Source of the DNA: SAR202 cluster bacterium bin87
GTDB taxonomy: Bacteria; Chloroflexota; Dehalococcoidia; Lucifugimonadales; UBA3495
Length of the DNA stretch: 64,000 bases
Reading direction: 5' to 3'
Assembly (NCBI GenBank): GCA_002238825.1
Contig: MPNC01000002.1
Span: 487,180 to 551,179, forward strand
Position numbers and translations under genes: made by a program. Positions 1-64,000 of the stretch are shown here, one piece after another. Under the pieces are notes generated by a model. The model saw only the letters and a program-made list of their open reading frames with translations, had not been told where the DNA came from and ran no database searches. Within the stretch, counting starts at the first letter, position 1, and each line of letters starts with the position of its first letter.

Positions 1-560
1 GTGAAGGCCCGCGAACACTCGCGAACGTCGACTTCGGTGTAGTTGGAAACGCCCAAGGAGAACAGCTCGAGGAGCTCGCGGCCCCAGTTCTCGTTGACGG
101 CGTCCCGGTGGTTTTCGTTGTTGTCCAGCCAGAAAATCATGGCGGGGTTCTTGGACAGTTCAATCAGAATGTCCCGATAGTTGCCCATGCCATATTCCCG
201 GAGCATGTCGATCTGCTCGAGCAGCTGGTCGCAGTTGTCAACCTTGGAGTTGCCGGTCGCGAAAACGTGGTGCCAGAACAGCGTAATCTTCTCTTCGAGG
301 GGCTTGTTGCTGGATACCATGTTGTACATCCAGTTCGCCTGGCCCGAGAAGGGAACGCCGCCGGGGAGCAAGAAGCTGGGGTGGTACCGCAGCAGCAGCG
401 CCATCTTCCCGCCTTCGCGGTCCGTGGGCGGATCGATCAGCTCTTCCACAGTGGCTTCGTAACCCTGCGCAACGCATCGCTCCAGCTCTGCGCGGTTGGC
501 GCCAAAGCCGGCGCGCCGCATCAGGTGGGCCATCAATGCCAGGTCATCCTTGTGTGACAT
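1..560 (-). CDS. DUF1800 family protein, partial (C-terminus beyond window)
   Basis: The reverse strand reads open from an ATG at 560 to the window edge, giving 186 codons without a stop; the C-terminus lies outside. The start MSHKDDLALMAHLMRRAGFG and the later segments EKITLFWHHVFATG and WGRELLELFSLGV match the conserved blocks of DUF1800 proteins. That family is often encoded beside a DUF1501 protein and is thought to be exported or surface-associated; its function is unknown. An AGGAGG lies about 6 nt upstream of the ATG, which fixes the start. Family call is confident from motifs; role is not known. Confidence 0.85.
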   Translation of the reverse strand, partial: MSHKDDLALMAHLMRRAGFGANRAELERCVAQGYEATVEELIDPPTDREGGKMALLLRYHPSFLLPGGVPFSGQANWMYNMVSSNKPLEEKITLFWHHVFATGNSKVDNCDQLLEQIDMLREYGMGNYRDILIELSKNPAMIFWLDNNENHRDAVNENWGRELLELFSLGVSNYTEVDVRECSRAF

Positions 561-729
561 CCTGTGCCTCCTTTCCTGTGATTTGATGCCGTTTTTGCCG
601 GGATTCCATGCGCCGTTCCCGGCCTTACGACGGTTGGCGGTAGTTTAATTTAGTTGTTACACGCTGTCAATAAAAATCGGCGTCTGGATCAAAATTGATA
701 ATCATTATAATCTGGTAACCAACCCGCGA

Positions 730-763
730 CTGGGATGCCACCCGGGACGGGTTGGCATCCCAG
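730..763 (-). terminator. Hairpin downstream of the LRR gene
   Basis: CTGGGATGCCACCC (730-743) pairs with GGGTTGGCATCCCAG (749-763), nearly perfectly, starting 9 nt past the stop of the LRR gene. An AT-rich stretch follows on the minus strand but there is no immediate T run, so this is a terminator-like or 3'-end-stabilising hairpin rather than a textbook intrinsic terminator. Confidence 0.5.
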
Positions 764-771
764 CCCACGGC

Positions 772-2616
772 TCAGTTCGACGTGGTCGGCGTCGCCGTGC
801 AGGTGACCAGGCCGAGCTCGTCCAGGTCATTGTCCGCGATGTCTTCCAGTCCGATCGGTATGCAGTCGGTCAAGGAGTTCCCGCTGAGGAACAAAAGCAC
901 CAGCTTGGTCAGGTTGGCCAATTCGTCCGGGATCGCGCCGGTCAACTGGTTCCCATCCAGGTGCAGTTGCTCCAGTTCGGCCAGGTTGCCCAGCTCGGCA
1001 GGTATGGAGCCACTGAACTGGTTGTTGTCCAGGCGCAGTTGCTCTAGTTCGGACAGGCCGCCCAGCTCAGTGGGTATCGTACCGCTCAACTCGTTGCGGT
1101 TCACGCTCAGATAAGTCAGCTCTTCCAGGTTGCCGAATGTCGACGGGAGCGCTCCGCTGAGATCATTTGCGTCCAGGATCAGAACTTCCAGGTTGGCGAG
1201 GTTGCCCAGTTCCGACGGTATGGCGCCACTCAACTCGTTCCTGTGGAGCTGCAGGCCTTCCAGTTCAGACAGGCTGCCCAACTCGGCCGGTATCGCCCCG
1301 GTCAGTCGGTTTCCGTACAGGCGCAGAATCTTCAGATCGGTCAGGTTGCCCAACTGCGTCGGTATCCCACCCGTCAGCTTGTTGTCCTGGAGGTACAAAT
1401 ATTCCAGTTTGGCGAAACTGCCATACGCGGGGGGTATGTTGCCGGTCAACTGGTTGCCGCTCAGTGACAACAACTTGAGATTAGACAGGTTGTTCAGCTC
1501 AGCCGGTATCGCACCGCTGAGTTCGTTGTTGGGCAACCACAGGAATTTCAAACTGGTCAGATTGCCTATTTCGGGTGGTATCGCCCCGGTCAACTCGTTG
1601 TCATCAAGGTCCAGGTTCCTGAGGTTGACCAGGTTGCCCAACCCGGACGGGATCACGCCGGTCAGTTCGTTCGCCCACAGGACAAGACTGGTCAGGTTAG
1701 TCATGGTACCCAATTCAGGGGGTATATCACCTCTCAGCATGTTGTTGCTGACTGACAGCACTCGCAACTCTGTCAGTTGCGTCAACTCAACGGGTATTTG
1801 CCCTTCGAGTTCGTTGTAGTCCAGGTTCAGAGTGCTCAATTTGGTCAACGTGCCCAATTCCGGCGGTATCTCGCCGCTTAGTTCGTTGCCACGAAAATGG
1901 AGCACACGCAAGTCGCTGAGATTGGCCAACTCCGACGGAATCTCGCCGGTCAATTCGTTGCCGCCCAGGAACAATGAGCGCAATCTGGGCATATTCGCTA
2001 ACGCGGCAGGAAGCTCTCCGGACAGGTCATTGCTTTGCAAAAAGAGCACCAGCACGCAACCGTCGTTGTCGGCGGACACGCCGAACCATTCATCCAGCGG
2101 AGCGGTATCGTCAAGCCAGTTGACGTCATTCCGCCAATTGGCACCGTCCGTCGCGTCGTACAACGCCGTCAGCGCGCCCCGGTCACCCGCACAAACCGCC
2201 GGGCCACCGCTCAAACGCAGGGGCGCGGACCAGGGCAGCCACTCCGGGGCGCCGTGACGACTGGCACTGGTGCCAACCCGAAACGCGTACAACTCCCCCG
2301 GCGTCAGGCGTGTGATTGTATAGGAGGTTTGCCCGCTATTGTCTACCGTCCGGTGAGTGATCGAGTCCCGCCAATTTCGGCCCGCTCCGGTGTCCGCGCG
2401 GTAATCCTCATATGATATCCAGGCGATGACGTAGAAATCTGTTTGATCCAACCCTTCCCAGGTAACAACCGCCTCGCCTTCATTGGGACCCTGTGCAACG
2501 CTGAATTTGCCGAGCACAGGGAAAGTCTGGGCCTCCAGCGATGACACGTTACCGATGCTCACGGCTAGCGCGATGGCCACTGCTAGTATTCCAACGACCT
2601 TGAGAGTTCTCGTCAT
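772..2616 (-). CDS. Secreted plant-type leucine-rich-repeat protein with fibronectin-like domain
   Basis: 614 aa. Residues 1 to about 30 form a signal peptide (basic MTRTLK, hydrophobic core, likely cleavage near SSLEA-QTF). Residues about 31-139 look like a fibronectin type III domain. A cap like plant LRR N-terminal domains follows (DRGALTALYDATDGANW). Residues about 199-583 hold 16 consecutive 24-residue repeats of the form GxIPxELGNLxxLxxLxLxxNxLT, plus a degenerate C-terminal repeat carrying cysteines. This is the plant-specific LRR class, which also occurs in some bacteria. A surface or extracellular binding role is inferred. The repeats make long antisense ORFs that are not genes. Confidence 0.88.
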   Translation of the reverse strand: MTRTLKVVGILAVAIALAVSIGNVSSLEAQTFPVLGKFSVAQGPNEGEAVVTWEGLDQTDFYVIAWISYEDYRADTGAGRNWRDSITHRTVDNSGQTSYTITRLTPGELYAFRVGTSASRHGAPEWLPWSAPLRLSGGPAVCAGDRGALTALYDATDGANWRNDVNWLDDTAPLDEWFGVSADNDGCVLVLFLQSNDLSGELPAALANMPRLRSLFLGGNELTGEIPSELANLSDLRVLHFRGNELSGEIPPELGTLTKLSTLNLDYNELEGQIPVELTQLTELRVLSVSNNMLRGDIPPELGTMTNLTSLVLWANELTGVIPSGLGNLVNLRNLDLDDNELTGAIPPEIGNLTSLKFLWLPNNELSGAIPAELNNLSNLKLLSLSGNQLTGNIPPAYGSFAKLEYLYLQDNKLTGGIPTQLGNLTDLKILRLYGNRLTGAIPAELGSLSELEGLQLHRNELSGAIPSELGNLANLEVLILDANDLSGALPSTFGNLEELTYLSVNRNELSGTIPTELGGLSELEQLRLDNNQFSGSIPAELGNLAELEQLHLDGNQLTGAIPDELANLTKLVLLFLSGNSLTDCIPIGLEDIADNDLDELGLVTCTATPTTSN

Positions 2617-2691
2617 CGTTCGCGCATTCCCCTATGTACTCTCTATCGGACGGCGGTGTTATGTGTCCGCGGAGTTAGGCGTCTATGGAGC

Positions 2692-3126
2692 CTACTTCGG
2701 CACTGCCCAGGCCGGCGGTGGCGCATGCGTCACCGAAGAATCGTCGTCTGCCGGTATCTGCGCGATCAGCCGGCCGTTCTCGGCCTTGACGTCGTGGTAA
2801 AACAACTGGGCCCGCGGCCCGTTCACGCACACGCCCTGCCCCTCCTCGAACCGCCACCCGTGGTCGGGACACAAAAAGCTCTTGTCCCATTTCACCACGC
2901 GTCCAAAAGCGTGCGGACACACCATCGACAGCAGCCGGTATTGCCCGTCCCGGGCCTTGGCCAGCCAATACTCGTCGCCATTTTCCAACCGCACTCGCGC
3001 CGGCAGTTCCTTGAAGTCACCAACTGCTCCCAGGTCCACCTGGCGCGCCGGGGCCATCTTGTTCTTGCCGATATCGGCAGGATCCGTGTACATGCGCCGG
3101 CGGCGGTGGTAGATGTTTTCGCTCAT
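2692..3126 (-). CDS. Rieske [2Fe-2S] domain protein
   Basis: 144 aa with the two Rieske motifs: CPHAF at about residue 70 and CPDHGWRF about 13 residues later. These supply the two Cys and two His ligands of a [2Fe-2S] cluster. There is no catalytic oxygenase domain, so it resembles a stand-alone Rieske ferredoxin or small subunit that passes electrons to an oxygenase or other redox partner. AGGAG precedes the ATG by 8 nt. It lies downstream of a small unknown gene and a BtuF-like gene on the same strand and may be co-transcribed. The partner enzyme is not evident nearby. Confidence 0.85.
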   Translation of the reverse strand: MSENIYHRRRRMYTDPADIGKNKMAPARQVDLGAVGDFKELPARVRLENGDEYWLAKARDGQYRLLSMVCPHAFGRVVKWDKSFLCPDHGWRFEEGQGVCVNGPRAQLFYHDVKAENGRLIAQIPADDDSSVTHAPPPAWAVPK

Positions 3127-3200
3127 GGCCGTTCTCCTGTAGCGCGTCGCCCGATTGCCCGTAGACTCGCCGGCGACGGTTCGCGGTTGACGGGCGGTGG

Positions 3201-3506
3201 TCAGTCCGTGGGCAGCCCTCCGAAGGCTTCTTCCATGGTGATGATGGGGAAAATGTCGGTCCGGTTCCAGGTCGCCAGGCCCATGTCGATGACTGCGTCA
3301 TCCACCGCGTGGGCGTCCGGCCCGTCCAGCACCAGCCACGTCTGGTGCGACGACTTGCCCACCCAGCCTCCGCGATATTCGCAACCGCGACTGGCCAGCG
3401 TCTCCGTCAACTCCGCCGACATCCGCAGGACCCGATCGCGTACGCCCAGGTCAACCCCCGGGCAGCGTTCCGGAGCGTGTTCCAGCGAGATCATGTACAG
3501 AGCCAT
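3201..3506 (-). CDS. Small conserved protein, possibly dimeric alpha/beta-barrel type
   Basis: 101 aa, starting MALYMISLEHAPERCPGV. Length, the aromatic-rich start and the ending WNRTDIFPIITMEEAFG suggest a small ferredoxin-like or dimeric alpha/beta-barrel protein, but no family can be named with confidence. It lies 40 nt after the BtuF-like gene and 74 nt before the Rieske gene on the same strand, so the three may be an operon. A GGGGAA upstream of the ATG could be the ribosome binding site. Function unknown. Confidence 0.6.
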   Translation of the reverse strand: MALYMISLEHAPERCPGVDLGVRDRVLRMSAELTETLASRGCEYRGGWVGKSSHQTWLVLDGPDAHAVDDAVIDMGLATWNRTDIFPIITMEEAFGGLPTD

Positions 3507-3546
3507 AAGCTATTCCCCAATTGCCCGGGCGACTGCGTGGCCCAGG

Positions 3547-4491
3547 CTAGGTGACGGTTGCCAGATCCCTCAGAGAGGCCGGCCTGAAAATGCCCGGGCG
3601 CGTGAGCCCTTCGAACCGGTCGGGCCGCATCGCCTCGGCCAAACCCTCCAGGACATCGATCACGCGGGGACCGTGCCTACTGGGTATCTGCCCGTCGAAC
3701 AGGTACACCCGACCTTCCCGGACCGCGTTCAGCGAATTCCACTCTTCCCGTTCCGCCAGCCGCGCCGTCTCCAGGATGGTCCGGTCCATGTTGAAGGCGC
3801 AGGGCATCACCATCACGTAGTCCGGCTGATACGCGATCACTTCATCCCATCCGACTTCCCGTGACTTGCCCCACTTCTCGGCCAGTCCCTCAGCGCCACC
3901 CGCCAGTTCCACCAGCTCGGGCGTCCACTGCCCGGTGTTGCGCAGCGGCTCAAGCCAGTCAATGCAGAACACCTTCGGCCGGCTCCCGTCCTCGGCTCGC
4001 TCCGCAACGTAGGCGGAACGCTCCTGCAACTCTGCAACCAGGCCCGAGGCGCTGCCCCCTGCTCCAGCCGCATCGCCGATGCGCTGAATGTTGCCGTATA
4101 TGTCATCGAGGCTGGCCGGACGAATGCTCAAGATCTCAGGCTGGTAGTCCAGCGCTTTGCTGGCGGTTTCGAAGACTGATCCGGCCCCCACCGCGCACAC
4201 TTCGCACAGTTCCTGCGTGAGAATCAGGTCGGGCTGCAGGCGGCGCAAGAGGTCCTCGTCGATGATGTACACGGGATTGCCCGACGCCCGCGCCTGCTGA
4301 ATGATAGTGTCGATTTCCGCGCTGGAGAGGTGAGACTTGCTGCGGACGCTCCGGCTGACGATGGGCAGTCCTCGGGCCTCTGCCGGGTGGTCGCACATGT
4401 GAGATACGCCAACCAGGGAATCGCCGAGCCCCAGGGCGAACACAATCTCCGTGGCGCTGGGCAGCAAAGAAATGATGCGCATGGCGGGCAT
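3547..4491 (-). CDS. Cobalamin-binding / periplasmic-binding-like protein (BtuF/FecB type)
   Basis: About 314 aa from the ATG at 4491 (MPAMRIISLLPSATEIV); an ATG at 4482 and an upstream TTG at 4518 are alternatives. The opening RIISLLPSATEIVFALG and the block PDLILTQELCEVCAVG are typical of the class III substrate-binding fold of BtuF-like proteins. There is no signal peptide, as in the cytosolic 'cobalamin-binding protein' group common in Chloroflexota, Deinococcus and others. No permease or ATPase gene is adjacent, so a transport role is uncertain. Family call is good; ligand is not shown. Confidence 0.82.
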   Translation of the reverse strand: MPAMRIISLLPSATEIVFALGLGDSLVGVSHMCDHPAEARGLPIVSRSVRSKSHLSSAEIDTIIQQARASGNPVYIIDEDLLRRLQPDLILTQELCEVCAVGAGSVFETASKALDYQPEILSIRPASLDDIYGNIQRIGDAAGAGGSASGLVAELQERSAYVAERAEDGSRPKVFCIDWLEPLRNTGQWTPELVELAGGAEGLAEKWGKSREVGWDEVIAYQPDYVMVMPCAFNMDRTILETARLAEREEWNSLNAVREGRVYLFDGQIPSRHGPRVIDVLEGLAEAMRPDRFEGLTRPGIFRPASLRDLATVT

Positions 4492-4526
4492 TGTAGGCCC
4501 ACCGCACACGCTTGGCAAACACCATG

Positions 4527-4668
4527 GCTCATGCGTACCCAGTTTCGCCGGAACCCGTCATTGCGAGTGAAGCGCGGTAATCTCGTTGGGGCTAGGAACG
4601 CCAATACGGGAACGAGATCGCCACGTCGCTTCTCTCCTCGCGATGACAAAGTAGGTACGCGTGAGGCG
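4527..4668. repeat. Dispersed palindromic element, core type R1, with shared ends
   Basis: The left end CTCATGCGTACCCAGTTT and right end AGGTACGCGTGAG are inverted copies. Inside them the core runs GTCATTGCGAGTGAAGCG... and returns as ...TCGCTTCTCTCCTCGCGATGAC. This is one of about eight R1 copies in the window (others near 36.5, 38.7, 40.2, 41.9, 44.5, 46.0 and 47.5 kb). It is intergenic, between the BtuF-like and Uma2 genes. Confidence 0.8.
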
Positions 4669-4780
4669 CCATGGGGGTTGACAACGGACGTCCGACGGGC
4701 GGTATGGCACGGGTTCCGGAAAGCGGCCTCACGCTGGAATGGTATGATGAACACCACCACCGCGCCGGGTAATCACTGCC

Positions 4781-5446
4781 ATGACAACCACACCTGAACC
4801 CATCGTCGCTCCTCCCACCGCGGGCGTTCGCGTGTCCGAGCCGGCCGGAACCGTTCGCCTGGACCTGTCCGCCCTGGGCGTCGACCACCGGGCGGCTGAT
4901 TTCCCGGCGCGGTTCATCGAGTTCTGTGAGCAGAACAACCTTTACGAAATGGAAGTCAACGCTGCCGGAGACCTGCTGATACTGCCTATGACCGGATTTC
5001 GCGGTAACCAGGAAGAGAATTTTGTCAATTATTTCGTGACAGGCTGGCGGCTCTCCAACGGAGGAGCCTCGTCATCCCAGACCAGTCGTTTTCGTCTTCC
5101 CTCGGGAGAGTTGCGCGGACCGGACGCGGCGTGGATCACGCAGGAACGGTTGGATGCATTGACCGAAGATGAATGGAATCGTGTAGTGGAAGGTGCGCCC
5201 GATTTCGTGGTCGAAATCCGTTCCCGGACAGACGACCTGCTTCCGTTGCAAAATAAGATGGACCTGTGGTTGGCCGGTGGCGCGCGCTTAGGGTGGCTGA
5301 TCGATTCGGCAAATCGTCGCGTATACATTTACCGTTTGGGCCAGCCAGAACCGGAAGTTCTCGAAGACCCCGAAACTCTGAGCGGCGAGGACGTGATGCT
5401 CGGCTTTTCCTTCCCGGTTCGGCAGTACATTTTCGACCTGCGCTGA
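4781..5446 (+). CDS. Uma2 family endonuclease (DUF820)
   Basis: 221 aa. The C-terminal half has the Uma2 pattern of the PD-(D/E)XK fold: an acidic residue in GPDAAWITQERL (near residue 110), then PDFVVEIRS, then a conserved lysine in QNKMDLWLAGG. It ends with the usual GWLIDSANRRVYIYR strands. These proteins are abundant in cyanobacteria and Chloroflexota; the nuclease activity is predicted from fold and the biological role is unknown. It stands alone, with a repeat upstream, and ends 14 nt before folD. Confidence 0.85.
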   Translation: MTTTPEPIVAPPTAGVRVSEPAGTVRLDLSALGVDHRAADFPARFIEFCEQNNLYEMEVNAAGDLLILPMTGFRGNQEENFVNYFVTGWRLSNGGASSSQTSRFRLPSGELRGPDAAWITQERLDALTEDEWNRVVEGAPDFVVEIRSRTDDLLPLQNKMDLWLAGGARLGWLIDSANRRVYIYRLGQPEPEVLEDPETLSGEDVMLGFSFPVRQYIFDLR

Positions 5447-5460
5447 TACCATTGGCTTCG

Positions 5461-6345
5461 ATGGCTGCTCGCGTCCTCAAAGGCAACGAAATCGCCGCCG
5501 ACCTCCGCGCGGAGGTTGCGGCCGGCGTGGCCGATCTTGTTGCGGCCGGAGGACCCACGCCAGGTCTGGCCGCCATCCTCGTGGGCAATGACCCCGCTTC
5601 CGGCGTCTATGTACGGAACAAAGGCCGGGCATGCGAGGAAGCCGGCATATTCTCCGAAATATTCTACATGCCAGCGGACGTGTCCCAGGCCAACCTCCTG
5701 AGCCTGATCGACCAGTTGAACCAGGACACCAGGTTCCACGGCATCCTGGTCCAGCTCCCCCTACCCGACAGCATGGACGAACACACCGTCATCGAGCGCG
5801 TTGACCCCAGCAAGGATGTGGACGGCCTCCACCCCACCAGCCAGGGTCGAATGCTCCAGGGAGAGCCCGCCTTCCTGCCCTGCACTCCCTCTGGCGTGCA
5901 GCACATCCTGCTGCGTTCCGGATACGACCCCGCCGGCCAGCACGTCGTGATCGTTGGCCGCAGCAACATCGTTGGCAAACCCCTGGCGGCCCTGCTGATG
6001 CAGCGCAATGCCGGCGGCAACGCCACCGTCACCGTCTGCCACACGCGGACTCGTGACCTTCCCGAAATCACCCGGCAGGCCGACATCCTCGTCGCCGCCA
6101 TGGGAGTTCCCGGAGCCATCGGCGCCGACATGGTGCGCGACGGCGCCGTCGTGATCGACGTCGGCATCAACCGGGTCGATGACGCCACCCGCCGCCGTGG
6201 CTACCGCCTGGTGGGCGACGTGGATTACGAGCCGGTCGCCGCGAAGGCCGAGGCCATCACTCCCGTGCCCGGCGGCATTGGCCCGATGACGATCGCCGTG
6301 CTCCTCAGCAACACGCTGGAGGCCGCCCGTCTCAGCTCGGATTGA
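5461..6345 (+). CDS. folD: Bifunctional methylenetetrahydrofolate dehydrogenase/cyclohydrolase
   Basis: 294 aa. FolD interconverts 5,10-methylene-THF, methenyl-THF and 10-formyl-THF in cytosolic one-carbon metabolism. Visible signatures are YVRNKGRACEEAG with the catalytic Lys, QLPLP, SKDVDGLHP, the nucleotide-binding GRSNIVGKP and the closing PVPGGIGPMT. The ATG at 5461 begins MAARVLKGNEIAADLR, the usual FolD N-terminus; the frame is open further upstream but that part overlaps Uma2. It ends 3 nt before queA. An MTHFR-like gene at 13.4 kb could act in the same pathway. Confidence 0.97.
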   Translation: MAARVLKGNEIAADLRAEVAAGVADLVAAGGPTPGLAAILVGNDPASGVYVRNKGRACEEAGIFSEIFYMPADVSQANLLSLIDQLNQDTRFHGILVQLPLPDSMDEHTVIERVDPSKDVDGLHPTSQGRMLQGEPAFLPCTPSGVQHILLRSGYDPAGQHVVIVGRSNIVGKPLAALLMQRNAGGNATVTVCHTRTRDLPEITRQADILVAAMGVPGAIGADMVRDGAVVIDVGINRVDDATRRRGYRLVGDVDYEPVAAKAEAITPVPGGIGPMTIAVLLSNTLEAARLSSD

Positions 6346-6348
6346 TTT

Positions 6349-7404
6349 ATGGAGTCATGGCGAACCGGTGACTTCGATTACGTCCTGCCCGAGGAGCGCA
6401 TCGCGCAGTCGCCGGTCGAGCCCAGGGATTCCTCACGTCTGCTGGTCCTGGACCGCAACCGGCCCGACGGCCAATTCGAGCACCGAACTTTTCGGGAGTT
6501 GACCGACTACCTGCGTCCCGGCGACCTCATGGTCTTCAACCGGAGCCGTGTGATACCGGCCCGTCTGTACGGCACGGAGACACGGTCCGGCGCACGCGTC
6601 GAAGTGTTGCTGGTCCGGCGCCAGGAACCGGGGAGCTGGCAGGCGCTGGGCAGGCCCGGCCGCCGGCTCCGGGTGGGCGCCCGCGTCACGGTCGAGGCCC
6701 ACGACGGCTCCGGTTCGGCTCAGCTCGAGATCATCGAGGCCCGGGAAAACGGGTTGCGCCTGGTGCAAGTCAGCGACGATTCGGCGCTCGACGGCCTCGG
6801 TGAACTGCCGCTTCCTCCCTACATCAAGGAAACACCCGACGACCCCGACCGTTATCAGACCGTCTACGCCGACGCGCCCGGTAGCGTGGCCGCTCCCACC
6901 GCCGGGCTCCACTTCACCCAGCCGCTCCTCGACCTCATTCGCTCGCAAGGGGTGGACACCGCGTGGGTCACCCTGCACGTCGGCCTCGACACCTTCCGCC
7001 CGGTCCACGGCGAGAACATCGCCGAGCACAAGATCCACACGGAATGGTTCGAGCTGCCCGACGACACGGCGGCGGCCATCAATGACACTCGGCGGCGCGG
7101 CAACCGCATCATCGCCGTGGGAACCACCACCGTCCGCACCCTGGAGCACGTCGCGCGGGATGCCCATGCCAACAGAGCTCCAGAGATTCACGCCACCGCC
7201 GGCGACGCCGACCTGTTCATCCTGCCCGGCCACCAATTCCGGCTGGTGGACGCCATGGTCACCAACTTCCACCTGCCCCGTTCAACCCTGCTGATGCTGG
7301 TGTCCGCTTTTGCGGGCCGCGAGCGCATCCTGGCGGCATACGAAGAAGCAGTCCGCCGCGAGTACCGCTTCTATTCTTTCGGCGACGCCATGCTGCTGCT
7401 CTAG
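6349..7404 (+). CDS. queA: S-adenosylmethionine:tRNA ribosyltransferase-isomerase
   Basis: 351 aa. QueA transfers and isomerises the ribosyl group of AdoMet to 7-aminomethyl-7-deazaguanine in tRNA, making epoxyqueuosine. Family blocks are present throughout: DFDYVLPEERIAQ at the start, GDLMVFNRSRVIPARL, SVAAPTAGLHFT, TLHVGLDTFRPV and IAVGTTTVRTLE. The ATG at 6349 lies 3 nt after the folD stop, suggesting co-transcription. The next enzyme of the pathway, QueG, is encoded at 34.5 kb. Confidence 0.97.
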   Translation: MESWRTGDFDYVLPEERIAQSPVEPRDSSRLLVLDRNRPDGQFEHRTFRELTDYLRPGDLMVFNRSRVIPARLYGTETRSGARVEVLLVRRQEPGSWQALGRPGRRLRVGARVTVEAHDGSGSAQLEIIEARENGLRLVQVSDDSALDGLGELPLPPYIKETPDDPDRYQTVYADAPGSVAAPTAGLHFTQPLLDLIRSQGVDTAWVTLHVGLDTFRPVHGENIAEHKIHTEWFELPDDTAAAINDTRRRGNRIIAVGTTTVRTLEHVARDAHANRAPEIHATAGDADLFILPGHQFRLVDAMVTNFHLPRSTLLMLVSAFAGRERILAAYEEAVRREYRFYSFGDAMLLL

Positions 7405-7474
7405 CGACGCCGAGAACCCCGTCCGGGAAAATTCGGCAATCCCCGGTTACATGACCCCTATTGCCGGGGGCGGT

Positions 7475-8065
7475 CTAGTCTGCGCGGTCGTGCCCCAAAA
7501 GGGCCGCGACTATCTCCGGTGCCACCGCGTCCACCCGCGACTCAATCGCCGCCGTGTCCAAGGCTGCCACCGGATGCTGCAGGTACACCGACCCGCCGTA
7601 GTCGGGCCGACCCAGCGAAAGGATGTGCTGCTCGGCGGCCGACCGGAACGCCTTGGTGTGCACCACCACCGTGCGCACTCCCCGGTCTTCCAGTTCCACT
7701 GCATCGCGCAAACTGCGCGCCACGCAACTTCCTCAATCCCCCACCGCAGTCACGACGAAATCGCACTCCGCTAGTTCGTCAATGATCTCGGGCGCGGCGG
7801 GAGCCGAAAACACCCACTTGGAACGCACCAGGGAGTCGGTCATCCCGTAACCGTCCGACAGCTTGGAGCGGATCGCCTCCAGGATCACGTCGGCGTTGCC
7901 CTTGCGGTTGTCCAGGAATCCTCCCTTCAAACCTTCCAGCGTCTCCAGCGGAGCCGCGGGCCGGCGCTCCGGTTCTTCCTGCCTGTCGGTCGGATCAACC
8001 AACCCCAGTGCGGCAATTCGGGCCGACAAATCAGTATTGCCTATCATCCTTTCCATCCTGTGCAT
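7475..8065 (-). CDS. UGSC family selenoprotein, with in-frame UGA read as selenocysteine
   Basis: One reading frame runs from ATG 8065 to the stop at 7475, interrupted only by a TGA at 7735-7733. Read as Sec, it gives 196 aa, and the context is FVVTAVGD-U-GSC-VARSL, exactly the UGSC motif that names this (seleno)protein family. Without recoding, the two halves (110 and 82 aa) are fragments with continuous homology. A hairpin with a suitable loop starts just after the UGA (see 7700-7726). ATGs at 8056 and 8047 are alternative starts. It begins 9 nt after its partner gene. Biochemical function unknown. Confidence 0.85.
7700..7726 (-). promoter_or_regulatory. Candidate bacterial SECIS element
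   Basis: On the minus strand, TGCGT pairs with ATGCA (one G-T wobble), a GG bulge follows, then CGCGC pairs with GCGCG around the 5-nt loop AGTTT. The loop starts 18 nt after the UGA. Known bacterial SECIS elements lie inside the coding sequence with the apical loop about 16-37 nt after UGA and a G among the first two loop bases; all of this holds here. Folding was done by eye. Confidence 0.65.
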
Positions 8066-8073
8066 CCATGCAA
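8045..8073. repeat. Core fragment of dispersed repeat type R2 at the UGSC gene start
   Basis: CATCCTTTCCATCCTGTGCATCCATGCAA-type sequence is the CATCCTGT core seen again near 24.3, 38.9, 44.75, 46.25 and 53.28 kb. Here it supplies the likely start codon region of the UGSC selenoprotein gene, so the gene start may have been reshaped by the repeat. Confidence 0.55.
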
Positions 8074-8074
8074 A

Positions 8075-16544: not shown

Positions 16545-16985
16545 CTACGCCGCCCGGAACATCGGCAGGCTGATGTTCTCGTCAATCTCCTCGAAAAACA
16601 CCTCTACCGCCATACCGCATTGCACAGCGTCTGGCCGGATCTCCCCTTCGCCAAACTCGATGCCCACCAGCCAGGAAGGTATCCGCGCCCCCTCTTCCAG
16701 CTCCACCACCGCCGCAATGTACGGCACCTTGTCGCGGAACGCCGGCGTCGGTCCCCGGTGCACTATGGCAAAGGTGTGCAAAGTGCCGCGCCCGCTGCTC
16801 TGGATCCAGTCCGTGTCCCTGGAGAAGCACTCCGGGAATGGACATATGTCGCGGGGGTAGAAATACGCCCGGTTGCACGCCTTGCAGTGGCGCAGCCAAA
16901 GCTCGCCGGCCTTGCACTTCTCCCAGTAGAAGTCGGATTCCGGCTGCGGCGCCGGCAGCGGTATCTGAGGAGCAGCCTGTGTCAT
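16545..16985 (-). CDS. Zinc-ribbon OB-fold protein (DUF35)
   Basis: 146 aa. The zinc ribbon is CKACNRAYFYPRDICPFPEC (about residues 35-54), followed by an OB-fold with GRGTLHTFAIVHRGPTPAF and PYIAAVVELEEG. DUF35 proteins usually bind acyl-CoA and work with thiolase-like or hydratase partners in steroid or fatty-acid degradation. The usual thiolase partner gene is not next to it here. It probably belongs with the CMD and ThDP genes downstream. Confidence 0.88.
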   Translation of the reverse strand: MTQAAPQIPLPAPQPESDFYWEKCKAGELWLRHCKACNRAYFYPRDICPFPECFSRDTDWIQSSGRGTLHTFAIVHRGPTPAFRDKVPYIAAVVELEEGARIPSWLVGIEFGEGEIRPDAVQCGMAVEVFFEEIDENISLPMFRAA

Positions 16986-17142
16986 CTCGTCAATCTCCGG
17001 TACGGAAAATAAGCCGTATTGGCCCGGTGAGCCAACCGACGGTAAGCATAGCGACGGAACCGCAGTCGCGCAACCGCGCCGGCACCCTCGTGATTTCTGC
17101 GGCGGTTGAACCCAGCCTGTTTCGGACGCCGGTGACGGCGAT

Positions 17143-17502
17143 CTAGCCGGGGAGTGCCCGTGACCGGACCCGTTCGCGCTCGATCACCCAGAAACTGCCC
17201 GAATAGTCCGACCGCTCCACCACACTATTCACAACAAACTGAGGACGCCGCTCGGCAGATACGTCAGGGATGCGATACAGCAACACCGCTGGCGGCGCCG
17301 GCAAGCCGCGGTCATAAATCAATGCGCCAAAATCGTTCTTATCGTAGGTCAACAATATCCGGTCTTCAGTTACGGCCATGGACAAAACTTCAACATCGTC
17401 ACTACCCCGAGCAGTTTCAAATACTGATACTACGTCGTGGCCGGCGTCTCTCAATAAAGACACCACCCCTTCGCCCATATTCTCATCCACGAGAAATCTC
17501 AC
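17143..17502 (-). CDS. DUF5615 PIN-like toxin
   Basis: About 119 aa if the GTG at 17502 is the start (VRFLVDENMGEGVVSLL); an ATG at 17556 would add 18 residues but overlap the antitoxin more. The Asp in FLVDEN, then VFETARGSDDVEVLSMA and ILLTYDKNDFG, are the acidic residues of the Mut7-C/PIN-like fold, a predicted RNase. It overlaps the 3' end of the DUF433 gene by 20 nt, the usual toxin-antitoxin layout. The C-terminal tail is basic. Confidence 0.82.
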   Translation of the reverse strand: MRFLVDENMGEGVVSLLRDAGHDVVSVFETARGSDDVEVLSMAVTEDRILLTYDKNDFGALIYDRGLPAPPAVLLYRIPDVSAERRPQFVVNSVVERSDYSGSFWVIERERVRSRALPG

Positions 17503-17758
17503 AATCGTTATGTGCTCCTGCAATCCAGTCGTCGATTGACGACTTGTTTTCGACATGTGCCATTTTCTCGCTGGCGTAACGCAGGCACGCCCGTATATCT
17601 TCCTGCGTCAACTGCGGATAGCTGGCAAGGATCACAGATTCACTGGAACCTGCCCCCATCAGTTCCAGGATGAACGACACGGAGAGCCGGGTGCCTTTGA
17701 CTACCGGTTTGCCCGCCGATATATTTTTGTTGGTCTCGATGTGATCTCTCCAATTCAT
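17483..17758 (-). CDS. DUF433 antitoxin
   Basis: 91 aa from the ATG at 17758 (MNWRDHIETNKNISAGKP); an in-frame TTG at 17770 is possible. GKPVVKGTRLSVSFILELMGAG followed by LTQEDIRACLRYASEKM is the DUF433 helix-turn-helix signature. DUF433 proteins usually pair with DUF5615 toxins, as here, binding the toxin and repressing their own operon. Confidence 0.87.
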   Translation of the reverse strand: MNWRDHIETNKNISAGKPVVKGTRLSVSFILELMGAGSSESVILASYPQLTQEDIRACLRYASEKMAHVENKSSIDDWIAGAHNDCEISRG

Positions 17759-17827
17759 AATATCCGCCAATCGTAATTGAAAACTCCCGATACCTGGTTG
17801 GCATGGTAACGTTGCTCTAATTTACCG

Positions 17828-18727
17828 TCAATTCAGCACCAGCACCGCTCCCGCCACGACCATCCACGCCGCTATTGCCGCCAACAGCGGCACGTCCCGC
17901 AGCATCAGCAACTCCGGAGATTCAGCGTCCTTGCTGTTGTTCAGCAGGTACAGGTAGCGGAACAGCCCGAATATCACCAGCGGCACGGTCAGCAGCATCG
18001 TGTTGTTCTCCGGCAGGTTGTCCGCCTCCACCGCGTACAGCGCATAGCTCACCAGCGCGGCCGTGGCCGACAGGATCAGCAACTGCCCGCCCAACGGTGG
18101 TGCGTAATGCGACAGCGTCGCCCGCTGCGCTTCAGGTTCTTCGCCGGCCAGCCTCGCCTCGGCGTACCTCCGGCCGATCACGATGAACAGCGCCCCCGCC
18201 GCGGTGACCGCGTAGAGCCAGGGCGACGGCGCCGCTCCCACGGCCACTGCGCCGGCCACGGCACGCAGCACGTAGCCGCCGGCCACGATCATTACGTCAA
18301 CCAATGCCACTCGCTTAAAGCGCAGCGAATAGCCCACGTTGGCGATCAGGTAGATCCCTCCGATCAGGGGCAGCGTCAGCGGCGATATGACATACAGCCC
18401 CAGCATCCCCACGACTGCCAACACCGCCAGCGTCGAGACGGCCAGCCAAGCCGGAACAAGACCCGACGCAATCGGCCGCGTCCGCTTCGTGGGGTGCCGT
18501 CGGTCCGCCTCCCGATCCGCCACGTCGTTGAGCAGGTAAACCGCCGACGACAGCGCGCAGAACGCGACAAACAGAGTTAACAGCCTCGGGATGTACGGCA
18601 GCAGCGTCGCGACGTCGCCGGGTTCCCAAACCAGGTCCACCGCGAAAAGCAGCGGCAGGAACACCAGCAGGTTCTTCACCCACTGCAGCGGACGGGCCGT
18701 TCTGCACAGCCCTGCCAGCCGGCTCAT
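17828..18727 (-). CDS. UbiA family prenyltransferase (decaprenyl-phosphate phosphoribosyltransferase type)
   Basis: 299 aa, about eight or nine membrane helices. The first aspartate-rich motif NDVADREADRRHPTKRTRP is the form found in decaprenyl-phosphate phosphoribosyltransferase (UbiA/Rv3806c group), with TARPLQWVKNLLVFLPLLFA at the start. That enzyme moves phosphoribose from PRPP to a polyprenyl phosphate for cell-envelope sugars. Its ATG overlaps the stop of the flippase-like gene by 4 nt (ATGA). The pairing suggests a polyprenyl-linked glycan pathway; exact product is inferred. Confidence 0.85.
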   Translation of the reverse strand: MSRLAGLCRTARPLQWVKNLLVFLPLLFAVDLVWEPGDVATLLPYIPRLLTLFVAFCALSSAVYLLNDVADREADRRHPTKRTRPIASGLVPAWLAVSTLAVLAVVGMLGLYVISPLTLPLIGGIYLIANVGYSLRFKRVALVDVMIVAGGYVLRAVAGAVAVGAAPSPWLYAVTAAGALFIVIGRRYAEARLAGEEPEAQRATLSHYAPPLGGQLLILSATAALVSYALYAVEADNLPENNTMLLTVPLVIFGLFRYLYLLNNSKDAESPELLMLRDVPLLAAIAAWMVVAGAVLVLN

Positions 18728-19689
18728 GACTCCCCGTTAGCCCCGGTCTCGCCGGCCAGCACGGTGGCGCGCTTTCGGCCGGTCCGGACCAGCCACAGCC
18801 AGGCCAGCCCGCCGACGATCACCGCCAGCCACAGGGTGGCCAGCCGGGTCAACAGTGTGGCCAGCGCCGCCGTAGCCGCCGGCAGGCCAGCCTGACCCAG
18901 CAAGGCGACCATGCTTCCCTCAAATCCGACCAGCCCGCCCGGCAAGGCCGTCACGGCTCCCAGCAACGCTGCCGCCGCCGAGATTGGCAGCGCGATCCCA
19001 ACCGCCACCTCATCACCCAATCCCCTGATGATGATCCACAGGGCCAGACCCTCCGCCGCCCATGCCAGAAAGCCCAACGCCACCGCCGCCGCCAGTATCT
19101 TTGGTGACATCAGGCGGCGCACCCCGTCTTGTGACTGAGACAGGGGCTCGCGCCAGCGACGCAACACCGGCAGATCCAGCGCCTTGACCCCGTACCTTGA
19201 CGCGGCCAGCAGTCCAACCGCCAGGCCCACTATCAGTAGAGCCGCTACCGTCAACGCGATTGCGGTGGGCAACAGCAGCACGCCGGTGAGCCCCAGCAGG
19301 GCCACGGATATCACGTCCGTGAGCCGTTCCATCACCACCGCCGGCGCCGATGCGGCCACCGGCGTCCCCGTGCGCTGGTTGAGCCACACGCTTTTCAGCA
19401 GTTCGCCGACCTTGCCCGGCGTGATCGACAGGGCCAATCCCGCGACGAACACTGGGACGCTCACCGAGGCCGGAGCGTTGATCCCCAGGGCGCGCAGGTA
19501 CATCGACCAGCGGAGGTATCGCAATCCGTAGTTGACCACGGCCAGTCCCACGGCCGCCGCGAATCCGACGTACGCTGCCGGGGAGTCGACCAACGTCCTG
19601 CCCACCTGCCGCAGATCCCCGTAAGCCAACAGCCCGCCGAAGACCGCCACCGTGAGCAGGCCCAGCAGCAGCCATCTCCGCCCGTTCAA
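18724..19689 (-). CDS. Flippase-like / lysylphosphatidylglycerol synthase transmembrane family protein
   Basis: 321 aa, multi-pass membrane protein. NYGLRYLRWSMYLRALG, then LALSITPGKVGELLKSVWL and VVMERLTDVISVALLG are the UPF0104/AglD-type signatures. These proteins resemble the flippase domain of MprF, without the synthase domain. The TTG start at 19689 overlaps the larB stop by 4 nt (TTGA), and its own stop overlaps the prenyltransferase start, so the three genes are coupled. A role moving lipid-linked sugars is inferred. Confidence 0.82.
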   Translation of the reverse strand: MNGRRWLLLGLLTVAVFGGLLAYGDLRQVGRTLVDSPAAYVGFAAAVGLAVVNYGLRYLRWSMYLRALGINAPASVSVPVFVAGLALSITPGKVGELLKSVWLNQRTGTPVAASAPAVVMERLTDVISVALLGLTGVLLLPTAIALTVAALLIVGLAVGLLAASRYGVKALDLPVLRRWREPLSQSQDGVRRLMSPKILAAAVALGFLAWAAEGLALWIIIRGLGDEVAVGIALPISAAAALLGAVTALPGGLVGFEGSMVALLGQAGLPAATAALATLLTRLATLWLAVIVGGLAWLWLVRTGRKRATVLAGETGANGES

Positions 19690-20486
19690 GCCGACTCCTC
19701 GCTCGCCACCGCTGCGTCCGAGTCCGGGCTGGGCGTGGTCATCCGACAGATCTGCGCCGCCAGGTAACCGGCTCCAAACCCGTTGTCAATATTCACGACA
19801 CCGATCCCCGGCGCGCAGGAGTTCAGCATCCCCAGCAGCGCCGCCAGACCCTGGAAACTCGCCCCGTAACCGACGCTGGTGGGCACGGCAATCACCGGCG
19901 CCGAAACCATTCCCGACACCACGCTCGCCAGGGCTGCTTCCATCCCGGCAATCACGATGATGACCCGTGCATCCTGCAGTCGCTCCCGCTGCGCCAGCAG
20001 GCGATGCAGACCCGCCACCCCGACGTCGTTCACCCGGACCGCCTGGCATCCCATCAACTCCGCCGTCACCGCCGCCTCTTCCGCGACGGGCAGGTCGGCG
20101 GTGCCGCCGGTCACGATCAGCAGCCCCACGTCCTCCGGCGGCGCTGTCCCTTCATCGGGTGCAACGACGCACCGGGCCAAATCATGGTAACGCGCCGCCG
20201 GAACCTCGGCGGCCACGGCTTCGTACACGTCAGGGGCGGCGCGCGTGACGAGCACCGGATGGCCGCGCCCGCGCATCGCCGCCACGATCCCGGCAACCTG
20301 CTCCCGGGTCTTCCCTTCGGCCAGCACCACTTCGGGCCAACCCGTCCGCAATGGCCGGTGGTGATCCAGCCGCGCGTACCCCAGGTCCTGGTAAGGCAGG
20401 TCCCGCAGGGTCTCCATCGCCCGGGACACCGTCACGCTCCCGTCCCGAACGCTCTCCAGGAGGGTTTGGAGCGTCTCCGCGTCCAA
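19686..20486 (-). CDS. larB: Nickel pincer cofactor biosynthesis protein LarB
   Basis: 266 aa from a TTG at 20486, two bases after the upstream TAG and with GGAGG about 10 nt before it; longer upstream readings overlap the previous gene and carry no conserved residues. The C-terminal PurE-like domain shows VIAGMEAALASVVSGMV and AVPTSVGYGASFQGLAALL. LarB carboxylates and hydrolyses nicotinate adenine dinucleotide in the first step to the nickel-pincer cofactor of LarA-type racemases. LarC, LarE and LarA are not in the window, so the pathway must be completed elsewhere. Confidence 0.92.
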   Translation of the reverse strand: MDAETLQTLLESVRDGSVTVSRAMETLRDLPYQDLGYARLDHHRPLRTGWPEVVLAEGKTREQVAGIVAAMRGRGHPVLVTRAAPDVYEAVAAEVPAARYHDLARCVVAPDEGTAPPEDVGLLIVTGGTADLPVAEEAAVTAELMGCQAVRVNDVGVAGLHRLLAQRERLQDARVIIVIAGMEAALASVVSGMVSAPVIAVPTSVGYGASFQGLAALLGMLNSCAPGIGVVNIDNGFGAGYLAAQICRMTTPSPDSDAAVASEESA

Positions 20487-20488
20487 CG

Positions 20489-20869
20489 CTAACCCGCCTC
20501 CGCCGGCGTCGTAAGCGCCGCCGATCTCGTTTTCATCAGTCGATAAAGCCCGCCCAGCGTGCTCATCCCGGCCACGTACGTCGCGAAGACGGCTACCGCG
20601 ATCCACGTCAGGATTACGAACTTCCCGGGCATCGGCACGACTGCCGTCAGGATCACCGCGATCAGCACCAGGATGACCGCCGATGCGGCGCCCACCACCG
20701 CGCCGAATTTGGCCGCGGCAACCAGCGGCGCCGAACCCGTGGTATCCACCGACCGTATCCCGAAGTAGGCCCCGAGAAACGGGCCGAAGGGAGCCAGCAG
20801 GAACTGCGCCACGGGAATTATCGTGCAAACCAGCATGACCCCAAGGGCGGTCAACAACCCTTTAGCCAT
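20489..20869 (-). CDS. Small membrane protein of unknown function
   Basis: 126 aa from the ATG at 20869; a GTG at 20878 is also possible. About four hydrophobic segments are visible (GLLTALGVMLVCTIIPVA, LLAPFGPFLGAYFG, VVGAASAVILVLIAVIL, VILTWIAVAVFATYVA). It resembles small DUF5518-like membrane proteins, but no firm family. It is the first gene of the minus-strand block that continues into larB, whose TTG start sits 2 nt after this stop. Function unknown. Confidence 0.6.
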   Translation of the reverse strand: MAKGLLTALGVMLVCTIIPVAQFLLAPFGPFLGAYFGIRSVDTTGSAPLVAAAKFGAVVGAASAVILVLIAVILTAVVPMPGKFVILTWIAVAVFATYVAGMSTLGGLYRLMKTRSAALTTPAEAG

Positions 20870-20966
20870 CGCCGCCACCCCGTGTGGTTACATATCCTAG
20901 CCCTGACAACATCGGACAATTAGTATATCCGGTGGCTCGTGCGGCTGCACCGAGAGGCGTCGCTCT

Positions 20967-21046
20967 CCGGCAATCATTCAAATCCTGTCGATCCTGTTTA
21001 TCGATGTAAATTCGCTCCCGTCGTCGTCAAACTGGGTACGCGTGAG
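20967..21046. repeat. Dispersed repeat type R2, right-hand half, 80 bp
   Basis: This 80-bp segment matches 46231-46310 at 79 of 80 positions. It contains the CATCCTGT-like core ending ATCGATGTAAATTCGC and closes with the shared outer end AACTGGGTACGCGTGAG. It lies between the divergent membrane-protein and thioesterase genes. Confidence 0.85.
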
Positions 21047-21108
21047 GAGGCGTCGCTATAATTGCCCGCGCTACCAACCCCCTACACGTGCTATTGGAGA
21101 AGATTGCC

Positions 21109-21537
21109 ATGAGCCATCCCGAACCCGAGGCCGGCCAGGATGGGCCTTTCGCTGAACTTCTGGGCATCCGTCCCGGCATATCCGACGACGGCGTGGGCAC
21201 CGCGTTTATGACCGTGGCCGACAAGCACCGTCAGCGGGCCGGCGTCGTTCAGGGCGGCCTGCTGGTGACGCTGGCCGACTACGCGTTCTTCCGCGCCTGC
21301 CGCTCCGTCCTCCGGGAGGGCGAGCACGCCGTCACCATCGAGCTGAAGCTGAACTTCATCGCGCCAGCCCGCGACGGCGAGCTCACCGCCCGCAGTTCCA
21401 TCAAGAGCCGAGGCGGGCGCATCATCGTTGGCGACATGGAAATCTACGGTGACGAGGGCCAGCTGATCGCCACCGGGATCGGCACGTATATGACGGTTTA
21501 CGACCGCCGACGGCAGGAACCGGAGGCGAATACCTGA
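21109..21537 (+). CDS. PaaI-type hotdog-fold thioesterase
   Basis: 142 aa from the ATG at 21109 (GGAGA upstream). VVQGGLLVTLADYAFFRACR is the catalytic hotdog helix region and VTIELKLNFIAPARDGEL the central strand, both typical of PaaI thioesterases that hydrolyse acyl-CoA, often phenylacetyl-CoA-related. A perfect TATAAT at 21057-21062 lies upstream, with no obvious -35. The gene precedes an Rrf2 regulator by 58 nt. Confidence 0.88.
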   Translation: MSHPEPEAGQDGPFAELLGIRPGISDDGVGTAFMTVADKHRQRAGVVQGGLLVTLADYAFFRACRSVLREGEHAVTIELKLNFIAPARDGELTARSSIKSRGGRIIVGDMEIYGDEGQLIATGIGTYMTVYDRRRQEPEANT

Positions 21538-21595
21538 CACGGTTGGCATTTGCCGCCGCGTTTGGATATAATTGCCCCAGGAGGGAGGTGTCGTT

Positions 21596-22066
21596 TTGCG
21601 CATCCCGATGAAAGTTGACTACGGCGTGCGCGCGCTCGTGGAGCTAGCCATGCGCTACGGCGATGGCCCGATCCAGACTGCCGCCATCGCCTATCGCCAG
21701 GGCATACCCGAACCGTACCTTGAGCGGTTGATGTCCACCCTCAACAAGAGCGGCTTCGTGCACAGCCGCCGCGGGCCCCAGGGCGGCCATCTTCTGGCCC
21801 GAGCGCCTGAGGACGTCAATCTCTACGACATCATGCAGGAACTTGACGGCAACGCGTCCCCGCTGGACTGCCTGACCCTGCCCACCGACTGCATGTTCGC
21901 CGACTCCTGCGCCCAGAAGGAAATCTGGCAAACCGTCGAGGATTCAATACAGCAGGTGCTCCAGTCCACGACCCTGGCCCTTCTCGCCGACCGGCAACGC
22001 GCTCTCATCGCCGAAGGCGATCGGAGCCGTGGCGTTGCAGAGCCGGCGCCCGCGGTTTCGGTTTGA
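21596..22066 (+). CDS. Rrf2 family transcriptional regulator (IscR/CymR-like)
   Basis: 156 aa. A TTG at 21596 is preceded by AGGAGGGAGG with 7-nt spacing; the ATG at 21608 is less well placed. MKVDYGVRALVELAMRYG and the winged helix GFVHSRRGPQGGHLLARAP define the family. Three cysteines in DCLTLPTDCMFADSC match the [2Fe-2S] ligands of IscR/NsrR-like members. It lies directly upstream of a cysteine-biosynthesis operon, so control of sulfur or Fe-S metabolism is likely. Cluster binding is inferred. Confidence 0.9.
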   Translation: MRIPMKVDYGVRALVELAMRYGDGPIQTAAIAYRQGIPEPYLERLMSTLNKSGFVHSRRGPQGGHLLARAPEDVNLYDIMQELDGNASPLDCLTLPTDCMFADSCAQKEIWQTVEDSIQQVLQSTTLALLADRQRALIAEGDRSRGVAEPAPAVSV

Positions 22067-22082
22067 CCGCTTGTCGCGCTGC

Positions 22083-22111
22083 TTGACAACATTCCGGGCC
22101 CGACAATACAC
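22083..22111 (+). promoter_or_regulatory. Candidate promoter of the moeB-cysK leader
   Basis: A perfect TTGACA (22083-22088) is followed after 17 nt by ATACAC, or after 16 nt by AATACA, a weak -10. Transcription would start near 22118, only about 4-5 nt before the leader-peptide ATG, so the leader may be translated nearly leaderless. Confidence 0.5.
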
Positions 22112-22121
22112 TTCCCGCACG

Positions 22122-22172
22122 ATGTCACCTGCTCAAATTGCGCTGGTCGCCTGCGCTTGTCCCCGAACATAG
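22122..22172 (+). CDS. Cysteine leader peptide (16 aa) of an attenuator
   Basis: Reads MSPAQIALVACACPRT and stops at TAG 22170-22172. The Cys-Ala-Cys codons (TGC GCT TGT, 22152-22160) fall on segment 1 of the attenuator (22149-22154 plus adjacent bases). No Shine-Dalgarno is visible; a near-leaderless start fits the upstream promoter. The position, cysteine codons and downstream alternative stems together support it as a regulatory leader peptide; alone, a 16-codon ORF would not be convincing. Confidence 0.7.
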   Translation: MSPAQIALVACACPRT

Positions 22173-22248
22173 GGGGCAGGCTGACTAACCAACCCTTCGA
22201 GCCTGCGTCCGCCGAATTCACCGTCAGACGGTTCGGGGCGCAGGTTTT
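22149..22248 (+). promoter_or_regulatory. Attenuator with three competing stems and intrinsic terminator
   Basis: Segment 1 GCCTGC (22149-22154) pairs with segment 2 GCAGGC (22176-22181), extended by CCCC 22161-22164 with GGGG 22172-22175. Segment 2 as GCAGGCT (22176-22182) also pairs with segment 3 AGCCTGC (22200-22206). Segment 3 CCTGCG (22202-22207) also pairs with segment 4 CGCAGG (22239-22244), continued by inner stems to a CAG loop at 22225-22227, and followed by TTTT. The terminator stem totals about 17 bp. Segments 1:2, 2:3 and 3:4 exclude one another in the classic attenuator order. Confidence 0.75.
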
Positions 22249-22288
22249 CAGTTGAATCCGTATCACCGCCAACCGGGAGGAACACAAA

Positions 22289-23137
22289 ATGGTCCAGCCC
22301 CTACGCTTGACCCCCGATCAGGTCAAACGCTACAGCCGCCACATCATCATGCAGGACGTCGGAAGCGCCGGGCAGCGCAAGATGATGGAATCCAGCGCGC
22401 TGATCATCGGGGCCGGCGGCCTGGGTTCCCCATCCGCGGTATACCTGTCCCTGGCCGGCGTGGGCAAGATCGGCATCGTCGACTTCGACGTGGTCGAACT
22501 GTCCAACCTCCAACGGCAGATCCTGCACCACACGCCCGACGTCGGTCGCCCCAAGGTCCAGTCCGCCAAAGACAACATCCTGTCCTACAACCCCGAAGTC
22601 GAGGTGGTGCTCCATGAAACCTGGCTCACCTCGGAAAACGCCTTCGATATCATCGGCCAGTACGATATTGTCATCAACGGCGCCGACAACTTCGCCACCC
22701 GCTACCTGGTGAACGACGCCTGCTACCTGCTGAACAAGCCGCTCATCGACGGCAGCATCCTGATCTTCGACGGTCAGGCCACCGTGTTTCTCCCCGGCCA
22801 GGGCTGCTACCGGTGCCTGTTCCCGGCCCCGCCGCCTCCCGGCATGGTCCCCAACTGCGCCGAGGCCGGCGTCCTGGGCGCCCTCACCGGTTTGGTCGGG
22901 TCTATCCAGGCCACCGAAGCTCTCAAGCACATCCTCGGCATCGGTGAAAGCCTCGCCTCACGCCTCATGGTCATCGACGCGCTGAGCATGCAGTTCCGCG
23001 AGGTGCGTTTGCGCCGCAACCCCGGTTGCCCGCTTTGCGGCGACAACCCCACCGTTACCAAACTCATCGACTACGAAGTCTTCTGCGGCGTGGCGGAAGC
23101 CCCCGAACCGGCGGCCGTCGGCGCTGGCGCCATCTAG
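22289..23137 (+). CDS. moeB: ThiF/MoeB family sulfur-carrier adenylyltransferase
   Basis: 282 aa. E1-like fold: GAGGLGSPSAVYLSLAGVG nucleotide loop, FDVVELSNLQRQ with the conserved Asp and Arg, DNFATRYLVNDAC, and zinc ligands CYRC and CPLC. These enzymes adenylylate the C-terminal glycine of a small sulfur carrier (MoaD, ThiS or CysO). With cysK directly downstream, a CysO-type route to cysteine is plausible, though no carrier gene is adjacent. GGAGG is 8 nt before the ATG, and the gene lies behind the cysteine attenuator. Confidence 0.88.
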   Translation: MVQPLRLTPDQVKRYSRHIIMQDVGSAGQRKMMESSALIIGAGGLGSPSAVYLSLAGVGKIGIVDFDVVELSNLQRQILHHTPDVGRPKVQSAKDNILSYNPEVEVVLHETWLTSENAFDIIGQYDIVINGADNFATRYLVNDACYLLNKPLIDGSILIFDGQATVFLPGQGCYRCLFPAPPPPGMVPNCAEAGVLGALTGLVGSIQATEALKHILGIGESLASRLMVIDALSMQFREVRLRRNPGCPLCGDNPTVTKLIDYEVFCGVAEAPEPAAVGAGAI

Positions 23138-23181
23138 TCGTTCAATCCCGCTGTTCAGAGGCGATCCGGAGCCGCGCACCA

Positions 23182-24129
23182 ATGACGCTGTCCCCGTACA
23201 AAGGACTCATTGCCACCATCGGCAATACCCCTCTGGTGGAACTGCAGAACCTCAGTCCGAATCCCGAGGTCCGCATCTACGCCAAGCTTGAGGGCCAAAA
23301 TCCCACCGGCAGCGTCAAGGACCGCATCGGGCTCAAAATGATCGAGCGGGCGGAGGCCGACGGCGAGATTTCGCCCAACCGGACCATCCTGGAGCCCACC
23401 TCGGGCAACACCGGCATCTCCCTGGCAATGATCGGCCGCCTCAAGGGCTACAAGGTCAAGGTGGTGATGCCGGAGAACGTCTCCGTGGAACGCACCCATC
23501 TCCTGGAAGCCTACGGCGCGGAGATCGTCTACTCGGACGGCACCCTGGGCACCAACGGCAGCGTCGTCATGGCCCAGGAGATGGTTGAGAAAAACCCCCA
23601 CGACTACCTGATGCTCTACCAGTACGGCAACGACGGCAACCCGGACGCGCACTACGAGGGCACCGGCCAGGAAATCGTGGAGGCCCTGCCGGAGGTCGAT
23701 GTGTTCGTGGCCGGGCTGGGCACGGGCGGCACGCTCATGGGCAACGCCCGCCGCCTCAAGGAGCATCGCAGCGATATCAAGATCATCGCTGTCGCCCCCG
23801 AGCCCGACGATTTCATCTCCGGCCTCCGCCGCCTGGAAGACGGGTTCATTCCGCCGATCCTCGACATCAACCTGCTGGACAACCGCCTCCTGGTCAACAG
23901 CTTCGACTCCTTCTACATGACCAAGGAGTTGATGGACAAGGAAGGCATCTTCGCCGGCATCTCCTCCGGGTCCGTTATCGCCGGCGCCCTGAAGCACGCC
24001 GACCGGATGGAAAGTGGCAACGTGGTCTGTCTTCTCGCCGACGGCGGGTGGAAATATCTCAGCAGCCAGCTCTGGACGCGTGATTACGAAACCCTCGCCC
24101 AGGAGGCCCAGGGCAAAATCTGGTGGTAA
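23182..24129 (+). CDS. cysK: Cysteine synthase (CysK/CysM family)
   Basis: 315 aa from the ATG at 23182 (MTLSPYKGLIATIGNTPL). PLP lysine in GSVKDRIGLKM, the substrate loop EPTSGNTGISLAMIG, and phosphate-binding GLGTGGTLMGNARR are all present. The enzyme makes cysteine from O-acetylserine, or from O-phosphoserine with a thiocarboxylated carrier in CysM types. Located 44 nt after moeB, behind a Cys-codon attenuator and an Rrf2 regulator. The choice between CysK and CysM cannot be made by eye. Confidence 0.93.
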   Translation: MTLSPYKGLIATIGNTPLVELQNLSPNPEVRIYAKLEGQNPTGSVKDRIGLKMIERAEADGEISPNRTILEPTSGNTGISLAMIGRLKGYKVKVVMPENVSVERTHLLEAYGAEIVYSDGTLGTNGSVVMAQEMVEKNPHDYLMLYQYGNDGNPDAHYEGTGQEIVEALPEVDVFVAGLGTGGTLMGNARRLKEHRSDIKIIAVAPEPDDFISGLRRLEDGFIPPILDINLLDNRLLVNSFDSFYMTKELMDKEGIFAGISSGSVIAGALKHADRMESGNVVCLLADGGWKYLSSQLWTRDYETLAQEAQGKIWW

Positions 24130-24172
24130 CTCCGGTGCGCCCCGGAATTTCCGGACCGGCGAATCGCCGCAG

Positions 24173-24353
24173 CTCACATGTGCCCAGTTTGTCTTTTACA
24201 TCGATGAACAGGATGCTGGCGATACCGTCGCGGCGTTCCGGTCACAGTTGCGTCCTGGATGCCGGGACGTTGCCAATAATCAATCAAATCCTGTTTATCC
24301 TGTGCATCGATGTAAAATTACCCCGGTCGCCGTGTAAAGCGGGTACGCGCCAG
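24173..24353. repeat. Dispersed palindromic element, core type R2, with shared ends
   Basis: Left end CTCACATGTGCCCAGTTT and right end GCGGGTACGCGCCAG are decayed copies of the shared termini. The core carries inverted ATCGATGAACAGGAT (left) and ATCCTGTTTATCCTGTGC with ATCGATGTAAAA (right). It fills most of the 425-bp gap between cysK and nusA. Confidence 0.7.
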
Positions 24354-24363
24354 GCCGCCACCC

Positions 24364-24392
24364 TTGCCCCGACGTTAACCCGATGCTATAAT
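24364..24392 (+). promoter_or_regulatory. Promoter of the nusA-infB operon
   Basis: TTGCCC, 17-nt spacer, then a perfect TATAAT at 24387-24392 preceded by TGC (extended -10). It lies 163 nt upstream of nusA and just after a dispersed repeat. This is one of the best sigma-70-like promoters in the window. Confidence 0.75.
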
Positions 24393-24470
24393 GCGCCAAC
24401 ATCACGCCCCCGCTGCAGGGAAAAGTGAGACTTCCTCATCAACTCGGCAGCGAGCGGTTCACGGGAATTA

Positions 24471-24493
24471 AAAGCGGGGCGTAAACCCGCTTT
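24471..24493 (+). terminator. Hairpin with A and T flanks in the nusA leader
   Basis: AAAGCGGG pairs with CCCGCTTT, and an outer TTCAC/GTGAA pair brackets it (24456-24504 region). The trailing TTTATTTCT resembles an intrinsic terminator in the leader, 60 nt upstream of nusA. NusA itself acts at terminators, so autoregulation is conceivable, but this is inference. Confidence 0.5.
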
Positions 24494-24554
24494 ATTTCTG
24501 TGAACAGAATGCACATCAGATCACTGTCGGCGGCGGAGCCGGCGGAGGACAAGC

Positions 24555-26336
24555 ATGAAAAGCGATTTCATGATGGCGTTGAATCAACTGTCCGCCGAAC
24601 GAGGCCTGCGCAAGGAGCTGGTCCTCGATAAGGTGGAGGTCGCGCTGGCCACCGCTTTCCGTCGCGACCGGGTGGCCGGCTCCCAGAACCTGACCGTCAA
24701 GCTCAACCCGAACACCGGTGACATCAGCATCTTCCCCCTGCGCAGTGTCGTCGAAGAAATCGAGGACCCGGAGACCGAAATCGCGCTCGCTGACGCCTTG
24801 CGGATCGTACCCTCGGCTGAGATCGGCAGCGAAATATCCGAGGATGAAGAGGTCGCCTACGACACCAGCCGCATCTCCGCTCAGACCGCCCGACAGGTTC
24901 TCATGCAGGGTCTGCGCGAGGCCGAGCGGGAAAAGATTTTCGAGGAATATTCCGCCTACCAGGGCGAGATAATCAGCGGCAGCGTGGAAAGCATCGAGAA
25001 AGGGCCGACCGTTTTCGTCAACCTCAACCCCCATCAGGCCCAGAGCCAGAACCGCGCCCGCGGCGTCATGCGCCCGGACAACCAGGTCGGCAGCGAGCGG
25101 TATCGCAAGAATCAGTCGCTGAAAGTACTCCTGGTCGAGGTTCAGCAGACCACCCGTGGCCCAGAGGTTGTGGTCAGCCGCGCTCACCGCGACCTGCTCC
25201 GCCGCCTGATGGAATCCGAGGTGCCCGAAATCGGCAACGGCACCGTCGAAATCCGGGCCATTGCCCGTGACCCCGGCATCCGCAGCAAGGTCGCGGTATC
25301 CTCCCACCAGGACGGTGTCGATCCGGTCGGATCCTGCATCGGCCTTCGCGGAAACCGTATCCAGAGCGTGGTCAACGAGCTTCAGGGCGAAAAGATCGAC
25401 GTGATCGAGTGGGACCCCAATCCCCGTGTCCTCATCGGGCGCGCCCTCAGCCCGGCCGACGTCGGCGGCGTCGAACTTGACGCCGACGAGAATACCGCCT
25501 ACGTGGTCGTCCCCGAGAGCCAGATGTCGCTGGCCATCGGACGCGACGGCCAAAACGCCCGTTTGGCCGCCCGCTTGTCGGGTTGGCGTTTGGACATCAA
25601 GAACGTCGAGCAATGGGAAGCGCTGCGGTCGGCGCGCGCCGCCGAGGCTGCCCGTGTCGCGGCCGCCCAGGCCGAAGCTGCCGAGGCTGCCGCCCGTATC
25701 GCCGCGTCCCAGGCCGCTGCCGCGCCGGTGGCTCCTGAGACGGAGCCGGTGGAATTGGCTCCCGTCGCCGAGGTTCTCGCCGAGGCCGAAGCGCTGGTTG
25801 ACGTCGCGCCCGTTTCTGAAACCGTGCCGGCGGAAATCGACAGTCTCGTCACCGCGGATATCGCCACCCCCGCCGCAACGGAACCGGAACCTGTGCTCGA
25901 CGCCGTTGCCGCCCAATCGCAGGACATCGTCATCGAAACGCCGCCCGAACCGGCCGAAATCGCGGAACCCGAGCTCGATGAGGACGCGTTGCTGGAGGCT
26001 CTTATGGCCGAAGAAGAAGCCGCCGCCGCGGCCGCTCCAGAACCCGTAGCGACGGATGACGCCCTGGGCCTCAGCGTTGATGCGCTGGATAGCCTCACCA
26101 TTGACGATGTGGTGGAAGAGTTCGAGGAAGAGGAAGAAGAGGAAGAGGCGGATCCCGAAATGGCCGACCTCTTGGCGGGTCTCCCCAACCTGGCGCCGGA
26201 TGCCGGCAAGATCAGGTTCGCGGAAGACATCGTCGGCGATTTCCGGGGAGGCGACCGACGGCGCCGCCGGGGCGGCGGCAACCGTCGCGGTGGCAACGTG
26301 CCCGGCGCCCGCGGACCCGGACCCCGCCGCAGGTAA
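24555..26336 (+). CDS. nusA: Transcription termination/antitermination factor NusA with long C-terminal tail
   Basis: 593 aa. Domains in order: N-terminal RNA-polymerase-binding domain (residues 1-125), S1 (near 135-200, SGSVESIEKGPTVFVNL), KH1 and KH2 (IAIGRDGQNARLAARLSGW is the second KH). After about residue 355 comes a 240-residue tail rich in Ala, Glu and Pro that ends in a basic GGDRRRRRGGGNRRGG. Such a long low-complexity tail is unusual. The conserved part is complete. Strong upstream promoter at 24364; ylxR, infB, rbfA and truB follow. Confidence 0.95.
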   Translation: MKSDFMMALNQLSAERGLRKELVLDKVEVALATAFRRDRVAGSQNLTVKLNPNTGDISIFPLRSVVEEIEDPETEIALADALRIVPSAEIGSEISEDEEVAYDTSRISAQTARQVLMQGLREAEREKIFEEYSAYQGEIISGSVESIEKGPTVFVNLNPHQAQSQNRARGVMRPDNQVGSERYRKNQSLKVLLVEVQQTTRGPEVVVSRAHRDLLRRLMESEVPEIGNGTVEIRAIARDPGIRSKVAVSSHQDGVDPVGSCIGLRGNRIQSVVNELQGEKIDVIEWDPNPRVLIGRALSPADVGGVELDADENTAYVVVPESQMSLAIGRDGQNARLAARLSGWRLDIKNVEQWEALRSARAAEAARVAAAQAEAAEAAARIAASQAAAAPVAPETEPVELAPVAEVLAEAEALVDVAPVSETVPAEIDSLVTADIATPAATEPEPVLDAVAAQSQDIVIETPPEPAEIAEPELDEDALLEALMAEEEAAAAAAPEPVATDDALGLSVDALDSLTIDDVVEEFEEEEEEEEADPEMADLLAGLPNLAPDAGKIRFAEDIVGDFRGGDRRRRRGGGNRRGGNVPGARGPGPRRR

Positions 26337-26730
26337 GCCCCGGCATTTCGCCGACGTACCCTACCCGACATCCCTCTCAATTCAGGTAACCGTAATTCCG
26401 AAACAGCGCCACATCCCTGAACGCAGTTGTATCGCCTGTGGTCAAAAGCGACCGAAAGGCGATCTGATCAGGCTGGTGCGCACGCCTGACGACGAGGTGC
26501 GGCCCGATACCACCGGACGCGCCAACGGCAGGGGCGTCTACCTGTGTCGTCAGGCCACCTGTTGGGAAAAGGGTCTCGTCCGCCGTTCTCTGGAGCGGGG
26601 ACTTCGCAACCCCGTCTCCAACACGGACCTGGACGCTCTGAAACGCTATTTCATTGAAACTGTCGCGCCCGGTGTCTACCACACCGGGTCCGGGACCGCC
26701 CCTGCCGCGGTTCGGGAAGCGGAAGGCTGA
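26290..26730 (+). CDS. YlxR/RnpM family RNA-binding protein (DUF448)
   Basis: The conserved domain runs from about 26401: HIPERSCIACGQKRPKGDL, GRGVYLCRQATCWEKG, with CxxC near its start. YlxR sits in the nusA-infB operon in many bacteria, as here, and binds RNA. No ATG, GTG or TTG exists between the nusA stop and the domain in this frame; the nearest is a GTG at 26290 inside nusA, taken here as the start, giving a 36-residue non-conserved leader. A non-standard ATT start near 26383 or 26395 is the alternative. Confidence 0.8.
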   Translation: MATCPAPADPDPAAGKPRHFADVPYPTSLSIQVTVIPKQRHIPERSCIACGQKRPKGDLIRLVRTPDDEVRPDTTGRANGRGVYLCRQATCWEKGLVRRSLERGLRNPVSNTDLDALKRYFIETVAPGVYHTGSGTAPAAVREAEG

Positions 26731-26787
26731 TCTTGCGCGGGGCAATACCCTGCGTGAACGGCAATTCCGCTGGAGGAGGTGCTACTT

Positions 26788-28596
26788 ATGACTACACAGA
26801 CTGAACAACGCTCCGGAGCCCGCCGACCTCGACGCAACGAGCCGCGCCGCAGCGGATCACGCGCGTTGGTCCTGCCCGATTCCCTGACCGTCAAGGACCT
26901 GGCCGAACTCCTCGACCAGTCCCCTATCGACGTCATCAAGCAACTGATGCGTCACGGGATCATGGTCAACGTCAACCAGGTTGTTGACCATCAGGTGGCC
27001 GCCGTGGCTGCTGCGGCTTACGGTGTCCGCACTCGGCTGGCCGAGCAAAAGGCGGACACCGCCTCCATCAACGCCGCTTCCCAGGGAGCCGACGAAACGC
27101 TGCAACAGCGCCCGCCGGTCATCACCATCCTGGGCCACGTTGACCACGGCAAGACCAGCCTCCTCGACTACATACGCCAATCGGCGGTGGTTGAAAAGGA
27201 GGCCGGCGGCATCACTCAGCACATCGGCGCCTACCAGGTCGTTCACGAAGGGCAGCCCATCACGTTCCTGGACACCCCGGGACACGCTGCGTTCACTGCG
27301 ATCCGCTCCCGGGGCGCGCGCGTCACCGACATCGCCGTCCTGGTCGTGGCCGCCGACGACGGCATCATGCCGCAGACCGACGAAGCGATCGATCACATCC
27401 GCGCCGCAGACGTGCCCATGGTCATCGCCATCAACAAGATGGACCTTCCCACCGCTCAACCCGATGTGATCAAGCGGCAGCTCAGCGAACGCAACCTGCT
27501 GGTTGAAGAATGGGGCGGCGAAGTCATCGCCGTGCCAGTTTCCGCCCAGACGGGGGACGGGGTCGACGACCTCCTCGAAAACCTTTCGGTGCTCTCGGAG
27601 ATCCTTGAGCTCAAGGCCAATCCCGACCGCGCCGCCGCCGGCGTCATCGTCGAAGCCACCATGGACCGCCGCCGGGGGCCTTCCGCCACCGTGCTGATCC
27701 AGGCCGGCACCCTGCGCGTAGGGGACTATATCGTTGCCGGCACGGCTTGGGGACGCGTCCGCGCCATGGCCAACGAACAGGGAGCAACCATCGACTCTAT
27801 TTCGCCAGGATCACCCGGGGTGGTGATGGGACTGAACGCGGTCCCCGAAGCCGGTGACATCCTGACCGTGGTGACCGGTGAACGCGCCGCCCGCCAGATG
27901 GCCGGCCGTCGTGACCAGCGCTCCAACACCAGCAACCTCGATACCGTACTCACGCTGGACAGCGTGGTGAAGCAGATCGACGCCGGCGACGTCAAGGAAC
28001 TGGTGCTGGTCCTCAAGGCCGACGTCCAGGGCAGCGTGGAAGCCGCCGTCCAGTCCATTGAGCAGTTGTCCGATGGCGACGTCAAGGCCCGCGTCATCCA
28101 CTCCGGTTCCGGAGCGGTCAGCGATTCGGACGTGCAACTGGCCGCCGCCTCCGGCGGCATCGTCCTGGCCTTCAACGTGGGTTACGAAGTGGGCGCCGAG
28201 CGCACCGCGGAGAGACTCGGCGTAGAGGTACGCGAATACCGGATTATTTACCGCCTGCTCGAAGACGTGGAATCTGCACTCCATGGATTGCTCGAACCGG
28301 AATTCGAAGAGGTGGTCGTCGGACGCGCCGAAATCCGGGAAATCTTCGAAGGGCGTCGCGGCGTCAAAATTGCGGGTTGCCGCGTCCTCGATGGCCGCAT
28401 CGTCCGCCAGGGCAATATCCGCGTCATGCGCGATGATGAGGTGGTCACGGAAACCCAGATCGGCAGCCTCCGTCACTTCCGCGACGAGGTGAACCAGGCC
28501 ACCGCCGGAACCGATTGCGGTATCGTCCTCGGCGACTTCAACGAATTCGAGGAAGGCGACCTGATCGTGGTCTACCGCATGGAGCGCGCCAACTAG
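26788..28596 (+). CDS. infB: Translation initiation factor IF-2 (short N-terminus)
   Basis: 602 aa from the ATG at 26788, with GGAGGAGG 8 nt upstream. IF2-N helical domain ([17 protein letters not shown]), then GTPase motifs [27 protein letters not shown] and SAQTGDG, then domains II to IV. The protein lacks the long charged N-terminal region seen in many bacteria, making it shorter than the usual 700-900 aa. It brings initiator tRNA to the 30S subunit. Fourth line of the operon context: nusA, ylxR, infB, rbfA, truB. Confidence 0.97.
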
Positions 28597-28625
28597 GGCG
28601 CCAGCCGGCGCTGCGAGGTTTACCC

Positions 28626-29018
28626 ATGGCGGACCGCAGACGAATGGAGCGGGTCAACGGCCTGCTCCGCGAGGAGATCGCCAACCTGCTTTCTTCGCAG
28701 GTCAACGACCCCCGCCTGAGAGGCATCATCACCATCACCCAGGTGCGCACCGCGACGGACCTGCGCAGCGCCCGGGTCTACGTCAGCGTCATGGGCGCGG
28801 AGGCTGTCCGCCAGGAAGCCCTGGCCGGCATACAGTCCTCCGCTTCCTACCTCCGCCGCGAGTTGCGCAGCCGAGTCTCCTTGCGGCACGTGCCTTTCCT
28901 CACCTTCCAACTGGACGACGCCATGATGGAAGCCAATCGTCTGATGCAGCTTATCGACGACCTGGAGGTCCAGGAGGAACCTGGAGATGGCGCCCAGCCC
29001 CGGGCGGGACGAGCGTGA
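28626..29018 (+). CDS. rbfA: Ribosome-binding factor A
   Basis: 130 aa from the ATG at 28626. RRMERVNGLLREEIANLLSS and VNDPRLRGIITITQVRTA are the RbfA blocks; the KH-like fold binds the 30S subunit during 16S rRNA maturation. A short polar tail extends beyond the conserved part. It starts 30 nt after infB and its 3' end overlaps truB by 32 nt if truB starts at 28987. Confidence 0.93.
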   Translation: MADRRRMERVNGLLREEIANLLSSQVNDPRLRGIITITQVRTATDLRSARVYVSVMGAEAVRQEALAGIQSSASYLRRELRSRVSLRHVPFLTFQLDDAMMEANRLMQLIDDLEVQEEPGDGAQPRAGRA

Positions 29019-29982
29019 GACCATGCCTGCTGGTGAACGTGGGCGGCCGGCGATCAACGGATTCCTCAACCTCTACAAGCCCGTCGGCATCACCTCGATG
29101 GACGCCGTTCGGCGGGTGAAGCGCGTCACCGGCCAACGCCGCAAGGTTGGCCATGCCGGTACCCTGGACCCCCTGGCCGAAGGTGTCCTGCCCATCTGCT
29201 TCGGACAGGCCACGCGGCTGATGGAGCTCGTGGTCTCAGGATGGAAGCGGTACCGCATGACGATCCGTTTGGGAGCCGTCAGCAACACCTACGACGCCGA
29301 GGGCGATATCGACGAAATCGCCGATCCCTCCTCATTGAGCCGTGGGGACATCGCTGCATCCCTGGTCGGCTTCGTCGGCGACATCGACCAACTGCCTCCC
29401 ATGTACAGCGCGGTCAAGGTTGACGGACGCCGGCTCTACGATTTGGCACGCGCCGGCCGTGAGATCGAAAGGACGCCCCGCCGCGTATCGGTGCGCTCGA
29501 TCTCCATCGACGACATCCGGCTACCGTTCGTCACGTTCACCGTTGACTGTGGTCGGGGCACCTATCTCCGCTCCATCGCTCATGACCTCGGCCAGTCCCT
29601 CGGCTGCGGAGCGTATGTCACCGAACTGGCCCGTTTGTCATGCGGTCAGTTTGAGTCCAACCGCGGCATAACCCCCGACGATCTCGAGCAGGCCGCATCT
29701 TCCGGCGACTGGTCGTGCCATCTGCTCCCTATCGATTGGGCGCTGCAGCAACTTCCCGCCCTGCGGGTCAACTCGGAACGCGCTCGCGCCGTGGGCCATG
29801 GCCAGACCGTCCCCGTCGCCCCCGCGCGAACCGACCCATTGGATCCCCGATTGTGGCGCATTTACGGCCCGGACGACGTATTCCTTGCCCTGGCCCGCCC
29901 CGAACCCGAGGACCGCCTGGCGCCAACCCGGGTTTTCGAGATTGCAGAACCTTCGCCTTACGCTCCCGTCGCCACCCCGTGA
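28987..29982 (+). CDS. truB: tRNA pseudouridine(55) synthase TruB
   Basis: 331 aa. Catalytic Asp in VGHAGTLDPLAEGVLP; NGFLNLYKPVGITS at the start and RKVGHAGT are family hallmarks, and RGTYLRSIAHDLG is also present. AGGAGG at 28972-28977 lies 9 nt before the ATG at 28987; an ATG at 29023 is an alternative that avoids overlapping rbfA. TruB makes pseudouridine 55 in the T loop of tRNA. The C-terminal 60 residues are poorly conserved. Confidence 0.94.
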   Translation: MAPSPGRDERETMPAGERGRPAINGFLNLYKPVGITSMDAVRRVKRVTGQRRKVGHAGTLDPLAEGVLPICFGQATRLMELVVSGWKRYRMTIRLGAVSNTYDAEGDIDEIADPSSLSRGDIAASLVGFVGDIDQLPPMYSAVKVDGRRLYDLARAGREIERTPRRVSVRSISIDDIRLPFVTFTVDCGRGTYLRSIAHDLGQSLGCGAYVTELARLSCGQFESNRGITPDDLEQAASSGDWSCHLLPIDWALQQLPALRVNSERARAVGHGQTVPVAPARTDPLDPRLWRIYGPDDVFLALARPEPEDRLAPTRVFEIAEPSPYAPVATP

Positions 29983-29994
29983 GCCCGACGTACC

Positions 29995-30306
29995 ATGCCA
30001 CCCGCCGATCTCCCGTGCAATCGGTGCGCGCGACCCACCGGCATTCGCGCCAGCTTCACCTTCCGGCCTCGCGGCGGGGCAACCGGGATCACCAAGTGCC
30101 TTCGCTGCGCCCTGCGGCATTGGCCCATGCTGCGCCGGTCGTTAATCGCCAGCGCCGTGGTGGGCACGGCCCTCACGGCGCTGAATCAGGGTGACGCCAT
30201 CGTCGCCGGCAATCTGGCCGGCGCGTTGGCCTGGAAAATTCCGCTGACCTATTGCGTGCCCTTCCTGGTAGCCACCTACGGAGCGTTGGCCAACAGCCGT
30301 AACTGA
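29995..30306 (+). CDS. NrtS-like nitrate/nitrite transport protein with N-terminal zinc ribbon
   Basis: 103 aa. The C-terminal 60 residues, SAVVGTALTALNQGDAIVAG and AWKIPLTYCVPFLVATYGAL, match the small NrtS membrane proteins linked to nitrate/nitrite uptake, with two membrane helices. Before them is a 30-residue extension with CNRC and CLRC, a likely zinc ribbon, not usual in NrtS as I know it. NrtS proteins were described from marine cyanobacteria. It follows truB by 12 nt and converges on lexA. Confidence 0.75.
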   Translation: MPPADLPCNRCARPTGIRASFTFRPRGGATGITKCLRCALRHWPMLRRSLIASAVVGTALTALNQGDAIVAGNLAGALAWKIPLTYCVPFLVATYGALANSRN

Positions 30307-30320
30307 AGGCCATCTTCGAC

Positions 30321-30974
30321 TCAGTACTGTCGCAGCACTTCCACCACTCGACCCTTCACCTCGACGTTGTCCGCCGGCACGTAGATGGGGTCCATGGTGC
30401 TGTTGGCCGGCTGTAACCGTACCTGGTCGCCCTCTCGGAAGAACTTCTTGAGGGTCGCCTCCTCTTCTTCCTTCAGCCAGGCCACCACCATCTCGCCATT
30501 CCGCGCCGTGTTGGTCGGCTTGATCACCACCACGTCACCGTCGTCAATCAGCGCGTCAATCATCGACGTGCCCTTGACCGACAGCGCGTACAGCGTCCCG
30601 TGCCGCTTCTTGAGGTCGGGGCGCACCTCCACGATGTCAAATTCCGCAGCCGAGTCCACCCCTTCCGAGGAGAATGCCGGTATCGGTTCACCGGCGGCGA
30701 TGCTGCCCACGATCTGCACCCGGGCGGCCCCGTTGGCTACCGGCAGGCCGGTTTCGTCCAGCAGTTCGATGCCCCGCGCGACTTCCGAGCGGCGCTTGAG
30801 ATATCCGTCCCGCTCCATCAATCGCAGGTTGTAATCCACAACCGATGTGCTGCTGATGCTGCAGCCGCGCTGAATGTCCCGCACCGTGGGCGGGATACCG
30901 TTTTCGTCCAGGAACTGCCCGATGAAATCCAGGATCTGCTGCTGTCGGGGCCTCAGGTTTTTCTTCGGTGGCAT
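30321..30974 (-). CDS. lexA: LexA repressor
   Basis: 217 aa from the ATG at 30974 with GGAGG upstream. N-terminal winged helix (LRPRQQQILDFIGQFL), Ala-Gly cleavage site in VGSIAAGEPIP, catalytic Ser in KGTSMIDALI, and catalytic Lys in EATLKKFF. LexA represses the SOS regulon and cleaves itself with RecA. A DNA site matching its likely operator lies in its own promoter at 31012-31025. There are two basic residues more than usual at the start, nothing else odd. Confidence 0.96.
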   Translation of the reverse strand: MPPKKNLRPRQQQILDFIGQFLDENGIPPTVRDIQRGCSISSTSVVDYNLRLMERDGYLKRRSEVARGIELLDETGLPVANGAARVQIVGSIAAGEPIPAFSSEGVDSAAEFDIVEVRPDLKKRHGTLYALSVKGTSMIDALIDDGDVVVIKPTNTARNGEMVVAWLKEEEEATLKKFFREGDQVRLQPANSTMDPIYVPADNVEVKGRVVEVLRQY

Positions 30975-31011
30975 ACAGGCTACCTCCACACCGTGTGTAT
31001 TCTCCGCACCT

Positions 31012-31025
31012 CAAACTAATGTTCG
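31012..31025. promoter_or_regulatory. SOS box (LexA operator)
   Basis: CAAACTAATGTTCG, that is CGAAC-ATTA-GTTTG on the minus strand, is a near-perfect CGAAC-N4-GTTCG palindrome, the Gram-positive-type LexA box. It lies just past the -10 of the lexA promoter, where a bound repressor would block transcription start. Confidence 0.75.
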
Positions 31026-31033
31026 GCACCAAT

Positions 31034-31062
31034 ATGCTAATAAAACGCGCTCGCGTTGTCAA
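31034..31062 (-). promoter_or_regulatory. lexA promoter
   Basis: On the minus strand TTGACA (31062-31057) is followed by a 17-nt spacer and TAGCAT (31039-31034). The predicted start, near 31027, directly abuts the SOS box. Confidence 0.75.
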
Positions 31063-31230
31063 CACGCGGGAGTCATCAGATCTCCGGCCGTTGCGCCGTC
31101 CCACGGCGCCAGCTACCCGCTCCGCCTCACGGTGGCGGAGGCGACCAAATTGAGAGCCAGATCCACCGGGACCGCCCAGCCGAAAACTGCGCGCCCAACT
31201 CGCCGGTGGAACCCTGCTCCGTTTTGACTG

Positions 31231-31300
31231 GGAGCTAACCCCTTCGGATCGGAACTGGCCCCTTTGACCCGGAGTTGGCCCCTTTGATTCGGAACTAGCC
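31231..31300. repeat. 20-bp tandem repeat, about 3.5 units
   Basis: Units begin at 31231 (GGAGCTAACC), 31251 (GGAACTGGCC), 31271 (GGAGTTGGCC) and 31291 (GGAACTAGCC), each followed by CCTTTGACCC-like sequence. The last unit contains the rpsT stop codon. The preceding 31075-31230 shows nothing recognisable. Confidence 0.7.
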
Positions 31301-31549
31301 GGCTCGGGATCGGTTGAGCGCCGAGACCAGCCGGCCCTTGCGCCTGGATGCGTTGTTCTTGTGCAGCAACCCCTTGCGGACTGCCACGTCGAGCATGCTC
31401 ATGGCATTGCGCACCGCTTCTTCCGAATCGGGATCGGCGGCCGCCACGGCCTGGCGGGCGCGACTGACGGCGGTGCGGGTGGCGCGACGCGCGCTCATGT
31501 TGCGCGCATTGCGTTTGACGGATCGGCGGTGGGCTTTCTGAGCCGGCAA
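31295..31549 (-). CDS. rpsT: 30S ribosomal protein S20
   Basis: 84 aa: MPAQKAHRRSVKRNARN, then VAVRKGLLHKNNASRRKGRL, an all-helical basic protein that binds the 5' domain of 16S rRNA. The start codon is TTG (31549-31547) with AGGAG about 9 nt upstream; no ATG would keep the conserved start. Rare starts in S20 are known in other bacteria and may aid autoregulation. It is monocistronic here. Confidence 0.94.
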   Translation of the reverse strand: MPAQKAHRRSVKRNARNMSARRATRTAVSRARQAVAAADPDSEEAVRNAMSMLDVAVRKGLLHKNNASRRKGRLVSALNRSRAG

Positions 31550-31656
31550 AGTTCTAACTCCTGGAGCCTGATTTTCAAGAAGACGATGTTACCAAACCCG
31601 TTGCCTGTTTGTCATCTGGTGGCTACAACTCACCAGTGCCTTTTCAACGTGGATCC

Positions 31657-31733
31657 GTCATTCCTGCGCAAGCAGGAACCCAGAGACCTCCGCCAATGGA
31701 AACGTTCTGGATTCCCGATTTCGCGGGAATGAC
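31657..31733. repeat. Dispersed palindromic repeat, type R3
   Basis: GTCATTCCTGCGCAAGCAGGAA on the left and GATTTCGCGGGAATGAC on the right form the ends of a 77-bp element. Related copies: 16099 and 53221. It sits in the 700-bp gene-free stretch between rpsT and groEL. Confidence 0.7.
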
Positions 31734-31781
31734 GAACCGGGTTGTGGGCCACCGTCAGAGACTTTGAAAAGACCCTGACAG

Positions 31782-31943
31782 CTCACGCGTACTCAGTTCG
31801 GGGGATCGTCAGAATCAGGATTTTCAAGATTTCGGTATTATCAGGATTGGAACCGTTCCATGGCGGAGATCTCCCAATCCTGGTCAATCATAAAATCCCG
31901 TAAATCCTGATTATGACGATCCCCCGAACTGGCCACACGTGAG
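31782..31943. repeat. Dispersed palindromic element, core type R5, with shared ends
   Basis: Outer ends CTCACGCGTACTCAGTT and AACTGGCCACACGTGAG are the shared termini. The inner arms CGGGGGATCGTCAGAATCAG and its partner CCTGATTATGACGATCCCCC are inverted. The core is unlike R1 or R2, though the ends are the same. Remaining bases 31944-32250 hold only the groEL upstream region. Confidence 0.72.
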
Positions 31944-32250
31944 GGTAGCTACAGGCGGCTTCTCACGGATGCCCTTCCTTCCATGTCCAGCGTTTTCCAC
32001 GGTCCACCGCCGTGTCGACGCCCGTCCTTTGGTGCCCCCTACGTCGTCCGCGCCGGCGCGCCGCTGGCCTCTCCGTTCCCCAGGCAAGACCGGTTTGCGG
32101 ACGCGAGCGGTTCAGGTTGACAATTTCGGCCATGTTGCCCGAAAATTGGTATGCTGAAACCGGAACCCGGAAATTCATGGGTGCCGCGTTTTTCAGTGTC
32201 ACGATTCCTGTTTACATCAACAATACCCCCATTAGCGGAGGATCCCCGCC

Positions 32251-33876
<1,626 letters not shown>

Positions 33877-33897
33877 TCCCCATCGACTACGCAAATC

Positions 33898-33944
33898 CAC
33901 CCGCCGCGCGTTCCTCTCAAAGACGCCGGCGGGTGAATTGTTTT
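33898..33944 (+). terminator. Intrinsic terminator after groEL
   Basis: CACCCGCCG (33898-33906) pairs perfectly with CGGCGGGTG (33927-33935), followed by AATTGTTTT. The stem lies 22 nt after the groEL stop, and the dcd start codon follows at 33952. Confidence 0.82.
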
Positions 33945-33951
33945 CTGTAGC

Positions 33952-34497
33952 ATGACCACCAACGAAACACCCGCACCGGGCGCGCTCAATCGGGATTCCA
34001 TCGCCGCGCTGCTGGCCGGTCGGCCTCCGCTGCTCGAAGAATGTCCCGACCCTCACGGACAGCTCCAGCCCAACGGCTTCGACGTTACCGTGCGCTCGAT
34101 AGCTTCGTATCCCAATAGCGTCGGCTCCGGCGCTATTGGTGTCTCCGACGCCGATCGCGTGCTGCCTGAACCCACCGAGCTGAACTTCGGACCCGACGGT
34201 TGGCTGAACCTGTCTCCCGGCCACTACCTGGCCACCATCAACGAGGTGGTCAACCTCCCCCGCTGGCTCATGGCCCTGTGCCGTCCCCGGTCCAGCCTGC
34301 TGCGCATGGGCGTCACCCTGCACACCGCCGTGTGGGATGCCGGCTACAGCGGACGCTCCCAGGCGCTCCTGGTCGTCCATCACGCGGACGGCTTCCGCCT
34401 GCAGCGGGATGCTCGCATCGCCCAGCTGGTCTTTTTCCCCCTGAGCGCCCCGGACGCCCAGGGCTACGCCGGACGCTACCAGCGCGAGAACCTGTGA
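33952..34497 (+). CDS. Dcd/dUTPase-family nucleotide hydrolase
   Basis: 181 aa. CRPRSSLLRMGVTLHTAVWDAGYSGRSQALL and RIAQLVFFPLSAPDAQ are the conserved dUTPase/dCTP-deaminase motifs. The catalytic Glu region of dCTP deaminase is not clear, so either dUTP hydrolysis or dCTP deamination is possible. Either limits dUTP and supplies dUMP for thymidylate. The stop overlaps the queG GTG start by 4 nt, so the two are coupled, an odd pairing. No Shine-Dalgarno is visible. Confidence 0.82.
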   Translation: MTTNETPAPGALNRDSIAALLAGRPPLLEECPDPHGQLQPNGFDVTVRSIASYPNSVGSGAIGVSDADRVLPEPTELNFGPDGWLNLSPGHYLATINEVVNLPRWLMALCRPRSSLLRMGVTLHTAVWDAGYSGRSQALLVVHHADGFRLQRDARIAQLVFFPLSAPDAQGYAGRYQRENL

Positions 34498-35663
34498 CTG
34501 CCGCCACCGTCAACGCTGCGGACGCCGCTCGCATGCGCCAATGGGTCGACCAGGCGGCTTACGACGCCGGCTTCGACCTGGTAGCCGTCGCCTCCGCCGA
34601 AGCCTTCGCTTCCGAGCGTGAGGAGGCCTTGCATCGCATCGACGCCGGCCTCATGGACGGCCTGCCCTGGTTCAACGCCCAGCGGGTCCAGCGCGGCACC
34701 GATCCGGAAACGCTGCTGCCCGGCGCCCGCTCCATCATCTCCCTGGGCTGGAGCTACTTTCCTCCGGACAACCCTCCGGTCCCGGATGACCACGGTAGCA
34801 TCGCCCGCTACGCCCGCGGCCGCGACTACCATCGCGTGATGAAACGTCGCATGCGCCGGATGGTCCTGGACCTGACCGAACGGATCGGCGACCGGTTCGC
34901 CGCCCGCTGGTACGTCGACGACGGGCCCATGCTCGACCGCGCCGCCGCCGCCCGCGCCGGCCTGGGCTGGTTCGGCAAGAACGGCAACATCCTCAATCCC
35001 ACCTGCGGTTCCTGGCTCCTTCTGGGCCAGATCATCACCGACCTCCCGCTGGCCGCGGACGCCCCTCTCGCCAAGACCTGCGGCCAGTGCTCCCGCTGCA
35101 TGCCCGCGTGTCCCACCGGAGCCATCGTCGCCCCCTACGTCGTCGACAATCGCCGCTGCATCAGCTACCTGACCATCGAGCACAAGGGCGCAATACCCAT
35201 CGAATTCCGCGCGGCGATGGGCAACTGGGTCTTCGGATGCGACATCTGCCAGGAAGTCTGCCCGGTCAACCGCAAGGCGAAAGCCACCGCGGACCCCAAC
35301 TTCGGCCGCACCGACCTCTCCTCTGTGGACCTGGTCGAACTCCTCGAGATGACGGACGAGCAGTTCCGGCAACGCTTCGCTGGCACCCCGATCATGCGCG
35401 CCAAGCGCGTCGGCATGCAGCGTAACGCCTGCGTCGCCCTGGGAAACTGCGGCGACCCCTCCGCCGTGCCGGCTTTGACTCAAGCTCTGCGAACCGCTCC
35501 CGCTCTGGTCCGGCAGCACGCCGCGTGGGCGTTGGGTCGCATCGGTGGTGACGCCGCTATCGCCTCACTGACCCGCGCCCTGGCCAACGAACCCGATCCC
35601 GACGTACGCTCCGAGATCCGGCAGGCTTTGGTAGCTGACGGCGAAGCCTATTCGCTGTCGTAG
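34494..35663 (+). CDS. queG: Epoxyqueuosine reductase QueG
   Basis: 389 aa from the GTG at 34494, overlapping the upstream stop by 4 nt; an earlier in-frame reading overlaps that gene entirely. Two [4Fe-4S] motifs, CGQCSRCMPACPTGA and CDICQEVCPVN, follow the cobalamin-binding N-terminal half (YVDDGPMLDRAAAARAGLGW). The C-terminal 100 residues are HEAT-like repeats (ALGRIGGDAAIASL). QueG reduces epoxyqueuosine to queuosine in tRNA, completing the pathway in which QueA acts. Its 3' end overlaps the convergent EVE gene by 16 nt. Confidence 0.95.
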   Translation: MTAATVNAADAARMRQWVDQAAYDAGFDLVAVASAEAFASEREEALHRIDAGLMDGLPWFNAQRVQRGTDPETLLPGARSIISLGWSYFPPDNPPVPDDHGSIARYARGRDYHRVMKRRMRRMVLDLTERIGDRFAARWYVDDGPMLDRAAAARAGLGWFGKNGNILNPTCGSWLLLGQIITDLPLAADAPLAKTCGQCSRCMPACPTGAIVAPYVVDNRRCISYLTIEHKGAIPIEFRAAMGNWVFGCDICQEVCPVNRKAKATADPNFGRTDLSSVDLVELLEMTDEQFRQRFAGTPIMRAKRVGMQRNACVALGNCGDPSAVPALTQALRTAPALVRQHAAWALGRIGGDAAIASLTRALANEPDPDVRSEIRQALVADGEAYSLS

Positions 35664-36424
35664 CGCGGCGACTGCCTGGGACCCGGCCTCCGGCCGTTCC
35701 CACGGTTCCGCTGGTTCCTGCGCCCGCGACCGTTGGCGCGCCCCGGTTCACCCGGGGTTTCCGTAGTGCCGGCCGGCTCCTCGGCATCGTCAGTCGGGCC
35801 GGGGGAATCGGCCGCAGGCGCTGGGGCCGGTGGGACATCCTGCGTGGGCGGGGGGTTCCGTGGCGGTTGCGGGCGGGCGTTGCTCCGGTTGGTGTTCCGC
35901 CGCCGCCGCTCCCGTTGGGCGTTCACGCGTTCCTCTTCGGCGGCCAACGCAGCATCGATCTGTATCAGCGCCTTTTCCCGGCCGTCCCGGAGTTTCAGCA
36001 TCTCCCCTTCCAGCAGGAAGAAATCGCTCTTTGACAGCAGGTGCAGATTACCCTGGAACGCCATGTACCAGTCTTCCGGCGCCCACTTGCGCACATACTC
36101 CAGCCGGTAGGCGATCAGCCCCGCGCTGACATATTGGTGGTTTTCCAGCACCACATCGGGCCTGATCCCGATGCGGTAGGGCCATGCCGCCTTGCCCTCT
36201 CGGATCCACGGGCTCGAATCAACCTCTTCGTACCCCTGGGTGACGGTGGCCGTCGCCGTGAACACGCGCGACCCGGTCACATAGTAGATAACACGGTCCC
36301 CCGGTTCGACCCGCTGCACCTTCCGCCGGTATTCCGCCTTCAACCCCTGTCCCGTAAACCCCAGCCGTCGCGTAACGTTATAGTTCTCCTCGTTGCAATT
36401 GATCATCCAGAAATTGTTCGGCAT
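35648..36424 (-). CDS. EVE domain protein with disordered C-terminal tail
   Basis: 258 aa. The first 150 residues are an EVE (PUA-like) domain: FWMINCNEENYNVTRRLGF, then GDRVIYYVTGSRVFTATATV. EVE domains bind modified bases in DNA or RNA, and some sit in defence systems. From about residue 165 the protein is a low-complexity tail rich in Pro, Ala, Arg and Gly ending NGRGRRNQRNRGNGRR. That resembles RNA-binding RG/RN-rich tails. No restriction or methylase gene is adjacent. Function inferred from domain only. Confidence 0.85.
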   Translation of the reverse strand: MPNNFWMINCNEENYNVTRRLGFTGQGLKAEYRRKVQRVEPGDRVIYYVTGSRVFTATATVTQGYEEVDSSPWIREGKAAWPYRIGIRPDVVLENHQYVSAGLIAYRLEYVRKWAPEDWYMAFQGNLHLLSKSDFFLLEGEMLKLRDGREKALIQIDAALAAEEERVNAQRERRRRNTNRSNARPQPPRNPPPTQDVPPAPAPAADSPGPTDDAEEPAGTTETPGEPGRANGRGRRNQRNRGNGRRPGPRQSPRYDSE

Positions 36425-36515
36425 ACCCGTAACCTGCTCTTGCCATCAGACATTCAGCCTGAAGTTGCGCCTATTTTAGCGCACTCAGCCCGGCGCGATC
36501 GCGCCCGGCACAAAA

Positions 36516-36646
36516 CCTCACGCGTACCCGCTCCTGTCATTGCGAGCGAAGCGCGGCAATCTCGTTGAGGCAAGGAAGGTTGCTCCGGGAACGAGATCGC
36601 CACCTCGCTTCGCTCCTCGCAATGACGGACGCGGGTACGCGTGAGG
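36516..36646. repeat. Dispersed palindromic element, core type R1, with shared ends
   Basis: CCTCACGCGTACCCGC and GCGGGTACGCGTGAG are inverted ends; between them TCATTGCGAGCGAAGCGCGG... is mirrored by ...CTTCGCTCCTCGCAATGAC. A further palindrome, GCCCGGCGCGATCGCGCCCGGC, lies just to the left (36488-36509). This fills the 286-bp gap between the EVE and ThDP genes. Confidence 0.82.
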
Positions 36647-36710
36647 CTCAAAAACCGACGGGCGGGATATTCCCCGCCCATCATTCCAGATTGTCCGAGC
36701 TCCGCCCGGG

Positions 36711-38435
36711 CTAGCCGAGCTCCGCGCTCATGTTGTAAATCTCCCCGGGCCTCCCGCCTTCGGGCAAGCCCAGCGGCATGTGGACGTTCAAGAGGAACGG
36801 CCTCTTCTCCCGCTCGACGACGCTCAGCCCGTGCTCGATGGCGTCGCTGATGTTGGCCTCGTCGGTTGCGTCCATCGCCTCGACGCCGAAACCTTCGGCC
36901 AGTTTCACCGGGTCGATTCCGTCCAGCACCACGCCCCGGTATTCTCCGGTCTCCCGCATGTCGGCGTTGGCGTTGGCAAAGGAGCTGGCCACGATGCCAT
37001 AGGCGCCATTGTTGGAGATTACGTAAAGCACCGGAACCCCGTGGCTCGCCGCCGTCCACAGCGCGTGGTCGGAGTAGTACAGCGACCCGTCGCCGACCAG
37101 GCCTACCACCGGCGTGTCCGGCGCTCCCAGTTTGGCGCCGATCGCCATGCCCACGCCGTACCCTTCCGACCCGCCGGCCGGCCGGATGTACTGGTTGCGG
37201 CCCGCCTCGTCGTTGTTGGCCAGGATGTCCTGCGCCACGGCAAACTGCTCGATGGTCACCAGCCCGCCGCCACGGCTCTCCAGCGCCTTGTCCAAAGCGT
37301 CGCCCACGGCCACCGCGCGGACCTTGCCATCTTCGGCGGGGACTCGCCACGCGGCATCCCGACGCTGGGCCCGCAGCGCGGCAACCTCTTCCCGGGCCCG
37401 GCTGCGCCGGTCGGACAGATCGTCGGAGGAACCTTCCGTGGCATCCAGCAGCCCCTGGGCCGCCCGCCTCTCGTCGGCCAGCACCGCCAAGTCCAGTCCG
37501 GGGATGTTCTCCAGGTTCTCTGCGTCCGCGCCAATGGCGATGGTCCGCTCGGCGTTGAAGAACGCGGTGTAATCGCTGGCGTTGCCGGCGCCGTTGTGCG
37601 TCACGCCGATGCAGAGGATCAGGTCGGGATCAATGTCCGGCGCCTGCTCCAGCCGACGGCCGCCGGCGTGCAGCGGGTGCTTGATCGACACCGCTCTCGG
37701 ATCCCCAACCACCGGCACTCCGAATCGCTCCGCCAGCGCGGTAACCTCGGCGATGGCTCCGCTCTTCCACACACCGTCGCCTACGTACATCAGCGGACGC
37801 TTGGCGTCCCGCAGGGCCCGCGCCACCGCGTCGATGTCGGCGTCCGACGGGTAGCCGGCGTGGATATCGGGAAGCTGGCCGTCGATGATGTTCGCCGTGT
37901 GCTCGGCCGGCCCCAGCAGCCGGTCATACACCGCCAGGTGCACCGGTCCCACCGGCGGCGTCATCGCCACCCGCAGCGCCCGTTCCAGCGCGGCTGGCAG
38001 GCCCTCGGGTTCGATGACCGTCCAGTTCGCCTTCATCATCGGCGCGGCGATCGCCGTCGGACCGGCATTGTGGCTAACGTCCAGGGTGATCTTGCCCGCG
38101 AAGCTTCCCGTGTCGCCGGCGAAGGTGATCACCACCACCGGCAGGCTGCCCGTCCAGATGTTGATCAGCTGTCCCATCGCCTGCGCCAGGCCCGCGCCCA
38201 GGTGCACCACCATGACTCCGGGCGCCAGGTTCGCCTGGGTGTATCCGCCGGCCATCGCCGTCACCGCGCCCTCATGCAGGCCGAGTATGCCGTGGATGTC
38301 CGACCGCGCGTGCAGCTCGTTGAAGAACAGCGCCTCGCGCGATCCCGAGTTGTTGAATACATACTTGACGCCCGACGCCACCATCTGTTCGACCATCAGG
38401 CGCGACGCGCTGGCGGTCATCTCTCTGGTCTGCAT
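36711..38435 (-). CDS. Thiamine diphosphate-binding enzyme (second copy)
   Basis: 574 aa. PYR domain with catalytic Glu in LGLHEGAVTAMAGGYTQA, a central domain, and the PP domain with VGDGSLYYSDHALWTAA followed by YVISNNGAYG. It is clearly a different subfamily from the enzyme at 14400-16073. Benzoylformate-decarboxylase-like enzymes are the nearest group I recognise, but the substrate cannot be read. AGGAG is 8 nt before the ATG. No obvious partner is adjacent; repeats fill the upstream gap. Confidence 0.88.
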   Translation of the reverse strand: MQTREMTASASRLMVEQMVASGVKYVFNNSGSREALFFNELHARSDIHGILGLHEGAVTAMAGGYTQANLAPGVMVVHLGAGLAQAMGQLINIWTGSLPVVVITFAGDTGSFAGKITLDVSHNAGPTAIAAPMMKANWTVIEPEGLPAALERALRVAMTPPVGPVHLAVYDRLLGPAEHTANIIDGQLPDIHAGYPSDADIDAVARALRDAKRPLMYVGDGVWKSGAIAEVTALAERFGVPVVGDPRAVSIKHPLHAGGRRLEQAPDIDPDLILCIGVTHNGAGNASDYTAFFNAERTIAIGADAENLENIPGLDLAVLADERRAAQGLLDATEGSSDDLSDRRSRAREEVAALRAQRRDAAWRVPAEDGKVRAVAVGDALDKALESRGGGLVTIEQFAVAQDILANNDEAGRNQYIRPAGGSEGYGVGMAIGAKLGAPDTPVVGLVGDGSLYYSDHALWTAASHGVPVLYVISNNGAYGIVASSFANANADMRETGEYRGVVLDGIDPVKLAEGFGVEAMDATDEANISDAIEHGLSVVEREKRPFLLNVHMPLGLPEGGRPGEIYNMSAELG

Positions 38436-38676
38436 AATGCCTCTCCTGGTTATGTAATGCCCGGCTGGGCAGCAAATCAGTTAAACACGGAACTCCGACG
38501 GTCACTGCCGACCGCGTCAGGACGTCATCAGCGTCCCGCCGCTGAACCGGCGCGCCCATCAGCACGCTGCGACAGTACAGCCTCGCGTAACGCCCGGTCA
38601 AGCAGACCGCCAGTCTCGGCGATGCCAGGTCAGCCAGAAGCTTCACCGCAAGCGCAGCATGGCAACCCCGTTTGCA

Positions 38677-38816
38677 GCTGACGCGTACCCAGTTTCAGTC
38701 GAACTGTCATTGCGAGCGAAGCGTGGCAATCTCGTGGTGGCAGCCGCGGTCTCTTGCAGCAACGAGATCGCCACGTCACTGTGCTCCTCGCGATGACAAA
38801 CTGGGTACGCGTGAGC
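38677..38816. repeat. Dispersed palindromic element, core type R1, with shared ends
   Basis: Ends GCTGACGCGTACCCAGTTT and AAACTGGGTACGCGTGAG; core TCATTGCGAGCGAAGCGTGG mirrored by CTGTGCTCCTCGCGATGAC. The 38436-39079 gap (644 bp) holds this element and an R2 core fragment; no gene is seen. Confidence 0.82.
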
Positions 38817-38906
38817 GTTTGCAGGCAGCGTTTTACCGTCCTCGGAGACAGGATGTTCCCGCCCAATCTCCCATCCTCCTGCACCAGCGGCTGCTTCGAT
38901 AAACGA

Positions 38907-38950
38907 CATCCTGTCCATCCAGTGCATCCTGTATATCCCGGTGAAAAACT
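38907..38950. repeat. Dispersed repeat core type R2 fragment
   Basis: CATCCTGTCCATCCAGTGCATCCTGTATATCCCGGTGAA-type sequence, like the copies at 44748 and 24270. It follows an R1 element by about 90 bp. Confidence 0.6.
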
Positions 38951-39079
38951 CACCTCGCAATTCAGCGATGGCCCCTCCGGAGCCACACCCCGCGTTGACA
39001 ACCCCAGTGCTGCCCCCTAACATCGCGCCATCCGGTCACGCTATCCGACACACCGCCCGTCCCACACTGCAGGAATGAC

Positions 39080-40180
39080 GTGAAAGCTTCATATTTCGGC
39101 TGCATGGGCTACGCCGAACGCGACCGGTTCCCCGCCGGGTGGCCGGTGCCGCCCGCGTTTCACGACCCTGAGGTTTCCCTCCGTTCCTACCAGGAAGGCA
39201 TGGACGAGTGCGAACTGGCCGAGGAACTGGGCTTCGACTGGATCAGCCTGTCCGAGCACCATTTCTCGGGCAACCGCACCACGCCCAACCCCGCGGTGAT
39301 GGCAGCCGCCGTCGCCCAGCGTTGCCGCACGGCGAAGATAGCCCTGCTGGGCCAGCTGCTCCCCATCAACAACCCGGTCCGTGTCGCCGAGGAAATCGGC
39401 ATGCTGGACAATCTCACCGGCGGGCGGCTCGTTGCCGCGTTCATGCGCGGCACCCCCAGCGAGGACCAGGTGTACGATCTCAACCCCGCTGAGGGACGCG
39501 GTCGGCTGATCGAAGCCATGGACCTCGTCCTCAAGGCCCTCACCGAGCCCGAGCCCTTTTCCTGGGAAGGACGCTACTACCAGTACCGCACCGTATCCGT
39601 CTGGCCGTGGACGGTGCAGCGCCCGCTGCCGCCGCTCATCGTGGCGACCCGCAGCGCCGATACCGTCCAGTTCGCCGCATCCCGCCGCCTCGGGCTGGGC
39701 ATCTCCTACGACCATCCCGACGACATGACCGGCGTGCTCGACGATTACCGTCGGTGGTCGCAGGAAGCCGGATGGCAGCCCAATGCCGACGACATCGTGT
39801 TCCGTGGCGGCATTTGCCTGGCCGAGACCGATGACAAAGCCCACGCCCTGCGCGATCGCGTGCACAACGCCGGCGGTGGTCGCGGCATGAACATCGGCCG
39901 CTCCCTGGCCCAGGCCGTGCAGGCCGCCCGCTCCGGACGACCGCCCACGGTTCCGGAACCCCAAGCGTCCAACCCGCCGTCCGGCGGCGCCCCGCGAACC
40001 CAACTCAACTTCGTCGGCAGCCCCGACACCGTGGTCGAGCAGCTGCGCGCCTACCACGCACAGTGCGGCGTCGGTGTCGTCGATCTGGCCTTCCAGCAAC
40101 CCGGTCTCAACCACAAGGACGTGGTAGCCGAAATCGAACTCTTCGGCCGCGAGGTCCTTCCCCGCATCCACGAATTCTGA
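39080..40180 (+). CDS. LLM class flavin-dependent oxidoreductase
   Basis: 366 aa, GTG start at 39080 with AGGA 5 nt upstream. Luciferase-like TIM barrel: DWISLSEHHFSG near residue 55, then LGQLLPINNPVRVAEE, then the C-terminal LNFVGSPDTVVEQL. These enzymes use F420 or FMN for oxygenation or dehydrogenation of organic compounds and are expanded in SAR202. A proline- and alanine-rich insert (PPTVPEPQASNPPSGG, about residue 290) is unusual. Substrate unknown. Confidence 0.88.
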   Translation: MKASYFGCMGYAERDRFPAGWPVPPAFHDPEVSLRSYQEGMDECELAEELGFDWISLSEHHFSGNRTTPNPAVMAAAVAQRCRTAKIALLGQLLPINNPVRVAEEIGMLDNLTGGRLVAAFMRGTPSEDQVYDLNPAEGRGRLIEAMDLVLKALTEPEPFSWEGRYYQYRTVSVWPWTVQRPLPPLIVATRSADTVQFAASRRLGLGISYDHPDDMTGVLDDYRRWSQEAGWQPNADDIVFRGGICLAETDDKAHALRDRVHNAGGGRGMNIGRSLAQAVQAARSGRPPTVPEPQASNPPSGGAPRTQLNFVGSPDTVVEQLRAYHAQCGVGVVDLAFQQPGLNHKDVVAEIELFGREVLPRIHEF

Positions 40181-40197
40181 CCTCATAGTTTCGGGTG

Positions 40198-40351
40198 ACT
40201 GTTCAGAATTCAGGAGGTTGTCATTGCGAGGCCCTTGCGCCGTGGCAATCTCGACGCCGTAGCAGCCACGCTTGTCTCGAAGGACTCCCTTGCGCCAACG
40301 GGATTGCCGCGCTGCGCTCGCAATGACACTTTCCCCGCAACTCTGAACAGT
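40198..40351. repeat. Dispersed palindromic element, core type R1, with different ends
   Basis: The core TCATTGCGAGGCCCTTGCGC... is mirrored by ...GCTGCGCTCGCAATGAC, as in the other R1 copies, but the outer arms are ACTGTTCAGAATT and CTCTGAACAGT rather than the shared CTCACGCGTACCC ends. This is an R1 core with a different set of termini. Confidence 0.72.
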
Positions 40352-40370
40352 TACAGTTTCGGAGTCAAAG

Positions 40371-40398
40371 TTGCGACGGCAATCCACACGCTTATAAT
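40371..40398 (+). promoter_or_regulatory. Candidate promoter upstream of the hypothetical gene at 40511
   Basis: TTGCGA, 16-nt spacer, then TATAAT at 40393-40398. It lies about 110 nt upstream of the next start codon, immediately after the R1 element at 40198-40351. Confidence 0.55.
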
Positions 40399-40510
40399 AG
40401 TTGCGAACGATAGACGTATCGCCAACCCAAGCGAGCTTGACCTGGAATTGCAGTGCTGGCAAAAGCCTGTCCGTATCCCTCCATAGGTTGAACTTCTAGA
40501 TTTGAGCGCT

Positions 40511-40984
40511 ATGACGTCCTATCCCAGTGCAGTCCCATCATCATTGGCGGCCTCGGCTGTAGAAGACAGGATCCGGTACAAAATCTTCAGCATCATCGCT
40601 GACGAATTGGGACTGGTCAGGGCGTTCAGATTGAACAGCGGCTACGAGGGGATTTGCCCGGAGTTGATGGTGGCAATCGAGCGAGCAGAAGCTCGCGGCA
40701 TGGTCAGCGAGGAAGAAGTGGACGACCTGTGGGTCTCCGACATTATTATTCGCGCCCAGCGATCCAGCGACCGGCAACAGGTCCACGCTGTGCTTGAGGT
40801 GTCTTTCACCATCAACAACCACGACGTCGACCGCGCCTGCCAGCGAGGGCGAGTATTATCCGCAGTTACGGAGAACGAAGTCGTGGCGGCGGTGATCGGT
40901 GGAGTGGCAGAACCTCAGCAGCGCCGCCGCGCACAGGAACTGGGTGTAAGAGTGGTGATACCCTCCATGTTCAAGACCCAATAA
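40511..40984 (+). CDS. Hypothetical protein, possible PD-(D/E)XK nuclease-like fold
   Basis: 157 aa from the ATG at 40511; a TTG at 40502 would add three residues. Pattern D in LWVSDIIIRAQRSSD, then HAVLEVSFTINNHDVDRA, and a helix with RACQRGRVLSAVTENEVVAAV, resembles the D...E-x-S/K core and following helix of restriction-like folds, with the usual Lys replaced by Ser. Similar small proteins occur in cyanobacteria and Chloroflexota. Upstream promoter at 40371. Function unknown. Confidence 0.55.
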   Translation: MTSYPSAVPSSLAASAVEDRIRYKIFSIIADELGLVRAFRLNSGYEGICPELMVAIERAEARGMVSEEEVDDLWVSDIIIRAQRSSDRQQVHAVLEVSFTINNHDVDRACQRGRVLSAVTENEVVAAVIGGVAEPQQRRRAQELGVRVVIPSMFKTQ

Positions 40985-40997
40985 CCCGGAGACCATC

Positions 40998-41873
40998 ATG
41001 GCTGATTTCAACACCGGCAGCGTCAGCGCCAACGGCATCAACTTCCACTACCTCGAGATGGGCGATGGCCCCCTGGCCATCTGCCTGCACGGGTTCCCCG
41101 ACCACGCCTGGTCCTTCCGCCACCTTCTGCCCGACCTGGCCGCCGCCGGGTTCCGCGCCGTGGCCCCCTTCATGCGCGGCTACGCGCCGACCGAGGCCCC
41201 GGCAGACGGCCGCTACCATTCCGCCCTCATGGCCCGGGACGCGGTGGAACTCATCGGCGCCCTCGGAGCCGACCGCGCCTACCTGATCGGCAATGACTGG
41301 GGCGCCGGCGCCGTGGTCGGAGCCACCGCCCTCGCGCCCGAGAAGGTCATCAAGCTGGTGACCATCGCCTCCGGTCGCGTCGACCGCGAGCTGTCCATGG
41401 AGTTCCAATACCTGCAGGGCACCTGGCACGGGTTCTTCTTCCAGATGCCCGACGCCGAGGAAGTCGTTGCCCATAACGACTACGCCTTCGTGGAAGAATG
41501 GTGGCGCTGGGCATCGCCCGAATGGGACATTCCCGCCGAATCCCTGGAGAGCATACGGTCGACCTTCCGCAAGTCCGGCGTCGTCCAGGCTGCCCTCGGC
41601 TACTATCGCGCCCGCTACGACGCCTCCCAGGTGGACGACCAGGTCCGTGCCGACCAAGCGGTCATCGCGGCCGGCCCCATTCGCGTCCCCACTTTGGCCC
41701 TCCACGGCACCCGCGACCGGCCCAAGCGCCTGGAGTCTTTCCTCAGTTCGGGAATGTACTCATACTTCTCCGCCGGCCTGGAGAAGGTCATCATCCCCGG
41801 CACTGGCCACTTCATGCACCAGGAACGCCCCGAAGAGGTCAACCCGAAAATCATCAAGTTCCTGACCCGCTGA
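40998..41873 (+). CDS. Alpha/beta hydrolase (epoxide hydrolase-like)
   Basis: 291 aa. HGFPDHAWSF oxyanion segment, nucleophile Asp in LIGNDWGAGAVV, and His in GTGHFMHQERPEEV. An Asp nucleophile with two-residue spacing points to an epoxide hydrolase or haloalkane dehalogenase, and HGFP fits the epoxide hydrolase group. Likely role is hydrolysing an epoxide in the breakdown of organic compounds. It starts 13 nt after the upstream hypothetical and may be co-transcribed. Confidence 0.87.
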   Translation: MADFNTGSVSANGINFHYLEMGDGPLAICLHGFPDHAWSFRHLLPDLAAAGFRAVAPFMRGYAPTEAPADGRYHSALMARDAVELIGALGADRAYLIGNDWGAGAVVGATALAPEKVIKLVTIASGRVDRELSMEFQYLQGTWHGFFFQMPDAEEVVAHNDYAFVEEWWRWASPEWDIPAESLESIRSTFRKSGVVQAALGYYRARYDASQVDDQVRADQAVIAAGPIRVPTLALHGTRDRPKRLESFLSSGMYSYFSAGLEKVIIPGTGHFMHQERPEEVNPKIIKFLTR

Positions 41874-41889
41874 ACCGGGACTCGCCGGC

Positions 41890-41922
41890 CATCATTGCGA
41901 GCGCAGCGCGGCGATCTCGTCG
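41890..41922. repeat. Half copy of dispersed repeat type R1
   Basis: CATCATTGCGAGCGCAGCGCGGCGATCTCGTCG is the left arm of the R1 core without its mate, in the convergent gap between the two hydrolase genes. Confidence 0.6.
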
Positions 41923-41960
41923 CTACCCGCATCACAGGCCCGGCGCCCTGGCCAAGAAAC

Positions 41961-41990
41961 GTAGGGGCGAATGATTATTCGCCCCTGCAC
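41961..41990. repeat. Palindromic repeat type R4
   Basis: GTAGGGGCGAATGATTATTCGCCCCTGCAC is a hairpin repeated almost exactly at 58236-58266. It lies 28 bp from the stop of the epoxide hydrolase at 42018, between convergent genes, where it may act as a terminator. Confidence 0.65.
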
Positions 41991-42017
41991 CGTTCCCAGA
42001 CTTGGAAGCCGCCGGTT

Positions 42018-43166
42018 TCAGCCTCGGAATGGCCGGAAGAACTCCCGCACCTCGTGGGCGAGCAGTTCCGGTTCCTCCAGCGCGGCGAAGTGGCCGCCCC
42101 TGGGCATCTGCACCCAGCGGCGCACGTCCCACGACCGCTCCGCCCACTCGCGGGGCGGCTTGGCGATCTCCTGCGGGAACATCGCCATACCCGCCGGCGT
42201 GGGCACCTTCTCCCCGTCCGCCATCTCCCACACCGAGCTCTGGTTCTCCTTGTACATCCGCACCGACGATCCGATGGTGTTGGTCACCCAGTAGATGGTC
42301 ACCGTGGTCAGCAGTTCGTCCTTCGTGTACGTGCTCTCCACGTCGCCGTTGCAGTCGCTCCACGTCCGGTACTTCTCCACGATCCACGCCGCCAGGCCGG
42401 CCGGCGAGTCGTTGAGCCCGTAGGACAGCGTCTGCGGCTTGGTTCCCTGGATGTGGCTGTACCCGCCCTCGCTCTGCTGCCACCGCTCCCGCTGGTCCGA
42501 ATGCGCCTGCTCGGCCTCGGTCAGCGGCGACGATCCCGGCCCGAGGTACGGCGTCGGCCGCGTGATCGACGTCAGGTGAACCCCTATCATCTTGTCGGAG
42601 TGGGCATAACCCAACCGCGACGTGACGCCCGCGCCGATGTCTCCGCCCTGGGCCGCAAACTTCGGATACCCCAGGTTCTCCGTCATCAGCTTGGCCCACA
42701 GGTCAGCCACCTTCTGCACCTGCATCCCCGGCTCCTGCGACGCCTGTGAGAACCCGAACCCCGGCAGCGAAGGCGCCACCACGTCAAAGGAGTCCGCCGG
42801 ATCCCCACCGTGTCCGCCGGGATCCGCCAGCAGCGGGATGATCTTCGTCATCTCGAAGAACGTGCTCGGCCAGCCGTGGGTGATCACCAGCGGCATCGGG
42901 TTCGGCCCCGTCCCGTTCTCCTTGATGAAGTGGATGCTCAACCCGTCCACTTCCGACTTGTAGTGGTGGAACGCGTTGAGCTTCTTCTCCTGGGCGCGCC
43001 AGTCGAAATCCGTCCGCCAGTACTCGACCAGCTCCTTGATGTAATCAAGGTTGGAGCCGTACTCCCAACCCGAGCCGGGCATCTCGTCCGGCCACCGGGT
43101 GTGTTGCAGGCGCCGGCGCAGATCCTCCAGCACCTCGTCGCTTATGGCAATCTCAAAGGGCTCCAT
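42018..43166 (-). CDS. Epoxide hydrolase with EHN domain
   Basis: 382 aa. N-terminal EHN domain (EVLEDLRRRLQHTRWPDEMPG), then the alpha/beta hydrolase core with HGWPSTFFEM, nucleophile Asp in AAQGGDIGAGV and catalytic His in RGGHFAALEEPELL. These match microsomal-type bacterial epoxide hydrolases. AGGAGG precedes the ATG. Juxtaposed with a second hydrolase on the other strand and an amidohydrolase upstream, it fits an organic-compound degradation locus. Confidence 0.92.
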   Translation of the reverse strand: MEPFEIAISDEVLEDLRRRLQHTRWPDEMPGSGWEYGSNLDYIKELVEYWRTDFDWRAQEKKLNAFHHYKSEVDGLSIHFIKENGTGPNPMPLVITHGWPSTFFEMTKIIPLLADPGGHGGDPADSFDVVAPSLPGFGFSQASQEPGMQVQKVADLWAKLMTENLGYPKFAAQGGDIGAGVTSRLGYAHSDKMIGVHLTSITRPTPYLGPGSSPLTEAEQAHSDQRERWQQSEGGYSHIQGTKPQTLSYGLNDSPAGLAAWIVEKYRTWSDCNGDVESTYTKDELLTTVTIYWVTNTIGSSVRMYKENQSSVWEMADGEKVPTPAGMAMFPQEIAKPPREWAERSWDVRRWVQMPRGGHFAALEEPELLAHEVREFFRPFRG

Positions 43167-43192
43167 GCCAAGCCTCCTTTCGGTTTTGAGTT

Positions 43193-43215
43193 GGGGCGTC
43201 CATTGTGGACGCCCC
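43193..43215. repeat. Hairpin related to type R4
   Basis: GGGGCGTCC pairs with GGACGCCCC around ATTGT; on the plus strand TATTTT follows, a terminator-like layout. It lies between the amidohydrolase stop and the epoxide hydrolase start. Confidence 0.55.
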
Positions 43216-43246
43216 TATTTTCAGTGGTCGGGAGCGGTCGCCGCCC

Positions 43247-44263
43247 CTACGCTCCTATCCGGTAAACCCGCACCGCGGTGTCGTGAAACGCCGCCGCGCG
43301 TTCCGAGGCAGAGTACCCCTGCGACAGCCGCTTGAAGGCGTTGTACATCACGTGGTACGAGAACGAGACCTTGTCCACCGGGAAGTTGCTCTCAAACATG
43401 CACTGATCCGGCCCGAACTGGTCCAGGCAATGCCGCATCCAGTCCCCCACGGAATCCGCGATTTCCTCGGACCCGACCGGCGTCTCCCGCGTGTGCCAGT
43501 CGAACCCGATGCGCGGCATCCCGATCCCGCCCAGCTTCATGATGATGTTCGGCTCGGCTCCCACCGCTTCGATCCCGCTGCGCCACTGCGGAATGACCTC
43601 GTCGTCCCGGCCGGCGAAGGGCCCGGTGCGCATCATCCCGCCGATGTGGTTGAGCACGATGGTGAGGTCGGGCACCTTGCGCGCAAACTCGGCCAACTCC
43701 GGCAACTGCGGGAAGTAGACCGACGTCTCCAGGATCAGGCCCATGTCCTGCAGGACCCGCGCACCGGCCAGATAGTCGTCGCGCTGCAGCAAGCCCTCAA
43801 CCTCGCGGTTCTCCACATCCGGATGCGGGTCCCAACCTACAGAGTGCCTGATCCCACGGAAGCGATTCGGGCTCGCCGCCTGCAACGCTTCCAGCACCGG
43901 CCGCACGCCGTCGCCCATCTTCAGGTCGGCCCGGCCGATGATCGCGGCGGCGGCCCGCCCTTCTCCGTACGCTCCCGTCGCGCTCTCATCCGCGATGCCC
44001 TGGACGAACTCAACCTCGCCCACGGGACGCATCTCTTCGGGCCCATCGGTGCGGTACTCGGAACGCGCCTCCACGAACACCGTGGACCGCACGTTGTGGC
44101 CGCTGTTGATGTCGGCCGCCAGGTCCGCCAGCAGGTATTGCTGGTAGTCCAACGGCTCCGGGCGCTGCACCCAGAAATGGTGGTGCGGGTCACAGATCGG
44201 GAGATCGGGTTCCAGTATCGGTTCCGTAGTCAGGGCCAGCCATTCGTTGCCACTCGGCGGCAT
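43247..44263 (-). CDS. Amidohydrolase 2 family protein
   Basis: 338 aa. The metal-binding DPHHHFW near residue 27 and the later VLNHIGGMM and SNFPVDK are the amidohydrolase 2 signatures of a TIM-barrel metal-dependent decarboxylase or lactonase (LigI, aminocarboxymuconate-type). Such enzymes act on carboxylated or lactone intermediates in aromatic breakdown. No close partner is obvious; epoxide hydrolase lies downstream. Confidence 0.88.
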   Translation of the reverse strand: MPPSGNEWLALTTEPILEPDLPICDPHHHFWVQRPEPLDYQQYLLADLAADINSGHNVRSTVFVEARSEYRTDGPEEMRPVGEVEFVQGIADESATGAYGEGRAAAAIIGRADLKMGDGVRPVLEALQAASPNRFRGIRHSVGWDPHPDVENREVEGLLQRDDYLAGARVLQDMGLILETSVYFPQLPELAEFARKVPDLTIVLNHIGGMMRTGPFAGRDDEVIPQWRSGIEAVGAEPNIIMKLGGIGMPRIGFDWHTRETPVGSEEIADSVGDWMRHCLDQFGPDQCMFESNFPVDKVSFSYHVMYNAFKRLSQGYSASERAAAFHDTAVRVYRIGA

Positions 44264-44469
44264 GATCGCACCTCCACGTTCGGGTTGCGGGCGCGTTTAC
44301 GTTCCGGGCGCGCTTGGGTTCAGGGATCGGTCAGGCGGATGATAACACGGCGCCAACTCGGCATCCGGCAGGGCAATCGCGTTTTCAACATATTGGATAC
44401 CAGGTTCTGGATCGTATCCGGGTAAGCCATAACGCGCAGACATCTCCGCGCCTCGAAGTCCCGGAAACC

Positions 44470-44708
44470 CCTCACGCGTACCCATTCTGTCATCACGCGT
44501 GCCCATTCTGCCTTCGCGTGTGCCCATCCTGTCATCGCGTGCGCCCATCCTGTCATCGCGAGGAGCGAAGCACGCTCATGGTGAGCTTGTCGAACCACGT
44601 GGCGATCTCGTTCCCGCAGTAGCGTTCCTTGCCCCAACGAGATTGCCACCCTCGCATCAAGTGCGGCGTCGCAATGACAGGTTTGCAGACACTGGGTACG
44701 CGTGAGCC
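44470..44708. repeat. Dispersed element, core type R1, with tandemly amplified left end
   Basis: Left end CTCACGCGTACCCATTCTGTC is repeated in about four 20-21 bp units (starting 44475, 44496, 44515 and 44536), then the R1 core TCATCGCGAGGAGCGAAGCA..., then the right end ACTGGGTACGCGTGAG. An unrelated CTCATGGTGAGCTTGTCGAACCACG lies inside. The 586-bp gap between the amidohydrolase and the propeller gene holds this and an R2 core (44748). Confidence 0.8.
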
Positions 44709-44747
44709 AGGAACCCTCCTGTTACTCAAAAAACCCGCGTCAAAATA

Positions 44748-44783
44748 TCCTGTCCATCCCGTTCATCCTGTTTATCCCGGTAA
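44748..44783. repeat. Dispersed repeat core type R2 fragment
   Basis: TCCTGTCCATCCCGTTCATCCTGTTTATCCCGGTAA-type sequence; same core as 38907-38950. Direct neighbour of the R1 element at 44470-44708. Confidence 0.6.
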
Positions 44784-44849
44784 CATTCACCGTTCACTGC
44801 CGCCAATTTCAACTCCGGCGCCACCGCTGATTAAGACGCAATTGCCCTG

Positions 44850-45845
44850 TCATTCGCTCGAGATCGCCAGCGCTCCCACCGCCACGGTACCCACCTCCAC
44901 CGGCAACGGCTCCCAGGTGACGCCGCGGTCGCCGCTGCGGTACAGCTTGCCGCCATCGGTCCCGCCGTACACCGTGCTCGGCTCCTCCGGATCCCATTCG
45001 AACGCCACCAGCATGTCCGCCGGATCCTCTCCCTGGCCAACGCCCTGCACCAGTTCCCAGTTCCGCCCCGCGTCGGTGGAGCGATACAGCTTGGGGTTGC
45101 CCCGCCGCGCGTTCTCCGAAACGGTGACCAGCACCAGGTCCGCGTCGTCGGGCGCGGCGGAGATGTGCAGCGCGTACCGGCGATCCAGCCCGTCGTTGAT
45201 CATCTCCCAGGTCTCTCCCCCGTCATCCGAGCGATACGGGGCCACCGCAGTTGCCACGTAGATTCGCTCGGCGCGATCTGCGCTCAGATTGACGCAATGG
45301 ATGTCGTCGTTCAGTCCCGACAACTGCTTCCAGCTCGACCCGCCGTCTCCGGACCGCACCATCCCGCCCACCTCGATGCCGGCATACAGTTGGTTCACTG
45401 AGCCCGGAGCCGCCCGCAGGTCACGCACGTGCGAATCCCGCGTCGGCGAGTGGAACCCCCATTCCGCCGCCTCGGGAACCGCGCGAAACGCGTCGAACTC
45501 GTCCCAGGTCACACCGCAGTCCGCGGAACGCCAGATCTCCGCCGGCTCGCTGCCGACATACACGGCATCGCCGTCGACCGGATGGGCCAGCACGCTATGG
45601 GCATAGTCGGTGGGATACGACCCTAGATGTTGCCAGGTGTTGCCGCCGTCATCCGTCCGGTACACCCCCGCTTCGTAGGCCGCCAGGTAGGCCCGGGATC
45701 GTGCCACCGGGCTTGCGCTGAGGCGCGCCGCCGCGTGAGCCAGTTGCGTAACCGGCCCTTGCGCCCAGGTCTTGCCGCCATCGGCGCTGGTGACGGCGCA
45801 TACTCCGTCGTGCATTCCCACGTAAATTCGCTTCGTTCCGGCCAT
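44850..45845 (-). CDS. Asp-box (BNR) seven-bladed beta-propeller protein
   Basis: 331 aa. Seven Asp-box motifs of the S-x-D-x-G-x-T-W type are visible: SADGGKTW, TDDGGNTW, SADCGVTW, SGDGGSSW, SDDGGETW, STDAGRNW and SGDRGVTW, matching a seven-bladed propeller. Such proteins occur as sialidase-like enzymes or photosystem assembly factors, but no catalytic residues can be named. No signal peptide. AAGGAGG precedes the ATG. Probably a conserved binding scaffold; function unknown. Confidence 0.85.
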   Translation of the reverse strand: MAGTKRIYVGMHDGVCAVTSADGGKTWAQGPVTQLAHAAARLSASPVARSRAYLAAYEAGVYRTDDGGNTWQHLGSYPTDYAHSVLAHPVDGDAVYVGSEPAEIWRSADCGVTWDEFDAFRAVPEAAEWGFHSPTRDSHVRDLRAAPGSVNQLYAGIEVGGMVRSGDGGSSWKQLSGLNDDIHCVNLSADRAERIYVATAVAPYRSDDGGETWEMINDGLDRRYALHISAAPDDADLVLVTVSENARRGNPKLYRSTDAGRNWELVQGVGQGEDPADMLVAFEWDPEEPSTVYGGTDGGKLYRSGDRGVTWEPLPVEVGTVAVGALAISSE

Positions 45846-46001
45846 CTTCGTCCTCCTTGCGCGGGAAATCGTTCCTTTCGATGGGCACGAATATACCAGA
45901 CACCAACCAGCGCCCGGCTATCCCACAGGTATGACAGCCGGCCATCCTCCCCCTTAGCGAGGCTGGTCCTGGGACCTGTCGGTTGTCATCAGGATCTTTC
46001 G

Positions 46002-46123
46002 GTTGTCATCGCGAAGAGCGCAGCGACGTGGCGATCTCGTTGCCCAAGAAACGCGGCTATTCCGGCCAGTTTGCCGCGCTTCGCTCGCAATGACGGTACG
46101 GGCGAACGAGGATACGCGTGAGG
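46002..46123. repeat. Dispersed element, core type R1, with one shared end
   Basis: Core GTCATCGCGAAGAGCGCAGCGACG mirrored by CGCTTCGCTCGCAATGAC, ending in the shared GATACGCGTGAGG. The left shared end is missing. Confidence 0.65.
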
Positions 46124-46131
46124 CCATTTCG

Positions 46132-46310
46132 CTCTCGCGTACCCTTTTTATCATTCACATCCATGAACCGGACCCCAACAACGCCAGGTCTCCGCTCTGC
46201 TGATGGCGCCATCCCGGGTCCGGTGTGTTTCCGGCAATCGTTCAAATCCTGTCGATCCTGTTTATCGATGTAAATTCGCTCCCGTCGTCGTCAAACTGGG
46301 TACGCGTGAG
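46132..46310. repeat. Dispersed element, core type R2, with shared ends
   Basis: Left end CTCTCGCGTACCCTTTTTA, inner arm ATTCACATCCATGAAC, then the 80-bp right half (46231-46310) that matches 20967-21046 at 79 of 80 positions, closing with AACTGGGTACGCGTGAG. Confidence 0.75.
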
Positions 46311-46341
46311 AGGCCGGGCCCTGGTAGCTGGCATCCGCCTC

Positions 46342-46371
46342 TTGACCAATATCGCACACTTGTTCTATAAT
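46342..46371 (+). promoter_or_regulatory. Promoter before a 600-bp stretch without a convincing gene
   Basis: TTGACC, 18-nt spacer, then perfect TATAAT at 46366-46371. Nothing downstream to 46979 has convincing coding character on either strand; short ORFs there (46461-46844, 46365-46610) look like noise. A non-coding RNA or a decayed gene is possible. Confidence 0.6.
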
Positions 46372-46979
46372 GGTCTCGTCAGGTAATTCCGGCGCCGCTT
46401 CGCGAGCCCCGCCGGTTCCGCCGCCAGGCCAGCGGCTTCGCCTAACCTACATCCGAATAGATGGGCGATACGGTTTCGGGTCGGCAACGGCCCCAGTCGG
46501 TTCTTCGCATCATGGTCGCCAGCGGCCGCTACCCGATCTACTCCCCGGGGTGGCCGCGTGTCGACCCGGCGCGTGTCACCTCCGCCCCGTGCCGTGCCGC
46601 GTCGGCTCATCAGCCGGCTGCCCGCGGGTCACGGAAGCTTGGGACTCAAAAACTATGCGCAAATACAGTGTTGGCCGTGCTCCGACACCGACCCGAAACC
46701 GCAAAGCCTGACCGCCAAATCCAAACCACCATCACAAAGTCCGAACCGCCAACCCAAGGAGAAACCCACCGCAACACCCCAGCCCGCCGGCAACCAGGCC
46801 TGCAATCTGAATCCCTCTACCGGGCCGCCCGCCTTCCCCAATGACGACTGAGACTTGGGATATGACTTGTCAGCCGGCGCGCCCAAATTGCGATGCCGCA
46901 TCCGGGATGCCACAATGTGCGCATCCTAGAACCCGGCTGCCCGGGACACAATCGTCCGGCCGCGCCAGGAGTGTTGACC

Positions 46980-47426
46980 ATGCCTCGCCCATTGACCACC
47001 CAGGAAACCCACGAGTTTCTGGACAGCAAGCCCGGCTGGATCGTGCTGACCACCATCGGGCCGGACGGCTTCCCGCACACCGTGCCCCTGGGTTACTTCC
47101 GGCTGGGCGACGAGATCCTGATGGGTGTGCGCGCTCACACGCTCAAACTGCGCAACATCGGCCACAACCCCAACGTCAGCCTGCTCCTGGAGACCGGAAG
47201 CACCATGCAGGACATCAAGGGCGTGATGGTGCAGGGCACGGCCACGGTCCACACCGAACCCGACGAGATACTCCACTACTCTAGGGAAGCAGCAAAGCGT
47301 CGCGGGGTAGCCGAGTCCGACCTGCCCACCGAGCCGCGCCCTGGCGCGGCGTACATCAGGGTAACCCCGGTCCGCATCCGCTCGTGGGACTACTCCGAGG
47401 ATCCGCCCCGCCGCGCAAGACGCTAG
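46980..47426 (+). CDS. Pyridoxamine 5'-phosphate oxidase-like / F420-dependent flavin-fold protein
   Basis: 148 aa from the ATG at 46980 with AGGAG 8 nt upstream. Split-barrel FMN-binding motifs: PGWIVLTTIGPDGFPHTVPL and EILMGVRAHTLKLRNIGHNP. These proteins bind FMN or F420 and act as oxidases or reductases on small molecules. The 1.1-kb gap upstream holds repeats, a promoter and no clear gene. The C-terminus is basic. Exact activity unknown. Confidence 0.85.
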   Translation: MPRPLTTQETHEFLDSKPGWIVLTTIGPDGFPHTVPLGYFRLGDEILMGVRAHTLKLRNIGHNPNVSLLLETGSTMQDIKGVMVQGTATVHTEPDEILHYSREAAKRRGVAESDLPTEPRPGAAYIRVTPVRIRSWDYSEDPPRRARR

Positions 47427-47544
47427 CCCCTCTGACCCGCTCAAGGTTCAGAGGGAACCATCACCGCCACCGCGAGCCCCCCAATCCCATCCGTCGGCCA
47501 ATCCGTCACCGCCAACGCAGCCCGGCAATCCCGTCCCCCGAACC

Positions 47545-47576
47545 TGTCATTGCGAGCGAAGCGTGGCAATCTCGTC
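47545..47576. repeat. Half copy of dispersed repeat type R1
   Basis: TGTCATTGCGAGCGAAGCGTGGCAATCTCGTC is the left arm of the R1 core with no mate, upstream of the small membrane-protein gene. Confidence 0.6.
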
Positions 47577-47694
47577 GGGGCCAGGGAGGCTTTCCTCCTG
47601 TGACATCATCGCGTCGCTGTCCGCCCCCGCCGAAAGGGGAATAACATACCTAACTACACAGATCAGTGATGTAATGCCTGATAAGGAGGAGACC

Positions 47695-47967
47695 ATGAGC
47701 CCATTGCGCATCGTCAAGAGCCTTTTCCTCAGACGGGGCGAGAAAATACCCTATCCCAGGCGGATGCTCATAGCCCTCGGGCTCGGCATCCTGAGCGTCA
47801 GCCTGGCGACAGTCGCTCCCCTCATGGTCGAGACCAGCAACTTCACCCGCCTGATACTCCTCGAGTTCACGCAGGCCGGCCTGTACGGAGCCGGAATCCT
47901 GTTGATCGTCATCGCCGTTTCCTACGTGATCGGTTTCAGGGCCGGTTGGCACAGAGCGCGCCACTAG
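47695..47967 (+). CDS. Small two-helix membrane protein, unknown function
   Basis: 90 aa from the ATG at 47695 (MSPLRIVKSLFLRRGEKIP), with AAGGAGG about 5 nt upstream; a start at 47674 lacks such a site. Two membrane helices: MLIALGLGILSVSLATVAPL and AGLYGAGILLIVIAVSYVIG. Basic ends suggest a simple topology. No family recognised. It is alone between a flavin-fold gene and the hyuB gene on the opposite strand. Confidence 0.65.
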   Translation: MSPLRIVKSLFLRRGEKIPYPRRMLIALGLGILSVSLATVAPLMVETSNFTRLILLEFTQAGLYGAGILLIVIAVSYVIGFRAGWHRARH

Positions 47968-48056
47968 GTGTCAGGCGAGGGTATTGCGCTGTTTACAGTT
48001 GGCTGTGTAGTTAGGCATATAAGTCCCGCCGAAAGGCCACGGCTCCTACCGCCAAA

Positions 48057-49919
48057 TCACCGCGGAATGTTCCGGTTGACCCACTCCAGTTCCTCCGCCG
48101 CGGAATCGAAGTAACCGAAGCGGTGGAACAGTCCGGTCTTGCCCCGGGCGTTCCGTATTTCTGCCCGTTTGGCGTCGGTGGCTACGGTGTCGACCACCAT
48201 GGCGCCTTCGTCGATCACCACGCCATAATCATCGCGGGCAGCCGGCAGCGACACAAAGCCGTCCTTCACGTCGTCCAGCACCAGCCCGGCCTCCCTTTCC
48301 AGGGGGTCGCCCCAGCCACCGCCGCCGGCCGTGCAGATGCGCACCAGGTCGCCGCGCTTCCAGTGGTTGTCGTCGGAGAACGCGCGGATCTCACGTTCTT
48401 CCGGCGTCCCGGGGTTGATCATCACCCGCGACAGTCCGCCCCCCTTGCCACCAGCCACGCCCCAGGCCGGGAACCGGTTGTTCTCCACCCGCAGCCCGAA
48501 GGTGCCCTCCGCCGACAGCAGCCGCACGTCCCGAATCACGCCGCACCCGCCCCGGTACTTGCCCGGTCCGCCCGAATCGGTGGCGATCGCGTACCGCTCT
48601 AGTCGCAGCGGGTACTCCATCTCCATGAACTCGCCCGGATAGTTCTCGTTGTGCCGCTGGTAAATGGCGTCCAGCCCGTCGCCGAACGGTCGCGCGCCGT
48701 GCCCCACCGCGATGCCGTCCGTGCATAGCAGCCAGTTCCCCGTCCCGTCCTCTTTCATCCGCCAGTAGGCGATCACGTAAACCGCCGGCGACGCCATGAC
48801 CTGGCCCTCGGAGGCCTGGGCGACCACCGCCCGCACCGCGCTCTTCAGCTTGGTGAAGGTGTGGGCGCGGCATCCCAACGCCGCCGGCCATTCCGGCCGC
48901 AGGATGCTGCCCTCCCTGAGCTGCACGTCGTCGATGCCGGCCAGCAGCCCGTGGTTCGCCAGCAGGGAGGTGTCGAACTGGTGGAAGTACTGCCCGAAGT
49001 AGGCCTTGAGCGCGCCGTCGCTGGCGATGAAATTGATCGAGCCATCGGCCTGGTCGTCGCTGTCCGTGGCGTCCAGCAGGATCTCATCACCTCTGCGGAT
49101 CAGCTTGATATGGAACGAGTGCCACTGCTCGCCGACCCCGGCGTGGTCCATGTAGTCCCGCACGGAATACTCACCCTCCGGGATCATCTCCAGCGTCTTG
49201 TCCCGCACCAGTCGCCCGGTGTCCGCTTGATCCTCGGCGATGGCCGCCAGCATCGTGTCCCGCCCGTAGCGTTCGAACATCTCCAGCAGCCGTTCCTGCG
49301 CGCGATTTGCCGCCGACATCAGCGCCCTGGAATCGCCCTCCAACAGGTCGGGATACCTGGAGTTCCGCAGGATGATGCGGTAGGCCTCGTCGTTCAGGTT
49401 GCCGGCATCGATGATTTTGATCGGCGGCACCAGCGTCCCGTCGTGGAAGATCTCCGTGTTCGCCGGCCCGATGCTGCCCGGCCGCGACCCGCCCAGATCC
49501 CAGAAATGCGCGAAGGAATGGCAGTAGGCCACCACCTCGCCGTGGAAGAATACCGGCGCGATGAACACCATGTCCGGCGTGTGGGTGATGCTGCCGTGGG
49601 AAAGGTACGGGTCGTTGTACCAGTACAGGTCGCCGGGCTGCATGGCATCCACCGGGTAGTAGTCCCACACGCAGCCCATAATGTCGCTGCCCATGGTGTC
49701 CCCGTAGATCTCCCGCCCCCCGGCGTCCAGGAAACTCACCGTGTAGTCCTTCTTCTCCCGGATGAACGCCGACATGGCGGTGCGCTCGATGATCAGCTCG
49801 CACTCCAGCCGGGCGGCCCGCAGCGACCCGCGAATCAGCTGCCGGGTCACCGGATTGACCGGTTGGCCGGGCTCACTCTCCGGGCCGTGCGCTTCGGGTC
49901 GGCTCTTGCTGATCGTCAT
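48057..49919 (-). CDS. hyuB: Hydantoinase B/oxoprolinase family protein
   Basis: 620 aa. ERTAMSAFIREKKDYTVSFLD at the N-terminus, DLYWYNDPYLSHGSITHTPD and GGCGVIRDVRLLS, RFPAWGVAGGKGG are the HyuB blocks. With HyuA this forms an ATP-dependent amide- or ring-opening complex (hydantoins, oxoproline or N-methylhydantoin). Its start is 2 nt after the HyuA stop. Substrate unknown; the M20 and PLP genes upstream suggest amino-acid derivative breakdown. Confidence 0.93.
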   Translation of the reverse strand: MTISKSRPEAHGPESEPGQPVNPVTRQLIRGSLRAARLECELIIERTAMSAFIREKKDYTVSFLDAGGREIYGDTMGSDIMGCVWDYYPVDAMQPGDLYWYNDPYLSHGSITHTPDMVFIAPVFFHGEVVAYCHSFAHFWDLGGSRPGSIGPANTEIFHDGTLVPPIKIIDAGNLNDEAYRIILRNSRYPDLLEGDSRALMSAANRAQERLLEMFERYGRDTMLAAIAEDQADTGRLVRDKTLEMIPEGEYSVRDYMDHAGVGEQWHSFHIKLIRRGDEILLDATDSDDQADGSINFIASDGALKAYFGQYFHQFDTSLLANHGLLAGIDDVQLREGSILRPEWPAALGCRAHTFTKLKSAVRAVVAQASEGQVMASPAVYVIAYWRMKEDGTGNWLLCTDGIAVGHGARPFGDGLDAIYQRHNENYPGEFMEMEYPLRLERYAIATDSGGPGKYRGGCGVIRDVRLLSAEGTFGLRVENNRFPAWGVAGGKGGGLSRVMINPGTPEEREIRAFSDDNHWKRGDLVRICTAGGGGWGDPLEREAGLVLDDVKDGFVSLPAARDDYGVVIDEGAMVVDTVATDAKRAEIRNARGKTGLFHRFGYFDSAAEELEWVNRNIPR

Positions 49920-49920
49920 C

Positions 49921-51981
49921 TCACTCTCCAGCGGCGCGCATGATGCAGTTGCCGTATTGGTCGATCCGGGATTCCCAACCCGGGTTGATCACCACCGTCG
50001 AGTCCATCCCTTCCAGGATGGCCGGCCCGCCGATGCCGTCGCCCGGGGACAATCGTTCCCTGCGGTAGATGGGGCACGGAACAAAGTCCTGTATCTCTTC
50101 GAAGTACACCCGCCGCTCGTCGACAACGGCGTCTGCCGCATCGCCGCCACCCGCCGGCAGCGTCGGCATCGCCACGTCGCCCAACTGCCCGGCAGCGGTC
50201 ACCCGCAGCGTCACGATTTCCACCGACTGGTCCAGCGAAAACCCGTAGAGCTGGGAGTGCCGTCGATGGAAATCTTCGATCATCCCTTCCAACCCGATCC
50301 GGTCAATCCGTGTGCCTTCGTAGGGAATGGTCAGTTCCGAACCCTGGTGCTCGTAGCGCAGGTCGGCCGACCACGACAGCATCCGGCCGGAGTTGGCGAC
50401 CCCTTCGGTTTCCAGCCACTGCTGCCCTTCCCTTTCGAGCCCGTCGAAAATTTCCGCCATGCCCCGCAGGTCGTAGTCCGGCGGCTGTTGCAAAGACGTC
50501 CTGGCGTAGTCGTTCTTGAACTCCGCCACCAGCAACCCGTACGCCGACGCGATCCCCGGATGTGGAGGCACCACCACCGTGGTCACGCCCAGCAGGTTCG
50601 CCACCTCGATGGCATGCATCGGCCCCGCGCCCCCATACGCCACCAGCGCGAATTCTCGCGGATCATAGCCGCGCTCCACGCTGATGTTGCGGATGGCGCC
50701 CACCATCGCGTTGTTGGCGATTTGCAGTACGCCGCTGGCCGCCGCCGCCACATCCATGCCCAACGGCGACGCCACCGCCTCGCGAATCGCATCGGCCGCA
50801 GCCTCCGTGTCCAGGGTCAACTGCCCGCCGGCGATGCTGGAACTGACCCGTCCCAGCACCAGGTTCGCGTCGGTGACGGTAGGGCGGTGCGATCCCCGGC
50901 CGTAGCACGCCGGACCCGGGTCCGCGCCGGCGCTGGCCGGTCCCACCGTCAGGCTGCCGTACGGGGAGACCTCAGCGATGCTGCCACCGCCGCAACCGAT
51001 AGTGGCGATGTCCAGCATGGGCAACTGCACCGGCCAGTCTCCCAGCCTGCCGTTCAGGGTCAGGCCCGGCAGCCGATCTTGCACCAATGATACGTCGGTG
51101 CTGGTGCCGCCCATGTCGAAGGATATGCAGTTGGCGACTCCGGTGGCCTCGGCGATCTGCAGCGTGGCCATCACGCCGGCCGCCGGCCCGGACAGCGCCG
51201 TATACACCGGCTGCTCGACTGCGGTGTCGGCGCCGATGATGCCGCCGTTGGATTTCATGATCGACAGCGACGCCCCGCTTCCGAACGCCCGCAGCGAACT
51301 CTGCAGGTTTTCGATGTAGGTGCTCACGCGAGGAGTTACGTAGGCGTTCAGCACGGTGGTGATGGCGCGCTCGTACTCCCGGTACACCGGCAGGACTTCC
51401 GAGGACAGCGAAACCGCCACTTCCGGAAGCTCTTCGCGCAGGATCTCCCGCGCCCGTCGCTCGTGGGACGGGTTGGCGTAGGAATGGAGAAAAGCGACGG
51501 CTATCGCCGCCACGCCCTCGCGCGCGAAATGCCCGGCCGCCCGGCGCACTGCTGCCTCGTCCAAAGGCTCCAGGATTTGACCATCGAAAGCCGTGCGCTC
51601 CGACACCTCGAGGCAATCCCGAGGGCGTACCGGGCGCTGCGGTTTCACCCAGGAGTTGGGGTTGGCCAGGCGGGGTGTGCCGTGCCGCGCGATTTCCAGT
51701 ACATACCGAAACCCCTCGGTCACCAGCAGTCCAACCGGGGCGCCCCGGTTTTCCAGCACCGAGTTGGTGGCAATGGTCGTGCCGTGAAAGATATGGCCCA
51801 CGTCGCGCGCGTCCACGCCGTTGGTCGCCAGGATTTCCGACAACCCCGTCATGAACCCCACCGACGGGTCGCTGGGTGTGGATGGGGTCTTGTGGACCCA
51901 CTGGGAGTTGGACGCCGTGTCACACAAAACGATGTCGGTGAACGTGCCACCGACATCAACGGCTACTGAGTAGGAGGGCAT
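49921..51981 (-). CDS. hyuA: Hydantoinase A/oxoprolinase family protein
   Basis: 686 aa from the ATG at 51981 (MPSYSVAVDVGGTFTDIVL); an earlier TTG start is inside the upstream gene. Actin-like ATPase fold: DVGGTFTDIV and FDMGGTSTDVS are the phosphate loops. HyuA phosphorylates or activates the substrate for HyuB. Together they open cyclic amides. The start is 7 nt after the stop of the SelA-like gene, so transcription is coupled. Confidence 0.93.
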   Translation of the reverse strand: MPSYSVAVDVGGTFTDIVLCDTASNSQWVHKTPSTPSDPSVGFMTGLSEILATNGVDARDVGHIFHGTTIATNSVLENRGAPVGLLVTEGFRYVLEIARHGTPRLANPNSWVKPQRPVRPRDCLEVSERTAFDGQILEPLDEAAVRRAAGHFAREGVAAIAVAFLHSYANPSHERRAREILREELPEVAVSLSSEVLPVYREYERAITTVLNAYVTPRVSTYIENLQSSLRAFGSGASLSIMKSNGGIIGADTAVEQPVYTALSGPAAGVMATLQIAEATGVANCISFDMGGTSTDVSLVQDRLPGLTLNGRLGDWPVQLPMLDIATIGCGGGSIAEVSPYGSLTVGPASAGADPGPACYGRGSHRPTVTDANLVLGRVSSSIAGGQLTLDTEAAADAIREAVASPLGMDVAAAASGVLQIANNAMVGAIRNISVERGYDPREFALVAYGGAGPMHAIEVANLLGVTTVVVPPHPGIASAYGLLVAEFKNDYARTSLQQPPDYDLRGMAEIFDGLEREGQQWLETEGVANSGRMLSWSADLRYEHQGSELTIPYEGTRIDRIGLEGMIEDFHRRHSQLYGFSLDQSVEIVTLRVTAAGQLGDVAMPTLPAGGGDAADAVVDERRVYFEEIQDFVPCPIYRRERLSPGDGIGGPAILEGMDSTVVINPGWESRIDQYGNCIMRAAGE

Positions 51982-51988
51982 GATCCGC

Positions 51989-53137
51989 TTACTTGGCAAA
52001 CAGGGCAGCGATGCGCTCCCCGACGATTTGGTCCTCACCCGGGTTGAGGCCAAACATGTGGATGGTGATGCAGTCCTCGCCATCCCGAACCCGCGTCCAG
52101 ATCGGCGGGTCGCCCTCCTTGAGTCGGTCCCGCAGGTCGTAGATATCGAAACCGGCGACAGCCGAGTCCACCCGAATGTTGAGCCCGTAGGGTTGGTGCC
52201 CGATGACGTTGTCTATCAGTTCGGCATTCAGCCCCTGGATGCCGTCAACGGCGCCGAAAATCACGCGGGTTCGCCGCTCCGCATCGGCCAGCCGGTCCTC
52301 GTGGTTCATCGTCATCCACACCTGGACCGCTGCCACGGCGCCCAGCATCTCCTGCCGGTCGACCTTCTGGGGCCGACCCACACCGCGCACCCGGCGGCCC
52401 TCGTAGCTGGCGAAGGCCTGGAGTCCAATCTTGCGGATCATCTCCGGGGAACCCAGCGCCAGCCCGGTGGACTGTGGCGCGCCCATGTACTTGGCCGCGA
52501 TGCACTGGAAATCGGCTCCCATCCGGACGTACTTGCCGAAGTTCTCCAGCGGATAAATCTGGCCCGCCGCATCCACCGTGACCAGTACGTCGCGGGCGTG
52601 GGCGATGGCAATGGTGTCCTCCAGGGACAGCGCGTTGGGGTCGTGTTCCTGCTCCACGGCGTAGTAGTGCACCGCCGCAGTATTGGCTCCAATGGCCTTT
52701 TCCAGGTCCTCGGCGGTGGTCTGCTCTTCCGATCCGAACATGACCAGCCTGGCGCCGGCCAACTCCAGGCAGCGGTCGTACCAGTACCGTTGCCGCGTCT
52801 GGATGAGAATCTCGTTCTTCATCCCGTCTGTGTTCGGCAACTGCTGGATCCGGTCGTCGTCATCCCCAGCCATGGCGGCAGCTGTGGCCAGCATCAGGGC
52901 CGAACCCGCGCCCGACGTGATGTACGCCGCCGGCACGTTGGTCATGCGAGCTATGGCCGCTCCCGCCGCCTCCTGCAGCTCCATCAGCGGGATGTACGCG
53001 CCGTCCGCCTGCGCCATCGCCTCGCGCACTTCCGGAATGGGCGTGGAACCGCCCAGCATGGTCACGCTGCCGGTGGCATTGATAACCGGCACCGCTCCCA
53101 GTTCTTTGTAGATGTTTCCCCAATCGGTAACCGCCAT
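51989..53137 (-). CDS. SelA-like PLP-dependent enzyme
   Basis: 382 aa from the ATG at 53137, with GGAGG 6 nt upstream. ELGAVPVINATGSVTMLGG at the N-terminus and the PLP lysine in CIAAKYMGAPQSTG place it in the SelA/DgaE-type group of the fold-type I PLP enzymes. The sequence is shorter than true SelA, so a lyase or ammonia-lyase acting on an amino-acid or sugar-amine derivative is likelier. It precedes hyuA by 7 nt. Confidence 0.8.
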   Translation of the reverse strand: MAVTDWGNIYKELGAVPVINATGSVTMLGGSTPIPEVREAMAQADGAYIPLMELQEAAGAAIARMTNVPAAYITSGAGSALMLATAAAMAGDDDDRIQQLPNTDGMKNEILIQTRQRYWYDRCLELAGARLVMFGSEEQTTAEDLEKAIGANTAAVHYYAVEQEHDPNALSLEDTIAIAHARDVLVTVDAAGQIYPLENFGKYVRMGADFQCIAAKYMGAPQSTGLALGSPEMIRKIGLQAFASYEGRRVRGVGRPQKVDRQEMLGAVAAVQVWMTMNHEDRLADAERRTRVIFGAVDGIQGLNAELIDNVIGHQPYGLNIRVDSAVAGFDIYDLRDRLKEGDPPIWTRVRDGEDCITIHMFGLNPGEDQIVGERIAALFAK

Positions 53138-53160
53138 TGCCAACCTCCGGGTTCAAACCC

Positions 53161-53247
53161 GTCGTTCCTGCATTTGATCCGTCATCCCTGCGTCTGACCC
53201 GTCATTTCTGCATCCAGCCCGTCATTCCTGCTTGCGCAGGAATCCAG
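53161..53247. repeat. Tandemly amplified left end of repeat type R3
   Basis: Four 20-bp units begin at 53161, 53181, 53201 and 53221 (each GTC-TTCCTGC-like), the last running into GCGCAGGAATCCAGA. A short R2 core follows at 53271-53291. This fills most of the gap between the enoyl-CoA hydratase and SelA-like genes. Confidence 0.7.
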
Positions 53248-53319
53248 AAAACCCCAATCGAGACATCACTTTCATCCTGTGCATCCATGCCAGATAACCA
53301 CCGGAAACGGAAAGCAACG

Positions 53320-54117
53320 CTACTCGCCGGTGAAAACCGGCGGCCGCCGTTCGCGGAAAGACGCCGCTGCCTCCGCCACGTCATGCGGCGCGCGCCGGGC
53401 GAATACGATGCTGTGCGTCTCGTACTGGAGTTGGTCCTCCAGCGTGGTGTCCAGGCTGCGCTGCAACGCCCTTTTCGACATCTGCATGGCCACCGGCGGC
53501 CAGTCTGCGATTTGCCTCGCGAGTTCTTTCGCATCGCCCAGCAGATTCTCGGCGGTGGTCAGCCGGTCCAACAGCCCCAGGCGGTAAGCCTCCTCAGCGT
53601 CCACCGCACGGCTCGTGAACACGAGATCAAACGCGCGGCTCGACCCCACGATCCGGGGCAGGAAGTAGGACAACCCTGAGTCGGGGCTCAGGCTCCGTTC
53701 GATGAACACCGTCTTGAAGCGCGTGTTTTCGCAGCCGACCCGCATGTCGCAGGCCAGCGCCAGACCCATGCCGGCGCCGGCGGCGACACCATTCACCGCG
53801 GCGATAGTCGGCTTGTTCAGGTCCCGGTACACCATCAGCGCCTGCCGGCCAACCCAGTTGTACTCATCCAACCGCTCGCCGCGACTGGGGTGCTCCTCGT
53901 TGGGCCGCGCCCCGGTCAGATCGGCGCCGGAGCAGAACCCGCGGCCTTCTCCCGTGAAGATAACCACCCTTACGTCGTCGTCGTCCCGCAACTCGGCGCA
54001 CGCCGCCATCATCTCATGGTGCAGGTTCCGGTCGATGGCGTTGAGCTTCTCGGGCCGGTTCAGGGCAACCGTCGCCACCTGGCCGTCGCGGTCGATCCGC
54101 AGGTTTTCGTACCCCAT
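53320..54117 (-). CDS. Enoyl-CoA hydratase/isomerase family protein
   Basis: 265 aa. Oxyanion-hole residues in GRGFCSGADLTG and AVNGVAAGAGMGLALACD; the later SLSPDSGLSYFLPRIVG matches the crotonase pattern, with a single acidic residue near the second catalytic position rather than two. Acts on acyl-CoA hydration or isomerisation in fatty-acid or amino-acid catabolism. Its ATG is 1 nt after the stop of the M20 gene, a translationally coupled pair. Confidence 0.92.
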   Translation of the reverse strand: MGYENLRIDRDGQVATVALNRPEKLNAIDRNLHHEMMAACAELRDDDDVRVVIFTGEGRGFCSGADLTGARPNEEHPSRGERLDEYNWVGRQALMVYRDLNKPTIAAVNGVAAGAGMGLALACDMRVGCENTRFKTVFIERSLSPDSGLSYFLPRIVGSSRAFDLVFTSRAVDAEEAYRLGLLDRLTTAENLLGDAKELARQIADWPPVAMQMSKRALQRSLDTTLEDQLQYETHSIVFARRAPHDVAEAAASFRERRPPVFTGE

Positions 54118-54118
54118 T

Positions 54119-55477
54119 CTATTTCACCGCCAGCATGTCACACGCCAGGCCCAGCATGATCTTGGTCCCGCTGACCAGGCTCCTGATGCCCGCGGATTCG
54201 TTGGTCCCGTGGGTGTAGTTGAGCATGGGGTCGTCGTCCGGGTGGGAACCGGAAAAACCGTAGGTAACCGTCCCCAGGGGGCGGGTGAAGCGCGAGTCGG
54301 TGAACCCGTTGCTGATGGCCGGCACCCACTGGATGTTGTCCCGCTGCAGGGCTTGAGCGGTGACGCGCCGAATGCTGTCGGACAGCGGCGAATCAAAGGG
54401 CGATGAGTTCGGCCGCGCCATGTAGTCGATTTCGTAGGACACGCCGGGCACGTCCGCCAGCACCTCGTCCAATTGCTGCCTCACGTAGTCATCGTCCTGG
54501 TGGGGCAGCGTGCGCACGTCGCAGGTCAGCCGGATCGATTCGGGCACGCTGTTGGACTTGATGCCGCCCCGCACCATGGTGGGGGTCAGCGTCATGCGCG
54601 ACAGCGCCCGCAGCATGGAAGCGAAGCGGGGATTGTCCGGCTCGATCTCGGCGATGATGTCGTCCACGTTCTCCGCCGACGGGGCGTGCTCGATCGCGAA
54701 AGTTGAGAGGTGATCGAAGATCGCGCCGGAGGTGTCCCGGTCGGCCTCGAACCCCTCGATTGAAGACAGCGCGCGGCTCAGCCGGTACAGGGCGTTGGTG
54801 CCCTGCCAGGGCACGGACGCATGGGAACTCGTCCCCTTGACGTCGATCTCCACCTGGAGGCGACCCTTTTCTCCCACGCCCAGCACGTAGGTCAGCGCGC
54901 CCGCCGCCTCGATGGGCGTGCCGCCGCCTTCGTTCACGGCAAACGGCGCCGCCAGCTTTTCCGGATAGTTATCCGCCAGCCAGCCGAACCCGTACCGGCC
55001 GCCGTGTTCCTCGTCGGCCCCGGCCGCCAGGATCAGCCCGTCCTCAAGCTCGATGGCATTGCGCTTCAGGATGCGTACCGCCATCATTTGCGCCGTGAGC
55101 AGTCCCTTGCAGTCCGTCGCTCCGCGCCCGAATATGCGGCCGTCCGCGATGGTCGCGCTGAACGGCGGGAACCGCCACTTGGACTCGTCCTCCACCGGGA
55201 CCACATCAGTATGGGACATGAACATCAGACCGGCGTTCCCGGAACGGCCCTCGATCCGCGCGATCAGGTTCCCCCGGTTGGGGGCCGACTCCAGGATCTC
55301 CGACTCGATGCCGTCCTCGGCCAGGAAGTCGCGGACCAGTTCGCAAACCGGCGTCTCGTCCCCCGTGGGCATGAAACCGGTGTTCACCGACGGGATGCGC
55401 ACCAGTGCCTGCTCCAGGGCGACGATGTCATTTTCGGCTTGGTCAACCTGGCGGAAAAGGTCAGTTAGGTCGGGCAT
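54119..55477 (-). CDS. M20/M25/M40 family metallohydrolase
   Basis: 452 aa. Metal ligands: MFMSHTDVVPVEDESKW (His, Asp), GRGATDCKGLL (Asp), GADEEHGGRYGFGWL (Glu, Glu) and YTHGTNESAGI near the C-terminus (His). M20 enzymes cleave amides of amino acids (N-acyl or N-carbamoyl), consistent with an adjacent hydantoinase pair. AGGAGG is 7 nt upstream of the ATG. First gene of a minus-strand cluster of five. Confidence 0.92.
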   Translation of the reverse strand: MPDLTDLFRQVDQAENDIVALEQALVRIPSVNTGFMPTGDETPVCELVRDFLAEDGIESEILESAPNRGNLIARIEGRSGNAGLMFMSHTDVVPVEDESKWRFPPFSATIADGRIFGRGATDCKGLLTAQMMAVRILKRNAIELEDGLILAAGADEEHGGRYGFGWLADNYPEKLAAPFAVNEGGGTPIEAAGALTYVLGVGEKGRLQVEIDVKGTSSHASVPWQGTNALYRLSRALSSIEGFEADRDTSGAIFDHLSTFAIEHAPSAENVDDIIAEIEPDNPRFASMLRALSRMTLTPTMVRGGIKSNSVPESIRLTCDVRTLPHQDDDYVRQQLDEVLADVPGVSYEIDYMARPNSSPFDSPLSDSIRRVTAQALQRDNIQWVPAISNGFTDSRFTRPLGTVTYGFSGSHPDDDPMLNYTHGTNESAGIRSLVSGTKIMLGLACDMLAVK

Positions 55478-55636
55478 CGCCGGTTCCTCCTCATATGGTG
55501 CTGGCGCGTCGCCGTGAGTCTAAGCAGGGGCCCGGCGGGTGTCAATGCGGGTCGATTGCCGCCACCATTCCCCCGAGGTTTGCATTTATAATGGAGTTGT
55601 TGTCGCACCCTGTTGGCCGATTCGCTGACGCCGCTT

Positions 55637-55939
55637 ATGATCGACCTTAGCCAAGTAGCCGGGTTTCAGTGGGACGACGGCAACGCCAGGAAAAATTTAG
55701 ACTCGCACGATGTCAGCCAAGACGAAGCAGAACAGGTTTTCTCGAACCAACCTCTTTTGATTGTGGATGACACTGCACACAGCCAGCAGGAGCGGAGATT
55801 CAGCGCTTCCGGCATCACCTCTGCTGGACGCCGACTGCACGTAACCTTTGCGATGCGCAACGAGGGATCCCTAATTCGCGTTATATCCGCTCGCGATATG
55901 AGCCGTAGGGAGCGAGAACGTTATGGACAAGAAACTTAA
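55637..55939 (+). CDS. brnT: BrnT family toxin
   Basis: About 100 aa from the ATG at 55637. FQWDDGNARKNLDSHDVSQDEAEQVFSN and RRLHVTFAMRNEGSLIRVISARDMSRRERERY are the BrnT fold and its conserved C-terminal arginine-rich helix. BrnT is a RelE-like RNase inhibiting translation, neutralised by BrnA. It overlaps the antitoxin gene by 17 nt. A TATAAT at 55586-55591 lies upstream but without a clear -35. Confidence 0.85.
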   Translation: MIDLSQVAGFQWDDGNARKNLDSHDVSQDEAEQVFSNQPLLIVDDTAHSQQERRFSASGITSAGRRLHVTFAMRNEGSLIRVISARDMSRRERERYGQET

Positions 55940-56111
55940 ACCCATCCCGTATTTCGAAACCGAAGACGAAGAGCGCGCTTGGTGGGAGAGCCATGACTCT
56001 ACTGACTACGTGGACTGGAGCAAAGCCCGCCGCGTTCAGTTCCCCAACCTCAAACTGACGCCGCCGGAAGAGTTGGCCCAAGCCGCCGAGTCGGAGACTG
56101 CCGCCGATTAG
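55923..56111 (+). CDS. brnA: BrnA/CopG-type antitoxin
   Basis: 62 aa. The acidic N-terminus FETEDEERAWWESHDSTDYVD and the VQFPNLKLTPPEE motif match BrnA-like CopG antitoxins, of which the DNA-binding ribbon-helix-helix is normally C-terminal to this motif. Here the protein stops soon after it, so this copy may lack part of that domain or use a shorter version. It overlaps brnT, the toxin, by 17 nt. Confidence 0.78.
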   Translation: MDKKLKPIPYFETEDEERAWWESHDSTDYVDWSKARRVQFPNLKLTPPEELAQAAESETAAD

Positions 56112-56150
56112 GTCAATCGGCCGGCGCCCCGAAGCCGGCGTAATCCCTGG

Positions 56151-56178
56151 CGGCCCCGCTATGGCATCGGCGGGGCCG
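56151..56178 (+). terminator. Hairpin after the BrnTA pair
   Basis: CGGCCCCGC pairs perfectly with GCGGGGCCG around a 10-nt loop, 39 nt after the brnA stop. TTGACGTTATAGTT follows, without a clean T run, so termination strength is uncertain. Confidence 0.5.
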
Positions 56179-56228
56179 TTGACGTTATAGTTGGCTAGCA
56201 TCCGTCAGCGCGCATTTGTGGCACACTT

Positions 56229-57884
56229 ATGACCACCTCATCCCAGGTTTATTACCGCAAGTGGCGGCCGGGCACCTTCTCGGACCTGGCAGGGCAGGAG
56301 CATGTCGGCAACACGCTCCGCCAGGCAGTGATGCAGGGTCGGGTCAGCCACAGCTACCTGTTCTGCGGCACTCGCGGCAGCGGCAAGACCACCACCGCGC
56401 GCGTCCTGTCCAAGGCCGTCAACTGCCTGGACCCGCAGGAGGGCGACCCCTGCGACCGGTGCGCCATCTGCGTGTCCATCAACGAGGGCCGCAACCTGGA
56501 CATCATCGAACTGGACGCCGCCAGCAACCGCGGCGTGGAAGAAATCCGCGAGATTCGCGAAAAGGTCAACTTCCAGCCCGCCCAGAACCGGCGCAAGGTC
56601 TACATCATCGACGAAGCCCACATGCTCACCCGCGAGGCTTCCAACGCCTTCCTCAAAACCCTGGAAGAGCCGCCGGCCCACGTCATATTCATCCTCTGCA
56701 CCACCGAAGCCGACCGCATCCTGCCCACCATCCTGTCACGCTGCCAGCGCTACGATTTCCGCCGCCTGCCCGGCCAGACCATCTACGACCGCCTGGCCTA
56801 CATCACCGACCAAGAGGGGGTGGCCATCCAGCCCGACGCCCTGCGCATGGTGGCGCGCAACGCCGGCGGTTCCATGCGCGACGCCCTGAATATGCTGGAA
56901 CAACTGGCGGTATCGGTCGACCGGGAGATTGCCCTCCGTGACGTCGAAGAAGCCCTGGGCCTGGTGCGCAGCGACGCCTACCTGATCCTGGCCCAGAAGA
57001 TGCTGGCCGGCGACACCTCGGGTTCACTGGAGACCATCAACGATGTGGTGTGGGAGGGCGGTGAGCCGCGCCAGTTGCATCGGCAGACCCTGGAAATCCT
57101 GCGCTCCATACTGCTGCTGTCGTGGGACGCCGGCGATACGCTCGACCTCCCTCCGGATGTGCTGTCCACCCTCACGTCCGAGGCGCAGAAACACGACGCC
57201 TCAACTATATTGCGCGCCGTCCGGGTCTGGGGCGAGGCCAACCTGCGTTACGACGCCCCGTCAACGCTGCCACTGGAAATCGCGGCGGCGGAGATTTGCC
57301 GGAAAGACGCCATCGCGGAAGCTCCTCCGGTGGCTGCATCCGCTCCGTCTCCCCCGCCTCCTGCGCCATCTCGCCAGCCGCGTCGAGAGGCCCCACCCGC
57401 CAGCCCGCCAGCCCGTGAAACTCGACGTGCTCCCGCCCCGGCGGCGCGTCAGTCGCCTCCGGCCAGTCCCGAGGCTCCGGCCCGCACCAATGCGCCGGCC
57501 GCATCCTCCGATAGCCTGCAAGGAAAGTGGGAACAGGCGGTCCGGCAATTAGCACGCGAAAAAGGCAGCAAATACAACCTGGGCGCTCTCCTGCGCGACT
57601 GCCGGCCCAACAGCGTCCACCTGTCCGACGATGCCGCGACACTGGTATTGCCCTTCACCAACACCGCGAATCTGGACCGAATGCAGGAAGAACTCAACGA
57701 CCCTCGGGTTCGTGATACCATTGAGCAGGCTATCGAACAGTGCTTCGGCGAGCGCCATTCGTTCACGGTCACCTTGGCCGGAACCAACGGCGACGGCGAC
57801 CGACCGGCACGTAATCCCATGCAGGACAGCCCTCTATACCGCACCGCCATCGGCCTGGGAGCGCGTCCTATCGAGGAAAACTAG
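56229..57884 (+). CDS. dnaX: DNA polymerase III subunits gamma/tau
   Basis: 551 aa. RKWRPGTFSDLAGQEHV opening, Walker A GTRGSGKTTTAR (about residues 47-58), zinc ligands CLDPQEGDPCDRCAIC, Walker B DEAHML. Residues about 370-430 are a Pro/Ala-rich linker, then the tau-like C-terminal domain (KWEQAVRQLAREKGSKYNLG). This loads the beta clamp at the replication fork. ybaB and recR follow, a common arrangement. Confidence 0.95.
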   Translation: MTTSSQVYYRKWRPGTFSDLAGQEHVGNTLRQAVMQGRVSHSYLFCGTRGSGKTTTARVLSKAVNCLDPQEGDPCDRCAICVSINEGRNLDIIELDAASNRGVEEIREIREKVNFQPAQNRRKVYIIDEAHMLTREASNAFLKTLEEPPAHVIFILCTTEADRILPTILSRCQRYDFRRLPGQTIYDRLAYITDQEGVAIQPDALRMVARNAGGSMRDALNMLEQLAVSVDREIALRDVEEALGLVRSDAYLILAQKMLAGDTSGSLETINDVVWEGGEPRQLHRQTLEILRSILLLSWDAGDTLDLPPDVLSTLTSEAQKHDASTILRAVRVWGEANLRYDAPSTLPLEIAAAEICRKDAIAEAPPVAASAPSPPPPAPSRQPRREAPPASPPARETRRAPAPAARQSPPASPEAPARTNAPAASSDSLQGKWEQAVRQLAREKGSKYNLGALLRDCRPNSVHLSDDAATLVLPFTNTANLDRMQEELNDPRVRDTIEQAIEQCFGERHSFTVTLAGTNGDGDRPARNPMQDSPLYRTAIGLGARPIEEN

Positions 57885-57904
57885 CAGGAGGCTCCGTACA
57901 TATC

Positions 57905-58207
57905 ATGGTGAACCGCAAGATGATGCGCCAGGCCCAGCAACTGCAGAACCGGTTGGCCAAGGCCCAGCAGGAATTGGAAGAGATGACCGTGGAAGGTTCC
58001 GCCGGCGGTGGTGTCGTGCGCGTGACCATGACCGGCAAGCAGGAAGTCACCTCGGTGGTCATCGAACCGGAAGCCGCGGAAGATATCGATCTTCTTCAGG
58101 ACCTCGTCGCCGCCGCGGTCAACGATGCCTCCAACCGGACCCAGGAACTCGCCGCGCAGAAGATGGGGGCCGTTACGGGCGGCATGAATATCCCCGGCCT
58201 GTTCTGA
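57905..58207 (+). CDS. ybaB: YbaB/EbfC family nucleoid-associated protein
   Basis: 100 aa. Coiled N-terminus MMRQAQQLQNRLAKAQQELEEM, then VRVTMTGKQEVTSVVIEPE and a helical end TQELAAQKMGAVTGGM. DNA-binding dimer encoded between dnaX and recR in very many bacteria, as here. It starts 20 nt after dnaX, with AGGAGG at 57885-57890. Confidence 0.92.
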   Translation: MVNRKMMRQAQQLQNRLAKAQQELEEMTVEGSAGGGVVRVTMTGKQEVTSVVIEPEAAEDIDLLQDLVAAAVNDASNRTQELAAQKMGAVTGGMNIPGLF

Positions 58208-58235
58208 CCCACCGGTCAACCTGTGCTGACGACCG

Positions 58236-58266
58236 GTAGGGGCGAACGATAATTCGCCCCTGCAAC
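58236..58266. repeat. Palindromic repeat type R4
   Basis: GTAGGGGCGAACGATAATTCGCCCCTGCAAC; nearly the same as 41961-41990. Lies in the gap between ybaB and recR. Confidence 0.65.
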
Positions 58267-58295
58267 GCAAACCGCGTTCTTTCGTCCGTACCATC

Positions 58296-58919
58296 ATGGT
58301 CAGCGAGTACAACCCGGGCACGGCGCGGTCCCTGAGCCGGCTCATTGACGAGCTCAACCGGTTGCCCGGCATCGGCCCCAAGAGCGCCCAGCGCATCGCC
58401 GACCACGTCATCCGACTGCCGGGAGAAGACGCCAGATCGCTGGCCGACGCAATTCTCGAAGCCCGGGACAGCCTGGTGTTCTGCGAGCAGTGCCGCAACC
58501 TCACCGATGCCTCCCCCTGCGAAATCTGCTCCAATCCCCAGCGCAACCAGGAACAGATCTGCGTGGTGGAAGAGCGGCGCGACCTCGTGGCCCTGGAACG
58601 GACCCACGCCTACCGCGGGTTGTACCACGTGCTCCACGGGGTTCTTTCCCCACTCAACGGGGTTGGCCCGGAAGACATCCATCTGCCGCAATTGTTCGAG
58701 CGCCTCCGTGAAACCGGCAGCCCGTTCCAGGAACTGATCGTGGCCACCAACCCAACCCTGGAAGGCGACGCCACCGCCGATTTCATCAGTCGCCGACTTG
58801 GAGGCACGGGCATCCATATCACGCGCCTGGCCCGGGGACTGCCCGTTGGCGGCTCACTGGAGTTCGCCGACGAGACCACGCTGAGCCGAGCGTTGGCCGG
58901 CCGCAGTGCCCTGGAATAG
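58296..58919 (+). CDS. recR: Recombination mediator RecR
   Basis: 207 aa. Helix-hairpin-helix LNRLPGIGPKSAQRIADHV, zinc motif CEQCRNLTDASPCEIC, and the Toprim domain beginning CVVEERRDLVALERTHAYRG and ending TRLARGLPVGGSLEFADETT. RecR works with RecO in loading RecA at gaps; recO follows 16 nt downstream. Confidence 0.97.
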   Translation: MVSEYNPGTARSLSRLIDELNRLPGIGPKSAQRIADHVIRLPGEDARSLADAILEARDSLVFCEQCRNLTDASPCEICSNPQRNQEQICVVEERRDLVALERTHAYRGLYHVLHGVLSPLNGVGPEDIHLPQLFERLRETGSPFQELIVATNPTLEGDATADFISRRLGGTGIHITRLARGLPVGGSLEFADETTLSRALAGRSALE

Positions 58920-58935
58920 ACCCGCGACCCTGGCG

Positions 58936-59697
58936 ATGACCTCCACCCGAACCTATCGCGCCCTGGGCCTGACGCTGCGCAGATCGCCGATGCGGGAAGC
59001 CGACCTGCTGTCGGTGATGTACACCCGCGAGTACGGCAAGCTGGAATTGCTGGCGCGGGGAGCGCAACGCCTCACCAGCAAGCTGATGGGCCATCTGGAA
59101 CCCCTGACCCTGGTACGGGTCTCCGTCGCCCGCGGCCGTTCCATGGATCAGGTCACCGAAGCCGAGGTCGTCGACGCTTTCCCCGCCGTCAAGAGCGGTT
59201 ACGAGAATTCCGCGCGCGGACTCTACGTCGCCGAACTGGTCGACGGTTTCAGCGCGCTGTCCGCCGCCAACGCGGAACTGTTCGACCTGGCCGTGCAGAC
59301 CCTGGCAGCGCTGGGCACAGCCGGCAACACCGATCTCGCCCTGCGGTATTTCGACCTGCAACTGCTCCGGTTGTCCGGTTTTCTGCCGGAACTCTACGTT
59401 TGCGTGGAATGCGGTGAGGAACTGGAACCCGACCGACACCGTTTCGCGGTCGGAGCCGGCGGGACCCTGTGTCCCGACTGCGGCCCAACCGACGTGGTGG
59501 TGAGGCCGCTGTCGTTGTCCGCGCTGAAACTACTGCGACTGCTCCACCGCACAGAGTCGGTCGGAGCGCTGCCGGAGTTATCCGTTCCGCCGCCTCTGGA
59601 GCGTGAGGTTCGCGATACTCTGGCTGCGACGTTGCAGTACTGGCTGGACCGCAGGATACGGTCTCAGGAATTTTTAGAAACTGCAAAATTCGTCTGA
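58936..59697 (+). CDS. recO: DNA repair protein RecO
   Basis: 253 aa from the ATG at 58936. N-terminal OB-fold (LRRSPMREADLLSVMYTREYG) and a zinc finger CVECGEELEPDRHRF...CPDCG, with helical C-terminus. It binds single-stranded DNA and the RecR protein, adjacent here. The gene follows recR by 16 nt. The 252 bp after it, to 59949, show nothing recognisable. Confidence 0.93.
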   Translation: MTSTRTYRALGLTLRRSPMREADLLSVMYTREYGKLELLARGAQRLTSKLMGHLEPLTLVRVSVARGRSMDQVTEAEVVDAFPAVKSGYENSARGLYVAELVDGFSALSAANAELFDLAVQTLAALGTAGNTDLALRYFDLQLLRLSGFLPELYVCVECGEELEPDRHRFAVGAGGTLCPDCGPTDVVVRPLSLSALKLLRLLHRTESVGALPELSVPPPLEREVRDTLAATLQYWLDRRIRSQEFLETAKFV

Positions 59698-59949
59698 AAT
59701 TGGACGGGACGGCTATTGACCTGTCAACCACCAATGGCGTAAAAGTCCGTGACATACATCCTATGTAAACTGCTCGTCATTCGATCGGGCGCATAAATCG
59801 ACAGTGACAGGAACTCGTGCGGCGCTTTGGGACACACTGCCCGGGTCATCGACACATCGTTGGACCTTGCCGCAAATATTGTTCAATGCCCGAGATAACG
59901 GGCGGCCCGCGCCGGAAAGGCGACTCGGGAGTGTTTGGGGAGTGTTTGA

Positions 59950-61633
59950 ATGTTTGACAAAGTATTGGTGGCGAATCGCGGCGAGATTGCCGCTCGTATC
60001 ATCCGCACGTGCCAGCGCATGGGGATCGCGACCGTGGCCGTATATTCCGAAGCCGACTCCGGCGCCATGCACACCCGCATGGCTGACCAGTCCGTGTGCA
60101 TCGGCGGGGCCGCCGGCCCGGGGGCCCTCCCCCACGCCGCCCCCGGCCCCGGTGTCCGCCCCCCCCCCCGCGCCCCGCGAGACCCCCCCCGGGACCGCGT
60201 GCATCGGCGGGGCCGGGGCCAGGGATTCCTACCTGAACGTCGACGCGGTGCTGGATGCCTGCCACGCCACCGGCGCCGCGGCAATCCACCCGGGGTACGG
60301 TTTCCTCTCCGAGAACAGCGAACTGTCGCGACGCTGCAAAACCGAAGGCGTGGTGTTCATCGGGCCGGGCGAAGAAGTGCTCAACCAGATGGGCGACAAA
60401 CTCTCCGCCCGCCGCGTGGCCCGAAAATCCGGGCTGCCGGTCATGCCCGGCACGGAGGAACCTGTCGGCGACGACGAGGCCATCGCCAAGGCCTGGGAAC
60501 TGGGCTTCCCCATGATGGTGAAAGCCACTGCCGGCGGCGGTGGCATCGGCATCCATGTTGTCCATTCGATGGCCGAGTTGGAACCAATCATCGAACGCAC
60601 CCGCAAGACCGCCCAGGCCGCCTTTGCCGATTCCAGCCTGTTCTACGAACGGTACCTGGAAGGGGCATCCCATATCGAGGTACAGCTGATCGCCGACCAG
60701 TTTGGGAATGTGCTCCATCTGCACGAGCGCGATTGTTCAATCCAGCGTCGTAACCAGAAGCTGATTGAGGAAACCCCGGCGTCAGCCAAGTTGCCGACCG
60801 AGGTCAGGGAGCAGATTGGCCGTTTGTCGCGACAGTTGGGCCGGGAAGTCGGTTACACCAACGCGGGCACCGTTGAATTCCTGGTCACTCCGGATGGCCA
60901 TTTCTACTTTCTGGAGATGAACCCCCGGCTGCAGGTGGAGCACGGAGTAAGCGAACTGCTCACCGGCAGGGACATCGTCGAGCTGCAGCTGCAATCCGCC
61001 GCCGGACTGTCATTCACTCTCAAGCAGAGCGACATCTTGCCCAACGGCCACGCCATTGAGGCCCGCGTGTATCCGGAGGACCCGGACACCTGCCTTCCCA
61101 ACGTCGGCGTGGTCACCGACGTTCATCTGCCGCAGGGTGAAAACGTCCGCGTAGATACCGCTCTTTACGTCGGTTACGAGGTTTCGTTACACTACGAACC
61201 GTTGCTTGCCAAGGTGATGGCTTGGGGGCAGGATCGGAACGCCGCGATCGCCACGCTGGATTCCGCCCTGGCGGACTTCCGGCTGGAAGGTGTCAAAACC
61301 AACGTACCGTTGTTGCGAGATGTGCTGGCCAGCCCGGAGTTCAATTCGGGCGTATACAATACCGGCACTCTGCCCACCATTCTTGAGAGGCGGCTGCAAA
61401 ATCAAGGCAACAAGGCCAACGGGCACCGCAACGTGAGCATGGGAACCAACGGCACAACCCCTGAAGCGTCCGCGTCGGGTATGGATCCCCGAGCGCTGGC
61501 GGCGGCCATCGGTGTCGCTGCAGTGTACGCGGCTCAGGGGCAGAGTGCGTCTGCCGGCGGCGAGGGATCGCGTTGGCGCACGCAGGGCCGGCGGGAGCTG
61601 TTCCGGTCGCGGCTCGGAAGCGGATCCTGGTAG
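59950..61633 (+). CDS. accC: Biotin carboxylase subunit, broken by a 103-bp insertion
   Basis: The gene starts at 59950 ([20 protein letters not shown]) and runs in frame to about 60112. It then needs a shift of one base before [20 protein letters not shown] continues to the stop at 61631. The shift is caused by bases 60096-60198. Removing those 103 bp gives an uninterrupted 526-residue biotin carboxylase, with [14 protein letters not shown] and [18 protein letters not shown] among its ATP-grasp motifs. As present, it is a pseudogene or an assembly artefact. A biotin carrier gene follows. Confidence 0.88.
60096..60198. other. C-rich 103-bp insertion flanked by a direct repeat
   Basis: GTGCATCGGCGGGGCCG occurs at 60096-60112 and again at 60199-60215. 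Between them lies extreme C-rich sequence with an 11-base C run at 60159-60169 and an 8-base C run at 60183-60190. The unit length, 103, is not a multiple of three. Confidence 0.85.
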
Positions 61634-61634
61634 A

Positions 61635-62069
61635 TTGACCACAATCAGAGTACGTGTCGGTGACCATTGGTACACCGTCGAAGTGGGCGACCTGACCCGG
61701 TCGCCCGTTCAAGTCACCGTTGACGGCGAGACCTTCGACGTCGACATTGACGTCGCAGCCGCTCCGTCGCCGCCACGCCGGGGAAGGCCATCCGGCGGTC
61801 TGACCGTTCCGGATGCCCCCACGGCGACGCCCGCGGGACCCGGAGCGCCGGTCGACGACGACATCCTGCGCTCTCCCATGCCCGGCCGGGTGATGTCGGT
61901 TATGGTGCGGCCCGGTGACGCCGTCAGCGCCGGTGACGAAGTGTGCGTGGTGGAAGCCATGAAAATGGAGCAGAGCATCCTGGCTCACCGCGACGGCGTG
62001 GTGAAAACCGTGTTCGTTCAGCCCCTCGATTCCGTCAACGCCAACGACCCTTTGGTAGAATTGGAATAG
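61635..62069 (+). CDS. accB: Biotin/lipoyl carrier domain protein
   Basis: 144 aa from a TTG at 61635, which starts one base after the accC stop codon. The C-terminal domain carries the biotinylation motif VVEAMKMEQSI; the N-terminal part is GDHWYTVEVGDLTRSPVQV with a Pro/Ala linker between. It would carry carboxybiotin from the carboxylase, here encoded just upstream. Role in acyl-CoA carboxylation is inferred from this pairing. Confidence 0.85.
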   Translation: MTTIRVRVGDHWYTVEVGDLTRSPVQVTVDGETFDVDIDVAAAPSPPRRGRPSGGLTVPDAPTATPAGPGAPVDDDILRSPMPGRVMSVMVRPGDAVSAGDEVCVVEAMKMEQSILAHRDGVVKTVFVQPLDSVNANDPLVELE

Positions 62070-62219
62070 CCAGAACTACCCCCGACTTGCCGCCGACCCA
62101 GAACCACCAGCTAGGCGCAAGGTCCGGGAAAATACTGGAATCGGGCTACCGGACAATCCACACCACTCCCATTAAGTTCCAGCGTGCCCGTTCCATCAAC
62201 CTGATCCGGTAAGGTCTTT

Positions 62220-64000
62220 ATGCCGCAGGAAGTCATCTTCATCAAGGGCGCTCGCGAGCACAACCTCAAGAACGTGGACGTGACGATCCCCCGGGACCGG
62301 CTCGTGGTCATCACCGGCGTTTCCGGGTCAGGGAAGAGCAGCCTGGCATTCGACACCATCTACGCCGAGGGCCAGCGCCGATACGTGGAGTCGCTGTCCG
62401 CCTACGCCCGCCAGTTCCTGGGGCGCATGGACAAGCCCGATGTCGACTACATCGAGGGCCTGTCGCCGGCCATCTCCATAGACCAGAAGGGCGTCTCCCA
62501 CAACCCCCGCTCGACGGTGGGCACCGTTACGGAGATCTACGACTACCTGCGGCTCCTGTTTGCCCGTGTCGGCAAGCCGCACTGTCCCAAGTGCGGCAAC
62601 CCGGTAGCCCGTCAGACGGTGCAGCAGATTGTCGATGCCATCCTCGGGTTGCCTGAGTCTTCCCGCATCACGCTGCTGGCCCCGAAAATCCGCCGCAAGA
62701 AGGGCGAGCACCGGGAGGTTTTCGAGGCCGCTCGTCGGGGTGGGTTCGTACGGGTTCGCGTCAACGGCGAGGTGATGCTGGTTGAGGACACCGACACCCT
62801 GGCCCTCGACAAGCAGAAGTGGCACTACATCGACATCGTGGTCGACCGCCTCATCATCCGCGGCGACACCGAACCCAGCCGCGTCACCGAATCGGTGGAA
62901 ACCGCTCTGCGCGAGGGCGAGGGTGTCCTCACGGTGGGACGCGAGGACGAGGACGACCTGGTTTTCAGCGAGCAGTTCGCCTGCGTCGCCTGCGGCGTCA
63001 GCCTGCCCGAAATCGAGCCGCGCACCTTCAGCTTCAACAGCCCCCACGGCGCGTGCTCAACGTGCACCGGCTTGGGATACCAGTTGGAGGTCGACCCGTC
63101 GCTGGTGATCCAGAACCGCTCACTTTCGCTGCTGGAAGGCGCCATCGTACCGTGGGCCCGCTCCGGCGCGGCCAACGCCTGGTACGCCAGCATGATGGAG
63201 GCGGTGGCGCGCGAGTTCGACTTCTCGCCCCACGTTCCGGTGCGGGAACTGACCGACGAGCAGCTCAACATCGTGCTCTACGGCGCCGGCAAGCAGCAGG
63301 TGAAGGTGCGTCACCGCACCGGCCGCGGCCGTACCTACTCCTGGAACACCGCCTACGAAGGCGTAATCCCCAACCTGCAACGGCGCTACCGCGACACCGA
63401 GTCGGACCACACCCGCGGCGAAATCGAACGCTACATGGCCCAGCGGGCCTGTCGTTCCTGCAGCGGCGCGCGCCTGCGACCTGAAGCCCTGGGCGTGCTG
63501 ATTTGCGGTCGAAACATCATCGAGGTCACCGGTCTCACCATCGGGGAGGGCTTGAATTGGGTTCGCAGCATCAAACCGGTTGCAGACTCGCCGGACCAGT
63601 TCCCCGCCAACGGCAGCAACGGACATCACCCCTCAGAAGCATCGACCGATGTCGAGCCTCAGCCTTCCACCAACGGCGCTAACGGAAAGGGCCGGCGCAC
63701 CCGCCGCAACGGGCGCCGCTCCCCGGCCGAAGACATGCCACCCAACCTGACTCCGCGCGAAATGGTCATCGCCGATCAGATCCTCAAGGAAATCGAAGGA
63801 CGCCTGCATTTTCTGGACGGCATCGGGCTCGATTACGTGACCATGAACCGCACCGCCCGCACGCTGTCCGGCGGAGAGGCCCAGCGCGTCCGCCTCGCCA
63901 CCCAGATCGGCAGTGGCCTCACCGGGGTGCTGTACGTGTGCGACGAACCAACGGTCGGACTCCATCCCCATGACGACCATCGGCTCATCGGGACCTTGAC
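62220..64000 (+). CDS. uvrA: Excinuclease ABC subunit UvrA, partial (C-terminus beyond window)
   Basis: Reads open from ATG 62220 (AAGG upstream) to the window end, 593 codons. Walker A GVSGSGKSSLAFDT, zinc ligands CPKCGNPV and CVACGV, CSTCTG, then CRSCSG, and the signature LSGGEAQRVRLA with VCDEPTVGLHPHD. UvrA recognises DNA damage for UvrBC. About residues 455-510 there is an inserted run rich in Asn, Gly, Ser and Arg (NGSNGHHPSEASTD, then NGKGRRTRRNGRR) not seen in standard UvrA. Confidence 0.95.
   Translation, partial: MPQEVIFIKGAREHNLKNVDVTIPRDRLVVITGVSGSGKSSLAFDTIYAEGQRRYVESLSAYARQFLGRMDKPDVDYIEGLSPAISIDQKGVSHNPRSTVGTVTEIYDYLRLLFARVGKPHCPKCGNPVARQTVQQIVDAILGLPESSRITLLAPKIRRKKGEHREVFEAARRGGFVRVRVNGEVMLVEDTDTLALDKQKWHYIDIVVDRLIIRGDTEPSRVTESVETALREGEGVLTVGREDEDDLVFSEQFACVACGVSLPEIEPRTFSFNSPHGACSTCTGLGYQLEVDPSLVIQNRSLSLLEGAIVPWARSGAANAWYASMMEAVAREFDFSPHVPVRELTDEQLNIVLYGAGKQQVKVRHRTGRGRTYSWNTAYEGVIPNLQRRYRDTESDHTRGEIERYMAQRACRSCSGARLRPEALGVLICGRNIIEVTGLTIGEGLNWVRSIKPVADSPDQFPANGSNGHHPSEASTDVEPQPSTNGANGKGRRTRRNGRRSPAEDMPPNLTPREMVIADQILKEIEGRLHFLDGIGLDYVTMNRTARTLSGGEAQRVRLATQIGSGLTGVLYVCDEPTVGLHPHDDHRLIGTL

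Follow-up and report, generated by a model that had tools for sequence, protein, structure and literature searches.

A UGSC-family selenoprotein gene and its recurrent partner gene in SAR202 cluster bacterium bin87: a probable two-subunit selenoenzyme

On the minus strand of a 64,000-nucleotide stretch of the SAR202 cluster bacterium bin87 genome (hereafter the window), two open reading frames of 110 aa (7733-8065) and 82 aa (7475-7723) share a common frame and are divided solely by a TGA at 7735-7733, raising the question of whether they are two halves of one selenoprotein gene and, if so, to what kind of enzyme that gene would contribute. Read-through of the TGA gives a protein of 196 aa that carries the stretch FVVTAVGD-U-GSC-VARSLRD, in which U is selenocysteine (Sec); candidate ATG starts lie at 8065, 8056 and 8047, and as the choice between them is uncertain, the length is given as approximately 190-196 aa including Sec. 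Taken separately, the two halves match the NF041046 profile at complementary parts (E 1e-9 and 2e-12), and after read-through the match runs along the full length. The product scores 148.8 bits against PF24696 ("UGSC family"; gathering cut-off 25), spanning profile positions 2-171 of 172, and 116 bits against NF041046, below the curated equivalog cut-off of 125. On these scores, the gene belongs to the broad UGSC family and lies outside the equivalog set named by NCBIfam. The shared frame, the U-G-S-C context and the continuation of family sequence beyond the TGA had all been pointed out in a preliminary description of the locus, and each is found in the sequence. Coordinates are collected in Table 1.

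Table 1. Coordinates of the features of the UGSC locus, numbered along the window
Feature	Position	Strand	Remarks
UGSC-family selenoprotein gene	7475..8065	-	PF24696 E 2.3e-43; NF041046 E 1.4e-33; stop TAG
Sec codon TGA, first residue of U-G-S-C	7733..7735	-	TGA also in 8/8 paralogues and 108 homologues
Bacterial SECIS hairpin, 5-bp stem CGCGC/GCGCG, loop AGUUU (7710-7714)	7705..7719	-	RNAalifold, covariation, synonymous null
Partner gene, 344 aa, unnamed conserved family	8075..9109	-	directly upstream of UGSC gene, same strand

The gene adds a new member to a family that is itself already known, the recognition of UGSC as a selenoprotein dating back at least to 2008 (Zhang and Gladyshev 2008, PMC2398784); that GOS survey gives 255 Sec forms and 21 Cys forms. 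Compared with the UGSC-containing selenoproteins described there (PF24696, NF041046), the window gene is alike in its end-to-end match, in having U-G-S-C with Sec first and in the SECIS element just downstream, and the homologues collected here are likewise mostly Sec rather than Cys forms. A literature search for UGSC in SAR202, or for the function of UGSC, returned nothing.

The genome contains eight UGSC genes, each with exactly one in-frame TGA, and in all eight the TGA encodes the initial residue of UG(S/G)C. The other copies are only 27-38% identical to the window copy and are therefore old paralogues, whose TGAs cannot be explained by an error in one read. A TGC, TGT or TGG misread as TGA at 7735-7733, one of the circumstances that the preliminary description had named as fatal to its proposal, is excluded because all eight paralogues carry TGA. 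Across the phylum, UGSC is present in 42 of 400 genomes, and nearly all matches contain one TGA.

Among approximately 110 homologues, the codon at the Sec position is TGA in 108, TGC in three genomes and TAG in Blastococcus. The three genomes with TGC (Cys) are those of Natrialba asiatica, a Binatia bacterium and a Hyphomicrobiales bacterium (loci L094, L139 and L151), in which the best matches to the tRNA-Sec model RF01852 are tRNA-Ser or tRNA-Leu and no recognisable tRNA-Sec is present; Cys in place of the UGA in organisms that do not use Sec had been anticipated. In Blastococcus sp. CT_GayMR19, TAG replaces the UGSC Sec codon (L140:5699-5701), and a tRNA-Sec-like gene (L171), labelled tRNA-Pyl by ARAGORN, has the anticodon CTA. 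Sec encoded by UAG in Geodermatophilaceae, UGSC proteins included, has been reported before, as cited in PMC5330540; as far as that citation describes them, these proteins resemble the window gene in family and in the position of Sec, and differ in using UAG with a CUA-anticodon tRNA-Sec where the window genome uses UGA with UCA. The pairing of TGA with UCA, of TAG with CUA, and of TGC with the lack of a recognisable tRNA-Sec indicates that codon and tRNA change together. The cysteine at position +3 of the motif is replaced by serine in a few members, namely as UGSS in L104, L106 and L113, where the resolving Cys is lost and Sec retained, and as CGTS in L151, and a UxxC selenenylsulfide is therefore not universal in the family.

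An alignment of 107 ungapped sequences was used to examine the RNA downstream of the UGA. RNAalifold, run unaided on all 107, returns a single hairpin with a 5-bp stem and a 5-nt loop; in the window the stem starts 13 nt and the loop 18 nt after the UGA. Pairing is possible in 97.7% of the cells of the stem, compared with 17-58% when one side is slid, and the covariation score is 0.404, compared with 0.136 in shuffles. At the innermost pair, 57 sequences have G-C and 46 have C-G, the 3' base being a third codon position. Since conservation of the protein could mimic conservation of the RNA, synonymous codons were resampled in 2000 trials, giving an expectation of 3.52 pairs and a trial maximum of 3.81 against the 4.86 observed. 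The serine codon of the loop is AGT in 91 of 91 cases against a background of 7%, and the Binatia Cys homologue has lost both this AGT and the innermost pair. After the motif, the window protein reads VARSLRD and departs from the usual (S/T)xxSxHD, and in this region the RNA stem is preserved through compensating changes. The fold of the window sequence alone is not significant (z -1.22), and 18.5% of synonymous recodings keep all five pairs; single-sequence energy by itself is no evidence for the hairpin, but the evidence across the 107 sequences is decisive. The hairpin placed at 7700-7726 by the preliminary description is real and has an AGUUU loop as claimed, the loop beginning 18 nt past the UGA, but only the part listed in Table 1 is conserved, the wider span including extra pairs special to the window sequence. 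In UGSC genes, synonymous sites such as the AGU serine codon and the wobble base track the RNA structure, which makes these genes a clean data set for the SECIS element.

The machinery for Sec insertion is encoded in the same genome (4.96 Mb in 67 contigs, listed as 100% complete), which contains tRNA-Sec (66.4 bits, anticodon TCA, i.e. UCA in the RNA), SelB (352.7 bits), SelA (544.5 bits) and a SelD of the Sec type (L026, G000:C42:681408-682328). All four had been expected elsewhere in the genome, and their positions outside the window fit the earlier remark that the window holds no other Sec machinery; no tRNA gene of any kind was found in its 64 kb. The genome's SelD is itself a selenoprotein, with a single in-frame TGA in the stretch HCAGU. 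In the phylum sample, SelB is present in 38 of the 42 genomes with UGSC and in 310 of 400 overall, a difference that hardly discriminates; at E 1e-65, SelB had no match in the remaining 4 of the 42, three of which are less than 90% complete.

The TGA could instead be a genuine stop, and the gene a pseudogene or a mis-sequenced UGSC gene of the Cys type, given that both ORFs are separately open, that a gene finder would split them and that the hairpin is not significant in the single sequence. This reading is scarcely credible and is refuted by the conservation of the TGA at the same codon in paralogues and homologues and by the covariation of the hairpin; the gene also has no second in-frame stop, and the Sec machinery is complete. 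Genome-wide decoding of TGA as another amino acid, such as Trp, would likewise place conserved protein after an in-frame TGA, but only the motif position is affected, the seven further genes checked in the window lack internal TGAs and use TGG for Trp, and two of the seven end in TGA, such that the TGA stops of other genes refute a reading with next to no probability. Sec insertion at the window UGA is almost certain, and is as well supported as sequence allows. SelB carrying Sec-tRNA(UCA) would bind the hairpin past the UGA and insert Sec instead of terminating, a mechanism predicted with high confidence from the sequence, the machinery and the covariation. The case illustrates how easily annotation can split or overlook genes of this kind.

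The gene directly upstream, to which the preliminary description made no reference, is the partner of UGSC. A gap of 9 nt separates its end from the earliest possible start of UGSC, and its product has no match in Pfam up to E 10 and none above chance in NCBIfam. Conserved residues of the partner, in the numbering of the window copy, are D22, C73, R140 and E174. The genome has eight copies of the partner. Seven share a strand with the UGSC gene beside them, at a match-to-match distance of 75-922 nt, and the eighth forms a UGSC-partner fusion in a single frame (L037/L052, G000:C53:26122-27411; 590-aa open frame). This fusion requires read-through of the UGA, as termination there would leave the product with no partner domain. 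The closest relatives of the partner are in SAR202/Dehalococcoidia genomes.

To sample the association more widely, named genomes were scanned with a seed of the partner alignment alone, the UGSC alignment being too divergent for this purpose, and 80 loci were obtained with no selection on UGSC. UGSC lies on the same strand within 0.6 kb of the partner in 68 of the 80, and in 15 of these the two share a single open frame. Besides L037, there are 20 two-domain single open frames, 18 of which fall in these 15 loci; UGSC comes first in 19 of the 20 and the partner in one. Among the 12 loci without UGSC, eight lie well inside contigs; the other four are short, or their partner gene is close to the end of a contig. 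A fusion selenoprotein termed UGSC/Unknown_1 was described in the GOS survey (Figure S1A of PMC2398784), and L037 and the 20 further genes likewise fuse UGSC to a conserved uncharacterised domain, whereas UGSC and partner in the window are separate adjacent genes. The partner family is likely to be Unknown_1.

A structure was predicted with AlphaFold for a natural fusion (L167:9104-10792; 136 sequences), giving a joint model with a pLDDT of 92.8 and a pTM of 0.93. In its UGSC half, strands and helices alternate in the manner of flavodoxin-like or response-regulator-like domains. The Sec, residue 98, lies just past the strand 90-96 at the start of the helix 99-114. PDB neighbours of this half include periplasmic binding proteins, lumazine synthase, response regulators, flavodiiron and other Rossmann-like proteins (Z up to 9.9; rmsd 3.2 over 126 residues), an arrangement that is common and implies no function. 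No thioredoxin is among the fold neighbours listed, an absence that in itself excludes nothing. The model suggests that the UGSC fold is probably flavodoxin/Rossmann-like and not that of thioredoxin. The partner modelled alone reaches a pLDDT of 94.8. Its best fold match by Foldseek is the N-terminal domain of class I fumarase (E 1.9e-4), with a VIA Z of only 4.4 and an rmsd of 5.4 over 176 residues; although this is the only family that stands out slightly, the match is too weak for homology to be accepted. Sequence searches of the PDB yielded nothing convincing for UGSC or the partner, and a search of PHROGs yielded nothing.

With good confidence, the gene is taken to encode the Sec-bearing subunit, of the UGSC family, of a two-subunit selenoenzyme. 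In the model, the position of Sec at the start of the helix after strand 3 of a flavodoxin/Rossmann-like alpha/beta domain would favour a reactive selenolate, and the upstream gene product would be the partner subunit, which, to judge from the pairing, the fusions and the joint model, probably completes the active site and binds substrate. Together, the pair may act in the degradation of small organic compounds, through a redox or nucleophilic step that depends on the selenol. This tentative role is drawn from the genes that recur nearby, which are TctC receptors (21 loci, including L098), class III CoA-transferases (13), enoyl-CoA hydratases (13), luciferase-like monooxygenases, MmgE/PrpD and TPP enzymes; these neighbours suggest that organic acids or compounds like them are broken down, with no substrate named. 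The catabolic reading is put forward with reserve because the neighbouring families vary by locus and because TctC genes are numerous in Betaproteobacteria, where most of the TctC loci are found. A single pathway is not indicated by the neighbouring genes.

In glycine reductase and D-proline reductase, the Sec-bearing subunits GrdB and PrdB act with other subunits. The UGSC pair might work in the same manner, by selenol attack and a two-electron reductive split of a C-N or similar bond, as both its composition of a Sec-bearing and a second subunit and its neighbourhood of small-molecule breakdown genes would permit; neither protein, however, matches those Pfam families, and this reading is considered unlikely. 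A thioredoxin fold for UGSC was suggested in 2008, according to the account in PMC2398784, and the UxxC motif would suit a stand-alone thioredoxin-like thiol oxidoreductase with a neighbouring gene that is merely co-regulated. Against this stand the strand and helix alternation of the model, the flavodoxin-like or response-regulator-like nature of the nearest solved folds, the natural fusions in both orders and the high joint pTM, which make such an enzyme improbable. On balance, UGSC and its unnamed partner are favoured, with some reserve, as a class of two-subunit selenoenzyme not described before, in which the Sec subunit is flavodoxin-like and whose eight specialised copies in this one genome would act on a range of small organic substrates. 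The main value of the locus lies in this recurrent two-subunit module, present eight times in one genome, with seven copies paired and one fused. A constant partner, fusions in either order and a Sec domain that is probably not thioredoxin-like define a two-component enzyme that can be expressed and assayed, so that a selenoprotein until now an abundant orphan becomes open to testing as an enzyme.

Some partner loci depart from the simple pair. Five of the eight loci that lack UGSC well inside a contig belong to Poribacteria (L130, L145, L147, L153 and L161), and in L130 and L145 the partner adjoins CBS-domain-like proteins. In L128, L154, L160 and L166, two partner paralogues stand in tandem after UGSC, an arrangement that may represent a heteromeric form.
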